NCBI GenBank assembly: GCA_016935485.1
Contig: JAFGQW010000094.1
Span: 1-55,812, forward strand
Direction of reading: 5' to 3'
Length of the DNA: 55,812 bases
Source: Planctomycetota bacterium
GTDB taxonomy: Bacteria; Planctomycetota; JAFGQW01
In this document: positions 1-55,812 of the stretch, in pieces
How the letters are laid out: each line of letters opens with the position of its first letter
Numbering within the stretch: position 1 is the stretch's first letter
Program-made: the position numbers and the translations under genes
The notes under the pieces: generated by a model
The model's input: the letters and a program-made list of their open reading frames with translations, nothing else
Databases searched by the model: none
What the model was told of the DNA's origin: nothing

Positions 1-2526
1 GATGCTCGCCGGATCGCCGCCATGCTCGCCGCAGATGCCGACCTTGAGATCCGGTCGAGCCCGCCGGCCCTCGTCCACCGCCAGGGCGACCAGTCGGCCG
101 ACGCCGATCGTGTCCAGGGAGGCGAACGGGTCGGTCTCCAGCAGGCCCTTGTCGATGTAGTAGGGCAGGAACGAGCCCACGTCGTCGCGGCTCAGTCCGA
201 ACGTCATCTGGGTGAGATCGTTGGTGCCGAAGCTGAAGAACTGGGCGCGGCGGGCCACCTCGCCGGCGGTCAGCGCGGCCCGCGGCACCTCGATCATGGT
301 GCCGACCAGGAACCGCAGTGGGCGGCCCCGCTCCTGGCGGATCGTTTCGTAGACCTCCATGACGTTGCGGGCAAGGCAGTCGAACTCGGTGACGACGCCG
401 ACCAGCGGGATCATGATCTCCGGGTGCACGTCCACGCCCTGCTCGGCCACGTTGCAGGCGGCTTCGAGGATGGCGCGGACCTGCATCCGGTAGATCTCGG
501 GGAACGTGATGCCGAGCCGGCAGCCGCGGTGGCCGAGCATCGGGTTGAGCTCGCGCAGGGCGGCGACCTTCGCCGCCACCGCCTCCACGCTCACGGCGAG
601 CCGCTGGGCCATCTCCTCCTGGGCCCGCGCATCTTCCGGCAGGAACTCGTGGAGCGGCGGATCGAGCAGGCGAATGGTCACGGGCAGCCCGTCCATGGCG
701 CGGAAGATGCCCTCGAAGTCGCCGCGCTGCATGGGCAGGAGCTTCGCCAGCGCCTTCTCGCGGTCGGGCGTGTTCTCGGCGAGGATCATCTCGCGCATCG
801 CCCAGATCCGTTCCTTCTCGAAGAACATGTGCTCGGTCCGCGTCAGGCCAATGCCCTCGGCGCCCAGTTCGCGCGCCTTGACCGCGTCGCCAGGCGTGTC
901 GCAGTTGGTCCGGACCTTCAGGGTGCGGATGGCATCGGCGAACTTGAGCAGATCCTCGAAGTCGCCCGAGATCTCCGGCGGGATCGTGGCGACCTCGCCC
1001 CGGTAGACCTCGCCGCTCGTGCCGTCGAGACTGAGGAGGTCCCCCTCGCGGACGGCCGTGCCGTCTTCGGTCCGGAAGGACCGGTGGTCGGGCGCGATCT
1101 GGATCTGGGCGCAGCCGACGATGCAGCACTTGCCCATCCCGCGGGCCACGATGGCGGCGTGGGACGTCATGCCGCCGACGGCGGTGAGGATGCCCTGGGC
1201 GGCGTGCATGCCGCCGACGTCCTCGGGGCTCGTTTCGCGGCGCACCAGCAGGACCCGCTCGCCGCGGGCGGCGCGGGCCTCGACGTCCCGGGCGGTGAAG
1301 TAGACGTGTCCGGAGGCGGCCCCGGGGGAGGCCGGCAGCCCGCGGGCGATGACGGTCCTGGGCGCCGCCGGATCGAAGCTCGGATGGAGCAGCACGTCGA
1401 GGTCCTCGGGCCGCACGCGGGTCACGGCCGTCCGCTCGTCGATCAGCTCCTCCTTGACCATCTCGACCGCGCAGCGCACCGCCGCAACCGGGGTCCGCTT
1501 GCCGCGGCGGGTCTGCAGGATGTAGAGCTTGCCCTCCTGGATGGTGAACTCGATGTCCTGCATGTCCCGGTAGTGCCGCTCCAGGGTCTCCTGATGGCGG
1601 CAGAGCTCCCGGTAGCTGTCGGGCAACACGGCTTCGAGCGTCGCGATCGGCTCGGGCGTCCGGATGCCGGCGACCACGTCCTCGCCCTGGGCGTTGATCA
1701 GGTACTCGCCGTAGAAGACCTTCTCGCCGGTGGCGGGGTTGCGCGTGAAGCACACCCCCGTGCCCGACGTGTCGCCCATGTTCCCGAAGACCATGGCCTG
1801 CACATTGACCGCCGTGCCCAGCAGGCCCGTGATCCGGTTGAGGGCGCGGTACTTCACCGCCCGCGGGTTCGACCAGGACCGGAAGACCGCCTCCACGGCC
1901 ATCCGGAGCTGCTCGCGCGGCGCCTGCGGGAAGGCCTTTCCGGTCTTCTGCTCGAAAACCGCGCGGTAGCGCTGGGTCAGGTCCCGCAGCTCCGCCGTCG
2001 TCAGCTCGGTGTCGGCGGTCTTGCCCGTTTCCTCCTTGAGCGCCTGCATCTCGGCCTCGAACTCGGCATGCTCCACGCCCATGACGACGTTGCCGAACAT
2101 GTTCACCAGCCGGCGGTAGGCATCCCAGGCAAAGCGCTCGGTACCGGCGGCCTCGACCAGCCCCTGGACGGACTCGTCATTGAGCCCGAGGTTCAGGATC
2201 GTGTCCATCATGCCCGGCATGCTGTCGGCGGCGCCGCTCCGGACGCTCAGCAGCAGGGGTCGCTCCGGCGCCCCGAATCGCTGGCCCATCTCCTCCTCGA
2301 GCCGCCCGAGGTAGCGTTCCACCTCCTCCCACAGGCCGGCCGGCAGCCGGTTGTGGTTCGCGATGAACGCAGCGCACTGCTCGGTGGAGAGGGTGAATCC
2401 GGGCGGAACCGGGATGCCGAGGCGCGTCATCTCCGCCAGGTTCGCGCCCTTGCCGCCGAGGAGCTCCTTCATGGAGGCGTTGCCCTCGGTCTTGTCCTTC
2501 GCGAAGAAATAGACGGGTTGGCTCAT
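1..2526 (-). CDS. ppdK: Pyruvate, phosphate dikinase (C-terminus cut by window edge)
   Basis: Interconverts pyruvate + ATP + Pi and PEP + AMP + PPi in the cytoplasm. 842 residues are visible. The N-terminal nucleotide-binding region begins with a SMKELLGGKGANLAEM motif. The phosphohistidine motif GGMTSHAAIVARGMGK places the catalytic His at residue 456, matching His455 of the clostridial enzyme. The PEP/pyruvate barrel follows, with the catalytic Cys at residue 832 (GICGEHGGDP). Family length is about 875-900, so only some 35-60 C-terminal residues lie outside the window. The ATG overlaps the stop of the upstream lipoprotein gene (ATGA), implying co-transcription and translational coupling. 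The long open frame on the opposite strand is a GC-driven shadow. Confidence 0.97.
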   Translation of the reverse strand, partial: MSQPVYFFAKDKTEGNASMKELLGGKGANLAEMTRLGIPVPPGFTLSTEQCAAFIANHNRLPAGLWEEVERYLGRLEEEMGQRFGAPERPLLLSVRSGAADSMPGMMDTILNLGLNDESVQGLVEAAGTERFAWDAYRRLVNMFGNVVMGVEHAEFEAEMQALKEETGKTADTELTTAELRDLTQRYRAVFEQKTGKAFPQAPREQLRMAVEAVFRSWSNPRAVKYRALNRITGLLGTAVNVQAMVFGNMGDTSGTGVCFTRNPATGEKVFYGEYLINAQGEDVVAGIRTPEPIATLEAVLPDSYRELCRHQETLERHYRDMQDIEFTIQEGKLYILQTRRGKRTPVAAVRCAVEMVKEELIDERTAVTRVRPEDLDVLLHPSFDPAAPRTVIARGLPASPGAASGHVYFTARDVEARAARGERVLLVRRETSPEDVGGMHAAQGILTAVGGMTSHAAIVARGMGKCCIVGCAQIQIAPDHRSFRTEDGTAVREGDLLSLDGTSGEVYRGEVATIPPEISGDFEDLLKFADAIRTLKVRTNCDTPGDAVKARELGAEGIGLTRTEHMFFEKERIWAMREMILAENTPDREKALAKLLPMQRGDFEGIFRAMDGLPVTIRLLDPPLHEFLPEDARAQEEMAQRLAVSVEAVAAKVAALRELNPMLGHRGCRLGITFPEIYRMQVRAILEAACNVAEQGVDVHPEIMIPLVGVVTEFDCLARNVMEVYETIRQERGRPLRFLVGTMIEVPRAALTAGEVARRAQFFSFGTNDLTQMTFGLSRDDVGSFLPYYIDKGLLETDPFASLDTIGVGRLVALAVDEGRRARPDLKVGICGEHGGDPASI

Positions 2527-3224
2527 CGTGCTTGTTCCTGGTCCTCTTCCTGTGGATCGCCGGTCGCGGCGCTCTCCGCCAGCGCCTTGCGGAGCGACGA
2601 GCTCACGGAATCGATGTTCAGCAACCGCCAGCGATCGGTCGCCGTGATCTTCTGGATCGATGTGGCGGGCGGCATCTCCTGCGTTGGGGGCACCTCGAAG
2701 GCAACGGTGAACGTCCGGTCCCGGACCCGGATGAGTGTGGCGATGTCGGCCACCGGGACCTCGACCGGGATGATGTCGCCGGTCTCCAGGTCCTCCCACC
2801 AGACCCACACGACCGGCTCGTTCACCAGCCGGAAATCGGCAAAGTGGGGGCCCTTCCTGAGCCGGATGACCACCTGGGGAGGCGTGGTTCCCGGCACGGG
2901 CGCCGTCGCCCCGGTCTCGGCCTCCAGGAACAGGTCGACGAGCTCGCGGTTGGCGGCCAGAAACCGATCCCGGCCGAGGTGGTATTCCGCGAGGCTGACC
3001 GGGTGCTCCCGCTTGAGCTGGTCCGAGAGGCACAGGTACTCGTAGTGGGCGTTCTCGGCCCGGAAGGCCCGGCGGTAGGTCTCGACGGCGGCGGCGGGCG
3101 TCGACCAGTCGAGCTCGCCGAGCAACGGGGGGGGCGGGGCCGGGCAGAAGAGCGCCCCGAGGCAGGCGCAGCCCCCGCCGAGCGCGACCGCTGCCGCGAG
3201 CAAGAAACCGCGCACGAGGTGCAA
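2523..3224 (-). CDS. Predicted lipoprotein of unknown function, coupled to ppdK
   Basis: 233 residues. A hydrophobic signal ends in a lipobox-like LGGGC around residue 19, so export and lipidation are likely. The mature part has a region resembling DUF4878-like stress lipoproteins (TPAAAVETYRRAFRAENA, then a mixed alpha/beta region), but I do not recognise the family with certainty. The stop codon overlaps the ppdK start and a predicted promoter lies about 60 bases upstream, so it is the first gene of a two-gene operon. No catalytic motif is visible. Its link to PEP/pyruvate metabolism is positional only. Confidence 0.8.
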   Translation of the reverse strand: MHLVRGFLLAAAVALGGGCACLGALFCPAPPPPLLGELDWSTPAAAVETYRRAFRAENAHYEYLCLSDQLKREHPVSLAEYHLGRDRFLAANRELVDLFLEAETGATAPVPGTTPPQVVIRLRKGPHFADFRLVNEPVVWVWWEDLETGDIIPVEVPVADIATLIRVRDRTFTVAFEVPPTQEMPPATSIQKITATDRWRLLNIDSVSSSLRKALAESAATGDPQEEDQEQAR

Positions 3225-3292
3225 AAAAGACCCCTCCTCAGCTCGACCGATCCGGACGCCGGCGCGTCGGAGGATCTCCTCGCCGACGGCGA

Positions 3293-3321
3293 ACTATAGC
3301 ACCGCCGTGCCGCGGTTGAAA
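3293..3321 (-). promoter_or_regulatory. Predicted sigma70-type promoter for lipoprotein-ppdK
   Basis: On the minus strand TTTCAA, 17-base spacer, TATAGT. The expected start of transcription is about 60 bases before the lipoprotein ATG. Confidence 0.5.
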
Positions 3322-3379
3322 CCGACTCCCGGCGCCTTCCGCGCACGGAGCGTCCCGCGGTCGCGGGACGGCGAGATCC

Positions 3380-3408
3380 TTGACCCGGAGGGTCTTCCTT
3401 TCTACCCT
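3380..3408 (+). promoter_or_regulatory. Predicted sigma70-type promoter for the pil operon
   Basis: TTGACC, 17-base spacer, TACCCT, about 145 bases upstream of the first PilB start. It lies in the 329-base divergent gap 3225-3553, which otherwise shows only the opposing promoter at 3293-3321. Confidence 0.5.
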
Positions 3409-3553
3409 GACGTAGCCTGGGCCCGGGGACCACGGCGGGGCCGGGCTCTCGGGCTCCAGGCGGTGGCTGGCGCCGCGTTCCCCGGCGGATGCCGGGATTC
3501 GACCTCTCTCCCGCGTCGCGCGCGGTGCGCCTGCAAGGAAACGAGTCTGCGCG

Positions 3554-5248
3554 ATGTCGCAATCCGGCCGGCTGAAACTCGGCGATCTCCTCCTCCAGGA
3601 GGGGGTGATCGACACGGTGGCCGTGGACCAGGCGCTGCGCTACCAGTACGAGCACAAGGTCCGGTTCGGCGAGGCGCTGGTCGCGCTCGGGCTGGCGGAC
3701 GAGGTGTGCGTCGCGCGGGCGCTCGCGCGCCAGGCGGATCTTCCGTTCGTGGACCTGAGCAAGGGCAAGATCCGTCCCGAGGTGCTCGCCACCATCGACC
3801 GGGCGGTGGCGGAGGAGTACCGGATGCTGCCCATCAAGATCTCCGGCGGCGTCGTGTTCGTGGCGATCGCCGATCCGGTGGATGCGCTCAATGCCGACAG
3901 CCTGAGCTTCCTGCTGGGGCGCGAGGTGCGCTGCGCGCTCGCCGCGCCTTCGGCGCTGCGGGCGGCGTTCAAGACGCACTACGACCTCGAGGCGGGCCCG
4001 GCCCGGCCGGGCAGTCCGGCGCGCGCGGCGGCGGCGGCGCTGGCGGCGCCACCGGAGGTCGACGAGGACGAGGCTCCCATCATCCGGCTCGTCACCCAGC
4101 TGGCGGAAAACGCGCTCAAGATGCGGGCGTCCGACATCCACGTGGAGTCCTTCGAACAGCGCCTGCGCGTGCGCTACCGGGTGGACGGCGTGTGCCGGGA
4201 GGTAGCCAGCTATCCCAAGCACCTGCAGGGGCCGGTGCTGAGCCGCCTGAAGATCATGTCGGGCATGGACATCGCCGAGAAGCGCCAGCCCCAGGACGGG
4301 CGGATCAACCTGAAGATCGACGGCCGCGACATCGATGTGCGGGTCTCGGCGCTGCCGTCCACGCACGGCGAGAGCATCGTGCTGAGGCTGCTGGACAAGG
4401 AGACCGGGCTCGTGAGCCTCGAGCGGCTCGGCTTCCATCCCGACGACATGAAGCGCTTCCACCGCATCATCCAGCGGCCCAACGGCATCTTCCTCGTCAC
4501 CGGGCCCACCGGCAGCGGCAAGACGACGACCCTGTATGCGGGCTTGAAGGAGCTGAACCGGCCGGACGTGAAGATCATCACCGCGGAAAACCCCGTCGAG
4601 TATCACCTGCCCGGGGTCAACCAGGCGGAGGTGCAGACCCGGGTGGGGATGACGTTCGCGCGGATCCTCCGGGCCATGCTGCGCCAGGCCCCGAACATCA
4701 TCCTGGTGGGCGAGATCCGCGACCGCGAGACGGCGGAGATCGCCATCCAGGCGGCGCTCACCGGCCACCTGGTGTTCTCCACCCTGCACACCAACGACGC
4801 GCCGAGCGCGATCACCCGGCTCATCGACATGGGGGTCAAGCCGTTCCTCGTGTCCTCGAGCGTCCAGGCCGTGATGGCCCAGCGGCTGGTCCGGCGCCTG
4901 TGCCCGGAGTGCAAGGCCCCGTACCACCCGCCGGCGAGCGAGCTCAAGGCGGTGGGACTCGCCGCGGAGGACGTCCCGGACGTCACCCTCTACCGGGCGG
5001 TCGGCTGCGCGGCGTGCGAGCAGACCGGCTACCGCGGCCGCCAGGGCATCTTCGAGCTGCTGGAGATGAACAGCGAGATGCGCAACCTGATCCACCGGAT
5101 GGCCTCGACGTCGCGGCTGCGCGAAGCGGCCGTGCTGGCTGGCGGCATGGTCACGTTGCTCCGGGACGGGGTCCGCAAGGCGCTCGCCGGCAGCACGAGC
5201 CTGGACGAGGTGCTCCGTGTGACCTACGGAGAGGAGATGCTGGTGTGA
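3554..5248 (+). CDS. pilB: PilB/GspE-type assembly ATPase (first copy)
   Basis: 564-residue hexameric ATPase that powers pilus or pseudopilus extension at the inner membrane. The N-terminus (about 7-60) holds two consecutive MshEN-like units (KLGDLLLQEGVI..., RFGEALVALGL...), a fold that binds c-di-GMP in related ATPases. The core has Walker A GPTGSGKT at 317-324, Walker B ILVGEIRD near 381-390, and two CxxC pairs (C450/C453, C485/C488) forming the PilB/GspE zinc site. Full length for the family. First gene of the block pilB-pilT-pilB-pilC. The ATG at 3554 immediately precedes the MshEN motif. Confidence 0.95.
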   Translation: MSQSGRLKLGDLLLQEGVIDTVAVDQALRYQYEHKVRFGEALVALGLADEVCVARALARQADLPFVDLSKGKIRPEVLATIDRAVAEEYRMLPIKISGGVVFVAIADPVDALNADSLSFLLGREVRCALAAPSALRAAFKTHYDLEAGPARPGSPARAAAAALAAPPEVDEDEAPIIRLVTQLAENALKMRASDIHVESFEQRLRVRYRVDGVCREVASYPKHLQGPVLSRLKIMSGMDIAEKRQPQDGRINLKIDGRDIDVRVSALPSTHGESIVLRLLDKETGLVSLERLGFHPDDMKRFHRIIQRPNGIFLVTGPTGSGKTTTLYAGLKELNRPDVKIITAENPVEYHLPGVNQAEVQTRVGMTFARILRAMLRQAPNIILVGEIRDRETAEIAIQAALTGHLVFSTLHTNDAPSAITRLIDMGVKPFLVSSSVQAVMAQRLVRRLCPECKAPYHPPASELKAVGLAAEDVPDVTLYRAVGCAACEQTGYRGRQGIFELLEMNSEMRNLIHRMASTSRLREAAVLAGGMVTLLRDGVRKALAGSTSLDEVLRVTYGEEMLV

Positions 5249-5314
5249 GGCGGGCGCGGTGGCGCCACGCCCGCCAGCGGGCCGCCGGCGGCCGAACGAA
5301 GGAGATCTGACCCC

Positions 5315-6376
5315 GTGCTCGACATCCTCCCGCTGCTGAACCTCGTGGTCGAGAAGAACGCGAGCGACCTGCACCTGGCGGTGGGCCGGCCGCCGACCGT
5401 GCGGCGGTACGGTCGGCTCATCGACGTCAAGGGCGCGCCGCTCACCCCGGAGGACACCGCGCAGCTGGTGAGCCAGATCATCCCGGAGCGCTGCCGGCGC
5501 GAGCTCGAGGAGGTCGGCACCACCGATTTCGCCTACGCGCTCGCGGACAAGGGGCGCTTCCGCGTGAGCGCGTTTCACCAGAAGGGCTCGATCGGGGTCA
5601 CGCTCCGGCTCATCCCCTCCAAGCTGCTCAGCTTCGAGGAGATCTGCCTGCCGCCGACCGTGAAGGAGCTGCTCCGGCGGCCGCGCGGCCTGTTGCTCGT
5701 CACCGGTCCGACCGGCAGCGGCAAGACCACGACGCTCGCCACCATGCTAGACTACGTCAACAGCACCTTCGACCATCACATCATCACCATCGAGGACCCG
5801 ATCGAGTACTACCACAACCACCGCAAATCCATCGTCACCCAGCGCGAGGTCCACGTCGACGTGCCCTCGTTCGCGGAGGGGCTGCGCCGTTCGCTCCGGC
5901 AGGACCCGGACGTCATCATGGTGGGCGAGATGCGGGATCTCGAGACGATCAGCGCCGCGATCACCGCCGCGGAGACGGGTCACCTGGTGCTCGCCACGCT
6001 GCACACCACCGGCTCGGCGCGGACGGTGGATCGCATCATCGACGCGTTCCCGCAGGAACAGCAGGAGCAGATCCGCGTGCAGCTGAGCGTGAGCCTCGTC
6101 GGCGTCATCAGCCAGGTGATCATGCCGCGGGCGGACCGCCCCGGACTGCAGGCGGCCTTCGAGCTGATGGTCATGACGTCGGCGATCGAGAACCACATCC
6201 GCAAGAACGAGACCTTCAAGATCATCTCCTCCATCCAGACCTCGAAGAACCTCGGGATGCAGATGCTCGACGACCACCTCTACGAGCTCTACACGCAGGG
6301 GCGGATCAACGAGGAGTACCTGTTGCTCCGGGCGCAGAGTCCGCGGGACCTGCGCACGAAGCTGGGGCTGGGCTAG
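5315..6376 (+). CDS. pilT: PilT twitching-motility (retraction) ATPase
   Basis: 353 residues. Starts with GTG behind a clear AAGGAG. PilT hexamers disassemble pili and drive retraction. The N-terminus has the PilT-type NASDLHLAVGRPP motif. Walker A GPTGSGKT is at about 131-138, followed by an Asp box, Walker B VIMVGEMRD and the His box GHLVLATLHT. Near the C-terminus AIENHIRKNE corresponds to the retraction-specific AIRNLIRE motif. It lacks the CxxC zinc pairs of the two PilB proteins. It lies 66 bases after pilB and 26 bases before the second pilB, so a single operon is likely. Confidence 0.95.
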   Translation: MLDILPLLNLVVEKNASDLHLAVGRPPTVRRYGRLIDVKGAPLTPEDTAQLVSQIIPERCRRELEEVGTTDFAYALADKGRFRVSAFHQKGSIGVTLRLIPSKLLSFEEICLPPTVKELLRRPRGLLLVTGPTGSGKTTTLATMLDYVNSTFDHHIITIEDPIEYYHNHRKSIVTQREVHVDVPSFAEGLRRSLRQDPDVIMVGEMRDLETISAAITAAETGHLVLATLHTTGSARTVDRIIDAFPQEQQEQIRVQLSVSLVGVISQVIMPRADRPGLQAAFELMVMTSAIENHIRKNETFKIISSIQTSKNLGMQMLDDHLYELYTQGRINEEYLLLRAQSPRDLRTKLGLG

Positions 6377-6402
6377 GCGGAGAATACAAGGGAGAGCGCT
6401 CC

Positions 6403-8115
6403 TTGGCTGCACCGCGCCGGAACCTCCTCGGGCAGATCCTGAAGGGCATGGGCCTCCTCAACGAGGGGCAGGTCCAGGAGGCGCTGCACGTGCAGCGGGC
6501 CCAGGGCGGCCCGCTCGGCGAGATCCTGGTCGCCCGGGGGGCGATCACCGCCGATCAGCTGATGGTCGCGCTCGGCGCGCAGGCCGGCATGGAAGTGGTC
6601 CGCCTGGCCGGCGTGGCCATCCCTCCCGCCGTGGTCGCCAAGATCGACAACTCCACCTGCAATCTCTTTCGCGTCGTGCCGGTGCGCGAGCAGGACGGCG
6701 TCCTCGTCGTGGCCATGGCCGACCCGATGAACGCCGGCATTCTCGACGATCTGCGCTTCCTGCTCAACCAGGAGGTCCGCGGCGTCGTGGCGCCCGCGGC
6801 CGAGGTCGAGGCGGCGCTCCAGAAGTACTACCCGGAGGCGCTTGGCGGCCTGGACCGGGCGGTGAAGGAGACCGCGCGGGACGAGCGCGCCGCCGCGCTC
6901 GCCCGCACCGGCCCGCTCGATCTCGCGGACGCGGAGGCGATGGCCAAGTCGCCCCCCGTGGTGAAGCTCTTGAACTACGTGCTGTTCCAGGCCATTCGCG
7001 ACCAGGCCAGCGACATCCACCTCGAGCCCTTCGAGGACGACTTCAAGGTGCGCTACCGCATCGACGGCGTCCTTTACGAGCTGGAGTCGCCCCCGCGCCA
7101 TCTGGCCGAGGCGCTCACGAGTCGCATCAAGGTGATGGCGGACCTCGACATCGCGGAGACCCGCGCGCCCCAGGACGGCCGGATCGAGCTGGTGATCAGC
7201 GGCCGGCCGGTGGACATCCGCGTCTCGACCCTGCCGACGCTGTTCGGCGAGAGCTGCGTGATGCGGGTGCTCGACCGCAGCGTGGTGAGTCTCGATCTAC
7301 AGAAGATCGGCCTGCGCGACGCGGAGCTCGAGGCGATCCGCAGCCTGATCCACCGGCCCCACGGGATCATTCTCGTGACGGGGCCGACCGGCAGCGGGAA
7401 GACCACGACCCTCTACTCCGCGCTCAACGAGGCCAACGACGTGGGCATCAAGATCATCACCACCGAGGATCCGGTGGAGTACGATCTGGAGGGCATCGTG
7501 CAGGTGCAGATCCACGAGGACATCGGGCTCACGTATGCGCGATGTCTGCGCGCGATCCTGCGCCAGGATCCCGACAAGATCCTGGTCGGCGAGATCCGCG
7601 ACGAGGAGACGGGACGGATGGCGGTGGAGGCGTCGCTGACCGGCCACGTGGTCTTCTCGACGCTGCACACCAACGACGCACCGAGCGCGATCACCCGCAT
7701 GATCGATATCGGCGTGGAGTCGTTCCTGCTCGCGGCCACCCTGGAGGCGGTGGTGGCCCAGCGCCTGGTGCGCAGGATCTGCCCCGACTGCAGCGCGGAG
7801 TACACGCCCTCGCCGGACGTGCTCGCGGAGCTCGGGTTGACCCCGCGCGAGGTCGCGGGGCGCACGTTCCGCTACGGCAAGGGGTGCGCGGCCTGTCACC
7901 ACACCGGCTACCGCGGCCGGCACGCGATCTTCGAGATCCTGCTGGTGAGCGAGCGGCTGCGCCAGATGATCACCGAGAACCTGAGCACGGACCGGATCCG
8001 GGAGGCGGCGCTGGAGGAGGGCATGCGGACGCTGCGGGACGCCGGGTTGCTCGCGATCTACGACGGCATCACCACGGTGGAGGAGGTCATCCGGGCCACG
8101 GTGGCCGAGACCTGA
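6403..8115 (+). CDS. pilB: PilB/GspE-type assembly ATPase (second copy)
   Basis: 570 residues. TTG start chosen because AAGGGAG lies 7 bases upstream and it sits directly before the N-terminal domain. Two MshEN-like units are recognisable (LLGQILKGMGLL..., PLGEILVARGAI...), but the leading Arg is replaced in both, so ligand binding may be weakened. Walker A GPTGSGKT at 327-334, Walker B ILVGEIRD, zinc cysteines C460/C463 and C495/C498. A second assembly ATPase next to pilT suggests either two pilus-like machines sharing PilC or a pilus plus a type II secretion motor. Confidence 0.94.
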   Translation: MAAPRRNLLGQILKGMGLLNEGQVQEALHVQRAQGGPLGEILVARGAITADQLMVALGAQAGMEVVRLAGVAIPPAVVAKIDNSTCNLFRVVPVREQDGVLVVAMADPMNAGILDDLRFLLNQEVRGVVAPAAEVEAALQKYYPEALGGLDRAVKETARDERAAALARTGPLDLADAEAMAKSPPVVKLLNYVLFQAIRDQASDIHLEPFEDDFKVRYRIDGVLYELESPPRHLAEALTSRIKVMADLDIAETRAPQDGRIELVISGRPVDIRVSTLPTLFGESCVMRVLDRSVVSLDLQKIGLRDAELEAIRSLIHRPHGIILVTGPTGSGKTTTLYSALNEANDVGIKIITTEDPVEYDLEGIVQVQIHEDIGLTYARCLRAILRQDPDKILVGEIRDEETGRMAVEASLTGHVVFSTLHTNDAPSAITRMIDIGVESFLLAATLEAVVAQRLVRRICPDCSAEYTPSPDVLAELGLTPREVAGRTFRYGKGCAACHHTGYRGRHAIFEILLVSERLRQMITENLSTDRIREAALEEGMRTLRDAGLLAIYDGITTVEEVIRATVAET

Positions 8116-8372
8116 GGGCCCGCGCAAGAATAGCTTCCGGTTTTCGCGGCTCTTCTCGCCCAGGTCCGCGCGGCGGAAAGCCAGTGGAATCTCTGATTCG
8201 AACCGGCTTCCCGCCCCACGAACCTGAACGAGAATCTCGCGGCGAAACCCGGGAAGTGATCCTTGCGCGAACCCTGAGGACGGCCGGACGCGCCGCGGCC
8301 GGACCGGGGCTTCCCGCCGCCGGCGGCGGCGCGGGCCGGCGGTCTCTTGGGCGCGAAACGAGAGCGAGAGCG
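8116..8372. other. 257-base gap inside the pil block, with an inverted repeat
   Basis: No gene seen. It contains an imperfect inverted repeat (ggcggaaagcc at about 8171, ggcttcccgcc at about 8203) around a 20-odd-base loop, and small palindromes such as cgagaatctcg. The ORF of pilC is open through it but has no plausible start with a Shine-Dalgarno before 8373. Confidence 0.4.
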
Positions 8373-9503
8373 ATGGCGAAGAAGAAGACCCAGGCGAAGT
8401 ACTTCGACCCCCTGGCCCGGCGGCCCGAGGAGAAGCGGGCGATCCGGCGCGGCGGGCACGTGTCGGCCAAGGTGGTCACCCGCTTCAGCACCCAGCTCGC
8501 CACGCTGCAGGAGGCCGGGCTGCCGATCGTCCGGAGCCTCAAGATCCTCGAGGGCCAGCTGCGCCCCGGGCGGATGAAGATGATCGCCGGCGCGGTGGCC
8601 GAAGACGTCGAGGGCGGGGCGAGTCTCAGCGAGGCGATGGCCAAGCACCCGGCGGCGTTCGACAACCTCTACGTGCAGATGGTGCGCGCGGGCGAGGCGG
8701 GCGGCATGCTGGACAAGGTGCTGCGGCGGGTGGCGGACTTCAAGGAGAAGGCCGAGAAGCTGCGCACCCAGATCAAGGGGGCGATCACCTACCCGATCTT
8801 CGTGATCCTGTTCGCGCTGGGCGTGATCTTCTTCATCACCACGGTGGTGGTGCCGCAGTTCGAGAAGATCTTCCGGGATCTCGGCAGCGACGAGCTGCCG
8901 CGGGCGACCCAGCTTCTGCTCGGCCTGAGCAACTTCCTGCAGAAGCACTGGTACGTGGTGCTGGCAATCCCGGTGCTCGTCTACCTCGTCTTCAAGATGG
9001 TGCGCCGGTCGGCCCGCGGCCAGCTCGCGACCGACCGCTGGTCGCTCCGGCTCCCCCGGCTCGGGGGGATCAACCGCAAGAACAAGATCGCGCGGGTCGG
9101 CCGGACGCTGGGGACGCTGATCGCCAGCGGCGTGCCGCTGCTCGATGCGCTCGAGATCACGCGCAACGGGGTGGGCAACCGGGTGATCGAGCAGGCGCTC
9201 GACAAGGTGAAGTCGGCGGTCCGCGAAGGCGAGGGGATCGCCGAGCCCATGGGGGAAACGCGCCAGTTCGATGACATGGTGGTCAACATGGTGGCGGTCG
9301 GCGAGGAGACCGGCGAGCTGGACCGGATGCTGCTCCGGGTGGCGGACACCTACGAGTACGAGGTGGACATCGAGGTGGCCGGGCTGGTGCGGCTGCTCGA
9401 GCCGCTGCTCATCATCCTGGTGGGCGGCATCGTGGGGTTCATCCTGTTCGCGGTCTTCCTGCCGCTGCTCGAGATCATCAAGAAGCTGGGTGCTTCGGGC
9501 TGA
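8373..9503 (+). CDS. pilC: PilC/GspF inner-membrane platform protein
   Basis: 376 residues, typical for the family (about 400). Two GspF repeats: FSTQLATLQEAGLPIVRSLKILEG in the first half and IARVGRTLGTLIASGVPLLDALEI in the second. Each is followed by hydrophobic membrane segments (around 145-170, 195-210 and the C-terminal LLIILVGGIVGFILFAVFLP). It recruits the PilB/PilT motors and forms the rotating base of the pilus. The ATG at 8373 gives the usual short basic N-terminus (MAKKKTQAKY); the open frame upstream reads as GC noise. Confidence 0.95.
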   Translation: MAKKKTQAKYFDPLARRPEEKRAIRRGGHVSAKVVTRFSTQLATLQEAGLPIVRSLKILEGQLRPGRMKMIAGAVAEDVEGGASLSEAMAKHPAAFDNLYVQMVRAGEAGGMLDKVLRRVADFKEKAEKLRTQIKGAITYPIFVILFALGVIFFITTVVVPQFEKIFRDLGSDELPRATQLLLGLSNFLQKHWYVVLAIPVLVYLVFKMVRRSARGQLATDRWSLRLPRLGGINRKNKIARVGRTLGTLIASGVPLLDALEITRNGVGNRVIEQALDKVKSAVREGEGIAEPMGETRQFDDMVVNMVAVGEETGELDRMLLRVADTYEYEVDIEVAGLVRLLEPLLIILVGGIVGFILFAVFLPLLEIIKKLGASG

Positions 9504-9550
9504 GCGCGGCCGGGCGACGGATGCCTGGCGCGCGCCCGACGGGAGGCGCC

Positions 9551-11107
9551 ATGACGGCTTTTCCCCTGCCGCGGCCGACCCGGAGCTTCCGCGTGACGCT
9601 GCGCCGCAGCCTGATTCGCGGCTCGCTCCGGCGGCAGATCCTGCTGGCGGTGGTGCTGATCAATCTGGCCCTGATCGCGGTGGTGTGGGCGCTGTTCCTC
9701 TACTACGAGAACGAGCGCAACGAGAAGCTCCTCGAGATCGCCCGGGAGGACGTCGATCGCAAGGTGCAGCAGTTCCGGGACGTCTACCTCGGTTTCCTGA
9801 GGCGGGCGGTGTCTCCGGCCGTCAGCGTGCCGGCGCTCATCCGCTGGTCGGGCTGGCTCGACATGCGCTATGTCAAGATCCTCCGCTGGGAGCGGAGCAA
9901 GATCTACATCAATCCGAAGGGGGCGCGGCTGCTGTCGTCCGAGGTGGCCGACGAGGAGGTCGAGCTCGCGCTGATCGAGACGATGGAGGCCGGCGAGGAG
10001 CGGCCCGGGCCCGGCCGGGGCACCTGCATCCCGCTGGAGTTCACGCCCGACCAGCCGTGGGGGGCCATCTACCTCCTGGCGGCCGAGACGCCGCCGCCCG
10101 ACATCCCGAGCCTCGAGTTCCTGAGCCTGTTCTCGACCCTGGCGGTCGGGACCCTGCTCCTGATCCTCGTGACGTACGTGCTACTCAACCGCTTGGTGCT
10201 CGCCCCCCTGGACGTGCTGGTCAAAGACGCGCGCCGGCTCGCCCGCGGCGACTACGCCACCGCCACGCTGGCGCTGCCGGACCGGCGCGACGAGGTGGGC
10301 CGGCTGAGCCTGGCCATCGATCACCTCCGCCAGGAGCTCGCCGCCTACAAGGACGACATGACCGGGCGGGTGGAGCGGGCCCTGGCGCGCGCCAGGGCCT
10401 CCGAACGGAGTCTCACGATCGCCCAGCGGCTGGCGGCCACGGGGAAGCTGGCGGCGGGCATCGCGCACGAGATCAACAACCCCCTGGCCGGGATGCTCAA
10501 CATGACCCGGCGGTTGCGGGAAGGCGGCCTGCTGCCGGAAAAACGCGACCAGTACCTGCGGCTGATCGAGGAGAGCTTGAACCGGATCGAACTGACGCTT
10601 GGGCACCTGATGCGGTCCACGCCGCGCCGCGACATCGAGCTCGGACCGGTGGATCTGCGCGAGGCCGTGGAAGCCGCGTTCGCACTGGTCCGCCACCGCC
10701 TGGTGCGGGCCGGCATCCAGGCCGAGCAGGACCTCGGGGCCGGGCGGCTGATGGTGCTCGCGGACCGCGGCTCGCTGCAGCAGATCTTCCTCAACCTGTT
10801 CCTCAACGCCTGCGATGCCATGCCGGGCGGCGGGCGGCTTGGCGTCGCGGCCCGGGAGCACGAGGGCGAGATCGAGATCCGGGTCCAGGATACCGGCTGC
10901 GGGATGACCCCGGAGGAGATGGACCAGGCGTTCGATCTCTTCTATACCACCAAGCCGGTGGGCGAAGGGACCGGGCTCGGGCTGGGCATCGTGCACACCC
11001 TGGTCCAGGATCTGGGCGGGGAGATCGCGGTGGAGAGCGAGCCGGGCCGCGGCGCGACCTTCTATCTGCGCTTCCCGATGGAGGGGGCGCGGGGCGCCGA
11101 GCCTTGA
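9551..11107 (+). CDS. Membrane sensor histidine kinase (NtrB/PilS-like)
   Basis: 518 residues. Start at 9551 has GGGAGG just upstream; an in-frame ATG at 9521 has no such site. Order: TM helix (about 32-56), extracytoplasmic sensor region, second TM (about 190-215), HAMP (LAPLDVLVKDARRLARGDY), HisKA with phospho-acceptor His306 in GIAHEINNPLAG, then HATPase with N box (NLFLNACDAMPGGG), DTGCGM and GLGLGI. All catalytic boxes are intact. It follows pilC by 47 bases, so a PilS-like role is plausible, but no response regulator is nearby. Confidence 0.9.
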   Translation: MTAFPLPRPTRSFRVTLRRSLIRGSLRRQILLAVVLINLALIAVVWALFLYYENERNEKLLEIAREDVDRKVQQFRDVYLGFLRRAVSPAVSVPALIRWSGWLDMRYVKILRWERSKIYINPKGARLLSSEVADEEVELALIETMEAGEERPGPGRGTCIPLEFTPDQPWGAIYLLAAETPPPDIPSLEFLSLFSTLAVGTLLLILVTYVLLNRLVLAPLDVLVKDARRLARGDYATATLALPDRRDEVGRLSLAIDHLRQELAAYKDDMTGRVERALARARASERSLTIAQRLAATGKLAAGIAHEINNPLAGMLNMTRRLREGGLLPEKRDQYLRLIEESLNRIELTLGHLMRSTPRRDIELGPVDLREAVEAAFALVRHRLVRAGIQAEQDLGAGRLMVLADRGSLQQIFLNLFLNACDAMPGGGRLGVAAREHEGEIEIRVQDTGCGMTPEEMDQAFDLFYTTKPVGEGTGLGLGIVHTLVQDLGGEIAVESEPGRGATFYLRFPMEGARGAEP

Positions 11108-11117
11108 CGGAAACCCC

Positions 11118-11146
11118 TTGCCAAAGCCGGCGCCGGACGATAGGGT
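11118..11146 (+). promoter_or_regulatory. Predicted sigma70-type promoter
   Basis: TTGCCA, 17-base spacer, TAGGGT, between the kinase stop and the small membrane protein at 11208. It suggests a new transcription unit starts here. Confidence 0.45.
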
Positions 11147-11207
11147 AAGGCCTTCCGTTCGACATTCTCATCTTGGTGTCCTCTGGGCGGAGCTAGGGAG
11201 TTACGCC

Positions 11208-11708
11208 ATGCGAGTGCGACTGCGCGGGTCGCGGGACCTGCTAACCCTGGTGCTGGTGGCGGCGGCGGCCTACATCGTGGGCCGGGACAGCGCCCCCACG
11301 CCGCTCCAGGCGGATACCGTCGACCACAACCGGGACATGATCGCGGTCACCGGGGAGTTCGGGATGGGGACCTCCGTGCTCTACCTGGTGGACACCCGGG
11401 CGCGGAGCCTGGCGGTGTACGAGGCGCGGGGTGGCAGCCAGTCCAACCTGAAATTTCTGGCGGCCCGTGATATCGCTTATGATTTGAAGGTTCGCAGCTA
11501 TAATGACCTGACCGAAGCCGGGATGAAGGTGGAGGAGCTGGAGCGTCGCTGGCGGCAGTTCGCTGGACGGCAGGGCGCCGGGGCGGGTCTGCCGGCGCCG
11601 GGCCAGGCGTTGCCGCCCGGGCGGCAGGCGCCGGGCCCCGGCGGCGAGCCTCTGCCCGACCGGCCCGAGGACGGAGGCTCGAAGAAGGAGGGCCCGAAGA
11701 TCGAGTGA
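11208..11708 (+). CDS. Small membrane-anchored or secreted protein of unknown function
   Basis: 166 residues. The ATG at 11208 has AGGGAG upstream and begins a hydrophobic anchor (LLTLVLVAAAAYIVG, about 11-25). The middle reads MIAVTGEFGMGTSVLYLVDTRARSLAVYEA, a beta-rich pattern like one blade of a propeller, followed by a helical patch. The last 50 residues are Pro/Gly-rich and disordered, with a charged tail. I recall similar short proteins in planctomycete genomes but know no function. The next gene, 108 bases downstream, is also a single-pass membrane protein. Confidence 0.75.
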   Translation: MRVRLRGSRDLLTLVLVAAAAYIVGRDSAPTPLQADTVDHNRDMIAVTGEFGMGTSVLYLVDTRARSLAVYEARGGSQSNLKFLAARDIAYDLKVRSYNDLTEAGMKVEELERRWRQFAGRQGAGAGLPAPGQALPPGRQAPGPGGEPLPDRPEDGGSKKEGPKIE

Positions 11709-11816
11709 GACGGCGGCGGGAACGCGCCGCGAGATTTCGAGTCGATTCAGTCACGTCAGAGGGAAAAGAAGCCCGCCTTGGCAAGCGGCAAGCGGCGGGC
11801 GCCAGGAGGTACGCTG

Positions 11817-12410
11817 ATGGCCGACGAGTTCTATGACTTTGACAAGGCGCTGAACGAGCTGAGCATGGAGGAAGAGGAGCTCAAGCGTCTGGTGTCTGCT
11901 GGCGAGATCCGCGCGTTCCGCAGCAAGGGCCAGATGAAGTTCCGCAAGCAGGACATCGATGAGCTCCGTCGGAGCGAGCGGCGGTCGGCCGGCGAGCCGG
12001 AGGAGACGCTCACGGACGAGCTGGTGTTTGACGAGGCGGATCAGATCTCGCTGGACGACGAGGAGGGGATGGCCACCGCGAAGATCGACGAGCAAGACAC
12101 GCTCATCGACGAGGAGCTGCCGGAGATCGAGAGCGATCTGTCGGATCTCGAGGCGGCGCCGCCGGCGGGGCGCACTCCCAGCAAGGGCCGCACGACGGTC
12201 ACGCGCCGCGCCACGCGCGTCACCCGGATGCGCGAGGCGGATGAGGCGCGCAAGGCCGCGAGCCCGGTCTTTGCCGCGCTCATGATCCTGACCGCCCTGC
12301 TGATGCTCTACGGAGTCGCGATCCTGTCGAACATCGCGACCAACAACAACACGGGAATGACCAAGGGCGTTTCCGAATTCATGGTGGACAGCTTCGCTTC
12401 GGGCTCGTAG
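11817..12410 (+). CDS. HTH (MerR/excisionase-like) protein with C-terminal membrane anchor
   Basis: 197 residues. The start is fixed by AGGAGGT at 11803-11809. Residues about 5-47 match the HTH_17/excisionase pattern (ALNELSMEEEELKRLVSAGEIRAFR followed by KFRKQDIDELR). A long acidic linker, a basic Arg/Thr patch (about 120-145) and one TM helix (FAALMILTALLMLYGVAILS, about 157-177) follow, leaving a short Asn-rich tail. The layout is that of a membrane-tethered DNA-binding or scaffold protein. The fold assignment is by pattern only. Neighbours are envelope proteins. Confidence 0.75.
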   Translation: MADEFYDFDKALNELSMEEEELKRLVSAGEIRAFRSKGQMKFRKQDIDELRRSERRSAGEPEETLTDELVFDEADQISLDDEEGMATAKIDEQDTLIDEELPEIESDLSDLEAAPPAGRTPSKGRTTVTRRATRVTRMREADEARKAASPVFAALMILTALLMLYGVAILSNIATNNNTGMTKGVSEFMVDSFASGS

Positions 12411-12714
12411 CGCTCGGGTCGGCCCGGGGGCCGGAGTGAGGTCCGGGTGGGCACGCGGTGTGTGGGCAGCGACCCGGCGGTCCGGGAGCGCGACCGCGAG
12501 CGGCCCGCTCTGGCGGCCGAGTGCCCGGAGACCCGGGCGCAGAGAGACAAGGGCCGGAGGGCTGACGCTGGTTTCGAGGCGGTTTCCTGTTTTCTCGACG
12601 TGGAGTACGCCGGTGTGATTCCGTGGGCGGGACCCGGCTCGCGGTGAGCGGCGGGGGTTCGGCGCGCGCCGCGGGTGTCCTCCATGAGGTGTGGGCGGGA
12701 ATGGAGCGGCCGAC
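12411..12714. other. 304-base intergenic region
   Basis: GC-rich with small open frames that lack ribosome-binding sites. No RNA structure or convincing promoter pair recognised. It probably contains the promoter of the OmpA-like gene. Confidence 0.3.
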
Positions 12715-13416
12715 ATGGGAGTGGATCGTCTCTGGATCTGGGTATCGCTGTGTATTCTGGTCATCCTGGCCGGGTGCGTGAGCAAGGCGGACTACGACCG
12801 GCTCGACCAGGTCCGCCAGGAACAGGATCGCGTGATCGCGAACCTGAGGAACTACAACCGCGAACTCCAGATGAAGCATGATCGGGCGGTCAGCAGCGAT
12901 CCGCTGAAGGACGAGAGAATCGTGCGACTCGAGAAGGAGCTCGAGATCTACAAGGAGGAGAACGAGAAGCTGCGCGCCGAGATGGAAAGCCGCTTCGCGC
13001 GCAGCGACCTGCCCCAGGGGTTCACGCCCGAGCCGTGGGGCATCCGGGCCGAGGGCGCCGCACTGTTCGATTCGGGACAGCACACGCTCAAGGCGAGCGG
13101 CCAGGCAGCGCTGCGCCAGCTCGCGCCGTCGCTCCAGGGGCTCAGAATCCGGGTCGAGGGACATACCGATACGGACCCGGTGCGTCACACCAAGGAGCGC
13201 TATCCGTACGGGAACCTCCAGCTCAGCGGCATGCGGGCGCTCGAGGTGGCGAACTTCCTCATCCGCGAATGCAAGCTCGACGCGAATAACATCTCGTTTT
13301 CGGGCTGCGGCGAGTACGACCCGATCGCACCCAACGACACGCCGGCGAACAAGGCCAAGAACCGCCGCGTGGATATCCGCGCGCTCCAGGTGCTGAAGGA
13401 GTCGCCCAGGCCCTGA
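12715..13416 (+). CDS. OmpA/Pal-type peptidoglycan-binding lipoprotein
   Basis: 233 residues. Signal peptide with lipobox VILAGC (Cys about 18), a coiled coil (about 22-95, KADYDRLDQVRQEQD... EKELEIYKEENEKLRAE), then a complete OmpA C-terminal domain: GAALFDSGQHTLKASG, RVEGHTDTDP, LSGMRALEVANFL and NKAKNRRVDI. It should bind diaminopimelate in peptidoglycan from an outer- or cytoplasmic-membrane anchor. ATG 12715 is preferred over the in-frame GTG at 12691 because GGAG lies 8 bases upstream. The next lipoprotein gene starts 33 bases downstream. Confidence 0.9.
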   Translation: MGVDRLWIWVSLCILVILAGCVSKADYDRLDQVRQEQDRVIANLRNYNRELQMKHDRAVSSDPLKDERIVRLEKELEIYKEENEKLRAEMESRFARSDLPQGFTPEPWGIRAEGAALFDSGQHTLKASGQAALRQLAPSLQGLRIRVEGHTDTDPVRHTKERYPYGNLQLSGMRALEVANFLIRECKLDANNISFSGCGEYDPIAPNDTPANKAKNRRVDIRALQVLKESPRP

Positions 13417-13449
13417 GTTGCGCCGCGGGCTGGGGCGGAGCCGCACGCG

Positions 13450-14673
13450 ATGAGCTTCCGGCAATGCTGTCGTCTTTCGCGGCGCGCGCCCGGCTTGTAC
13501 CTGCGGGCCGGTGTTCCCGGCGGACTCGTGCTGCTGGCGGTCGTGGGCGCGCTCGCGGGCTGCGGCGAGCCGACCGGCGCGCTGGTGCCGGAGCGGGCGC
13601 CCGATCCGGCGGCGGCCATCGTCTTCGACATGGTCGTAATCGAGCGGGAGGGAGAGGCGCCGCCGTTTCTTCTCGACCGCTTCGAGGTCACCAACGCGCA
13701 GTTCGCGGAGTTCCTCGCAGCGACCGGCTACGACTGGAAGCATGCCGACCCGAGGCTCTGGGAACCGGGCGGGCGGTGGCTCAGGCGCGAAGGCCAGGCG
13801 GAGGGGGAGCACCCGGTGGTTCGGGTCACCCTTGAGGATGCCCGCGCCTGGGCGCGCTGGGCCGGAAAGCGGCTGCCGACCTTTGCGGAATGGGTGCGCG
13901 CCGCCAATCGCCGGGGCCGGGCGGAGTACCCCTGGGGGTCGCGCTCGCCCGAGCAGTACTACACCAACTCCCAGTCCTCCGGCCTTTTTTCCACGGCGCC
14001 GGTCGGAGCCTTTCCCAGCGGTCGCAGCGACAGCGGGGCCTTCGACATGGTGGGCAACGTCTGGGAATGGACGGACTCCGTTCCCGAGCTCTGGTCCCGG
14101 GATCTGCCCCTGGTGCGCAAGGCAGTACTCGTATACCCGTGGTTCGGCGCGCTGCTTCCCGGACTGGATACGACCGTGCGCCGCGAGCGCGTGATCCTCG
14201 ATCCGGCCGATCCGATCGGCTTCCCGGGGCTGTTGCCCGGACTGGACAGCCGCCCGGAGAAGATGTTCGACGTGAACTCCCGGGTTCCCGTACCGTACGC
14301 CGGCCGCGGCAGGCTGGTGGTGGGTGGCGGTTTCCGCAACCGGGTCATCCCGAATTTCGATCTCGCCGACGTCCGGGGCGAGCTGGTCTACGAGGAGCTC
14401 GAGCGCGGCATCTGCTCGATCCAGCTCGTCGAACCGGAGGAATGGCGAGACGACCTGGGGTTTCGCTGCGCCCGCGACCTCGGGCCCGTGGAGGTTCGCA
14501 TCTTCCTCGACGCGCTGGTGCGCGCGACCCCGAAGGAACGCGGTCGCATCGCGCAGGGTCTGGTGCGCATGGGCGCCGATCTTGTGGCGGGAGAGCTCGA
14601 AGGCGTCGCGGCGGGCGCGGATGCGGATCTCGCCGACCACATGCGCCGGATCCGTGAAGAACTCGGACGCTGA
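13450..14673 (+). CDS. Lipoprotein with formylglycine-generating-enzyme (SUMF1/FGE) domain
   Basis: 407 residues. Long N-terminal region with hydrophobic segment and lipobox LAGC (about 37-40). The FGE-sulfatase fold is recognisable from DRFEVTNAQFAEFL, HPVVRVTLEDARAWARWAGKRLPTFAEW, YPWG, GAFDMVGNVWEW, GGGFRN and the terminal GFRCA. Such domains modify sulfatases or act as binding lectin-like folds; which applies here cannot be told. No sulfatase is nearby. A roughly 80-residue insertion lies between the EWTDS and GGGF motifs, and there is a helical C-terminal tail. rsmA starts inside its last codons. Confidence 0.85.
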   Translation: MSFRQCCRLSRRAPGLYLRAGVPGGLVLLAVVGALAGCGEPTGALVPERAPDPAAAIVFDMVVIEREGEAPPFLLDRFEVTNAQFAEFLAATGYDWKHADPRLWEPGGRWLRREGQAEGEHPVVRVTLEDARAWARWAGKRLPTFAEWVRAANRRGRAEYPWGSRSPEQYYTNSQSSGLFSTAPVGAFPSGRSDSGAFDMVGNVWEWTDSVPELWSRDLPLVRKAVLVYPWFGALLPGLDTTVRRERVILDPADPIGFPGLLPGLDSRPEKMFDVNSRVPVPYAGRGRLVVGGGFRNRVIPNFDLADVRGELVYEELERGICSIQLVEPEEWRDDLGFRCARDLGPVEVRIFLDALVRATPKERGRIAQGLVRMGADLVAGELEGVAAGADADLADHMRRIREELGR

Positions 14674-15586
14674 GGCCGGGCGCCTGCCGCGAACGGGGCG
14701 CGAGCTCCAGGCATTCCTCCGGGCCCACGGCGTGCGACCCCGCCGGCGCCTCGGGCAGAACTTCATGGTCGACCCGAACCTGGTGGCGTTCGTGGTGCGG
14801 GCGGCGCACCTCGCGGCGGGCGACCGCGTGCTCGAGATCGGCACCGGGACGGGCGTGCTCACCGAGGCGCTGGCGGCCCAGGGGGCCGAGGTGGTGACCG
14901 TGGAGGCGGACCCCAGGCTGTACGCCCTGGTGGCGGGCCGGCTCGGACAGGGCGTCTCCGTGCGTGCGATCTGCGCGGACGCCCTCGCGACCAAGCACCG
15001 GCTGTCCGCGGAGGTCGAGGCGGTCCTTCAGGCGTGGGGTCCGGGCGGGTACCACGTGGTCGCGAACCTGCCGTACTCGATCGCCGCGGCCCTGCTGGTC
15101 AACCTGTTGCGACACCCTGCGCGCCCGCGGGCGCTCGTCGTGACCGTCCAGAGGGAGGTGGCCGATCGACTGCTTTCTCCGGCGGGAACGTCGAGCTACG
15201 GCCGGCTCGGCGTCGAGGTGCAGCTCAGAGCGCGGGTCGCCCGGCTCCGGGACGTGCCCCCCGAGGTCTTCTGGCCGCGTCCCGAGGTGCAGTCGAGCGT
15301 CGTCGACATCGTGCCCTTCCCGGAGGGAATGCGGCCGGCTCCGGCCGACGAGACGGCGTTTAGCCGCTTCTTGAAGCAGGTTTTCGGCCAGCGGCGCAAG
15401 CGGCTTACGGCCGTGTTCCGGGACCACCGTCCGGCGGTTGTCCGTTTTCTGGAGGAGCAGGGCCTCAAGGCCTCGACGCGGGGCGAGGTGCTCGATCCCG
15501 GGCAGCTCGTCAAGGCCTTCGCGGCTCTCTCCGCCGGAGACGCGGAGAAGGGTCCCGTTGCGGATCCGCAGGGTCCGAAGGCCTGA
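14654..15586 (+). CDS. rsmA: 16S rRNA dimethyladenosine methyltransferase RsmA (KsgA)
   Basis: 310 residues. Dimethylates the two adjacent adenines of the 16S 3'-terminal hairpin during 30S maturation. Motifs: RRRLGQNFMVD, SAM-binding EIGTGTGVLTEAL, the catalytic NLPYSIA, and FWPRPEVQSSVV, all in the expected order, with the small helical C-terminal domain (FGQRRKRLTAVF). The GTG at 14654 overlaps the FGE gene by 20 bases and is inferred; no internal ATG occurs before the conserved region. Confidence 0.92.
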   Translation: MKNSDAEAGRLPRTGRELQAFLRAHGVRPRRRLGQNFMVDPNLVAFVVRAAHLAAGDRVLEIGTGTGVLTEALAAQGAEVVTVEADPRLYALVAGRLGQGVSVRAICADALATKHRLSAEVEAVLQAWGPGGYHVVANLPYSIAAALLVNLLRHPARPRALVVTVQREVADRLLSPAGTSSYGRLGVEVQLRARVARLRDVPPEVFWPRPEVQSSVVDIVPFPEGMRPAPADETAFSRFLKQVFGQRRKRLTAVFRDHRPAVVRFLEEQGLKASTRGEVLDPGQLVKAFAALSAGDAEKGPVADPQGPKA

Positions 15587-15667
15587 CCGGTGCGCGCGGG
15601 CGGGGCCTGCGGTAGTCTCCAAGGTAGCGGGGCATCCGGGTTCCGAGGGCTTCCCGCCGGGAATCTC

Positions 15668-15697
15668 TTGGCCGCACCCGCCGGAATGTGATATAAA
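15668..15697 (+). promoter_or_regulatory. Predicted promoter upstream of dnaG-rpoD
   Basis: TTGGCC, 18-base spacer, TATAAA, in the most AT-rich stretch of the 483-base gap 15587-16069. A 12-codon ATG frame (15719-15757) follows without a good ribosome-binding site. The rest of the gap is GC-rich and only shows the meaningless upstream extension of the dnaG frame. Confidence 0.5.
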
Positions 15698-16069
15698 TCT
15701 GAGGATTCTCAGCCGAAATGACCGACCATAAGTTTATGAAAGAGAGGGCTTTGTAGCGATCTGCCCAGGAGGCTCCTCCGCGGGAGGGCGCTTGGGTTCG
15801 CCTCTCCATGGGATCAGGGCGTGATCGCGGCCCGCCCGGGAGCGGCGGCGCCCCGGAACGTGGAGGCACGACGGCTGGACCGTGGGATGGTCGCGCCTGA
15901 GGCGGCGCGAGCGCGTAGTGCGAGACGGCGGACCAGGGGTTCCGCCCGGACGAGGGGGCTCGGGGTCGGCGGCGGCGTGCGCGATCGCGCTGCTGCCCGG
16001 CGCCGGCGCCGGCGGCGCGGCTCTCCGCGCGGGAGCGGCGCCAGGGGCATCGGGAGGAGCGGTTCGCTC

Positions 16070-17995
16070 TTGATCTCGCCGGATCAGATAGAGAGCATTC
16101 GCCAGGCCACGGACATCGTGGAACTGGTCTCGCGCTACCTGCTGCTCAAGCCCTCCGGTCGGAACTTCGTCGCGGTCTGTCCCTTCCACCGCGAGAAGAC
16201 CCCTTCCTTCAACGTCAACCCCGAGCGCCAGATCTTCAAGTGCTTCGGCTGCCAGGCCGCGGGCGACGTCTTTCGCTTCGTGATGCAGATGGAGAACGTG
16301 ACCTTCCCGGAAGCGGCCCGGATGCTGGCCGAGCGCGCCGGGATCCGCCTCGAGGCGGCGACCGGCGGGGACCGGGATCGGCTCGACCGGGAGCGCCTCG
16401 CGGAGGCGCTGGCGTTCGCGGCGGCACTCTACGCGAAGACGCTGCTGAGGGAAGCGGCCGGAGCCCCGGGTCGCGCGTACCTCGAGCGGCGCGGCGTGTT
16501 GCCCGAGCTGGCCCGGGAATGGGGCCTCGGCTATGCCCCGGATGACCGCGGGTATCTGGTCTCGCGGGCGCGGCGCGAGGGATTCACCCCGGACGAGCTG
16601 GAGAAGGCCGGGCTCTCGTATCCGGCCCGCGAGGGCGCGCCGGGCGGGGACCGGTTCCTGGAGCGGGTGATGTTCCCGATTCACAATGCGCGCGAGCAGA
16701 TCGCGGGCTTCGGGGGCCGGGCGGTGCGGGAGGACCAGAAGGCCAAGTACATCAACTCGGCCGAGGGCCCGCTGTTTCAGAAGAGCCGCCTTCTCTACGG
16801 CCTGCACCGGGTCCAGCGAGCGCGCCGGGATCCGGACTTTCGGGCGGCACCTTACTACGTGGCCGAGGGCTACCTCGACGTCATGGCGCTTCATGCTGCG
16901 GGCGTGCGGACGGCCGTGGCGCCGCTGGGTACGGCACTCACGGCGGAGCAGGCGCGGATCCTGCGAGCGGCCGGGACCGGAGTGGTCCTCGTGTTCGACG
17001 GAGACGAGGCGGGAGAGGCGGCCAGTCGGCGCGCCATCGCGGAGCTGGTGCGCCAGGACGTGGACGTGCACGTGACGCGCCCCACGCCCGGGCGCGACCC
17101 CTTCAGCATCTTCGAGGAGGACGGGCCCGCAATCCTGAGAAGCGTGGTGGACTGCACCGTTTCGGCCTATCAGTTCCTGCTGGGCCGGGCGCTGGCGCGC
17201 CATGGCGACACCGTGGAGGGCAGGGCCGCGACGGCCGGCGATCTCGCGGATGTCCTCGGCCAGACGGTGAACCCGATGAAGGAGGAAGGCTACATCCGTC
17301 AGGCGGCGTTCGACCTCCGGACCGACGCAGCGGCGCTTCGGCGCGTATGGCGGGAGCGCCGTTCCGGACGGCCGGTGCCGGCAAGCCCCGTTGCGGCGGC
17401 TGGGCAGACGGTGCATGGCGACGGAGACACCAAGGCGGAGCTGGATCTCGCGCTCGCGCTGATCGGCCGGCCAGAGCTCGTCGGCGAGGCCGTCGCGCGG
17501 ATCCCGCTGGAGCGCCTCCGCGACCCGCGGGTCCGGGCCGTGGTGGGCGTCTTCTATGACCTCGAGGAGGAGCGCCGCGGCGTCGATCCGGCGCGGGTGC
17601 TGGATCGGCTGCAGAGCGAGCAAGACCAGGCCGCGCGCGAGCTCGCGACGGACCTGATCCTGGAGGCGGACCGCAGGTGGCGGATGCGCGAGGAGGGGCG
17701 GACCGACCGGGACCGCGATCCGTTCGCGGATCTGCTCGCGGGGTTCCTCGATCACCTCGCGCGCCGCGAGGCGCGCGCGCACCGCGAGCGGCTGATGGCC
17801 GGCTTGCGGGAGGCCGTGGCCCGGGCGGACCCGCGCGCGGTGGACGACAACTTGGCGGCGCTGTCGGAAGCCTATCGGACGGGCCCTCAGGACGGGGGCC
17901 CGAGCGGCGCGGTCCCGTGCGGGCCGCCGATCCGGGTAGCGGAGGCCGAGGGAAGAGAGGGGCCAAGCCGGGCGGAGGATTCGCTCGTGGGGTGA
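16070..17995 (+). CDS. dnaG: DNA primase
   Basis: 641 residues; synthesises RNA primers at the replication fork. TTG start chosen because GGGAGGAGC lies about 10 bases upstream and the protein then begins at the conserved [25 protein letters not shown]2 zinc site C37/H40/C58/C61, RNA-polymerase domain GGRAV...[25 protein letters not shown] motifs EGYLDVMAL and VFDGDEAG, and a helicase-binding C-terminal domain with helical repeats. The open frame extends about 250 bases upstream but encodes Arg/Gly-rich noise. rpoD follows by 82 bases, the conserved primase-sigma arrangement. Confidence 0.95.
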
Positions 17996-18077
17996 AGTGA
18001 GGGAGCGCCCGGTTCCCCGGGCAAGCGTGCTCGGGGCGCGGGGGCTGCCGGCCGGAGGGAGTGCCAGGGAGGACGCC

Positions 18078-19727
<1,650 letters not shown>

Positions 19728-19770
19728 CGTGTGCCTCCGGCGACCGAACCGTTGCGGGCCGCGGGCTCTG

Positions 19771-19797
19771 CCCCTGCCACGAGGCAGGGGTTTTTTT
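19771..19797 (+). terminator. Rho-independent terminator after rpoD
   Basis: Perfect 8-bp stem (cccctgcc/ggcagggg), 4-base loop, followed by seven T. It is the only classic stem-plus-T-tract terminator I found in the window. Confidence 0.9.
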
Positions 19798-19898
19798 GTG
19801 GGCGTCGCGGCGGCGCGCTGCGCGCGGGTGCGGCTGAACACACGCGGGGTCGGCGGCGGATCCAGACCGTCGGGCGGCCCGCGACTGGGTGAATCGCC

Positions 19899-20624
19899 AT
19901 GAAGAAGACGCTCAAGAGGCTGACTGTATTGCAGGAGATCGACGCGCGGATCCATGCGCTCCGGCTGCGCCGCGACGAGATTCCACGTCAGATCGAGGAA
20001 CAGGTCGGCGCGCTCGAGCGCGCCGAGGCCCGGTTCCGGGCGCTCGAGGAGCGCGCCCGCGACGTGCGTCGGACGCTGGACTCAAAGACCCTGGAGCTCC
20101 GGGCGCTCGAGGAGAAGACCTACCAGAAGGAGGTGCAGCTCAACACGCTGCGCACCAACGAGTCCTACCGGGTGATGCTCCGGGAGATCGCGGGGCTCAA
20201 GGCCGACGGCTCGCGCATCGAGGACGCCATCCTGGAGCTGAGCTACGGACTCGACGAGCTGGGCGGCACGCTCGCCGCGGCGCGGAAGGACGTGGACGCT
20301 GCGCGGCGCGAGCACGAGCAGCGCCAGGCGGAACTGAAGGAGCGGGCCGGAGGTCTGGATCGCGAGATCGAGGCGCTCGCGGCCGAGCGCCGGGCGCGCG
20401 CCGCCGGGATCGACGCCGGGACGCTGGCGCTCTACGACCGGATTCTCGCCCGGCGCCAGAGCCACGCGCTCGCCGCCGTCCGGGACCAGCACTGCCAGGG
20501 CTGCCAGATGAAGCTCACGCTGCACGAGATGACGCAGCTTCTGTCGTGCAAGGAGCTGCTCAGCTGCCGGACGTGTTCCCGCCTCCTCTACCTCGAGGAG
20601 GTGGTGGATTCCGTGGGGGCGTGA
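19899..20624 (+). CDS. Coiled-coil protein with C4 zinc ribbon (DUF164 / CT398-like)
   Basis: 241 residues. Two long antiparallel helices (about 1-180, very rich in Glu, Arg, Ala and Leu) are followed by a C-terminal zinc ribbon with CQGC and C-x2-C (LSCRTCSRLLY). This is the conserved bacterial family annotated as zf-RING_7/DUF164, thought to bind nucleic acid or flagellar/secretion partners. The exact role is unknown. It sits directly upstream of the RNase P RNA gene. Confidence 0.88.
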   Translation: MKKTLKRLTVLQEIDARIHALRLRRDEIPRQIEEQVGALERAEARFRALEERARDVRRTLDSKTLELRALEEKTYQKEVQLNTLRTNESYRVMLREIAGLKADGSRIEDAILELSYGLDELGGTLAAARKDVDAARREHEQRQAELKERAGGLDREIEALAAERRARAAGIDAGTLALYDRILARRQSHALAAVRDQHCQGCQMKLTLHEMTQLLSCKELLSCRTCSRLLYLEEVVDSVGA

Positions 20625-20885
20625 GCGGGGCGACGGCGCGGCGGTCCGGGGCGGGATCGAGGTCCCGGCCGGATCCCGGCCCTTGACCCCAACCGCAAAG
20701 CCACCCACCATTTGTGGGTCTGCCGGGAGAGACGTCCCCGGGTCGGTGCGGGGATCGAGCGCGGTTGCGGACGATCCTGGCGGGCGGAGTCTTCGCGGGG
20801 AAGCCCCGCTGCCGGACGTCGCGCGGAAGGAGGAGGCCGCCCGGGCCGCCGGCGGCCGGAGCCCGTCCGCGATTTCGAGATTCAT
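20625..20885. other. 261-base gap before rnpB
   Basis: No gene seen. TTGACC at 20683 with a weak ACCATT 18 bases later is a possible promoter but poor at -10. A GC hairpin (gcggggaagccccgc) lies at about 20798-20812. Confidence 0.3.
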
Positions 20886-21271
20886 GGAAGTGGGCCGGGC
20901 GACCGCGGCGGACGCTGCGTCCGTCGAGGAAAGTCCGGGCTCCAAAGGGCAGGGTGGTGGGTAATGCCCACCGGGAGTGATCCCAGAGCCAGTGCAACAG
21001 AAAGGATACCGCCTCGCTTGCGAGGTAAGGGTGAAATGGTGGAGTAAGAGCCCACCAGCGGGGGGAGCGATCCCTCCGGCTCGGTAAACCTCACCCGGAG
21101 CAAGGCCGAATAGGGAAGGACGAGGCGGCCCGCCTCCTCGTCGGCCGCCGGGCAACCGGCGCCGACTACTTCCGGGTAGGCCGCTCGAGGCAGCCGGTGA
21201 CGGCTGTCCCAGAGAAATGGTCGCCGCCGCCCCTCGGGGCGGGACAGAACCCGGCTTACAGGCCCACTTCC
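20886..21271 (+). ncRNA. rnpB: RNase P RNA, bacterial class A
   Basis: Catalytic RNA that matures the 5' ends of tRNAs and tmRNA. Conserved core elements are present in order: GAGGAAAGTCCGGGCTCC (20927-20944), AACAGAAAGGATACCGCC region, GTGAAATGGTGGAGTAAGAGCCCACC, and the 3' element ACAGAACCCGGCTTACAGGCC. The 5' ggaagtgggcc pairs with the 3' ggcccacttcc to form P1, which sets the ends. A GC hairpin without a T run follows at about 21283-21300. Confidence 0.97.
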
Positions 21272-21363
21272 TTGTCTTTCTCCGCCCCCCGGGGGGGGCG
21301 CATCGGGCGGCGTCCGGAGCCGCCAGCCCGCGGGCCGTCCCCGCGCAGGAAAGACGTCATATC

Positions 21364-23214
21364 ATGGACTGGACCAACCTCTATTCCATCGTGCTGATGA
21401 TCGTCGGCATCGGCGTCATCATCTTCGTCCACGAGCTCGGCCACTACCTGGTCGCGAAGTGGGCGGACGTCAAGGTCGAGGCGTTCAGCCTGGGCTTCGG
21501 TCCGGCGCTCTTCCAGCGACGGATCGGCGAGACGGTCTACAAGCTGTGCGCGATCCCGCTGGGCGGCTACGTGAAGATGACCGGCGAGACGCCGGGCGGG
21601 CCCTCCTCGGACGACCCGCGCGAGTTCGGCGCGAAGAGCGTCGGGGTGCGCGCGGCGATCATCAGCGCCGGCGTGGTGATGAACCTCCTGCTGGCGTGCG
21701 TGGCGTTTCCGGTGGTCTTCAGCCTCGGCGTGCGCATGGACGCGCCCGATGTCGGTAGCGTCGTGAAGGGCACGCCGGCCTGGTCTCAGGGGCTGGAGAG
21801 CGGGGACCGCGTGGTCGCGGTCAACGGTGCGGCGGTGCGCTCCTTCGACCACCTCCTCTTCGAGATCGCACTGAGCGATGGCCCGCTCCGGCTGGAGGTG
21901 GAGCGCGCCGGCCGGCGGACCACCGTGGAGGTGGCGGCCGAGTACGACGGGGACATCGGGGTGCCGCGCATCGGGGTCAGGCCCGCCACGGAACTGTGGG
22001 TCACGCCGCGCGGACGCGGCCCGGTGGCCGGCCTGGACGGGCCGGCGAAGGTGCTCCGCCTGAACGGCATTGAGGGGACGGACGCCGATCGCATCCGGGA
22101 GCTCGTGGACGGGGTCTCGGCGCGCAAGCCGGTCGACATGGAGCTGGTCGTGGAGCGCGCCGGTGCGGCCACCACGCTCCGGTTTGAGGCGCGGATGGTG
22201 CCGACCGAGGGCTGGTTCCTGGGCATCCAGTTTCCCGGCGCCGCCACGGTGCGCGCGGTGCGAGCCGTCGGCCCGTTCCTGGATCTCCGGGCCGGGGACC
22301 GGATCGTGTCCGTGGCCGGCCGGCCGGTGAACAACGAGGTCGCGGTGCTCGAGAGCGTGCTCGCGGCGCCGGCCGGTCCCGTGGCGATGCACGTGGCGCG
22401 GGGGGCGGCGCCGGAGAAAGTCGAGCCGATCGAGGTGGCGGCGCTGGCCGATCCGGCGACGCGCCGTGCCGTGATGGAGAACCTGGCGTTCGAGGATGGC
22501 AGCGGTGGGACCGTCGTCGTTCCCATCGAAGGAGAGGCCGCGGCCGCCGCCGGCTTCGAGGTCTCAGACCGGATCGTGGCCGTCGACGGCGAGAAGGTCA
22601 CGAGCGGCGCGGAGCTGCGCAACCGCATTGAGCGCTTCGATCCCGCGCGCCAGCCCCAGGGGCTGGTGTTCGAGGTGGAACGGACCGTTTTCGAGGACGG
22701 TGCGCCGGTGGTGCGCACGGTGACGCTTGCCGCCTCTCCGGCGCCCAGGCAGAGAAACGACGCCCTGGCGGAGGTGCAGCTCGGCCACGCGCCGGTGCAG
22801 ACCGATGTGCGGTTTCCGTTCCCGGCCAGTATCTGGCAGGGGCTGCGCTACACCAAGATCTGGACCTTCAACACGCTGAAGACGCTCGAGCGGATCGTGA
22901 CTGGCCGGGTCTCGGCCAAGACGCTCGGCGGGATCATCACGATCGGCAAGGTGACCTACGACTTCGCGGAGAAGGGCTTCATCAATCTGCTCTACTTCCT
23001 CGCCATCCTGAGCGTCAATCTGGCGATCATCAACCTGCTTCCCATTCCCGTTCTCGACGGCGGGCACCTGCTCTTCCTGGCCATCGAGAAGATCAAGGGG
23101 TCGCCGGTGAGCGAGCGGGTAGTCGGCGTGGGCCAGGCCATCGGCCTCGTGCTGCTTCTCGCGCTGATCGTGTTCGTGACCTTCAACGACATCCAGCGCT
23201 GGTTCCTGTCCTGA
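21364..23214 (+). CDS. rseP: RIP metalloprotease RseP (site-2 protease)
   Basis: 616 residues, well above the usual 420-450. Intramembrane zinc protease that cleaves anti-sigma factors and signal-peptide remnants. Zinc motif HELGH at 23-27 in the first TM helix, GFGP and the GGYVKMTGE hairpin after it, and LDGGHL with NLLPIPVLDGG in the penultimate TM segment. Between them lies a large extracytoplasmic part with at least three PDZ-like units (G..SGDRVVAVNG, LRAGDRIVSVAG, EVSDRIVAVDG). ATG at 21364 precedes the first TM directly. The upstream frame runs into rnpB and is not used. Confidence 0.95.
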   Translation: MDWTNLYSIVLMIVGIGVIIFVHELGHYLVAKWADVKVEAFSLGFGPALFQRRIGETVYKLCAIPLGGYVKMTGETPGGPSSDDPREFGAKSVGVRAAIISAGVVMNLLLACVAFPVVFSLGVRMDAPDVGSVVKGTPAWSQGLESGDRVVAVNGAAVRSFDHLLFEIALSDGPLRLEVERAGRRTTVEVAAEYDGDIGVPRIGVRPATELWVTPRGRGPVAGLDGPAKVLRLNGIEGTDADRIRELVDGVSARKPVDMELVVERAGAATTLRFEARMVPTEGWFLGIQFPGAATVRAVRAVGPFLDLRAGDRIVSVAGRPVNNEVAVLESVLAAPAGPVAMHVARGAAPEKVEPIEVAALADPATRRAVMENLAFEDGSGGTVVVPIEGEAAAAAGFEVSDRIVAVDGEKVTSGAELRNRIERFDPARQPQGLVFEVERTVFEDGAPVVRTVTLAASPAPRQRNDALAEVQLGHAPVQTDVRFPFPASIWQGLRYTKIWTFNTLKTLERIVTGRVSAKTLGGIITIGKVTYDFAEKGFINLLYFLAILSVNLAIINLLPIPVLDGGHLLFLAIEKIKGSPVSERVVGVGQAIGLVLLLALIVFVTFNDIQRWFLS

Positions 23215-23317
23215 GGGCCCCGGCGCGGGGAGGCGGGAGTCTCGATCCCGCGCCGCCGGAACGCTCTCCCGGCAGGTCCGCGGGGGCGCGGCGGCGCTTG
23301 CCGTTCCGGGCTGTGGG

Positions 23318-23983
23318 CTACCCATCCGCACGCGCCGCGCGGCCGCCGGCGCCGTCCTCGGCGAGCGGCTCGCCGCGCAGGCAGCGCCGGTGGACGGGCA
23401 CCTCCTGGGTGCCCTGCGCGGAGCGGGCCACCGCCACCAGCGCCTTCTCCTCCCCGGGCCGGATGGGGCCGTGGCAGACGGCGCAGAGCACGAGCTTTCC
23501 CTGCCACTGCTTGAGCACGTCCAGGCGGTAGCGGATCGAGCGCGAGAACGGGTGGAGCCGCACGGCATTGAGGAGCTTCTTCTCCTGGAGGCTCTCCACC
23601 GCGCGTGCGGCGAACTCCGGCGTGATCCCGCAGGCGTCGGCCACGTCCCGGATGCGAAGGTTCCCGGCGGGGCCGTCCAGGCCCTGGGTGAGGCGAAGGA
23701 GCCGGTTGAAAACGCTCTGCTCGCCGAGACTGAGATCGCGCAGCAGGAAGTCGCTGATGAAGTTGGGAAAGAAGAAGCCCCCCTCGGCCAGCGCCACGTA
23801 GCGATCGAGCTCGGCGGACGGAATCACGGGGGGGCGCGGCGCTGCGGACGGCTCGGCCGCGGGCCGGGTGGCGGCGTCAGGCTGGGCGGCGACCGCGGGC
23901 GCCGCTGCCGCCGCGGGCTGGCCGGTGACGCGCTGGGCGCCCAGGATGACCTCGAACGTCTCGCGCAGTTTCCGGTTGGCCAT
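23318..23983 (-). CDS. Winged-helix protein with C-terminal zinc-binding motif
   Basis: 221 residues. Short helical N-terminus, Ala/Pro linker (about 20-50), then a region reminiscent of replication-initiator or HTH_36 winged helices (LSLGEQSVFNRLLRLTQG ... IRDVADACGITPEFAARAVESLQEKKLL). The C-terminus has a Cys/His cluster (LCAVCHGPI ... VHRRC) that may bind zinc. It lies 80 bases downstream of the parA-like gene on the same strand, so the two are probably an operon. It could serve as the DNA-binding partner of that ParA. This is inference; I do not recognise a named family. Confidence 0.75.
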   Translation of the reverse strand: MANRKLRETFEVILGAQRVTGQPAAAAAPAVAAQPDAATRPAAEPSAAPRPPVIPSAELDRYVALAEGGFFFPNFISDFLLRDLSLGEQSVFNRLLRLTQGLDGPAGNLRIRDVADACGITPEFAARAVESLQEKKLLNAVRLHPFSRSIRYRLDVLKQWQGKLVLCAVCHGPIRPGEEKALVAVARSAQGTQEVPVHRRCLRGEPLAEDGAGGRAARADG

Positions 23984-24063
23984 CGGCGATCACCTCGGCG
24001 CCGGGCGAGACGGCCGGCGGCAGGTGCGGCAGACCCGGGCGGTGGCGGACATCCGGATCCTCC

Positions 24064-25176
24064 TCATCCTTGCGGCGGGGACGCCGGCGTCGGCGCCAGC
24101 GGGCTGTACCCGATCGCCGCCCCGCCGCGGGGGGCGGGCGGCACCTTGCCGGGCATCTCCTTGAACTCGAACGGGCTCGAACCCTCCGTGGTGCCGCCCT
24201 CGTCGAAGGGCGCCGCCGGCGCCGGCGTCTCTTCCGGCAGGTCCGCCGGCGCGTTCAGCAGCTCCATCGCCAGGCGGGTGTAGTCCTTGGCACTGCGGCT
24301 CTGCGGGAAGCAGTACACCATGGGCGACTTGATCAGCGGCGCCTTGGCGATGTTGGCGTCCGTCTTGATCGAGCTCAGCAGCCGCCCCTCGAAGGTGTGG
24401 CGCAGCATCTCCAGCATCCGGTTGGAGAGCTTCACCCGGCGGTCGATCTTGGTGGGCAGGATCCAGGTCTTCAGCCGGTGCCCCATCTTCTCCTTGAGCA
24501 GGTTGAAAGTGTTCGTCAGATCGTCGATGGCCTTCATGCTGTAGCACTGGGTCTCGATCGGCACCAGCGCCTCCGTGCTCGCCACCAGCGCGTTGATCGT
24601 GATCGTGCTGAGATTCGGCGGACAGTCGAAGAGAATGATGTTGAAGAAGTCGAAGTAGGGCCGGAGCTTCGTCTCGAGGATCCGCTCCTTCATGAGCATT
24701 TCCTTGAGCTTGATGTCGGCCCCGGCCAGGCGGATGTCGGCCGGCACGAGGTAGATGTTGTGGAAGCGGGTCTTCAGGACCACATGCCGGGCGGTTACCG
24801 CGTCGTCCACGAGCAGGTTGTTGCTGGTGAGCTCGATCTCGTCGGGGTTAAGACCGAAGGAGATGCTGAGGTTGGCCTGGGCATCGAGATCGACGCACAG
24901 CACCCGGTAGCCCATGTTCGCGAAGCAGCCGGCGAGGTTGAACGAGGTGGTGGTCTTGCCGACGCCGCCCTTCTGGTTGACGACACTGATCCGCTTGAAG
25001 GCGACCTTGCCCACGAGCTCGAGGATCTGCTCGAGCACCTTCTGCGGATAGACCCGGTGGTTCTGCTCGTCCCGCCGGATGCCCTTGAGCTTTCCCTCGC
25101 GCTCCCATTCGAGCAGCGTGTTCCGGGGCACACCCGCGATGGTGGCAACCTCGCGGCAGGTGTACGTCTGGCTCAC
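24064..25176 (-). CDS. ParA/Soj ATPase with fused N-terminal MerR-like DNA-binding domain
   Basis: 370 residues. GTG start at 25176 has GAGGGAG upstream. Residues 1-58 are a MerR-type HTH (YTCREVATIAGVPRNTLLEWEREGKLKGIRR ... VYPQKVLEQILEL). From about 62 a full ParA domain follows: deviant Walker A KGGVGKTT at 69-76, VDLDAQANLS, FDCPPNLSTITINAL and the C-terminal regions. The tail (about 320-370) is Pro/Gly-rich and probably disordered. ParA proteins segregate DNA or position cargo by ATP-dependent DNA binding. No ParB or parS is seen here, so this is an orphan with its own sequence-specific domain. Confidence 0.9.
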   Translation of the reverse strand: MSQTYTCREVATIAGVPRNTLLEWEREGKLKGIRRDEQNHRVYPQKVLEQILELVGKVAFKRISVVNQKGGVGKTTTSFNLAGCFANMGYRVLCVDLDAQANLSISFGLNPDEIELTSNNLLVDDAVTARHVVLKTRFHNIYLVPADIRLAGADIKLKEMLMKERILETKLRPYFDFFNIILFDCPPNLSTITINALVASTEALVPIETQCYSMKAIDDLTNTFNLLKEKMGHRLKTWILPTKIDRRVKLSNRMLEMLRHTFEGRLLSSIKTDANIAKAPLIKSPMVYCFPQSRSAKDYTRLAMELLNAPADLPEETPAPAAPFDEGGTTEGSSPFEFKEMPGKVPPAPRGGAAIGYSPLAPTPASPPQG

Positions 25177-25288
25177 AATTCCCTCCCTCGCGCCGAGAAC
25201 CGACCTGACGGCCGTGGCGCCTGAGACTGGTTCCGCCCACTGCCTGAACAGCCACGGTGGTTGACCGTGATCCAGAGTCTGGACGAAG

Positions 25289-25317
25289 ATCATACCGTGG
25301 TTGGCCAGCGCTGCCAA
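25289..25317 (-). promoter_or_regulatory. Predicted sigma70-type promoter for parA-like gene
   Basis: On the minus strand TTGGCA, 17-base spacer, TATGAT, leaving a leader of about 105 bases. It is one of the best matches to consensus in the window. Confidence 0.6.
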
Positions 25318-25363
25318 TCCCTTTTCCGGACGGATCTTCCCAGGTCTTCCGGAGGGCGTTACC

Positions 25364-26656
25364 ATGGGGCTCGGCCGGTCCGCCGCCGTGCGCACACGAC
25401 CCAAGTCCTTCAAGGAGCGCATGCGTCAGGAATCCCCTGTCCTCGGGCTCGTCCTCTGGGTGCTTCTCGCGGCGGGCTGCGACGTCGGCGCGCCCGGGCC
25501 GGGAGCGGCGGAGGGTTCCCGGGCGAGCCCGGAGGAGGCCCCCGCTGCCCGGCCGACTCCCCCGGGCTCCGTGCGTCTGGCGGCGATCTTCCCGACCTCC
25601 GGGCGCTACGAGGCCAGCGGTCGGGAGTCGTTTCGCGGCGTCCGGATCGCCGTCGAGGAGACCAACGCGGCGGGCGGAGTCGCCGGCCGGCCGCTCTTCC
25701 TGGTGGAGTACCCCACCCGGAGCGACGTGGAGTCGACCGGCGGGGCAGCCAGGCGGGCGGTGGCGGAGGGCGCCCTGGCGCTCATCGGCTCCAACTCGAG
25801 CCTGCTCAGCCAGGCGATGGCGGAGGTGGCCGAGGAGGCGGGTGTCGTGATGGTGTCCAACGTGTCCACCGCGACCGAGCTCACGGTCGGGCGGCCGTTC
25901 GTGTTTCGCACCTGCTACTCCAACGACGAGCTCGCCCGCCTGCTGGTGGAGTTCGTCTGGACGCACCTCGGCGGCCGCCGGCCCGTCGTGTTGCAGGAGG
26001 TAGCGCGCCTCTACAGCAAGGACCTCGGCGAGGCCTTTGCCCGTCACTTCCAGGATCGGATCCGGTCGAGCGACGATCCGTCCGCCGCGATCCGGGTCCG
26101 GCATTACGTGACCATGGAGTCCGACTTCACGCCGCACCTCGATGAGATCCGCCTCTTCCGCGCGGACGTGATCTTCCTCCCGTCGAGCTTCGATGACGCC
26201 ACGCTCGTGGCCATGCACATGAAGGCCATGGGCCTCGAGGTGACGCTGGTGGGGGGGGACAGCTGGGCGAGCAAGAAGCTCTTCAACCGGGGCGATCCCG
26301 GCCGCCCGGCCTACCACACCGACCACTGGAGCCCGGACCCCGCGAGCCCCTTCTGCGCGGCGTACCAGGCTCGCCACGGCATGACGCCGGAGTGCGGACG
26401 GGCGGCCCTGGCCTACGATGCGGTGCAGGCGGTGGCGGCGGCCTTGCGGGGGCTCGCGGGCGCCTGGCCGGAGGCGGACCCGGTCGGCGAGGGGCTTGCC
26501 GCCGTCCGGCGCGAGCTGCGGGATCGGCTCGCCACGGTGCGGACCCAGGGGGCTTCGAGTCTCATCGGGTTCGATCGGCACGGCAATGGCCAGAGACCGT
26601 GCTACGTGTTCGAGGTGTATCGGGGAAACCGCACGCTGGCGGCGACTCTGGAGTGA
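25364..26656 (+). CDS. LivJ-like periplasmic ligand-binding lipoprotein
   Basis: 430 residues from ATG 25364 (GGAGGG 7 bases upstream). An in-frame ATG at 25421 would give a more typical lipoprotein signal (MRQESPVLGLVLWVLLAAGC), so the true start is uncertain. The type I periplasmic binding fold is clear: SVRLAAIFPTSGRYEASGRESFRGVRIAVEETNAAGG, ALIGSNSSLLSQAMAEVAEE, YTMESDFTPHLDEIR-like hinge and YDAVQAVAAALRG. It would bind an amino acid or similar ligand. No ABC permease or ATPase genes are adjacent. Instead a histidine kinase follows after 67 bases, so ligand sensing is plausible. Confidence 0.88.
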   Translation: MGLGRSAAVRTRPKSFKERMRQESPVLGLVLWVLLAAGCDVGAPGPGAAEGSRASPEEAPAARPTPPGSVRLAAIFPTSGRYEASGRESFRGVRIAVEETNAAGGVAGRPLFLVEYPTRSDVESTGGAARRAVAEGALALIGSNSSLLSQAMAEVAEEAGVVMVSNVSTATELTVGRPFVFRTCYSNDELARLLVEFVWTHLGGRRPVVLQEVARLYSKDLGEAFARHFQDRIRSSDDPSAAIRVRHYVTMESDFTPHLDEIRLFRADVIFLPSSFDDATLVAMHMKAMGLEVTLVGGDSWASKKLFNRGDPGRPAYHTDHWSPDPASPFCAAYQARHGMTPECGRAALAYDAVQAVAAALRGLAGAWPEADPVGEGLAAVRRELRDRLATVRTQGASSLIGFDRHGNGQRPCYVFEVYRGNRTLAATLE

Positions 26657-26723
26657 TCCGACGGGGCCGCCCCCGGCCGGGCGCGGAGGGGGTCGGGTCC
26701 GGGTGAACCGGAAAGGGCGATCC

Positions 26724-28823
26724 ATGCCGCAAGCGGACCAGGGGCTTGCCACCGCCGCGGTCCGGCTGCCGGCGCTCCGCCGGCTGAACATGCGGATCGT
26801 CCGCCGCCTCGTGTTCGCCTTCGTGCTCATCGTGCTGCTCTTCCTTGCGAGTCTGCTGCCCTTCCAGCGCGGCCAGCTCCGCCGGTTCATCGACGACCGG
26901 CGGACGTTCCTGGACGTGCTGGTCGAGGCGCGGCGCGGCGACATCAGCCACTGGTGGGTGCAGGATTCGGTGGATGCCCACTGGTACCAGTTCGAGCGGA
27001 CCATCCTCGGCAACCCGGGCGTGCTCCGGGCCACGCTGTACTATCGGCCGGGGCCGGGCGAGCGTGCCGTCCGGGACGACCACGAGAGGCTCGTGGTGAC
27101 TTCGGACCCGGTCCTGGTCGAGGACACGTTCCGGGCCGCCCGGGCGGCCGGCGTCCAGCTCGAGTCCTGGGCGGCGGCGGCCGGCGATCCGGGGGCGCCG
27201 CTCCTCGCGGCGGCGGACGGTGCCATCTGGATCCGGTCCTCCTCCGGCCAGGGCTGGCGGGGCAAGCTCGGCGGCTTCACCCTGCCCGACCCGCCGCCCG
27301 ACGTGCGGAGTGTCGGCGTGGAGTCCGCGCACGCGATCCACAGCCGGGCCGGCCAGCGCGTGCTGTGGTACTGCGCGCTGATCTACATCGGCGCGCCGCG
27401 CCGTCCGGCGTTCGAGGAGGTGGGACACCTCGTCGTCGAGAACAGCCTGGCCGACGTAGACGCGCAGGAAGCGGCCATCCGGTCGCTCTTCTACGTGCTT
27501 TTCGGGGCGCTCTTCCTGGTGCTCCTCGGGGTGCTCAATTTCTCGCTCGCGCGCGACGTGGTGCGCCCCATCCGCGAGGTGCTGGCGGCCATGCGGCGGG
27601 CGGGAGCGGGGGATCTCGACGTGCGGCTCGAGAAGCACCGCGCCGACGAGATCGGGCTGATGGCGGAGCAGTTCAACCAGATGGTCCAGGATCTGCGCCG
27701 CTCCAAGGTGGCCATCGAGGACTACAGCCGCACGCTGGAGCAGCGGGTCGCCGACCGCACGCGCGAGCTGATGCGCAGCGAGGAGCGCGCCCGCGGGCTC
27801 AAGGACCACCTCATGGCGGTGCTCGAGCACGTGCAGGCCGGAGTCCTTGCCGTGGACGCGGCGGGCCGGATCGTCACCTTCAACGAACGGAGCGGCTACT
27901 TGCTGGGGCTCGACCCGGCGGGCGTACTCGGCCGTCCGGCCGCCGAAGTGCTCTCGGGACCGGGACTCGAACCCCTGCACCGGCTCGTGTTCGCGCGGAC
28001 CGACCTCTCCCCGATCTCCCGCGCGGAGGTGAAGCTCGGTCCGCCCGGGAAGGTGCGCGTCTGCCAGGCGGCCGTCACCACGCTCGAGGGAGGCGCCAAG
28101 GTCGTGGTGCTCGACGACGTGACCGAGCTGATCTACTCCAAGCGCCTGGTCGCGTGGCGGGAAGCGGTCGAGCGCGTCATTCACGACATCAAGAACCCGC
28201 TCACCCCGGTCCGGCTGAGCGCGCAGCAGATGCGGGTGGCCTACGAGGACCGCTCTCCGGATCTCCTCGACATCGTGGACCGGGCCACCCAGAACATCCT
28301 GACGAGCGTGGATAGCCTTGAGCGCATGCTCGCCGACTTCTCCTTGCTCTACCGGCGGCCCCGGGCGGAGCCCCGTCCGGTGGAGCTCAACGACATGGTG
28401 CGCAGGATCTTGCAGGAACAGGCTCCGGCCGTGGGAGAGGGCGTCGTGGTGGAGGCGCGGCTGGCGGACGATCTCCCCACCATCCTCGGCGACCCTCTGG
28501 GGCTGTGGCGCCTCGTGACGAATCTCGTCCAGAACGGGCTCGAAGCCATGCAGGGCCGGCGCGGATCGTTCACGGTGACGACGGCGGCCGTAGCCGGGAG
28601 CGTGCGCCTCATGATCTTCGACCAGGGGCCCGGGATCCCTCCGGACCGCATGGACAAGCTGTTCGAGCCCTATCTCACCACCAAGCCCAAGGGCACCGGG
28701 CTGGGGCTGGTCATCGCGCGCCAGATCGCGGAGGACCACGGCGGCTCGATCCGGGTGCGGAGCGAGGTCGGCGTGGGAACCGTGGTCGAGGTCGACCTGC
28801 CGCCTGGCGCCGCGGCCCGCTGA
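26724..28823 (+). CDS. NtrY-like membrane histidine kinase (HAMP-PAS-HisKA-HATPase)
   Basis: 699 residues. ATG 26724 has AAGGG 7 bases upstream; GTG 26703 is an alternative. Order: TM (about 30-50), extracytoplasmic sensor (about 55-250), TM (about 255-275), HAMP, coiled coil with PAS (HVQAGVLAVDAAGRIVTFNERSGYLLG), HisKA with His487 (RVIHDIKNPLTPVRLSAQQM, the NtrY-type HDIKNPLTP) and HATPase (NLVQNGLEAM, DQGPGIP, GTGLGLVIA). All kinase boxes are intact. No response regulator lies beside it. The preceding binding protein may present ligand to its sensor domain. Confidence 0.92.
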   Translation: MPQADQGLATAAVRLPALRRLNMRIVRRLVFAFVLIVLLFLASLLPFQRGQLRRFIDDRRTFLDVLVEARRGDISHWWVQDSVDAHWYQFERTILGNPGVLRATLYYRPGPGERAVRDDHERLVVTSDPVLVEDTFRAARAAGVQLESWAAAAGDPGAPLLAAADGAIWIRSSSGQGWRGKLGGFTLPDPPPDVRSVGVESAHAIHSRAGQRVLWYCALIYIGAPRRPAFEEVGHLVVENSLADVDAQEAAIRSLFYVLFGALFLVLLGVLNFSLARDVVRPIREVLAAMRRAGAGDLDVRLEKHRADEIGLMAEQFNQMVQDLRRSKVAIEDYSRTLEQRVADRTRELMRSEERARGLKDHLMAVLEHVQAGVLAVDAAGRIVTFNERSGYLLGLDPAGVLGRPAAEVLSGPGLEPLHRLVFARTDLSPISRAEVKLGPPGKVRVCQAAVTTLEGGAKVVVLDDVTELIYSKRLVAWREAVERVIHDIKNPLTPVRLSAQQMRVAYEDRSPDLLDIVDRATQNILTSVDSLERMLADFSLLYRRPRAEPRPVELNDMVRRILQEQAPAVGEGVVVEARLADDLPTILGDPLGLWRLVTNLVQNGLEAMQGRRGSFTVTTAAVAGSVRLMIFDQGPGIPPDRMDKLFEPYLTTKPKGTGLGLVIARQIAEDHGGSIRVRSEVGVGTVVEVDLPPGAAAR

Positions 28824-28928
28824 GCCGGATCCAGTGTGCGGCTGCGCGGCGGTGCGCGGGGCGAACGAGCTTTCCGGGAACCGTCGGTCCGGCCGCGCTG
28901 CGGCGCGGCCAGCCGGACTCGAGGGTCC

Positions 28929-28957
28929 TTCACTTTTCTGGCGCCCCGCGGTAGAAC
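28929..28957 (+). promoter_or_regulatory. Predicted promoter for the glycan-modification operon
   Basis: TTCACT, 17-base spacer, TAGAAC, about 110 bases before the glycosyltransferase start, in the 244-base gap 28824-29067. Confidence 0.4.
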
Positions 28958-29067
28958 ACTTCCGGCGCCGATCCCGGAGAGAGGGGGCGGCGGCCGAGGG
29001 GATGCCCGGGACGGGCGGGGACCGCCGGGTCTCGGGCTCGAGATCGGTGCTGGCAGCGGGACTCGTC

Positions 29068-30012
29068 ATGACGGGAGAGCACGTTCCGGCCGCCGGAAGC
29101 GCCCTGCTTCACGTGGTGATCCCTTCGTACAACGGCGGCGGCGCGATCCTGAGGTGCATCGCGTCCGTGCTGCGCGCCACGTACCGGCCGCTCCGCCTGA
29201 TCGTCGTCGACAACGCCTCGAGCGACGGCACGGTCCGCGAGATCGCCCGGCGCTTTCCCGCCTCCTGTCTGGTCCGCAATCCGCGCAACCTCGGCTTTTC
29301 GGGCGCCTGCAACGCGGGCATCGACGCCGCGCGCCGGGACGGCGCCGACCTGATCCTCATCCTCAACCAGGACACGGTCATCCACCCCGAGCTTCCCGCG
29401 ATCCTCGCCGGCCTGTTCCGGCGCCGCCCGCGGGCCGGAGCGGCCGGTCCGAAGACTTACTTCGGCCGTCCCGCGGCGGGGGCCGAGCGGCGGCTGCTGT
29501 ACGGCGGCGCCTGGCGCGGCCGTCTTCCGCTGCGCCAGTGTCTGCCGGGCATCGGCAAGCCGGATGTCGGCGGCCGGGCGGGTGCGGCCCGCGTGGACTA
29601 CGTGTGGGGGCACGGGATGATGCTCAGGGCCGAAGCCCTGGTGCGCGTCGGCGGATTCGACCCCGGCTTCTTCATGTACTTCGAGGACCTGGATCTCTGC
29701 CGCCGCATGGCGGCGACGGGCTACGAGGTGTGGTACGTGCCCGCCGCCGTCATGTGGCACGACATCACGGACGGGGCCCGGGCGATCCACTCGGAGCGAT
29801 GGCGCTGGGTCGAGAAGATGAGGAGCATGCGCCACTTCCACCGCAAGCACTACGGCCCGGCGGCGGCCCGCGCGCTCAACGCCCTGACGGCGCTGGCGGA
29901 GATCGAGCGGCTCGTCTGGCGCGGGCATCTCAGGGCCGCGCGCCATCTGCTCGCCGCCTACGTCGTGACCTTTCCCGGAGCTTGTCATGCGGCCGAAGCC
30001 GCTCGCCAGTGA
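29068..30012 (+). CDS. Family 2 glycosyltransferase (rhamnosyltransferase-like)
   Basis: 314 residues from ATG 29068; ATG 29002 is an in-frame alternative. GT-A fold signs: HVVIPSYNGGGAILRCIASVL, IVVDNASSDGT, NPRNLGFSGACNAGID, LILNQDT as the metal-binding Asp region, and WGHGMMLRAEALVRVGGFDPGFFMYFEDLDLCRRMAATG, typical of WbbL/GT2 rhamnosyltransferases. It should transfer a sugar from an NDP-sugar to a cell-surface glycan on the cytoplasmic side. Its last 26 bases overlap the next gene, so the four genes to 32610 are likely one operon. Confidence 0.9.
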   Translation: MTGEHVPAAGSALLHVVIPSYNGGGAILRCIASVLRATYRPLRLIVVDNASSDGTVREIARRFPASCLVRNPRNLGFSGACNAGIDAARRDGADLILILNQDTVIHPELPAILAGLFRRRPRAGAAGPKTYFGRPAAGAERRLLYGGAWRGRLPLRQCLPGIGKPDVGGRAGAARVDYVWGHGMMLRAEALVRVGGFDPGFFMYFEDLDLCRRMAATGYEVWYVPAAVMWHDITDGARAIHSERWRWVEKMRSMRHFHRKHYGPAAARALNALTALAEIERLVWRGHLRAARHLLAAYVVTFPGACHAAEAARQ

Positions 30013-30988
30013 GCTCGAGGCGGTCTGTCCGCTTTGCGACCGGGCGCACCCGATCCGCCTCGAGTCGGTCGCGTGCAACCTCTGCGGCGCCGACCGGAAG
30101 GAGGAGCTCTTCTGGCGGGGGGATCTCGCCCTGGGGCTCGGTGGGAGGTTTCGGGTCGTCAGGTGCGGCGGCTGCGGTCTGCGCTATCTCGATCCCCGTC
30201 CGGCGGCCGAGGACATCGACTACTACTACCCGCCGTCGTACGAGATGCACCGGCCGACGCCCGCACCCGGCACGCGCGACGGCTACGCCGCCTGGCGCCA
30301 GGATTTCTGCCAGCGCAAGCGCTGCCGGCTGGTCTCGCGCCACCGGCGGCACGGGCGCGCCCTCGATGTGGGCTGCGCGGACGGGCATTTCCTGCGCGTG
30401 CTGAGCCGGTGGGGAGAGTGGGACGTGCGCGGCGTGGAGCGCGCGGCCGCGGTGGCGGGCCGGGCCCGCGAACGCCACGGTCTCGACGTGACCACGGGGA
30501 GCATCGCCGAGGTCGAGCTGCCCGCGGCGCACTTCGATCTCGTCACCCTGTGGGACGTGATCGAGCACCTGCATGACCCGAGGGGCGCCCTCGAGCGCAT
30601 CGCGGCGTCTCTCAAGCCGGGCGGGCTGCTCGTGCTGAGCACGCCGGTCTCGAACTCGCTGGATGCGCGCCTCTTCGGGCGCTACTGGATCGGATACGAG
30701 ATCCCGCGGCACCTCTACTTCTTCTCCATGGAGACGCTGACCGCACTCCTGGCCGCGACCGGCTTCAAGATCGTGGAGACGCGCGTGCTCTTCGGCAGCG
30801 ACTTCGCGCTGGCCGACCAGCTCCGGTTCACGCTCCGCGGCAGGGGGGCACCGCTTGCGGTCTACGGCGCGGCGAGCGTGATCGCGCGCAGCCGGCCCTG
30901 GCGCTGGGCGCTGGCGCCGATCTTCAAGCTCCTCGACCTCGCGAAGCTCACGACGCCGCGCACGGTCGTGTGCGTGAAGGGAGGCTGA
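29987..30988 (+). CDS. Zinc-ribbon class I SAM-dependent methyltransferase
   Basis: 333 residues. The N-terminus carries CPLC, CNLCGADRKEELFWRGD and CGGCGLRYLDPRP cysteine pairs, the layout of sugar C- or O-methyltransferases and other surface-glycan methylases. The Rossmann SAM site is ALDVGCADGHFLRVLSRWG, and the post-motif is FDLVTLWDVIEHLHDPRGALERIAASLKPGG. The C-terminal part (IPRHLYFFSMETLTALLAATGF) is characteristic of this group. It overlaps the glycosyltransferase by 26 bases. The acceptor is unknown; a sugar on the glycan built by the neighbour is the simplest reading. Confidence 0.88.
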   Translation: MRPKPLASELEAVCPLCDRAHPIRLESVACNLCGADRKEELFWRGDLALGLGGRFRVVRCGGCGLRYLDPRPAAEDIDYYYPPSYEMHRPTPAPGTRDGYAAWRQDFCQRKRCRLVSRHRRHGRALDVGCADGHFLRVLSRWGEWDVRGVERAAAVAGRARERHGLDVTTGSIAEVELPAAHFDLVTLWDVIEHLHDPRGALERIAASLKPGGLLVLSTPVSNSLDARLFGRYWIGYEIPRHLYFFSMETLTALLAATGFKIVETRVLFGSDFALADQLRFTLRGRGAPLAVYGAASVIARSRPWRWALAPIFKLLDLAKLTTPRTVVCVKGG

Positions 30989-31117
30989 CGTGGCCATGGA
31001 CCTTGCGGGCCCCGCGGAAGGCGGGCGGCCGCCGCGCGCGCGCTTCGGGTTCGGGGCCGGCGCGGCGGGCGGCGGCGTGCCGGCGGGCCGGCGGGCGGGA
31101 TCGGGGGGAGGCGCTGC

Positions 31118-31855
31118 GTGATCGAGATCAAGCACGGCCTGGCGCCATGCCCACAGACTGCCTACGAGCGCTTCTACGCCGCGCGGACCACCGAGCACGA
31201 GCTCGACTACTACCTCTGGCTGCTCCGGCTGCTCGGGCTGCGCGCGGGCGAGCGGCTCCTCGACGTCGGCTGCGGCGAAGGGGCGCTCGTCCGCGCGGTG
31301 CGCGCGCGGCAGGTCGCGGCCTGGGGCGTCGACGTCGCGCGCAAGGCGCTGGAGAGCGCGGGCGGCGCGAGCGGCGGTGACCGGGCTGTGGTCCAGGCGG
31401 ACGGGGAACGGCTGCCGTTTCCGGATCGGTGCTTCGACGTCGTGACCTCGGTCGGGAGCCTCGAGCACTACGCCGACCCGGAACGGGGCGCGGGGGAGCT
31501 TGCGCGGGTGCTCGTGCCGGGAGGCCGGGCGCTGGTGCTCGTGCCCAACACGTTCGGCCTGCTCTGGACCGTGAAGCACGCCCTGCGGACGGGCGAGATC
31601 TTCGACGACGGGCAGCCGATCCAGCGCTACGGGACGCGCGGGGAGTGGGAGCGGCTGCTGGTGCGGCAGGGGCTCCGCGTCGCGCGCGTCGTCGGCTTTG
31701 ATGTCCCGGTGCGTCCGCAGCGCGTCCGGAGCTGGCTCGGGCTGCTGGTGCGCCCGCGCACGCTGGGCCTCACGCTGATCGGACGCTTCCTGATTCCGGT
31801 GAACCTCGCGAGCTGCCTGGTCTACCTGTGCCGCCGGGAAGGGGGGGCGGGATGA
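31118..31855 (+). CDS. SAM-dependent methyltransferase (type 11)
   Basis: 245 residues. GTG start with GGGGAGG upstream. YERFYAARTTEHELDYYLWLL is followed by the SAM motif LLDVGCGEGALVRAVRAR, acidic VDVARKAL, LPFPDRCFDVVTSVGSLEHYADPERGAGELARVLVPGG and a hydrophobic C-terminal segment (LTLIGRFLIPVNLASCLVYL) that may contact the membrane. It follows a 129-base GC-rich gap without a gene. Its stop overlaps the ATG of the next gene. Confidence 0.88.
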   Translation: MIEIKHGLAPCPQTAYERFYAARTTEHELDYYLWLLRLLGLRAGERLLDVGCGEGALVRAVRARQVAAWGVDVARKALESAGGASGGDRAVVQADGERLPFPDRCFDVVTSVGSLEHYADPERGAGELARVLVPGGRALVLVPNTFGLLWTVKHALRTGEIFDDGQPIQRYGTRGEWERLLVRQGLRVARVVGFDVPVRPQRVRSWLGLLVRPRTLGLTLIGRFLIPVNLASCLVYLCRREGGAG

Positions 31856-32610
31856 CGCCCGGTCCGTGCCGGCTCGCCTTCGCCGCCCGCGCCGTCGGGC
31901 GGCGGATGGGGCGGTGGATCCGCCGGATCGCCGGTCTCGGGCGCCGCTCCGCGGGGCGCACGGCTTCCGACTACGATGCGAGATGGCGCGCGTCGCTGCG
32001 CGCGTGGCTGGCCTACCACCAGCGCGAGGTCGTCTTCGACCGGTGCCGCTGGATGGGTGTGCGCGTCCTGAAGAACCCGCTCGATCTGTGGATCTACCAG
32101 GAGCTCCTCCACCGCGTCCGGCCCGATCGACTCGTCGAGATCGGCAGCTACGAGGGCGGCAGCACGCTGTTCTTCGCGCATCTGTTCGATCTCCTGGGGC
32201 ACGGCGCGGTGATCTCGGTCGACCGCGATCGGGCGCCGTTCGTGGTGCGCCATCCGCGGATCGTCGAGGTCACCGGCGACTGCGCCGCGCCCGAGACGGT
32301 CGCGAAGGTCGCCGAGCTGTGCCGGGGCCACAAGGTCCTCCTGGTCCACGACGGAGAGCACGCCCGGGAGGCGGTGCTCAGGGATCTCCGGCTCTACGCC
32401 GACCTCGTCGCCGTCGGGAGCTACCTCATCGTCGAGGACGGCATCGTGGATCTGTTTCCGGCCGGCGGCGCCTTCGGCCGGCTGGCCGCGGGGCCGCTCG
32501 AGGCGATCGAGGCGTTTCTTGCCGAGCGGCCCGACTTCCGGCCGGACGAGAGCTGCGAGCGCTACGTGCTGACCTACAACCCGCGCGGCTTCCTCCGGCG
32601 CATCCGCTGA
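31852..32610 (+). CDS. CmcI-like (cephalosporin hydroxylase/rhamnosyl O-methyltransferase) family protein
   Basis: 252 residues; the ATG forms an ATGA overlap with the preceding methyltransferase. The CmcI family core is visible: ADGSRWMGVRVLKNPLD-like RWMGVRVLKNPLDLWIYQELLHRVRPDRLVEIGSYEGGSTLFFA, ISVDRDRAP, GDCAAPETV, VLLVHDGEHAREAVLRDLRLYADLVAVGSYLIVEDG and a C-terminal YNPRGFLRR. Members methylate sugars such as rhamnose or hydroxylate small molecules. With a rhamnosyltransferase-like enzyme in the same operon, sugar O-methylation is the likelier role. Confidence 0.87.
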   Translation: MTPGPCRLAFAARAVGRRMGRWIRRIAGLGRRSAGRTASDYDARWRASLRAWLAYHQREVVFDRCRWMGVRVLKNPLDLWIYQELLHRVRPDRLVEIGSYEGGSTLFFAHLFDLLGHGAVISVDRDRAPFVVRHPRIVEVTGDCAAPETVAKVAELCRGHKVLLVHDGEHAREAVLRDLRLYADLVAVGSYLIVEDGIVDLFPAGGAFGRLAAGPLEAIEAFLAERPDFRPDESCERYVLTYNPRGFLRRIR

Positions 32611-32652
32611 ACGGGGGCCGGTGGACCGCCTCGGCGGCCGCGCGGTGCCGGC

Positions 32653-33471
32653 CTACTCGAACACCAGCACGATCGGTCGGGTCACGACGCCGATTCCGCT
32701 CGGGCTCGCGGCGTCGAGCGTGACGGCCGCGGCCCACAGGCGCAGGCCGGTCAGCTTCCCGAGCGACGACAGGTCGAGCGTGGCCGAGGCGCGGGCGGCG
32801 GCGCTCAGGGTGCCGATGTTTCCCTTGAGGAACGCGGTCAGCACGCCGCGGAGGCTGCCGAAGAACACCGTGTCCGGGGTCAGCTGGATCACGCGCGTGT
32901 CGACCGGGATACCCGGCCGGAAACCGGAGGCGGACAGCCCGAGCGCGAAGAACCGGCCGGCCTGTCCGGGCACATGGACGTCGAGGGCGTAGACGTTCGG
33001 CGCGGTGCGGCGGCTGACGAGGTTGCGCTCGGCGTAGAAGCAGGCGCCGGTGCGGGTGACGCCGGCGTGCGTCGTGATGGTCTGGCCGGTGATGTCGATG
33101 CGGTTGGTGACGGCCGCGCCGACCACGATCTCGCCGGTGCCCGACCAGCGGTCAAACGCGATGGCGTTGGCGTTGCCGGAGTTCGGGGTGACGGTCGTGT
33201 AGGTGTTGGTGGCCTGGTCGATGCGGTAGACGGTGCCGCTGGCGCCGGCGCCGATGAGGAGGCGTTCCGGCGCACGCTGCGCGAGTTCGGCTACCTCCTG
33301 GCGGGGGAGGAAGTCCGGCCCGCGCGCACCGGCCGGGCGCGGCCCGCCGGAGCCGCAGGTTCCTCCCACGGTTGAGGGCCCATCTCGCAGCTCCGGATGC
33401 GTCCCCTGGATCCGCAGCACGGTTCCCAGGTAGCTGTGGGAGCGCTGGTCGAAGCTCCGGGTCAGCCACAT
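32653..33471 (-). CDS. Probable 5'-truncated secreted propeller protein with shared C-terminal domain
   Basis: 272 residues from the first ATG, but no signal peptide, and an in-frame stop lies 11 codons upstream. The middle has propeller-like repeats (ERLLIGAGASGTVYRIDQATNTYTTV, GEIVVGAAVTNRIDITGQTITTH). The last 100 residues (ALGLSASGFRPGIPVDTRVIQLTPDTVF ... GLRLWAAAVTLDAASPSGIGVVTRPIVLVF) align with the C-terminal domain of the SBBP protein and of the five tandem paralogs near the right end. Family members are exported, so loss of the signal region suggests a remnant. It sits at the edge of the accessory stretch reaching to the tmRNA gene. Confidence 0.65.
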   Translation of the reverse strand: MWLTRSFDQRSHSYLGTVLRIQGTHPELRDGPSTVGGTCGSGGPRPAGARGPDFLPRQEVAELAQRAPERLLIGAGASGTVYRIDQATNTYTTVTPNSGNANAIAFDRWSGTGEIVVGAAVTNRIDITGQTITTHAGVTRTGACFYAERNLVSRRTAPNVYALDVHVPGQAGRFFALGLSASGFRPGIPVDTRVIQLTPDTVFFGSLRGVLTAFLKGNIGTLSAAARASATLDLSSLGKLTGLRLWAAAVTLDAASPSGIGVVTRPIVLVFE

Positions 33472-33524
33472 GCGCGGCTGGACCGACAGCAGGTCGCCCC
33501 CTCACCGGAGCTTCGCGTCGTCTC

Positions 33525-34850
33525 TCATGACCGCCGCCTCCGTTGCGCCGCGCGATCCCAGCGCTTTCTCGCCCGGTCCCGGAACGACGGCTCCTTCGTC
33601 ATTCGCCCCCGGTCGAGACGCTCGAAGCCCGGCATGAAGCTGCTCTTCCGGCCGTGCTCCTCCCGAATCTCCGCGGCCAGGGCATTCCATTCCCGGTCGC
33701 GTCCCTCCTTGAGCAGGATCTTCCGGGCCGTCTCGAGGTTGCCGAGGGCCGCGCCGTAGTACTTGCTCTTCTTCGCCTCGACGAGCCTGAGCGCCATGGC
33801 GATGTGGAGCTTGGCGGCGAGCAGGGGGTGCGACTTCGCGAGCTTCTTCGCCGCCGGGTCCGTCGTGTAGTGGCTCAGGGCCACGAGCTTGGCGCGGGGC
33901 GTCTGCTCCACGACCTCCGCCAGGCGCTCCCATTCCTTCGTCTTCACGAGGAAGTCGATCCGGGAAGAGAGGTCGGCACCGTCGAGCGCGGCGAGCGCCT
34001 TGGTGTGCCATGCGGCCCGCTCGCCCTTGGGGACGAACTTCATCAGCTCCTCGTAGGAGTAGATCGACGGTCGCCGCCGGTAGTCCTCCCAGGCGGAGGC
34101 GAGGGCGTCGCCGCCCCTGCCGAGCTTCTTCAGGATCTGTCGCTTCAGGTCGGGGAGATGCCAGGCGGATCGGTTCGGCCAGCGGTCCTGCTGCTCCAGC
34201 TCCAAGCCGCGTTCGACCCAGGTGAGGGCGTCCTCGGGCCGCCGCCGCCTGAGGCACATCTCGGCGAGCGTCTCGCAATCCGCTGGCGCCAGGTCGTCGT
34301 CTTTCTCGCAGAGCGCGCGGTAGGCATCGACCTCCCGCCGCTTCTGGTGGATCGTCTTCAGGACCTCGACCTTGCGGCGATGAGCGTAGCTTTCCTTCCC
34401 GCCGTCGCCGGACCGGTCCCGCACCGCGCGCTCGAATGCGCCGAGCCCCTTGCGGTCCAGGACCTTGACGGCCTCTTTCTCCAAACCGTGGCAATAGGCG
34501 TAGTCGTCGTTCTCCATCCACGAGATCAGCATACCGGCCGTCTCTTCCGGCTCCGCCCCGGCCGCCTGTCGCGCCCGGATCCAGTCGCAGAAGAGCCTCT
34601 CCACGAACTGACCGAAGCTCCCGCTGGAGTCGTCGATCTCCGCCGATTTCTCGTAGCATCCGGCGATGAACATCTCCAGGAGCGCCACGGCACGTGCCGC
34701 ATCTCCCTTCTTGATCAGAGGTGCGATCCGCGTCCGCACCGCCTCGACCTGCTCGACGAAACCCCAGCTCTCGCGGTACCCGACGAACGCGCCGGGCGAC
34801 AGCGCGTCCTCGATGGCGTGTTCCAGTTCATCCCCTCGTCTCCTGGCCAT
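33525..34850 (-). CDS. DUF6880-like helical-repeat protein
   Basis: 441 residues, predicted all-helical with TPR/HEAT-like units (DAARAVALLEMFIAGCYEK, CETLAEMCLRRRRPEDALTWVERGLEL, SRIDFLVKTKEWERLAEVVEQT, NLETARKILLKEGRDREWNALAAEIREEH) and a very basic C-terminus. The pattern resembles DUF6880 proteins, often found with SWIM zinc-finger domains, whose function is not known. The SWIM domain is absent here. AGGAGT directly precedes the ATG. It lies in the accessory region between the truncated propeller gene and the GIY-YIG nuclease. Confidence 0.75.
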   Translation of the reverse strand: MARRRGDELEHAIEDALSPGAFVGYRESWGFVEQVEAVRTRIAPLIKKGDAARAVALLEMFIAGCYEKSAEIDDSSGSFGQFVERLFCDWIRARQAAGAEPEETAGMLISWMENDDYAYCHGLEKEAVKVLDRKGLGAFERAVRDRSGDGGKESYAHRRKVEVLKTIHQKRREVDAYRALCEKDDDLAPADCETLAEMCLRRRRPEDALTWVERGLELEQQDRWPNRSAWHLPDLKRQILKKLGRGGDALASAWEDYRRRPSIYSYEELMKFVPKGERAAWHTKALAALDGADLSSRIDFLVKTKEWERLAEVVEQTPRAKLVALSHYTTDPAAKKLAKSHPLLAAKLHIAMALRLVEAKKSKYYGAALGNLETARKILLKEGRDREWNALAAEIREEHGRKSSFMPGFERLDRGRMTKEPSFRDRARKRWDRAAQRRRRS

Positions 34851-35477
34851 GGCTACTCCTGGTGAATGTTCCCACCTGCCTCCGCGGTGCCGTACCTGCG
34901 CCCCGAGTTCGTGGGCTTGCGCGTGACCGTGATCTTCGGTAGGCCCGCCCGCGGCTGTCTAGACAATAAGCCCCGAGTTTCTTCGCACCGCGAGAGGAAA
35001 CCCGAAGCTTCTGCGAGCACGGCAGTTATACTCGCCACGACTTCGCGCCACACAGAACCGCGTCGGCCATCGGGTGCTCCCTTCTTTCTTCCTCTTCTTC
35101 TCTTCTTCAGAAGCTGAGAGCTGACAGCTGATGGCTGTGGGCTGCGGGCGAAGCCCGCGCTACGTTACGCGATCGGGACCGGGAAAGCCAGGCAGGGCGG
35201 CTTTCCCCTTCAAGACGAGGACCACGAGCCCGGCGCCTTTCATCGGCCTTCGCGGCCCTGACCCGAGAGAGCGCCTCGGCGACCGGAGGGAAGAAGGTGG
35301 CAATCGCCTGAACGACTTCCACTGGGGCGGCCGGCGCGTTGTCTAGCCGCCCCTTCCGCAGGAACCCTCTCCGCTGGGCCATCTTCGCCGCATCGCTGGC
35401 GGATTCGTCCGTCACAGGCCGCGCCCCATCGCATCGAACGTGCGGGAGGTTTGCGAGCCGGGAAACGCGTCGCTCTG
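34851..35477. other. 627-base region without a confident gene; short repeats
   Basis: Lower GC than its surroundings. It contains a pyrimidine tract (about 35086-35109), repeated AGCTGA-type units (about 35111-35140) and a GCGGGC-gaa-GCCCGC hairpin at about 35150-35164. A 152-codon minus-strand frame (35107-35565) shows no recognisable domain, runs into the GIY-YIG gene in another frame, and is more likely debris. Confidence 0.4.
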
Positions 35478-35768
35478 CTACGAAGGCGAACGGCGCGCTC
35501 GGCTGAGCCGGGCGAGCTGGTCCCAATCGCCGGCGATGAGCGCATCCTTCTTGGCGCGGCTCCATCGTTTGGGCTGGCGCTCCCGCCGGACGGCGGCGGA
35601 TCGGGTAGGGAGGGACTCGGTGTACACGAGCTTGACGGGTCGGCGGGAGCAGGTGTGCTTGGCCCCACGGCCGTCATTGTGCGCGGCCTCCCGGCCCGCG
35701 AGGTCCTGGGTGCTGCCGATGTAGTAGGTTCCGTCGGCGCAGCGGAGGATGTAGATGTGAAAGGACAT
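35478..35768 (-). CDS. GIY-YIG nuclease superfamily protein (UPF0213-like)
   Basis: 96 residues. The ATG at 35768 with GGAG upstream gives the canonical beginning MSFHIYILRCADGTYYIGSTQDLAGREAAHN. GIY-YIG appears as YIL...YIGST, followed by Arg, His (HN) and a Glu (VYTESLPTRSAAVRRERQPKRWSRAKKDALI). This is the small single-domain UrbX/YhbQ-type group, whose cellular role is unclear. It lies about 210 bases beyond the tmRNA 3' end, a typical island position. The upstream extension of the frame is not coding. Confidence 0.9.
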   Translation of the reverse strand: MSFHIYILRCADGTYYIGSTQDLAGREAAHNDGRGAKHTCSRRPVKLVYTESLPTRSAAVRRERQPKRWSRAKKDALIAGDWDQLARLSRARRSPS

Positions 35769-35881
35769 TGGGCTCCACGGAGAATGTTGGATCGAGGTAC
35801 AACGCTTCCGTCGGACTGGGGTTTCGGCCCTTCGGCTCGCTTTGCGCACCGCGCGACGCGCGGGGCCACGCTCGCTCAGGG

Positions 35882-35984
35882 CTCCATTCGACTCGCTTTC
35901 AGGTGAGATCCCCGTACGGGAGGCCTGCCATGAGCGAGCGCGGGGAGCGCTCGGCAGAGCGCTCCCCGCGCGAGTCGAATGGAG
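35882..35984. repeat. Nested inverted repeats at the tmRNA 3' end
   Basis: Outer arms of 15 bp (35882-35896 and 35970-35984) are perfect inverted copies; the right arm is the last bases of the tmRNA gene and its immediate flank. Inside is a second perfect hairpin with a 15-bp stem and 4-base loop (35938-35971) that may act as the tmRNA transcription terminator, although no T run follows. A further 10-bp pair (cgctcgctca / tgagcgagcg) lies between. Confidence 0.7.
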
Positions 35985-36329
35985 GCGGCGGGAGTTGAAC
36001 CCGCGTCCCGAGGTCACGCCGAATGTGAGTCCACGATCATCACCCGCGCGCGCGATCACTGACCGGGGACCCGCGGGCCCGTCGTCCGGCCAGCTATGCC
36101 TCCCTGGAGCTTCGCCGGTTGACCGGAGACCGCTGTCAACCCGCTAGCCTGCTGTCAGCGTTCGGCCCACCCGCAGGCGAGGCGAGCCGAACGTGCCGCC
36201 GCTAGTTAGGCGGCAAGTGCATAGTTGTGGTCTGCACTTGGTGTTTAGGCTCAGGTGTTTTACGAGGCCGCCTGAAACCTCGGATCGCATCACACTCTTT
36301 GTGGACCTGGTCGAAACCGGTGCGCCCCC
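35980..36329 (-). ncRNA. ssrA: tmRNA (SsrA)
   Basis: Rescues stalled ribosomes by trans-translation. The 5' end GGGGGCGCACCGGTTTCGACC pairs its first seven bases with the 3' CGCCTCC (one G-U). A T-arm-like hairpin GCGGG-TTCAACT-CCCGC precedes the 3' end, followed by discriminator A. The resume codon GCA opens a tag frame at 36235-36206 encoding ADHNYALAA then TAA, a normal ClpXP-type degron ending in LAA. CCA is not encoded and must be added. It starts 34 bases after smpB on the same strand. Confidence 0.96.
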
Positions 36330-36363
36330 TTTCCTGCATTCTTGGCGCCGGTCCAGGGGAGCC

Positions 36364-36822
36364 TCAGCGGTAGGATCGGTCGATCTCCCGCCGGTGCTCC
36401 TCCTTCCTCAGCTTCTCGCGCTTGTCGTACTTGCGCTTGCCCCGCCCGAGGCCCAGCTCGACCTTGACGAGGCTCGCCTTGAAGTATATCGCAAGCGGTA
36501 CCACAGTGAGCCCCTTTTCGTGGACTTTCGCCCGGAGCTGGTGGAGCTCCCGCCGGTGGAGGAGCAGCTTCCGGGGCCGCGTCGGGTCGTGGTTCATCCG
36601 GTTGCCGTGCTCGTACTCGGCGATGTTCAGTCCGAGGAGGAAGAGCTCCCCCTCGAGGAACCGGCCGTAGGCCTCGGCCAGGCTCACCTTGCCGGCGCGG
36701 AGGCTTTTCACCTCGGTCCCCACCAGGACGATCCCGCACTCGTGGCGCTCGAGGATCTCGTAGTCGAAGAGCGCGCGCTTGTTGCGCGCGATGTTCCGCC
36801 TGGCGGAGGGCTTCTTCTCCAT
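36364..36822 (-). CDS. smpB: SsrA-binding protein SmpB
   Basis: 152 residues; binds the tmRNA tRNA-like domain and delivers it to stalled ribosomes. Conserved NKRALFDYEILERHECGIVLVGTEVKSLRAGKVSLAEAYGRF, ELFLLGLNIAEYEHGN, HDPTRPRKLLLHRREL and the basic tail GRGKRKYDKREKLRKEEHRREIDR. The ATG at 36822 begins the usual basic N-terminus (MEKKPSARRN). No strong ribosome-binding site is seen there, so a start further upstream in the open frame cannot be excluded. It lies immediately upstream of ssrA and likely shares its transcript. Confidence 0.95.
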   Translation of the reverse strand: MEKKPSARRNIARNKRALFDYEILERHECGIVLVGTEVKSLRAGKVSLAEAYGRFLEGELFLLGLNIAEYEHGNRMNHDPTRPRKLLLHRRELHQLRAKVHEKGLTVVPLAIYFKASLVKVELGLGRGKRKYDKREKLRKEEHRREIDRSYR

Positions 36823-36857
36823 GGGCGCGCGCGTCGGCTTCCGGGCGAACGAGGGAG

Positions 36858-36887
36858 TTGACAGGACAAGGAGGTAAGATGTATACC
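36858..36887 (+). promoter_or_regulatory. Predicted promoter of tRNA-Leu
   Basis: TTGACA (perfect -35), 18-base spacer, TATACC, 31 bases before the tRNA 5' end. Its -10 shares the palindrome GTATAC with the opposing smpB promoter. Confidence 0.65.
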
Positions 36888-36908
36888 TTGCCCGCCTCGA
36901 GTGGCCAA
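36880..36908 (-). promoter_or_regulatory. Predicted promoter of smpB-ssrA
   Basis: On the minus strand TTGGCC, 17-base spacer, TATACA. The -10 (36880-36885) overlaps the tRNA-Leu -10 (36882-36887) on the other strand. Confidence 0.6.
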
Positions 36909-36918
36909 GCAAATCAGT

Positions 36919-37005
36919 GCCGAAGTGGCGGAACTGGCAGACGCGCTAGGTTCAGGACCTAGTCGCCTTCGGGCGGTAAGGGTTCGAGTCCCTTCTTCGG
37001 CACCA
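36919..37005 (+). tRNA. tRNA-Leu (anticodon CAG)
   Basis: 87 bases including encoded CCA. Acceptor GCCGAAG/CTTCGGC, anticodon stem CTAGG/CCTAG with loop TTCAGGA (CAG reads CUG), a long class II variable arm (cgccttcgggcg), and T-arm AAGGG-TTCGAGT-CCCTT. Confidence 0.97.
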
Positions 37006-37039
37006 CTTCCGGTCTGCTTTCCGGCGGCGAGTTTCCGCC

Positions 37040-38035
37040 GTGTCTGAGCCCCGAAACCGCCCGCTCCCGATCGGCCCGGCGCGAACGACGGTGCGCGTCG
37101 CGGCGCCCGACGCTGACCAGCGCCTGGACCGGTACCTCCGCAAGCTTGTGCCGGGAGCGCCCGCTTCCTTTCTCTTCAAGGCGATCGACCGCGGCCGGAT
37201 CCGGCTGAACGGCGCGAAGGTCGCGCCGGGGACTCGCGTGCGCGCCGGCGACGAGATCGCCCTGCCGATCGGCCGCGCGGAGATGGCGCGGCTGGCCCGG
37301 CGTGCGGCACCGCCGCGGCCCGGGACAGGCTCGGGTGCATCCGTGCTCCGGGTCGTCCACGAGGACGACGCCATCCTTGCTGCGGACAAGCCGGCCGGTC
37401 AGACCACCCACGGCGGAGCGGGCAGCCTCACCGATGCGGTCCTGCGCCGGATCGGGCCGAGCTGCACGGCGGCGCTCACCTTCCGGCTCGCCCCGGCCCA
37501 CCGGCTCGACAAAGACACCTCGGGCGTGATCGTCTTCGGCAAGACGCCGGCCGCCCAGCGGGCCCTGGCGGCCGCCTTCCGGGAGCGGGCCGTCGCGAAG
37601 CACTACGCCGCCCTGGTCCTCGGCAAGACGCCGGCTGCTGCCGAGCTCACCAGCTGCCTGGTCCGGCGGAACCGGCCGCGCGGCCCGAAGATGATCGAGG
37701 GCGCCGGCGGCGCCGCGGCCGAGACCCGCTACCGCCGCCTGGCCACGAGCGGACGGGTCTCGCTCGTGGAGCTCTGCCCCGGGACCGGCCGGACCCACCA
37801 GCTTCGCGCGCAGCTCGCCGGCCTGGGCCATCCCATCCTCGGAGACCGGCGCTACGCCAGCGACACGGCCCGAGCCCTGGCGCGCGAGCTCGGCCTCGAC
37901 CGCCTGTTCCTGCACGCCCTGCGCCTCGTACTCCCGCATCCCGCCCACGGACTCCGCCTCGTCCTCCGGGCGGAGCTTCCGCCGGCCTTGCGGCGCGTCC
38001 TGGCGCGGCTCGAGCTGCCCTGCCCGCGGGCTTGA
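37040..38035 (+). CDS. RluA-family 23S/tRNA pseudouridine synthase
   Basis: 331 residues, GTG start. An N-terminal S4 RNA-binding domain (QRLDRYLRKLVPGAPASFLFKAIDRGRIRLNG) is followed by the catalytic domain with VHEDDAILAADKPAGQTTHGG and the active-site motif HRLDKDTSGVIVFGKT (Asp157). Later motifs ETRYRRL, LCPGTGRTHQLRAQLAGLGHPILGD and LFLHALRLVLPHP fit RluC/RluD. Most likely an rRNA enzyme modifying 23S uridines, probably RluC-type from the S4 domain and length. The exact target cannot be read from sequence. It begins 35 bases after the tRNA gene. Confidence 0.92.
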   Translation: MSEPRNRPLPIGPARTTVRVAAPDADQRLDRYLRKLVPGAPASFLFKAIDRGRIRLNGAKVAPGTRVRAGDEIALPIGRAEMARLARRAAPPRPGTGSGASVLRVVHEDDAILAADKPAGQTTHGGAGSLTDAVLRRIGPSCTAALTFRLAPAHRLDKDTSGVIVFGKTPAAQRALAAAFRERAVAKHYAALVLGKTPAAAELTSCLVRRNRPRGPKMIEGAGGAAAETRYRRLATSGRVSLVELCPGTGRTHQLRAQLAGLGHPILGDRRYASDTARALARELGLDRLFLHALRLVLPHPAHGLRLVLRAELPPALRRVLARLELPCPRA

Positions 38036-38117
38036 AACGCCGCCGCCTTGCCGCTAGATGTCCGCGTCCAGTCCCGGGTCGTCTCTCGATCCGCTCCCCC
38101 GAGAAAGAGGTTGCCCC

Positions 38118-38219
38118 ATGGCCAAGCGCAAACGCACCGGACGGCTCACCTGGCGGAGCAAGCGGGCCAATCACGGCCGCAAGCCCACGCGCGGACGCAC
38201 CAAGAAAGAGATCCGCTGA
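38118..38219 (+). CDS. 33-residue highly basic protein
   Basis: MAKRKRTGRLTWRSKRANHG then RKPTRGRTKKEIR. ATG preceded by GAAAGAGG at a 7-base distance, and 82 bases after the pseudouridine synthase stop. About half of the residues are Lys or Arg, with Trp12 and an ANHGRKP motif. Composition and size recall very small ribosomal proteins such as bTHX, but the alignment is not convincing. Unusual use of AAG/AAA/CGC codons and the good ribosome-binding site argue that it is real. Confidence 0.6.
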   Translation: MAKRKRTGRLTWRSKRANHGRKPTRGRTKKEIR

Positions 38220-38354
38220 CCCCGGACGGCGCGCCGCTTTCCGGCACGGAGCTCCGCCCCGCTGTCCGCGGGCGCCGCGCCCTCGGCGCGCCCCGGCGGC
38301 ACCGGCCGCCCGCTTCGGATCGATCCGCGCGCGCCCTCCTGGCCGCCCCTCCGG

Positions 38355-38933
38355 TCAGAACTGGACCTTCGGCACCTGACGTTCCGCCGCCGACTCCAGC
38401 TCGAAGAACTCTGCCTCCTCGAAGCGGAACAGCCCCGCGATGAACACGGCCGGGACCGTCTGGATGTGCGTGTTGTACTGCATGACGGAGTCGTTGTAGT
38501 GCTGGCGCGCAAAGCCGATCCGGTTCTCCGTCGCCGTGAGCTCCTCCTGGAGCTGCATCATGTTCTGGTCGGCCTTGAGCTGGGGATAGGCCTCGGATAC
38601 CGCGAAGAGCGTCTTCAGCGCGCCGGTCAGCATGTTCTCGGCCTGCGCCTGCTCCTTGACGCCCTGCGATCTCATGCAGGCTGACCGGGCCTCCGTCACG
38701 GCGGTCAGCGTCTCCCGCTCGTGCGCCATGTACTTCTTCACGCACTCCACCAGGTTCGGCACGAGGTCGTAGCGCCGCTTGAGCTGCACGTCGATCTGCG
38801 ACCAGGCGTTCTTGACCCGGTTGCGCAGGCGGACACACGTGTTGTAGAGTCCGAAGACGAGGAACAGGAGCACCACCGCGGCGGCCGCCACGATGAGAAG
38901 GACGGCCAGGGAACTGAGGGCAAGCGTGATCAT
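38355..38933 (-). CDS. LemA family membrane protein
   Basis: 192 residues. One N-terminal TM helix (about 6-28) with a tiny outside tail, then the helical-bundle LemA core: YNTCVRLRNRVKNAWSQIDVQLKRRYDLVPNLVECVKKYMAHERETL, ENMLTGALKTLFAVSEAYPQLKADQNMMQLQEELTATENRIGFARQHYND and the closing FRFEEAEFFELE. Function is not established. LemA often neighbours TPM-domain or M48 peptidase genes; none is here. It is convergent with the basic-protein gene and divergent from the ABC operon. Confidence 0.93.
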   Translation of the reverse strand: MITLALSSLAVLLIVAAAAVVLLFLVFGLYNTCVRLRNRVKNAWSQIDVQLKRRYDLVPNLVECVKKYMAHERETLTAVTEARSACMRSQGVKEQAQAENMLTGALKTLFAVSEAYPQLKADQNMMQLQEELTATENRIGFARQHYNDSVMQYNTHIQTVPAVFIAGLFRFEEAEFFELESAAERQVPKVQF

Positions 38934-39139
38934 GATCTCTCCCGTCTGGAAGGCACCGGCCCGGGTCGCTCCGGATCCGGTCCACCGTCGAACTGGCCTC
39001 GGACCAAGCGATTCGGGGAGAATCTACCCGAGGGCGCCGGGGGGCGCAAGGCGCAAGGCCGCCCGAGCCAGGCTGGGCGCGCTCGGCCGGGCGGCGCCCG
39101 ACGCCGGCAAACCGCATGTCCTGCGCCGCCGCGGTTCGC

Positions 39140-39145
39140 TATACT
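39140..39145 (+). promoter_or_regulatory. Possible -10 element for the ABC operon
   Basis: TATACT about 80 bases before the ATPase start in the 293-base gap 38934-39226. No good -35 at the right distance, so only tentative. Confidence 0.3.
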
Positions 39146-39226
39146 GGCCGGCGCCATGAACGTGCGCCGCTGTCCGCACCGCGCCCGGGCGAGGCGGGCC
39201 CGCTTCCCGCGGGAGCGCTGGATCCC

Positions 39227-40189
39227 ATGAGGGAGGATCCCGCGCTCGCGGTCACGGGCCTGGAGAAGCGCTACCGGGCGACGCCCGTGGTCGCCGCGCT
39301 GGACTTCACGCTCGAGCGGGGCGAGATCCTGGGCCTGATCGGGCCGAACGGCGCCGGCAAGACCACGACGCTGCGCATGCTGACCGGCTTCGTAGCGCCG
39401 ACGCGCGGCCGCATCGAGGTGCTGGGGCGCGACCGGAGGACCGAGGGGCTCGCCGCCAATCGGCAGATCGGTTACCTGCCCGAGAACGCGCCGCTCTACG
39501 CCGAGCTGCGGGTGGGGGAGTACCTGTACCTTCGCGCCCGCCTGAAAGGCCTCGACCGGCGCGCGGGCCGCACGCGTGTCGCGGCCGTCCTGGACGCGCT
39601 CGATCTCGCGCCGGCGGCCCGACGCCTCATCGGGCAGCTCTCGAAGGGCTACCGCCAGCGCGTCGGCCTCGCCGCAGCGATCCTCCACGAGCCGGCGGTG
39701 CTGATCCTGGACGAGCCGACCATCGGCCTCGACCCCACCCAGAGCCGCCAGTTCCGGGAGCTCGTCCTCGCGCTCAAGGGGCGCCACTCGATCCTGATCT
39801 CGAGCCACATTCTCATCGAGATCGAGAAGGCGTGCGATCGCGTGCTCCTGCTCCACCGCGGCCGGCGCCTGGCGCTGGCCGCCCCCGCGCGCCTGCTCGA
39901 GCTGGAGGGGAGCGTCGGCTCCGTGGTCCTCGAGGCCGCCGGCGCGCCGGAGGCGACCCACGCCGCGCTCTCCGGGCTGGTCGGGCTGGGCGAGATCCGG
40001 CGGGAGGAGACCGGCGATCCGGCCTGGAGTCGGTTCGTCGTGCGCACTGCCGGCGCGCCGGCGCCGCTCGAGAGCATCGGCCGGGCGCTCTGCGCGGCGG
40101 GCATCCCGGTCCGCGAGCTGCGGAGCGAGGGCATGGACCTCGAGACGATCTACCACCGCCGACTGGAAGAGGAGGCCGCCGGGCCATGA
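39227..40189 (+). CDS. ABC transporter ATP-binding protein (GldA-type)
   Basis: 320 residues. Walker A GPNGAGKTTTLRML, Q-loop GYLPENAPLYAELRVGEYL, signature LSKGYRQRVGLAAA, Walker B AVLILDEPTIGLDPTQ and H-loop SSHILIEIEKACDRV, with a C-terminal extension of about 90 residues as in the GldA/drug-export (ABC-2) group. The LPENAPLY motif is typical of GldA-like proteins. The stop overlaps the permease ATG (ATGA). It works with the next three genes as one exporter operon. Confidence 0.92.
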   Translation: MREDPALAVTGLEKRYRATPVVAALDFTLERGEILGLIGPNGAGKTTTLRMLTGFVAPTRGRIEVLGRDRRTEGLAANRQIGYLPENAPLYAELRVGEYLYLRARLKGLDRRAGRTRVAAVLDALDLAPAARRLIGQLSKGYRQRVGLAAAILHEPAVLILDEPTIGLDPTQSRQFRELVLALKGRHSILISSHILIEIEKACDRVLLLHRGRRLALAAPARLLELEGSVGSVVLEAAGAPEATHAALSGLVGLGEIRREETGDPAWSRFVVRTAGAPAPLESIGRALCAAGIPVRELRSEGMDLETIYHRRLEEEAAGP

Positions 40190-40923
40190 GGGGACTGGCG
40201 ACCTTGGCCGTGCTCTTTCGCCGCGAGCTCAAGGGATACGGCTACACGCCCGTCGGCTATGTCGTGGCCGGGATCTTCTTCCTCCTCAACGGCTTCTTCT
40301 TCGGCGTCACGCTGCAGTCGCGCGTCCTCGTCACGGAGGACCTGTTCTGGCGCGTGTCCGTGCTGCTGCTGTTCGTCGTGCCCGCCGTCAGCATGCGGCT
40401 CGTGAGCGAGGAGATCCGGAGCGGGACGCTCGAGTCGCTGCTCACCGATCCGGTGCGCCCGGGCGAGATCGTGCTCGGCAAGTTCCTGGCGGGCTGCGCC
40501 TTTCTCGGGCTCCTGCTGGTGCCCTGCGCCGCGTTCTGTCTGTTCACCCACCAGATCGGCTACCGCCACGGAGGCCTCGATCCCGGTCCCGTGATCTCGG
40601 GGCTCGTGGGGTTGGGTCTCCTCGTCGGCGCCGCCCTGGCGATCGGCACCTTCTTCAGCAGCCTGACCCGCAACCAGGTCGTGGCGGCCGTGCTCACGTT
40701 CATGGTCCTGGTGCTCCTCTACTTGCTGCACCTCGCCGGTCCCGCGCTCGGCGCGCGCAGCGAGCTCCTGCGGGAGGCGACCCGCTACTTCAGCCTGAGC
40801 AGCCACCTGTACCGCTTTTTCCGCGGGCAGATCGCCTGGATGGACGTGGTCTACTTCGTCAAGCTCGCCCTTCTCGCCCTCTTCCTGGCGACGGCGGCGC
40901 TCGACGCACGGCGCTGGAGGTGA
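40186..40923 (+). CDS. ABC-2 type permease (GldF-like)
   Basis: 245 residues with six predicted TM helices. FRRELKGYGYTPVGYVVAGIFFLLNGFFFG at the start, MRLVSEEIRSGTLESLLTDPVRPGEIVLGKFLAG (the ABC-2 coupling motif), then helices to the C-terminal VYFVKLALLALFLATAALDARRWR. Membrane component of the GldA-type exporter. Starts by ATGA overlap with the ATPase gene and ends 5 bases before the next ATG, so it is tightly coupled on both sides. Confidence 0.92.
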   Translation: MRGLATLAVLFRRELKGYGYTPVGYVVAGIFFLLNGFFFGVTLQSRVLVTEDLFWRVSVLLLFVVPAVSMRLVSEEIRSGTLESLLTDPVRPGEIVLGKFLAGCAFLGLLLVPCAAFCLFTHQIGYRHGGLDPGPVISGLVGLGLLVGAALAIGTFFSSLTRNQVVAAVLTFMVLVLLYLLHLAGPALGARSELLREATRYFSLSSHLYRFFRGQIAWMDVVYFVKLALLALFLATAALDARRWR

Positions 40924-40928
40924 GGCCG

Positions 40929-42626
40929 ATGCCCAGCGCACAACGACCGGCGGCCGGATGGGTGCGCGGCGCGCTTCGCGTACTCCTGGCCGGCGTCGCC
41001 GGAATCGCGCTCGCGAGCGGCCTGGTCTGGAGAAGCATCGCGGGGCCGGACGCACTCGCCGACGGGCTCCTCGGCGCCGGGCTGGCCGCGCTCGTGCTCG
41101 CGGCGGCGCTCTTCGCGTGGACCGGGCTGAGGACGGCGCACGGCCGGGCCGTCGCGAGCGCCGTGCTGGCCGTCGGGCTCGCGGTCGCCGCCTTCGCGCT
41201 GCTCTCCTACATCAACTACGCCGCCGTCCGCGGAGAGGTCGATCTCACGCGCGCGCGGCGGTTTACGCTCGCACCCGCCACCCGGGCGGTGCTCGCCGAC
41301 CTGACGGCGCCGGTGGAAGTGACGGTGCTGCTGACGCCCGAGGACCTCCCGGAGGATCGGCTCCGGCTCGACGAGGAGCTCATCGATCTGGTGAGCCGTT
41401 TCGAGGAGCTCGCCGGCGGCCGGCTCACCCGGCGTATCTGGGGCGCGGTGGAGGAGGAGCGCCGGATTCTCGACTACCTCCGCGAGCTGGGCCTCGAGGG
41501 GGCGGCGATCTACCCGCCGGTGGTCATCGTGCGGTCGGGCCGCGCCCGCAAGGTCCTCGAGGAACCGGCGTTCCTCGAGCGCGGCGCCGGCGGCGAGCTC
41601 CTGTTCCGCGGCGAGGAGGCGCTCACCAGCGCGCTCGTGGAAGTGACCGAGCCGTTCCGGCGCGTGGTCCACTTCACCCAGGGCCACGGCGAGGGCGAGA
41701 TCGATCTGTTCACGCCGCGGGGCTTCCCCCAGGTGAGAGCCGCGCTGGAGCAGCAGAACCTGGAGACCCGCACGGTCCATCTCGAGCGGGAAGAAGCGGT
41801 CCCGGAGGACTGCGCCCTGCTGGTGGTGCTCGGGCCGCGCCGGGACTTCACGCCGGTGGAGCTCGCGGCCATCGACGCGTATCTCGGCCGCGGCGGCAGG
41901 GTGCTGGTGCTGCTCGATTCCCGCGCCGAGATCGACGCCGAGCTCGCGCGCCTCGAGGGGCTGCTCGAGCGCTGGGCCGTCGCGATGCTCCCGGGCATGG
42001 TGTTCGACCGGGCGCTCAGCTACCGGGGCGATCCCTCCTGGGTGTGGGTGTCAAGCTACGGCGGCCACGAGATCGTGCACTCGCTCGAAGGCAGCCCCTG
42101 CGTGTTCCTGCTGCCCCGCGGGATGCACCTTGCGGAGGACCGGCGCGCGCCCGACGGCCGCACGCTGCGGGTGGCGCCCCTCCTTGCCTCCTCGGCGGAT
42201 TCGTGGTGCGAGGCCGACCCCGAGCCGCCGGCGCCCGGCGCGGCCTTCGGCCCCGGCCCCGGCGACGAGAAGGGCCCGATCCCCCTCGGGGCGGCCGTCT
42301 GGCAGGAAGGCATGCGCGGCGACGGCCTGCCGCAGGCGCGGCTCGTCGTGCTGGGCGACGCCTCCTTTCTCCGCACGCAGAACCTCGAGCGGTTCGACTT
42401 CAGCGCGCCCACGCACCTCGACCTCCTGAAGAACGCCGCCAACTGGCTCCTCGAGCGCGACCGCCTGATCTCGGTCACTCCGCGGCGCTACCACGGCGTG
42501 CGCCGCCTCACCCACCTGGACATCTCCGACCGCGAGATCCGCGCCATCATGTGGGGCGGCATGATGGGGCTGCCGACGCTCGTGCTGATCGCCGGACTGC
42601 TGGTCTGGCTGTGGCGGAGGCGCTGA
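40929..42626 (+). CDS. GldG-like ABC-associated auxiliary protein
   Basis: 565 residues. ATG selected because GGAGGTGA lies 5 bases upstream; it spans the permease stop. Three N-terminal TM helices (about 15-95), then an extracytoplasmic domain of the ABC_transp_aux type (NYAAVRGEVDLTRARRFTLAPATRAVLADLTAPVEVTVLL, FTQGHGEGEIDLF, LLVVLGPRRDFTPVELAAIDAYLGRGGRVLVLLD, ASFLRTQNLERFD), and a C-terminal TM helix (LPTLVLIAGLLVWLWRRR). In Bacteroidota GldG takes part in gliding and type IX export; in other phyla the role is unknown. Confidence 0.9.
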   Translation: MPSAQRPAAGWVRGALRVLLAGVAGIALASGLVWRSIAGPDALADGLLGAGLAALVLAAALFAWTGLRTAHGRAVASAVLAVGLAVAAFALLSYINYAAVRGEVDLTRARRFTLAPATRAVLADLTAPVEVTVLLTPEDLPEDRLRLDEELIDLVSRFEELAGGRLTRRIWGAVEEERRILDYLRELGLEGAAIYPPVVIVRSGRARKVLEEPAFLERGAGGELLFRGEEALTSALVEVTEPFRRVVHFTQGHGEGEIDLFTPRGFPQVRAALEQQNLETRTVHLEREEAVPEDCALLVVLGPRRDFTPVELAAIDAYLGRGGRVLVLLDSRAEIDAELARLEGLLERWAVAMLPGMVFDRALSYRGDPSWVWVSSYGGHEIVHSLEGSPCVFLLPRGMHLAEDRRAPDGRTLRVAPLLASSADSWCEADPEPPAPGAAFGPGPGDEKGPIPLGAAVWQEGMRGDGLPQARLVVLGDASFLRTQNLERFDFSAPTHLDLLKNAANWLLERDRLISVTPRRYHGVRRLTHLDISDREIRAIMWGGMMGLPTLVLIAGLLVWLWRRR

Positions 42627-42634
42627 CGAGAGCG

Positions 42635-43969
42635 ATGGGGCGAACAACGTGGGTCCTGGCGGTCCTGGTGGCGGCGCTCGGGGCGGTGGCGCTCTGGGTG
42701 CACAGCCGCGATCCGCTCTCGCCGGCGCGCGCGCGGCGACCGCTCGACGTCGACGTGGAGGCGGTGACGGGCCTCGAGATCGAGGGGCCTCACGGGCGGA
42801 TCGCGCTGCGCCGCGGGGCGGACGGCTGGACGGTCGAGGCGCCGTTTCGCTACAAGGCGGACCTCTACAAGGTGGCCGGGCTCGTCGCCTACCTCGCTTC
42901 GGTCCGGACGGAGCAGCCGCTTGTGCGCGGTGAGACGCCCCCGGAAGCGCTCGCCCGTGCCGGGCTGTCGAGTCCGGACAGTGCGCGCTTCACGCTGGTG
43001 CTCGGCGCGCGGACCGTGTGCGGCGTGGTGGGGCGGCCGCCGCGCATCGGCGACCAGGCGTTCATGGCGGTGGAGGGGCGCCGGGGGATCGTCGCTCTGG
43101 CGGCGCGCGCCGCGGCGGTGCTCTTCGAGCCGCCCGACGCCTTCCGGGATCCGCGGGCACTCCCACTCGAGCTGCCGGATCTGATCGCGGTCGCTCTCGA
43201 GACAGAGGGCCGGAGGATCGCGCTCGAGCAGCGCGCGCCGGACCACTGGGTCCTGGTCGAGCCGGCCCACGGACCGGTGCTTCCCGCCGCCCGGGAGCGG
43301 CTCTGGCGGGCGCTCGAGCGGTTGCGCGCGGTCCGCTGGCTCGGCGCGGTCCCCGATCCAGCCCGCCTCGGGCTCGACCCGCCCCGGCGGCGCCTGCATG
43401 CCGTCGCGAGTCTCGAAGAGGGGACGCGAGAGGAGACCCTGTGGCTCGGCGAGTCCACTGACGGCGCCACCGTTGTGGCCCGACGCGCCGCCATGGACGC
43501 GGTCTTCACCGTGGACCGGGAGCCCGTCGAGGCTCTGTTCGCGCTCGGCCCGGAGGAGCTCCGGGACCAGGTTGTCGTTCGCATCCGCCCCGGCGCGCTC
43601 GCGGCGGTCGAGGTGCAGGCGCCCGGACGGACGGCCGTCGCCTACGCGTGGGACGGCGCGGAGTGGCGCCGTCCGGACGGGACCGCCGTGCCGGATAGCG
43701 AGGCGGAGGCGCTCGGCCGGCTGCTCGGTATGCTGGCGAACTACCGGCTGGAGCGGTTCTCCGAGGCGAGCCCGGAGGACGGCGCTCCGGGCCTGCGGCC
43801 GCCGGCCCTCGTGTTGCGTTTCCGTTTCCACGGCCGGCGCGGCACGGAGACCGTTGCCGTCGGGCGCGAAGCGGAGGGCTGGATCCGGCTGCGGCGGGAC
43901 GAGGAGTCGATTGCCGCCGCCATCCCGGCCGACGTGGCCGGACCGGCACTGGAACCGTTCCTGCGCTGA
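42635..43969 (+). CDS. DUF4340-like membrane-anchored protein
   Basis: 444 residues. One N-terminal TM helix (TWVLAVLVAALGAVALWVHS), then repeated beta-rich units of the DUF4340 kind: VTGLEIEGPHGRIALRRGADGWTVEAPFRYKADLYKVAGLVAYLASVRTE, LVLGARTVCGVVGRPPRIGDQAFMAVEG, YAWDGAEWRRPDG. This protein regularly follows GldG-like genes in ABC export operons across phyla. Starts 8 bases after the GldG-like stop, so it is the last gene of the four-gene operon. It faces the SBBP gene convergently. Confidence 0.87.
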   Translation: MGRTTWVLAVLVAALGAVALWVHSRDPLSPARARRPLDVDVEAVTGLEIEGPHGRIALRRGADGWTVEAPFRYKADLYKVAGLVAYLASVRTEQPLVRGETPPEALARAGLSSPDSARFTLVLGARTVCGVVGRPPRIGDQAFMAVEGRRGIVALAARAAAVLFEPPDAFRDPRALPLELPDLIAVALETEGRRIALEQRAPDHWVLVEPAHGPVLPAARERLWRALERLRAVRWLGAVPDPARLGLDPPRRRLHAVASLEEGTREETLWLGESTDGATVVARRAAMDAVFTVDREPVEALFALGPEELRDQVVVRIRPGALAAVEVQAPGRTAVAYAWDGAEWRRPDGTAVPDSEAEALGRLLGMLANYRLERFSEASPEDGAPGLRPPALVLRFRFHGRRGTETVAVGREAEGWIRLRRDEESIAAAIPADVAGPALEPFLR

Positions 43970-44111
43970 CGCGCCGTCCCCGCAACCCGATGGGGTCAGG
44001 CGCCGCGCTTTGCGGACGCCGCCCCTTGCAGACTTTGCCGTCCGCGATTCGCACCGCTTGCGCGCGATCGGGCACCTGCGGCGGCGGCGCCGGCCGCACG
44101 GCGCCCGGCCG
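43970..44111. other. Convergent intergenic region
   Basis: 142 bases between two stops. A GC-rich hairpin (gcgccggcc region, about 44087-44110) could terminate from either side, but no T run is present. Confidence 0.3.
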
Positions 44112-46649
44112 TCACCGCGTGATCGTGAAGGACGCGGTGTTCGAGATCGACTTGAGCCCGAACGGAGCCGGCGCGTAGAGCGTGACGAACGCCGAGTGAA
44201 TCCGGATGCCGACGAGGCCCTGGTCGTTCGGGATCGCAAGCGAGGCCTGCCCCTGGGCGACGCCGGACAACACGCCCGCGTAGCCGGTGAAGATCTGCGG
44301 CAGCATGCCGCCGGTGGAGATCACCAGCAGCGTGTCCGGCGACAGTCCGAGACTCCGCGGTCCGATCGGGATCGGGCCGGTGCCGAGCGACGAGCCGACC
44401 TGGTAGGCGAGGCCGGCGTCGCCGGTGGCGGTGAGTGCAAGCGTGACCCGGTTTCCCGGCCGCGGGGCACCGCTTGAGGTGAGGTTCACGAAGGCGACCT
44501 TCGAGACCCAGGCGTCGGTGATCCCGTTGAAGGTGAGATCCGGTCCGCCGGTGACCGGGAACAGGTTCGTGGTCTCGTAGCTGTCCGTATCGCCGGAGAC
44601 GTACGCATTCCCGGCGGCGTCCACGGCGATCGACCAGGCCGAATCGTAGTCGGTGCCGCCGATGTAACCGCAGTAATCCAGCGCCGTGCCGGCGGCGTTC
44701 ACTCGCGCGACGAACCCATCGTTCCAGCCGTTATAGGTGAGATCCGGCCCGACCCGCACCGGGAAGCTGTCCGTGGTCTCGTTGCTCTCGGTGCCACCGC
44801 ACACGTAGGCGTTGCCCTGGCCATCCACGCCGACACCGCCCCAGCCGTCGTCCCACTGCGCACCGCCGATGTAGCCGCAGTAGACGAGCGCGGTGCCGAG
44901 CGCGTTCACCTTGGCCACGAACGCGTCCGAGATCGCCGTCGTGTCGTTGTAGGTGAGATCCGGCCCGACCCGTACCGGGAAGCTCTGCTCGGTGCTGTCG
45001 GTGCTCCCGCAGACGTACGCGCAGCCGGTGGCGTCCACCGCGATGCCACCCGTGCTTTCCCAGCCGGTGCCGCCGAGGTAGCCGCAGTAGTCGAGCGCCG
45101 TGCCCACCGCATTCACCTTGGCCACGAAGACATCCGTCCCGCCGTTGAAGGCGAGGTCGGGACCGACGAGCACCGGGAACTTGTCCGTGGTCTCGTTGCT
45201 GCTGGTCTCGCCACACACGTAGGCGTTGCCCTGAGCGTCCACCGCGACGCGGCCCCAGCCGCCGTCGTACTGCGCACCGCCGATGTAGCCACAGTAGTCG
45301 AGCGCCGTGCCGGCCGTATTCACCTTGGCCACGAACGCATCCGAGGAAGAGGTGTCGTTGAAGGTAAGGTCGGGACCGACCCGCACGGGAAACGTGGTCT
45401 GGTCGCTCTGCGTGTCGCCGACCACGTAGGCATTGCCCGCCGCATCCACAGCGACGCCCCAGGCATAGTCGTCATTGATGCCGCCGAGGTAGCCGCAGTA
45501 ATCGAGCCCGGTGCCAGCGGCGTTCACCTTCGCGATGAAACCGTCGCCGCCGCCCGAGGCGGTGCCGTTGTACGTGAGGTCCGGCCCAACCTTCACCGGG
45601 AAGCCTTCCGAGACCGCGTCGCTCTCGGTGTAGCCCACGACGTACGCCTGGCCCTGGGCGTCGACGGCCACGCCGGCGCCGTACTCGTAGTCGGTGCCAC
45701 CGAGGTAGCCGCAGTAGACGAGCTGGCCGTTCCGGTCGACCTTCGCGACGTAGGCGTCCCCGTTGCCGTGGTAGGTGAGATCGGGTCCCACCGCCGCCGG
45801 GAAGGACGGCGCCGCGCTGTCGACCTCGCCGGTCACGTACACGTTGCCCTGCGCGTCCACGGCGGTGCCGTAGTTGTCGTCGTAGTCGTTGCCGCCGAGG
45901 TAGCCGCAGTAGACCAGCAGCGCCGGGTCGAGCACCAGCGTCCGGGTGGGGTCGTAGGCGCCGAGACGGAACCCATAGGTCACCGCGCCGGCCTCCGCGA
46001 ACGCTGGGCCGACGTCGTAGGCCATCGCCACGGATGCGCGCCGGCCGTCCACCTCCTGCCACGCGACTGGCGGCGCGTCCTCGAAGCCGCCCGCCGGCGT
46101 CTCGACCCGGAGCGCGCCGGCCGGCGTCACGAAGGCCCGCGTCAGCCCGCGATAGCGGAGCTGGATCTGCGCCGGGTTGGCGCCGGGCCGCACGACGAAC
46201 TCGTACTTGAGATAGCGGACCGTGCCGCGGTAGACCAGATCGATCCCGGGCCAGAGGTCCTCGTACACGATCTTCGCGAACGCGGGCACGCCGGTTTGCC
46301 AGTCCTTGGGCCGGCCGAGAAAGTAGCTGAAGACGGCGGCCTGACGATTCCGGCCCTCCGGGCGCACGGCGCGCGCGCCGAGAAAGTCGAGCTGGACCGC
46401 CCAGCGCTGCGCCGGAGACTCCAGCGCGACGGTCATGCCCTCTGCGGTGAAGAAGAGGGTGCGGTCCCGGCCCTTCACGTGATAGGCCACGGCGTCCGGG
46501 TAGAGGCCCCGGTTCTCGAGGAAGAGGAGCGGTGCGTCCCGGAATCCGGGGACCACCGCCGTGAGCGCCGCGGACGGCAAGTTCTGTGCGGCAGCGCCGC
46601 TCGCCAGCAGCACGGTGGCGAGGATGAGGGCGAGAACGGATCGACTCAT
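44112..46649 (-). CDS. Secreted SBBP seven-bladed beta-propeller protein with shared C-terminal domain
   Basis: 845 residues; ATG at 46649 with AAGGGA upstream. Signal peptide (LALILATVLLASGAAAQ). Residues about 20-260 are the DUF7948-like module that precedes SBBP propellers (FLENRGLYPDAVAYHVKG, GIDLVYRG, KYEFVVRPGANPAQIQLRYRG). Then exactly seven SBBP repeats, each opening with L(V/D)YCGY(L/I)GG and containing VAVDAQGNAYVCG and FPV.VGPDLTYN. The last 110 residues (LALTATGDAGLAYQVGSSLGTGPIPIGPRSLGLSPDTLLV ... SISNTASFTITR) are the domain also found in the five tandem paralogs. Likely an extracellular binding or surface protein. Confidence 0.9.
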   Translation of the reverse strand: MSRSVLALILATVLLASGAAAQNLPSAALTAVVPGFRDAPLLFLENRGLYPDAVAYHVKGRDRTLFFTAEGMTVALESPAQRWAVQLDFLGARAVRPEGRNRQAAVFSYFLGRPKDWQTGVPAFAKIVYEDLWPGIDLVYRGTVRYLKYEFVVRPGANPAQIQLRYRGLTRAFVTPAGALRVETPAGGFEDAPPVAWQEVDGRRASVAMAYDVGPAFAEAGAVTYGFRLGAYDPTRTLVLDPALLVYCGYLGGNDYDDNYGTAVDAQGNVYVTGEVDSAAPSFPAAVGPDLTYHGNGDAYVAKVDRNGQLVYCGYLGGTDYEYGAGVAVDAQGQAYVVGYTESDAVSEGFPVKVGPDLTYNGTASGGGDGFIAKVNAAGTGLDYCGYLGGINDDYAWGVAVDAAGNAYVVGDTQSDQTTFPVRVGPDLTFNDTSSSDAFVAKVNTAGTALDYCGYIGGAQYDGGWGRVAVDAQGNAYVCGETSSNETTDKFPVLVGPDLAFNGGTDVFVAKVNAVGTALDYCGYLGGTGWESTGGIAVDATGCAYVCGSTDSTEQSFPVRVGPDLTYNDTTAISDAFVAKVNALGTALVYCGYIGGAQWDDGWGGVGVDGQGNAYVCGGTESNETTDSFPVRVGPDLTYNGWNDGFVARVNAAGTALDYCGYIGGTDYDSAWSIAVDAAGNAYVSGDTDSYETTNLFPVTGGPDLTFNGITDAWVSKVAFVNLTSSGAPRPGNRVTLALTATGDAGLAYQVGSSLGTGPIPIGPRSLGLSPDTLLVISTGGMLPQIFTGYAGVLSGVAQGQASLAIPNDQGLVGIRIHSAFVTLYAPAPFGLKSISNTASFTITR

Positions 46650-46743
46650 GGGGTTTCCCTTGCTGTAAGTCCTCCCCCGGGGGACACCGCAACCTGGAAC
46701 CAGCGGCCATCGTCCGCGAGCGTCCGGGTACGGCGTTGCACCC

Positions 46744-46749
46744 ATCATA
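46744..46749 (-). promoter_or_regulatory. Extended -10 promoter for the SBBP gene
   Basis: On the minus strand TGG-TATGAT, an extended -10, with only a weak -35 (CTGTCG) 17 bases upstream. Leader about 85 bases. Confidence 0.45.
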
Positions 46750-46829
46750 CCACACGCCTGGATCCGCGACAGGAGGTACCGGACGACCGCCTCCGTGCCC
46801 GAGGCATCCCGGCTTGCCCCGGGGCGGGC

Positions 46830-48209
46830 TCAGCCGTCCTTCGGTCCCGGGGCGCCCTTGTCCCGGAGGAACTTGTACGGATCGAACCAGCCCCTGCAGT
46901 TGGGTGCGTACCCGGCGATCCAGCCCACCTGGTCGCCCATGGGGACGTTGCCCACCGCTACGGTCAGCACCTCGCCGTCGGGCGTCTTCACCTTGAGCCC
47001 TAGCCCCGGAAAGCCGTGCTGGTCCTTCTGGTCGGGCAGGTACACGTAGCCGATGACCGGCGCCTTCACGCGCTTGCCCTTGTAGTCGAAGTTGAGCGCG
47101 GAGCCGTCGCGGTAGATGCCTTTGGGTCGCCGGAAGGGGCTGTCGGCGATGCCGAAGTGGAGATGAGCCCCATAGCCGCCATTCTCGACCGAGCAGGAAA
47201 GCCCGACCGTGGCGATCTTCTGCCCCTTGCTCACGATGTCGCCGGGTTTGACGAGGATATCCCAGCCCAGGTGGCCGTAGAGCGAGCAGAAGTAGTCGCC
47301 GCTCTCGAGGCGGTGCTCGACGAGCACGAGAAAGCCCCAGTTCCCGCCCGCCCCTTGCACCATGCGCACCAGCCCGTCGGCCACGGCGAACACCGAGGCG
47401 CCCTCGCGGAACCAGGCGATGTCCTCGCCCGCGTGCCCGCTCTTGCCCCCGAAGGACTGGCGGGGCAAGCTCATGAAGAGCGAGTCGTGATACCAGGAGA
47501 TGGGCCAGTCGAAGGTCGTGGCCGCGGGATACTCGAGCGTCTTCGCATCGTACTCGTTGAAGCTCGATGGACCCTGCACGGTCCAGGCCCACTCGACGCG
47601 GCGGGCGTCCTCGGGCCCGACGAGCTTCTCCGGCCAGGGCCGGTACGGCCTGGCGGCGCTGCCGACGAGCGCCACCGCCGCCTCGAGGCTCGCCCGCGTG
47701 AACCGGTCCTTCTCGGCGGCAAGCGCCTGCTCCAGCGCGGCCGCATCCCTGCCGATGTGGCCAAGGCAATTGGCGGCCAGCTCGCGGATGCGCGGATTGG
47801 CGTCCTTCAGCCGCTTCACGACGGCCGGCACGACCGTCTCGTCCCCGATCCTCTTCAAAGCGTAGAGGGCGCGCGCCTGGATGGGCCAGTGCTTGGCCTC
47901 GAGGAGCGGCACGAAGACGTGCTTCAGCGCCGGTTCCCGGTAGCGGATGAGATTCTCGATCGCCTGGCCGTGGCCATGCTTCTTCGCGAGCTCGGCGCCG
48001 AGCCTCGGCTGGAGCTCCTCGTCGGCGCGAACGAGCTCCTGGACGAGCGCGTCGATCTTGTCCTGTTGCCGGGCGAACTCGTCCTTGCGCGTCGAGGCAC
48101 CGACGGTCTTGTCGCGGGCCTTGTGCTGCGCAACCGCGGCGCCCGCGAACAGGATCGCGGCGGCGAGAAGCAGGATGGAACAGCGCGCGGGCGTGGGGGG
48201 GATTCGCAT
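46830..48209 (-). CDS. Secreted M23 peptidase with HEAT-like repeats
   Basis: 459 residues. Signal peptide (SILLLAAAILFAGAAVAQ), a charged helical stretch, then HEAT-like repeats (about 75-165: AKHWPIQARALYALKRIGDETVVPAVVKRLKDANPRIRELAANCLGHIG). The M23/LytM domain has zinc ligands H259 and D263 (GHAGEDIAWF) and the HLHFG motif (H349, H351), with SLYGHLGWDILVKPGDIVSKGQKIATVG between. All ligands are present, so it is probably an active glycyl or D-amino-acid endopeptidase acting on peptidoglycan or a cell-surface protein. The -10-like TATCAT on the minus strand at 48247-48252 may be its promoter. Confidence 0.9.
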   Translation of the reverse strand: MRIPPTPARCSILLLAAAILFAGAAVAQHKARDKTVGASTRKDEFARQQDKIDALVQELVRADEELQPRLGAELAKKHGHGQAIENLIRYREPALKHVFVPLLEAKHWPIQARALYALKRIGDETVVPAVVKRLKDANPRIRELAANCLGHIGRDAAALEQALAAEKDRFTRASLEAAVALVGSAARPYRPWPEKLVGPEDARRVEWAWTVQGPSSFNEYDAKTLEYPAATTFDWPISWYHDSLFMSLPRQSFGGKSGHAGEDIAWFREGASVFAVADGLVRMVQGAGGNWGFLVLVEHRLESGDYFCSLYGHLGWDILVKPGDIVSKGQKIATVGLSCSVENGGYGAHLHFGIADSPFRRPKGIYRDGSALNFDYKGKRVKAPVIGYVYLPDQKDQHGFPGLGLKVKTPDGEVLTVAVGNVPMGDQVGWIAGYAPNCRGWFDPYKFLRDKGAPGPKDG

Positions 48210-48784
48210 GGGCTGGCGTGCCTCCGATCTCCTCGGGTCCGGTGAAATGATACGCGACGGGTGGAAGGAACGGTAGCGCCGCGCGGGGGGTCTGGCCAAC
48301 CAGACGCTGCGGTTTTCGAGGGGGGAGGCACTGCCGGCAAGCAGCCCGCACGGCGGCGGCCGGCGCGGAGTGGACCCGCTCTCCGCCGACGGTCCGGCAG
48401 CAGCTCCGACGGCGGCCCGCTGGCGCGGATCCGCCCGTCGGAAGCCCCCGCCATCGCGGCGACCCCGGAGCCGTGCAAGCGCCGCCGCGGTGGGTTCCGC
48501 CGGCGGAGAAGCCCGGCAGTGGCTTTCCGCCGGCGCTCGCTCTCCCCATTGACTGTGAGCTCCGTTCCGGGTACGTTGACGGTTTGCTGTAAATCCATGC
48601 CGTGCGGGTCCGCCGACCGCGCCCGAGCCCGCCGGCGAGAGAGAGCCTGGAACAGAGCATGCCCTCGAGGCCGGGTAGGTTCCGTCCGGACAACAGCTCG
48701 CACGCTGTTCCGCGCGTGTGTGACGCCGGCGTGAGTGGGTCACGGCCGGGCCTGAAAGGAAGGCGCTGCAGAAGGAGAGCCACC
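48210..48784. other. 575-base divergent intergenic region
   Basis: Between the M23 gene (minus) and the first paralog (plus). It contains a perfect palindrome TCCGCCGGCGGA near 48506, a second ttccgccggcg copy about 25 bases on, the first-paralog promoter at 48549-48577 and a leader of about 200 bases. No gene seen. Confidence 0.4.
48549..48577 (+). promoter_or_regulatory. Promoter of tandem paralog 1
   Basis: TTGACT, 17-base spacer, TACGTT. Leaves a long leader of about 200 bases before the ATG at 48785. Confidence 0.6.
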
Positions 48785-49693
48785 ATGCGAACCGCGAGTT
48801 TCCTCGTCGTCCTGGTCCTGCTGGCCGGTCTCGCGACGGCCCAGACCCTGATCCCCATCCCGCCGTTCAACACCACGTACTCGTCGACGATGACGCGTGG
48901 CATGTACTGTCTGGTGCCGATCGATTTCACCGTCGTTGGCCTCCGCGTGCCGGACGAGGCGAAGAACGGCAAGCAGAACGTGTGCCTCTATCAGCACACC
49001 TCCGCGCCGCCGGCCTGGACCGCGACCGTGCCGCTCACCCCGATCTTCTCCAAGTTCGGCGAGCCGAGCGCGAACATCATTCCCTGCTCGTTCCCGTACA
49101 AGAAGGGCGAGTACCTGATCGTGCTGGGGGCGTGCGGCGATGCGGTCCAGCTTCGCAATTCCTACTCGGCGTCGTCGGCGTTTCCGACGACGATCTTCGG
49201 CGCCGCCACGACACTTTATCGTTGCGGCACCCAGAACAACATCACGACTCTGGCTCCGCCGCATCCGATCTGGAGCGAAGCGGCCAGCATCTGCCGTGTC
49301 GAGGTCTACGTGGCCTCCGCGACGATCACCGGCTCCGGCACGGGCGCGCCGGGCACCACGCTCACGTTCCTGCTGTCCGCGGCAGCCGACGGGGGGCTCC
49401 CGTACCAGCTCGGAAGCTCGCTCGGCAACGGCCCGATCCCGATCGACGCCCGGAAGCTCGAGCTGTCCGTGGACAGTCTCCTCACGCTCAGCGTGCTTGG
49501 GCTGGCGCCCGCGGTGTTCCAGAACTACGCCGGCGTTCTCGATGCCCAGGGGGCCGGCAAGGCAGCGCTCCACATCCCGAACCTGCCCGCGCTGAAGGGC
49601 ATCCGGATCTACACGGCGTTCGTCACCCTGCTCGGGACCGCTCCCTCCGGGGTCGCCAGCATCAGCAACACGTTCCTGTTCACGATCCAGTAG
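48785..49693 (+). CDS. Secreted two-domain protein, tandem paralog 1 (subtype A)
   Basis: 302 residues; ATG with AAGGAGA upstream. Signal peptide ending LAGLATAQ. N-domain (about 21-180): IPIPPFNTTYSSTMTRGMYC, DFTVVGLRVPDEAKNGKQNVCLYQHTSAPP, PLTPIFSKFGEPSANIIPC, KKGEYLIVLGACGDA, IFGAATTLYRCG and PPHPIWSE; six cysteines. C-domain (about 190-302): GTTLTFLLSAAADGGLPYQLGSSLGNGPIPIDARKLELS ... IRIYTAFVTLLGTAPSGVASISNTFLFTIQ. No catalytic motif. Probably an extracellular or surface beta-rich protein. I know no characterised member. Confidence 0.85.
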   Translation: MRTASFLVVLVLLAGLATAQTLIPIPPFNTTYSSTMTRGMYCLVPIDFTVVGLRVPDEAKNGKQNVCLYQHTSAPPAWTATVPLTPIFSKFGEPSANIIPCSFPYKKGEYLIVLGACGDAVQLRNSYSASSAFPTTIFGAATTLYRCGTQNNITTLAPPHPIWSEAASICRVEVYVASATITGSGTGAPGTTLTFLLSAAADGGLPYQLGSSLGNGPIPIDARKLELSVDSLLTLSVLGLAPAVFQNYAGVLDAQGAGKAALHIPNLPALKGIRIYTAFVTLLGTAPSGVASISNTFLFTIQ

Positions 49694-49784
49694 GCCGCTG
49701 CCGACCGCCGGACCCACGGCTCCCCGCCCGTCCGCGCCGGGGGGCCGTTGTGGCGCGCTCGAAGCCGCCGCGCTATCTCCGCTG

Positions 49785-49813
49785 TTGACCGGCCCGCCGG
49801 GGCCTGCTATTCT
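49785..49813 (+). promoter_or_regulatory. Promoter of tandem paralog 2
   Basis: TTGACC, 17-base spacer, TATTCT; leader about 30 bases. Confidence 0.7.
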
Positions 49814-49851
49814 CGAGGCTAGACCCGAGACGTTCCAAGGAGGGTGATTCC

Positions 49852-50766
49852 ATGCGTACCGTCGTCGTTCTCGCCAGCATCCTGCTGCTCGCCGGCCTGG
49901 CCGCCGCCCAGACCATGATTCCGATTCCGGGATTCGGCAGCACCTACTCGGCCAGCATGACCCGCGGCTTCTACTGCCAGGCGCCGCTGGATTTCACCGT
50001 CGTCGGGCTTCGCGTGCCGGACGAGTCCAACCACGGGCTGCAGAACGTCTGCCTCTACAACCACACGGCGGCCCCACCGGCGTACTCTGGCACCGTGGCG
50101 CTGACCCCGGTCTTCTCCAAGTTCGGCGAGCCGAGCGCCAACATCATCCCGTGTGCATTTCCGTTCAAGAAGGGCGAGTGGCTGATCGTCATCGGCGCCT
50201 GCGGCAACTCGGGCGGCCTCAAGAACTCCTACGCCTCGCCGGCCGGCGTGTTCGCGAGCAACATCCTGGGCGCGCCGACCTCGCTCTACCGCTGCGGCAT
50301 CCAGTCCAACATCATCACCACCGCGCCGCCGCATCCGGTCTGGAGCGAGAATAACGGCCAGATCTCCCGCGTCGAGGTGTATGTGGCCGCCGCCACCATC
50401 GTCGGTTCGGGTTCCGGCGCGCCCGGCACCACGCTCACGTTCCTGCTGTCCGCGGTCACCGACGGCGGGCTGACCTATCAGGTGGGAAGCTCGCTCGGCA
50501 ATGGCCCCATCCCGATCGACACCCGGAAGCTCGAGCTGTCGGTCGACGGGCTGCTGGTCGCGAGCGTTTCCGGCAATCTGCCGGCGATCTTCCAGGGCTA
50601 CGCCGGCGTTCTCGACGCCAAGGGGGCCGGCAAGGCGGCGCTGAACATCCCGAACTTGCCCGTGCTCAAGGGAACCCGGATCTACACGGCGTTCGTCACC
50701 CTGTCGCAGGTAGCCCCGTCCGGAGTGGCCAGCATCAGCGACACGTTCCTCTTCACGATCCAGTAG
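49852..50766 (+). CDS. Secreted two-domain protein, tandem paralog 2 (subtype A)
   Basis: 304 residues; AAGGAGG upstream of the ATG. Same layout as its neighbours: signal peptide (ILLLAGLAAAQ), N-domain and C-domain. Subtype A marks: TSLYRCGIQSNIITTAPPHPVWSENNGQISRVEVYV, with Cys only at YC, NVC, IPC, GAC and YRC (five). The C-domain is close to those of paralogs 3 and 5 up to LLVASVSGNLPAIF, then closer to paralog 1 (AGKAALNIPNLPVLKG), suggesting recombination among copies. A hairpin (gggcttcc ... ggaagccc, 50798-50848) after the stop may end its transcript. Confidence 0.85.
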   Translation: MRTVVVLASILLLAGLAAAQTMIPIPGFGSTYSASMTRGFYCQAPLDFTVVGLRVPDESNHGLQNVCLYNHTAAPPAYSGTVALTPVFSKFGEPSANIIPCAFPFKKGEWLIVIGACGNSGGLKNSYASPAGVFASNILGAPTSLYRCGIQSNIITTAPPHPVWSENNGQISRVEVYVAAATIVGSGSGAPGTTLTFLLSAVTDGGLTYQVGSSLGNGPIPIDTRKLELSVDGLLVASVSGNLPAIFQGYAGVLDAKGAGKAALNIPNLPVLKGTRIYTAFVTLSQVAPSGVASISDTFLFTIQ

Positions 50767-50797
50767 CCTGACAATAGCCTCAATAGCCTGAGGCGAT

Positions 50798-50848
50798 GGG
50801 GCTTCCGCCCGGCGGCTTGCCGCGGTGCCGGCGGGCGGCCGGAAGCCC
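50798..50848 (+). terminator. Hairpin after paralog 2 (possible terminator)
   Basis: Arms gggcttcc/ggaagccc extended by further G-C pairs with a small bulge; no T run. Preceded by short direct repeats of aatagcct (about 50770-50790). Confidence 0.35.
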
Positions 50849-50874
50849 GAGATGCGGCCTCGTTTCGGGTCGTC

Positions 50875-50903
50875 TTGACGCGCCGTTCCGACGCGGGTAC
50901 GCT
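50875..50903 (+). promoter_or_regulatory. Promoter of tandem paralog 3
   Basis: TTGACG, 17-base spacer, TACGCT. Spacer end and leader (acgcgggtac ... cccgaggag) closely match those of paralog 5. Confidence 0.65.
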
Positions 50904-50938
50904 CGGTTCCAGACGGAATCGACCCGAGGAGAACAACC

Positions 50939-51853
50939 ATGCGTATTCCCGCCGCGCTCGCCGCCGTCCTGCTGCTCGCCGGTCTGGCCTCCGCCCAGAC
51001 AATGATCCCGATTCCGGCGTTCAACCGCACCTACAGCTACTCCGCGCACACCCGCGGCTTCTACTGCCAGGCGCCGGTGGACTTCACGGTCGTCGGGCTT
51101 CGCGTGCCCGACGAGGCCAACAACGGCCAGCAGAATGTGTGTGTCTACCAGCACACTGCCGCTCCGCTGCCGATCTCGACGGCGGTCCCGCTCACGCCCG
51201 TCTTCTCGAAGTTCGGCGAGCCGAGCAGGAACATCATTCCCTGCTCGATTCCGTACAAGAAGGGCGACTGGCTAATCGTGCTGGGCGCCTGCGGCAACGC
51301 CAGCATGCTCCACAACTCGTACGGCCCACAGGGCTGTTTCCAGAGCAGCATCTTCGGCCAGCCGACCACGATATGCCGCGGCGGCGTCCAGGCGAACATC
51401 GTCAGCACGGCGCCGCCCCATACGGTCTGGAGCGAGAACGCCTTCGAGGTCTGCCGCGTGGAGGTGTACGTCGCCTCCGCCCAGCTCGTCGGCTCGGGTT
51501 CCGGCGCGCCCGGCACCGCGCTGACGTTCACCCTGATGGCCGCCGCGGACGGGGGGCTCCCGTACCAGCTCGGAAGCTCGCTTGGCAACGGCCCGATCCC
51601 GATCGACACCCGCAAGCTCGAGCTCTCCGCCGACGCGCTCCTGGTCGCGAGCGTTTCCGGCAATCTGCCGGCGGTGTTCGAGGGCTACGCCGGCACGCTC
51701 GATGCAAAGGGACTCGGCAACGCCAAGCTCCACATCCCGATGATCCCGGCGCTCAAGGGGCTGAGAATCTACAGCGCATTCGTGACGCTGCGCGGGTCGG
51801 CGCCCTCGGGCATCGCGAGCATCAGCGACACGTTCCTCTTCACCATCCAGTAG
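50939..51853 (+). CDS. Secreted two-domain protein, tandem paralog 3 (subtype B)
   Basis: 304 residues; GAGGAG upstream of the ATG. Signal peptide (AVLLLAGLASAQ). Subtype B marks: GPQGCFQSSIFGQPTTICRGGVQANIV and SENAFEVCRVEVYVASAQLVGSG, giving seven N-domain cysteines with the extra pair GCF/CR replacing YRCG. The C-domain is nearly identical to paralog 5. A GC hairpin region follows the stop (about 51855-51913). Function unknown; secretion and an all-beta fold are inferred from the signal peptide and the repeated short hydrophobic strands. Confidence 0.85.
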   Translation: MRIPAALAAVLLLAGLASAQTMIPIPAFNRTYSYSAHTRGFYCQAPVDFTVVGLRVPDEANNGQQNVCVYQHTAAPLPISTAVPLTPVFSKFGEPSRNIIPCSIPYKKGDWLIVLGACGNASMLHNSYGPQGCFQSSIFGQPTTICRGGVQANIVSTAPPHTVWSENAFEVCRVEVYVASAQLVGSGSGAPGTALTFTLMAAADGGLPYQLGSSLGNGPIPIDTRKLELSADALLVASVSGNLPAVFEGYAGTLDAKGLGNAKLHIPMIPALKGLRIYSAFVTLRGSAPSGIASISDTFLFTIQ

Positions 51854-52040
51854 GCCGGGACCGCCGCGCCGCCGCTATCGCTCCGTCGCGCGTGCGGGGC
51901 GGGGCGGCGGTGCCAGCCAGTGCTGCCCGCTCCCTCGCAAGCCGCCAGGAATCGGCCCGGAATGAGACGGACAGCCGCGGGGCACTGCGGTGGGCAGCAG
52001 TCTGCACCGGCGCATGATCTCGACAGATTCCATGCGGCCA

Positions 52041-52069
52041 TTGACAGCAGGTGCGGTAGCAGGTACGCT
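52041..52069 (+). promoter_or_regulatory. Promoter of tandem paralog 4
   Basis: TTGACA (perfect), 17-base spacer, TACGCT. Leader about 190 bases, containing a hairpin with 8-bp stem (cgccgcac-gtgt-gtgcggcg, about 52182-52201). Confidence 0.65.
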
Positions 52070-52262
52070 CGATCTTGTTGTGTTTGAGGAGTCGGCGCGA
52101 GACGGCCGCCGTCGAGGAGTCCGTGCTCGCGCCCGAGAGAGACTGGGTTCCCTTTCGTCCAGGAGATTCCGGTGCCCGGCTCACGCCGCACGTGTGTGCG
52201 GCGCAAGCGGAGATGTGTCGCGGCCGGGGCGCGATCTCGAGGGTAGTTCAAGGAGAGGATTC

Positions 52263-53669
52263 ATGCGCATCGCAGCCGTTCTTGTCACCGTGCTCCTGCT
52301 GGCCGGTCTGGCCGCCGCCCAGGCCATGGTGCCGATCCCCGCGTTCGGCACCACCTACTCGGCCAGCATGACCCGTGGCCTCTACTGCCAGGCGCCGGTG
52401 GACTTCACCGTCGTCGGGCTCCGGGTGCCCGACGAGGCGAACCACGGGCTCCAGAACGTGTGCCTCTACAAGCACACCTCCGCGCCGCCCGCCTACACGG
52501 GCACCGTGCCGCTGACCCCACGGTTTTCCGCCTTCGGCGCACCGAGCGCGACTATCCTCCCGTGCGCGGTCCCGTTCCGCAAGGGCGACTGGATGATGGT
52601 GATCGGCGCGTGCGGCGATGCGAGCGGGCTCAAGAACTCGTACGCCACGCCGCCCGGTGCCTTCGCGACCAGCATCTTCGGCGCCGCGACCACGCTGTAT
52701 CGCTGCGGCATCCAGTCGAACATCATCACCACGCCGCCGCCGCATCCGGTCTGGAGCGAGAATAGTGGCCAGATCTCCCGCGTCGAGGTCTACGTGGTCC
52801 CGGGTTACTACCCGGGCTACCGGATCCCGCTGCCCGCGTTCAGCCGCACGTACTCGTCCACCCAGACCCGCGGGTTCTACTGCCAGGCGCCGCTGCCCTT
52901 CGCCGTCGTCGGTGTCCGAGTGCCCGACGAGTCGAACCACGGTCTGCAGAACGTATGCCTCTACAAGGATGCCTCCGCGCCGCCGGCCTTCTCCAGCACC
53001 GTGCTGCTGACCCCGCAGTTCTCGAAGTTCGGCGAGCCGAGCGCGAACATCATTCCGTGTCTGGTGCCCTACAACCTGGGCGAGTGGATGATCGCGCTGG
53101 GAGCCTGCGGTGACGCGAGCGGGCTCAAGAACTCCTACGGACCCGCGGGCTGCTTTGTGAGCAGCATCCTCGGCGCGCCCACGACGCTCTGCCGCGCCGG
53201 CGTCCAGGCGAACATCGTCACGGCGACACCGCCGCATGCGATCTGGAGCGAGAACGCCTTCGAGGTCAGCCGCGTCGAGGTCTTCGTGTCCGCGGCGGGA
53301 ATCACCGGCTCCGGCACGGGCGGCGTGGGCACCACGATGACGTTCCTGCTTGCCGCCCCGGGCGACAGCGGGCTGCCGTACCAGATGGCGAGCTCCTTCG
53401 GCGAGGGACCCATCCCGATCGACACGCGGCTGCTCGGGCTGTCGTACGATTCGCTGCTGGTGCTGAGCGTGATGAACCTCGCGCCGGGGACGTTCATCAA
53501 TTACTCCGGCGTGCTGAGCCGTTCGGGCACGGCGAAGGCGGGGCTGGCCATCCCGAAGATTCCTTCGCTGATCGGTATCCGCATCTTCACGGCCTATGTG
53601 ACCGTGCTGCCGGCCGCTCCATCCGGCGTGGCGAACATCAGCAACACCTTCCTGTTCACCGTCCAGTAG
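52263..53669 (+). CDS. Secreted protein with duplicated N-domain, tandem paralog 4 (A+B fusion)
   Basis: 468 residues; AAGGAGAGG upstream of the ATG. Signal peptide (VTVLLLAGLAAAQ), a first N-domain of subtype A (TTLYRCGIQSNIIT, SENSGQISRVEVYV), a short join VPGYYPGYRIPLPAF, a second N-domain of subtype B (GPAGCFVSSILGAPTTLCRAGVQANIV) and one C-domain (GLPYQMASSFGEGPIPIDTRLLGLS ... GVANISNTFLFTVQ). The join falls exactly where the C-domain of the first unit and the promoter and signal peptide of the second would be, so an in-frame deletion fused two neighbouring genes. The reading frame is intact, so the product is probably made. Confidence 0.88.
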   Translation: MRIAAVLVTVLLLAGLAAAQAMVPIPAFGTTYSASMTRGLYCQAPVDFTVVGLRVPDEANHGLQNVCLYKHTSAPPAYTGTVPLTPRFSAFGAPSATILPCAVPFRKGDWMMVIGACGDASGLKNSYATPPGAFATSIFGAATTLYRCGIQSNIITTPPPHPVWSENSGQISRVEVYVVPGYYPGYRIPLPAFSRTYSSTQTRGFYCQAPLPFAVVGVRVPDESNHGLQNVCLYKDASAPPAFSSTVLLTPQFSKFGEPSANIIPCLVPYNLGEWMIALGACGDASGLKNSYGPAGCFVSSILGAPTTLCRAGVQANIVTATPPHAIWSENAFEVSRVEVFVSAAGITGSGTGGVGTTMTFLLAAPGDSGLPYQMASSFGEGPIPIDTRLLGLSYDSLLVLSVMNLAPGTFINYSGVLSRSGTAKAGLAIPKIPSLIGIRIFTAYVTVLPAAPSGVANISNTFLFTVQ

Positions 53670-53693
53670 CCGGCATCGGCCGCGCTGCTTCCG

Positions 53694-53723
53694 GGCTTCC
53701 CGCCGCCGAGGCGGCGGGAAGCC
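53694..53723 (+). terminator. Perfect GC hairpin after paralog 4
   Basis: 14-bp arms ggcttcccgccgcc/ggcggcgggaagcc with a minimal loop, 25 bases after the stop. No T run follows, so it may be an intrinsic-like or Rho-assisted end. Confidence 0.45.
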
Positions 53724-53754
53724 GGACCTTCCCGGACGGGTCCGGAGCGGGGGA

Positions 53755-53783
53755 TTGACTCGCGCCCCGAACGCGGGTAGGCT
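53755..53783 (+). promoter_or_regulatory. Promoter of tandem paralog 5
   Basis: TTGACT, 17-base spacer, TAGGCT; leader about 30 bases with cccgaggag before the ATG, as in paralog 3. Confidence 0.65.
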
Positions 53784-53818
53784 TCGGCCTGGACCGAAGT
53801 GACCCGAGGAGAGGAACC

Positions 53819-54730
53819 ATGCGTATTCTCGCCGCGCTCGCCGCCGTCTCGCTGCTCGCCGGTCTGGCCGCCGCCCAGACGGTGATCCCGATTCCCGCGT
53901 TCAGCCACACCTACCAGGCGAGCCAGACTCGCGGGTTCTACTGCCAGGCGCCGGTGGACTTCACCGTCGTCGGGCTCCGCGTGCCCGACGAGGCCAAGAA
54001 CGGCCAGCAGAACGTGTGCCTCTACAACCACACCTCCGCGCCGCCGGCGTTCTCTGGCACGGTGCCGCTCACGCCACTGTTCTCCAAGTTCGCCGAGCCG
54101 AGCGCGAACATCATCCCCTGCTCGATTCCGTACAAGAAGGGCGACTGGCTGATCGTCATCGGCGCGTGCGGCAACGCGACCATGCTCTACAACTCGTACG
54201 CCGCGCCGGGCTGCTTCCAGAGCAGCATCTTCGGCAATGCGACCACGGTATGCCGCGCCGGCATCCAGGCGAACATTGTCAGCGCCCTGCCGCCGCACGC
54301 GATCTGGAGCGAGAACGCGTTCGAAGTCTGTCGCGTGGAGGTCTACGTCGCCTCCGCCCAGCTCGTCGGCTCCGGTTCCGGCGCGCCCGGCACCACGCTC
54401 ACGTTCACCCTCATGGCCGCCGCCGACGGGGGGCTTCCGTACCAGCTCGGAAGCTCGCTCGGCAACGGCCCGATCCCGATCGACACGCGCAAGCTCGAGC
54501 TCTCCCCCGACGCGCTGCTGGTCGCCAGCGTCTCCGGCAATCTGCCGGCGGTGTTCGAGGGCTATGCGGGGACGCTGGACGCGCAGGGACTCGGCAACGC
54601 CAAGCTCCACCTCCCGATGGTCCCGGCGCTCAAGGGCGTGCGGATCTACAGCGCGTTCGTCACCCTCCGTGGATCGGCGCCGTCGGGGATCGCCAGCGTC
54701 AGCGACACGTTCCTGTTCACGATCCAGTAG
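53819..54730 (+). CDS. Secreted two-domain protein, tandem paralog 5 (subtype B)
   Basis: 303 residues; GAGGAGAGG upstream of the ATG. Signal peptide (AVSLLAGLAAAQ). Subtype B: AAPGCFQSSIFGNATTVCRAGIQANIV and SENAFEVCRVEVYVASAQLVGSG, seven cysteines in the N-domain. The C-domain differs from paralog 3 at only a few positions, and the DNA of promoter, leader and first codons (atgcgtattc) is also alike, so these two are the most recent duplicates or have undergone gene conversion. Function unknown. Confidence 0.85.
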   Translation: MRILAALAAVSLLAGLAAAQTVIPIPAFSHTYQASQTRGFYCQAPVDFTVVGLRVPDEAKNGQQNVCLYNHTSAPPAFSGTVPLTPLFSKFAEPSANIIPCSIPYKKGDWLIVIGACGNATMLYNSYAAPGCFQSSIFGNATTVCRAGIQANIVSALPPHAIWSENAFEVCRVEVYVASAQLVGSGSGAPGTTLTFTLMAAADGGLPYQLGSSLGNGPIPIDTRKLELSPDALLVASVSGNLPAVFEGYAGTLDAQGLGNAKLHLPMVPALKGVRIYSAFVTLRGSAPSGIASVSDTFLFTIQ

Positions 54731-54804
54731 CGACGCGGGCCAGGCGTTCTCGCGGCCACCAGGTCGCCGCCGTGGCGGCGCCACCGCGAATCCCCTCCCC
54801 GGGC

Positions 54805-54834
54805 TTGACTCCGGACCGGCCGCCCAGCGAGAAT
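54805..54834 (+). promoter_or_regulatory. Possible promoter for the terminal membrane protein gene
   Basis: TTGACT with GAGAAT 18 bases downstream; weaker -10 than the paralog promoters. Confidence 0.35.
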
Positions 54835-54934
54835 CTTCCCTCTTGCTTTCGTCCCGTCTATTCCCGGAACGCCCTCCGGTCAGGCCGGCCGCACCTCCGG
54901 GGGAAGACCTCGCTAGCCAGGAGTTCGATCCAGC

Positions 54935-55812
54935 ATGGAGCGCCCCGGTCCGGCGACGATTCTCGGGCTCGGCCTGATCTCCGCCGCGCTGCTCCACCTC
55001 GAGATCACGCTCACGAAGATCTTCTCGGTGGTGCTCTGGTATCACTTCGGGTTCCTCGCGATCGGCGTCGCCCTGCTCGGCTTCGCGGCCGCCGGCGTCT
55101 ACCTCACCTTTCGCCCGAAACCGGACGGAACGCGGCTGCGCCGTGCGCTCGCGCGCCGCGCGCTTCTTGCCGCCGCCGGCATCTTCGTGGGCTTCCTGCT
55201 GCTCGCGCACTCGCAGTTCGACACCTTCTCGATCGTGCGCGAGCGGCGGGCCGCGCTGCTCGCCGTCTACCTCCTCGAGGCTGCGCTGCCGTTCTTCCTG
55301 ATCGGGCTGGTGATCGCCGCGACAATCGCGGCCTTCCCCCGGCATGTCGGGACGCTCTACGCCTCGAACCTCGTGGGCTCGGCCGCCGGCTGTTTGACCG
55401 CGGTGATTGCGCTCAACCACGTCAGCGGACAGCAGGCCGTGCTCGCCGCCGTCGGGCTCGCGGGCACCGGCGCCGCGCTGATGGGAATCCCGGCGGGAGC
55501 GTGGCCCACGGTGCGCAACGCCGCGGTGGCGGGAGTTCTGCTGTTCGTGGGCTTCCGGCACACCGAGGCGCTGTTCCGACTGCTGCCGATCCCGAGCAAG
55601 ATGCTCGCGAGCATGCCGCCCGAAGCGCTGGAGGCAAGCGACTGGAGCTCGCTCTCGAAGGTCGACATCCTGGCGATCGGGGACACGCACCAGGGGCTCT
55701 GGGGGATCAGCGACGCGCGCTTCAAGGACCCCTGGTTCGAGAAGGCGCTCGAGGAGGGCTTCTCGCCGCTGCCGCCGCGCAAGGCCGTCCTCATCGACGA
55801 GTGGGCCATCAC
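54935..55812 (+). CDS. Multi-pass membrane protein, spermidine-synthase-like family (3' end outside window)
   Basis: 292 codons visible without a stop. Starts ISAALLHLEITLTKIFSVVLWYHFGFLAIGVALLGFAAAGVYL, the signature of predicted spermidine synthases with an N-terminal membrane domain and related unclassified transporters. Further TM helices: LLAAAGIFVGFLLLAH, YLLEAALPFFLIGLVIAATIAAF, LYASNLVGSAAGCLTAVIAL. A soluble domain begins at about 225 (SKVDILAIGDTHQGLWGISD). Whether the methyltransferase/aminopropyl part is present lies beyond the window. AGGAG is about 12 bases before the ATG, a slightly long distance. Confidence 0.8.
   Translation, partial: MERPGPATILGLGLISAALLHLEITLTKIFSVVLWYHFGFLAIGVALLGFAAAGVYLTFRPKPDGTRLRRALARRALLAAAGIFVGFLLLAHSQFDTFSIVRERRAALLAVYLLEAALPFFLIGLVIAATIAAFPRHVGTLYASNLVGSAAGCLTAVIALNHVSGQQAVLAAVGLAGTGAALMGIPAGAWPTVRNAAVAGVLLFVGFRHTEALFRLLPIPSKMLASMPPEALEASDWSSLSKVDILAIGDTHQGLWGISDARFKDPWFEKALEEGFSPLPPRKAVLIDEWAI

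Follow-up and report, generated by a model that had tools for sequence, protein, structure and literature searches.

The window (the whole stretch of 55,812 nucleotides analyzed here, from a Planctomycetota genome of 4.9 Mb) contains five consecutive genes on the + strand at 48785-54730, exactly where the original prediction had placed a tandem array. Each gene is preceded by a Shine-Dalgarno-like sequence (5/5) and encodes a protein with a signal peptide of the type M-R-...-A-Q, followed by an N-terminal domain of about 160 amino acids (N-domain) and a C-terminal domain of about 120 amino acids (C-domain), in keeping with the proposal of secreted two-domain proteins, export being predicted.

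48785..49693, + strand: array gene 1; signal peptide 48785-48841, N-domain 48842-49312, C-domain about 49334-49690
49852..50766, + strand: array gene 2; signal peptide 49852-49908, N-domain 49909-50385, C-domain about 50407-50763; both domains modeled with AlphaFold2
50939..51853, + strand: array gene 3; signal peptide 50939-50995, N-domain 50996-51472, C-domain about 51494-51850
52263..53669, + strand: array gene 4; signal peptide 52263-52319, N-domains 52320-52796 and about 52812-53288, C-domain about 53310-53666
53819..54730, + strand: array gene 5; signal peptide 53819-53875, N-domain 53876-54349, C-domain about 54371-54727

Gene 2 matches genes 1, 3, and 5 over the full length with 72-73% identity (E about 1e-142 to 1e-144, far above chance). 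Gene 4 is arranged as signal peptide-N-N-C, with separate gene 2 matches at 52263-52802 and 52821-53666, so the single plan proposed for all five genes holds for the presence of signal peptide, N-domain, and C-domain throughout and fails on the number of N-domains in gene 4. Each protein has the AQ-ending signal peptide, and the motifs listed from the sequence recur with minor changes (for example, TRGMYCLVP in gene 1 and SAFGAPSATILPC in gene 4); TFLFTIQ or TFLFTVQ closes the C-domain in 5/5 proteins. The cysteine variation noted earlier is also real: N-domain copies in the array contain 5 to 7 cysteines, and across the 11 copies of the genome the range is 1 to 7. None of the five proteins has a Pfam match and their NCBIfam matches are at chance level only, in line with the original remark that no characterized member came to mind; matches of the proteins or their domains to lanthipeptide, Cuticle_1, C25_C, and NADH-dehydrogenase models were dismissed as chance-level.

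The C-domain is not specific to the array. With gene 2 as query, the genome yielded about 150 matches, almost all of them confined to residues 178-304. We fetched 80 stretches around these matches (about 1.0 Mb) and built a C-domain profile from them, which found at least 146 copies, a lower bound given that the stretches were chosen for holding matches. The domain ends at the stop codon in 141 of the 146 copies, two run off the end of the sequence, and three are internal, comprising one apparently frameshifted copy, one fragment, and one copy truly located N-terminally, behind a signal peptide. Because this last protein (locus L116, 3723-5454, + strand) carries the C-domain directly after its signal peptide, the C-terminal position is not absolute; it has an apparent beta-propeller behind the domain and is the sole clear exception to the C-terminal rule.

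The C-domain copies in the genome have a median pairwise identity of 36% and are attached to very different proteins. A strong signal-peptide-like start, called by a simple in-house rule and not by SignalP, was found in 111 of the 126 C-domain open reading frames of at least 250 amino acids, compared with 79 of 600 control frames. The parts N-terminal to the C-domain are about 80 to 915 amino acids long and match 38 Pfam families, among them SBBP with DUF7948, FG-GAP, Kelch, Peptidase_C25, papain, lectin-like, CBM96, and thioredoxin-like families, and the cargo includes beta-propellers. We read the C-domain as a tag, borne by at least 140 predicted secreted proteins whose N-terminal parts are unrelated. 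Two further carriers lie within the window:

44112..46748, - strand: secreted DUF7948 and SBBP-repeat protein with the same C-domain as the array at its end (44121-44474), from Pfam and the C-domain search
32653..33471, - strand: shorter frame with a divergent C-domain copy at its end (about 32656-32994), from the C-domain search; no signal-peptide-like start found

The shorter frame, lacking a signal-peptide-like start, is possibly a degraded gene.

This distribution bears on the suggestion that the array was expanded under selection for diversity. Tandem paralogs, a changing cysteine pattern, and the doubled N-domain in gene 4 are what would be expected of one two-domain unit under diversifying selection, such as a family of variable surface antigens or receptors. 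The suggestion found no support in the substitution pattern: pairwise dN/dS is 0.22-0.56 for the N-domains and 0.07-0.55 for the C-domains, below one in every pair, which indicates that the array genes evolve under purifying constraint on average. With the C-domain also common to proteins with unrelated N-terminal parts, we regard diversifying selection on a single unit as very improbable.

To survey the phylum, we used a C-domain profile (A1) made from 38 copies on 294 genomes drawn across Planctomycetota. The domain was found in 53 of the 294, mostly in several copies each, with at least 112 copies in a genome of the same family (G001), 43 in G017, and 14-17 in G008, G020, and G038. At 20 loci sampled, one from each of 20 other genomes, it was C-terminal in 20/20. 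A tblastn search of plasmids with either the C-domain or the N-domain as query gave no match. In proteins of family f44 and of Planctomycetota metagenome-assembled genomes (L131, L150, L151), the N-domain is followed by a different C-terminal domain of about 130 amino acids, ending ..FALSNATEWWLAN or similar. This second domain (A5, from f44/f84 relatives) aligns to the C-domain in hhalign with a probability of 56% (E 1e-4), and each of the 25 genomes positive for A5 is also among the 53 positive for A1; A5 could represent a distant branch of the C-domain.

The AlphaFold2 model of the gene 2 C-domain is confident (mean pLDDT 96) and depicts a compact folded domain with a final beta strand. Ig V-type domains come nearest among PDB folds (E 1e-4 to 1e-3, TM about 0.4-0.55), and these matches are weak and generic; as modeled, the C-domain is an Ig-like sandwich but no close relative of Ig V-type domains. 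It had no meaningful match in Pfam, NCBIfam, or PDB sequence profiles, and since the Pfam and NCBIfam copies searched hold no model of it, its carriers are likely annotated as unrelated hypothetical or beta-propeller proteins.

Like the MYXO-CTERM, GlyGly-CTERM, and PEP-CTERM tags, the C-domain sits at the C-terminus of dozens of exported proteins in a genome, but it differs in being a folded beta domain rather than a short motif followed by a transmembrane helix and a basic tail. Neither the C-domain sequences nor the model contain a transmembrane helix, a basic tail, or a sortase-type motif. A compact fold of this kind would also suit a domain that passively holds proteins in place by non-covalent attachment to LPS, peptidoglycan, or an S-layer, or one that serves in assembly, with export by another route, for example the T2SS; the N-terminal placement in L116 fits such a role. 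A binding module that merely needs to be present would not, however, be expected to keep so strictly to the stop codon (141 of the 146 copies), and we consider a passive anchor or assembly domain possible but somewhat unlikely.

The N-domain is all-beta in the AlphaFold2 model of gene 2 (mean pLDDT 96). The nearest PDB folds include phage fibre, PHR, BclA lectin, C1q/TNF, and CBM32 structures, none with E below 0.05. The BclA lectins, C1q/TNF, PHR, and CBM32-type beta sandwiches are all-beta and jelly-roll-like, as is the N-domain, but with TM of 0.2-0.4 and E >0.05 they give no evidence of membership. The 11 copies matched no Pfam family, adhesin and lectin models included, and gave no convincing PDB sequence match.

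Two of the 11 N-domains occur in gingipain-family peptidases with the architecture signal peptide-C25-C25_C(Ig)-N-C (L044, 2253-5060, + strand, and L046, - strand, on contigs C170 and C226). Two further C25 proteins were seen, one with a divergent C-domain (L176) and one without a C-domain (L175). The N-domains in peptidases, the doubled N-domain of gene 4, and the use of the C-domain as a general tag had all been missed by the original prediction. In Porphyromonas gingipains and HagA, adhesin modules occur downstream of C25-Ig and as free-standing repeats before the C-terminal sorting domain. The N-domain likewise occurs downstream of C25-Ig and as separate repeats in the array; unlike those adhesins, it has no Pfam match, so the comparison is an analogy of layout only.

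In a tree of the N-domains, one supported clade (100/99) unites the six copies from the array with the two from C25 peptidases, marking the array as an ordinary, lineage-specific expansion of this cargo module. Three adjacent N-C genes also form a run of their own in the family relative G001.

The N-domain is found with other C-terminal tags in other lineages. Genome contigs searched with the N-domain gave, as named relatives, 'bacterium 3_bin.21', Planctomycetota SJ480, and Planctomycetia F1-120. No A1 match to the C-domain was found in those f23 genomes that have an N-domain, and the f23 N-domain proteins complete at the C-terminus (L136, L139, L145) have a tail consisting of a Gly-rich segment, a Cys, a transmembrane helix, and a basic stretch, close to the MYXO-CTERM design as described in PMC11980579. 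These three tails end in RVRGSKA or RIRNSKA and are CTERM-like. The pairing of the same N-domain with different C-terminal tags in different lineages supports the C-domain as the tag and the N-domain as the extracellular working part.

The N-domain is most likely an adhesin or a carbohydrate-binding module, a role suggested by its architecture and predicted fold type, given that there is no convincing structural neighbor (best E 0.056). The extracellular binding or surface role originally put forward is still the best guess. The 11-row alignment has invariant polar residues (R, D, E, Y, N, Q), which could instead belong to an unrecognized enzyme, and no fold match names a function. The domain is, however, jelly-roll-like and all-beta, occurs in tandem copies within one chain, and comes after a peptidase, as binding modules usually do, all of which makes an enzyme decidedly improbable.

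The C-domain resembles the C-terminal domain (CTD) of T9SS cargo. Both sit at the extreme C-terminus of many unrelated signal-peptide proteins, including C25-Ig peptidases that repeat the gingipain plan, with similar types of cargo, and both have an Ig-like beta-sandwich fold, as predicted by AlphaFold2 for the C-domain (with weak Ig V matches, TM about 0.5) and as described for T9SS CTDs, along with an IgSF-CTD tandem, in PMC4804311. The same paper states that T9SS CTDs share little sequence among themselves, so the C-domain might be a very divergent T9SS CTD and its carriers ordinary T9SS cargo. The C-domain differs in length (about 120 amino acids, compared with 73 residues in the RgpB CTD construct S664-K736 of PMC4804311) and in occurring in another phylum, in a genome without a T9SS component above cut-off. 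The Por_Secre_tail model (PF18962) matched neither this genome nor G001; across the phylum it matched in 10 of 294 genomes, just one of which (G185) is also A1-positive. PorV (NF033709) was above cut-off in 1 of 294 genomes (G072, which is not a C-domain genome) and in neither this genome (G000) nor G001. Weak PorV matches in 90 genomes were mostly short, partial, and below cut-off, and were not counted. SprA (PF14349) had no match anywhere, and its positive control was equally silent. Given the PF18962 and PorV results, we did not file the C-domain as a T9SS member, and we consider that relationship improbable.

We think it probable that the array encodes small exported binding proteins of two modules, with the C-domain as a general C-terminal sorting or anchoring domain and the N-domain as the working part. 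Passage through the inner membrane would depend on the Sec signal peptide. A common component of the outer envelope would then recognize, or be bound by, the folded C-domain, and in this way a set of different proteins numbering well over a hundred per genome could reach the surface by export or be retained there. The N-domain, a predicted jelly-roll-like beta-sandwich, would do the work, most likely in adhesion or carbohydrate binding, and its duplication, as whole genes in the array and within gene 4, may provide more copies or greater valency. Domain borders, C-terminal position, unrelated cargoes, signal-peptide-like starts, phylum spread, and confident models were seen directly, and their pattern speaks strongly for sorting or anchoring as the probable function of the C-domain; surface location and ligand binding are, like that function, inferred.

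A more far-reaching version, which we put forward tentatively, has the C-domain as the substrate signal for a Planctomycetota system of outer-membrane export or anchoring that has yet to be described. Such a system would be analogous to the T9SS with machinery of its own and would serve about 3% of the proteins of this organism (from the at least 146 carriers, with gene number estimated from genome size). No candidate transporter or receptor for the C-domain, or export machinery, was identified. The domain is apparently undescribed, and the surprising part is that it is both numerous and spread through the phylum; in the open-access literature, no paper was recognizable as describing such a domain, a judgment made mostly from titles and the openings of abstracts and hence weak evidence of novelty.

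To our knowledge, protein transport across or onto the outer envelope of Planctomycetota is poorly known. Carried by dozens to well over a hundred proteins in a genome, the C-domain marks a putative surface or secreted proteome by sequence, names its cargo, and makes the search for partner machinery testable.

A glutamine directly follows the scored cleavage site in 38 of 89 C-domain proteins (43%, against a background of 4.7%) in loci L042-L121 and the window. This resembles the 'Q-rule' of Bacteroidetes, reported as Bacteroidetes-specific in PMC5837995. The same residue follows the cleavage site in 6 of 22 other secreted open reading frames.
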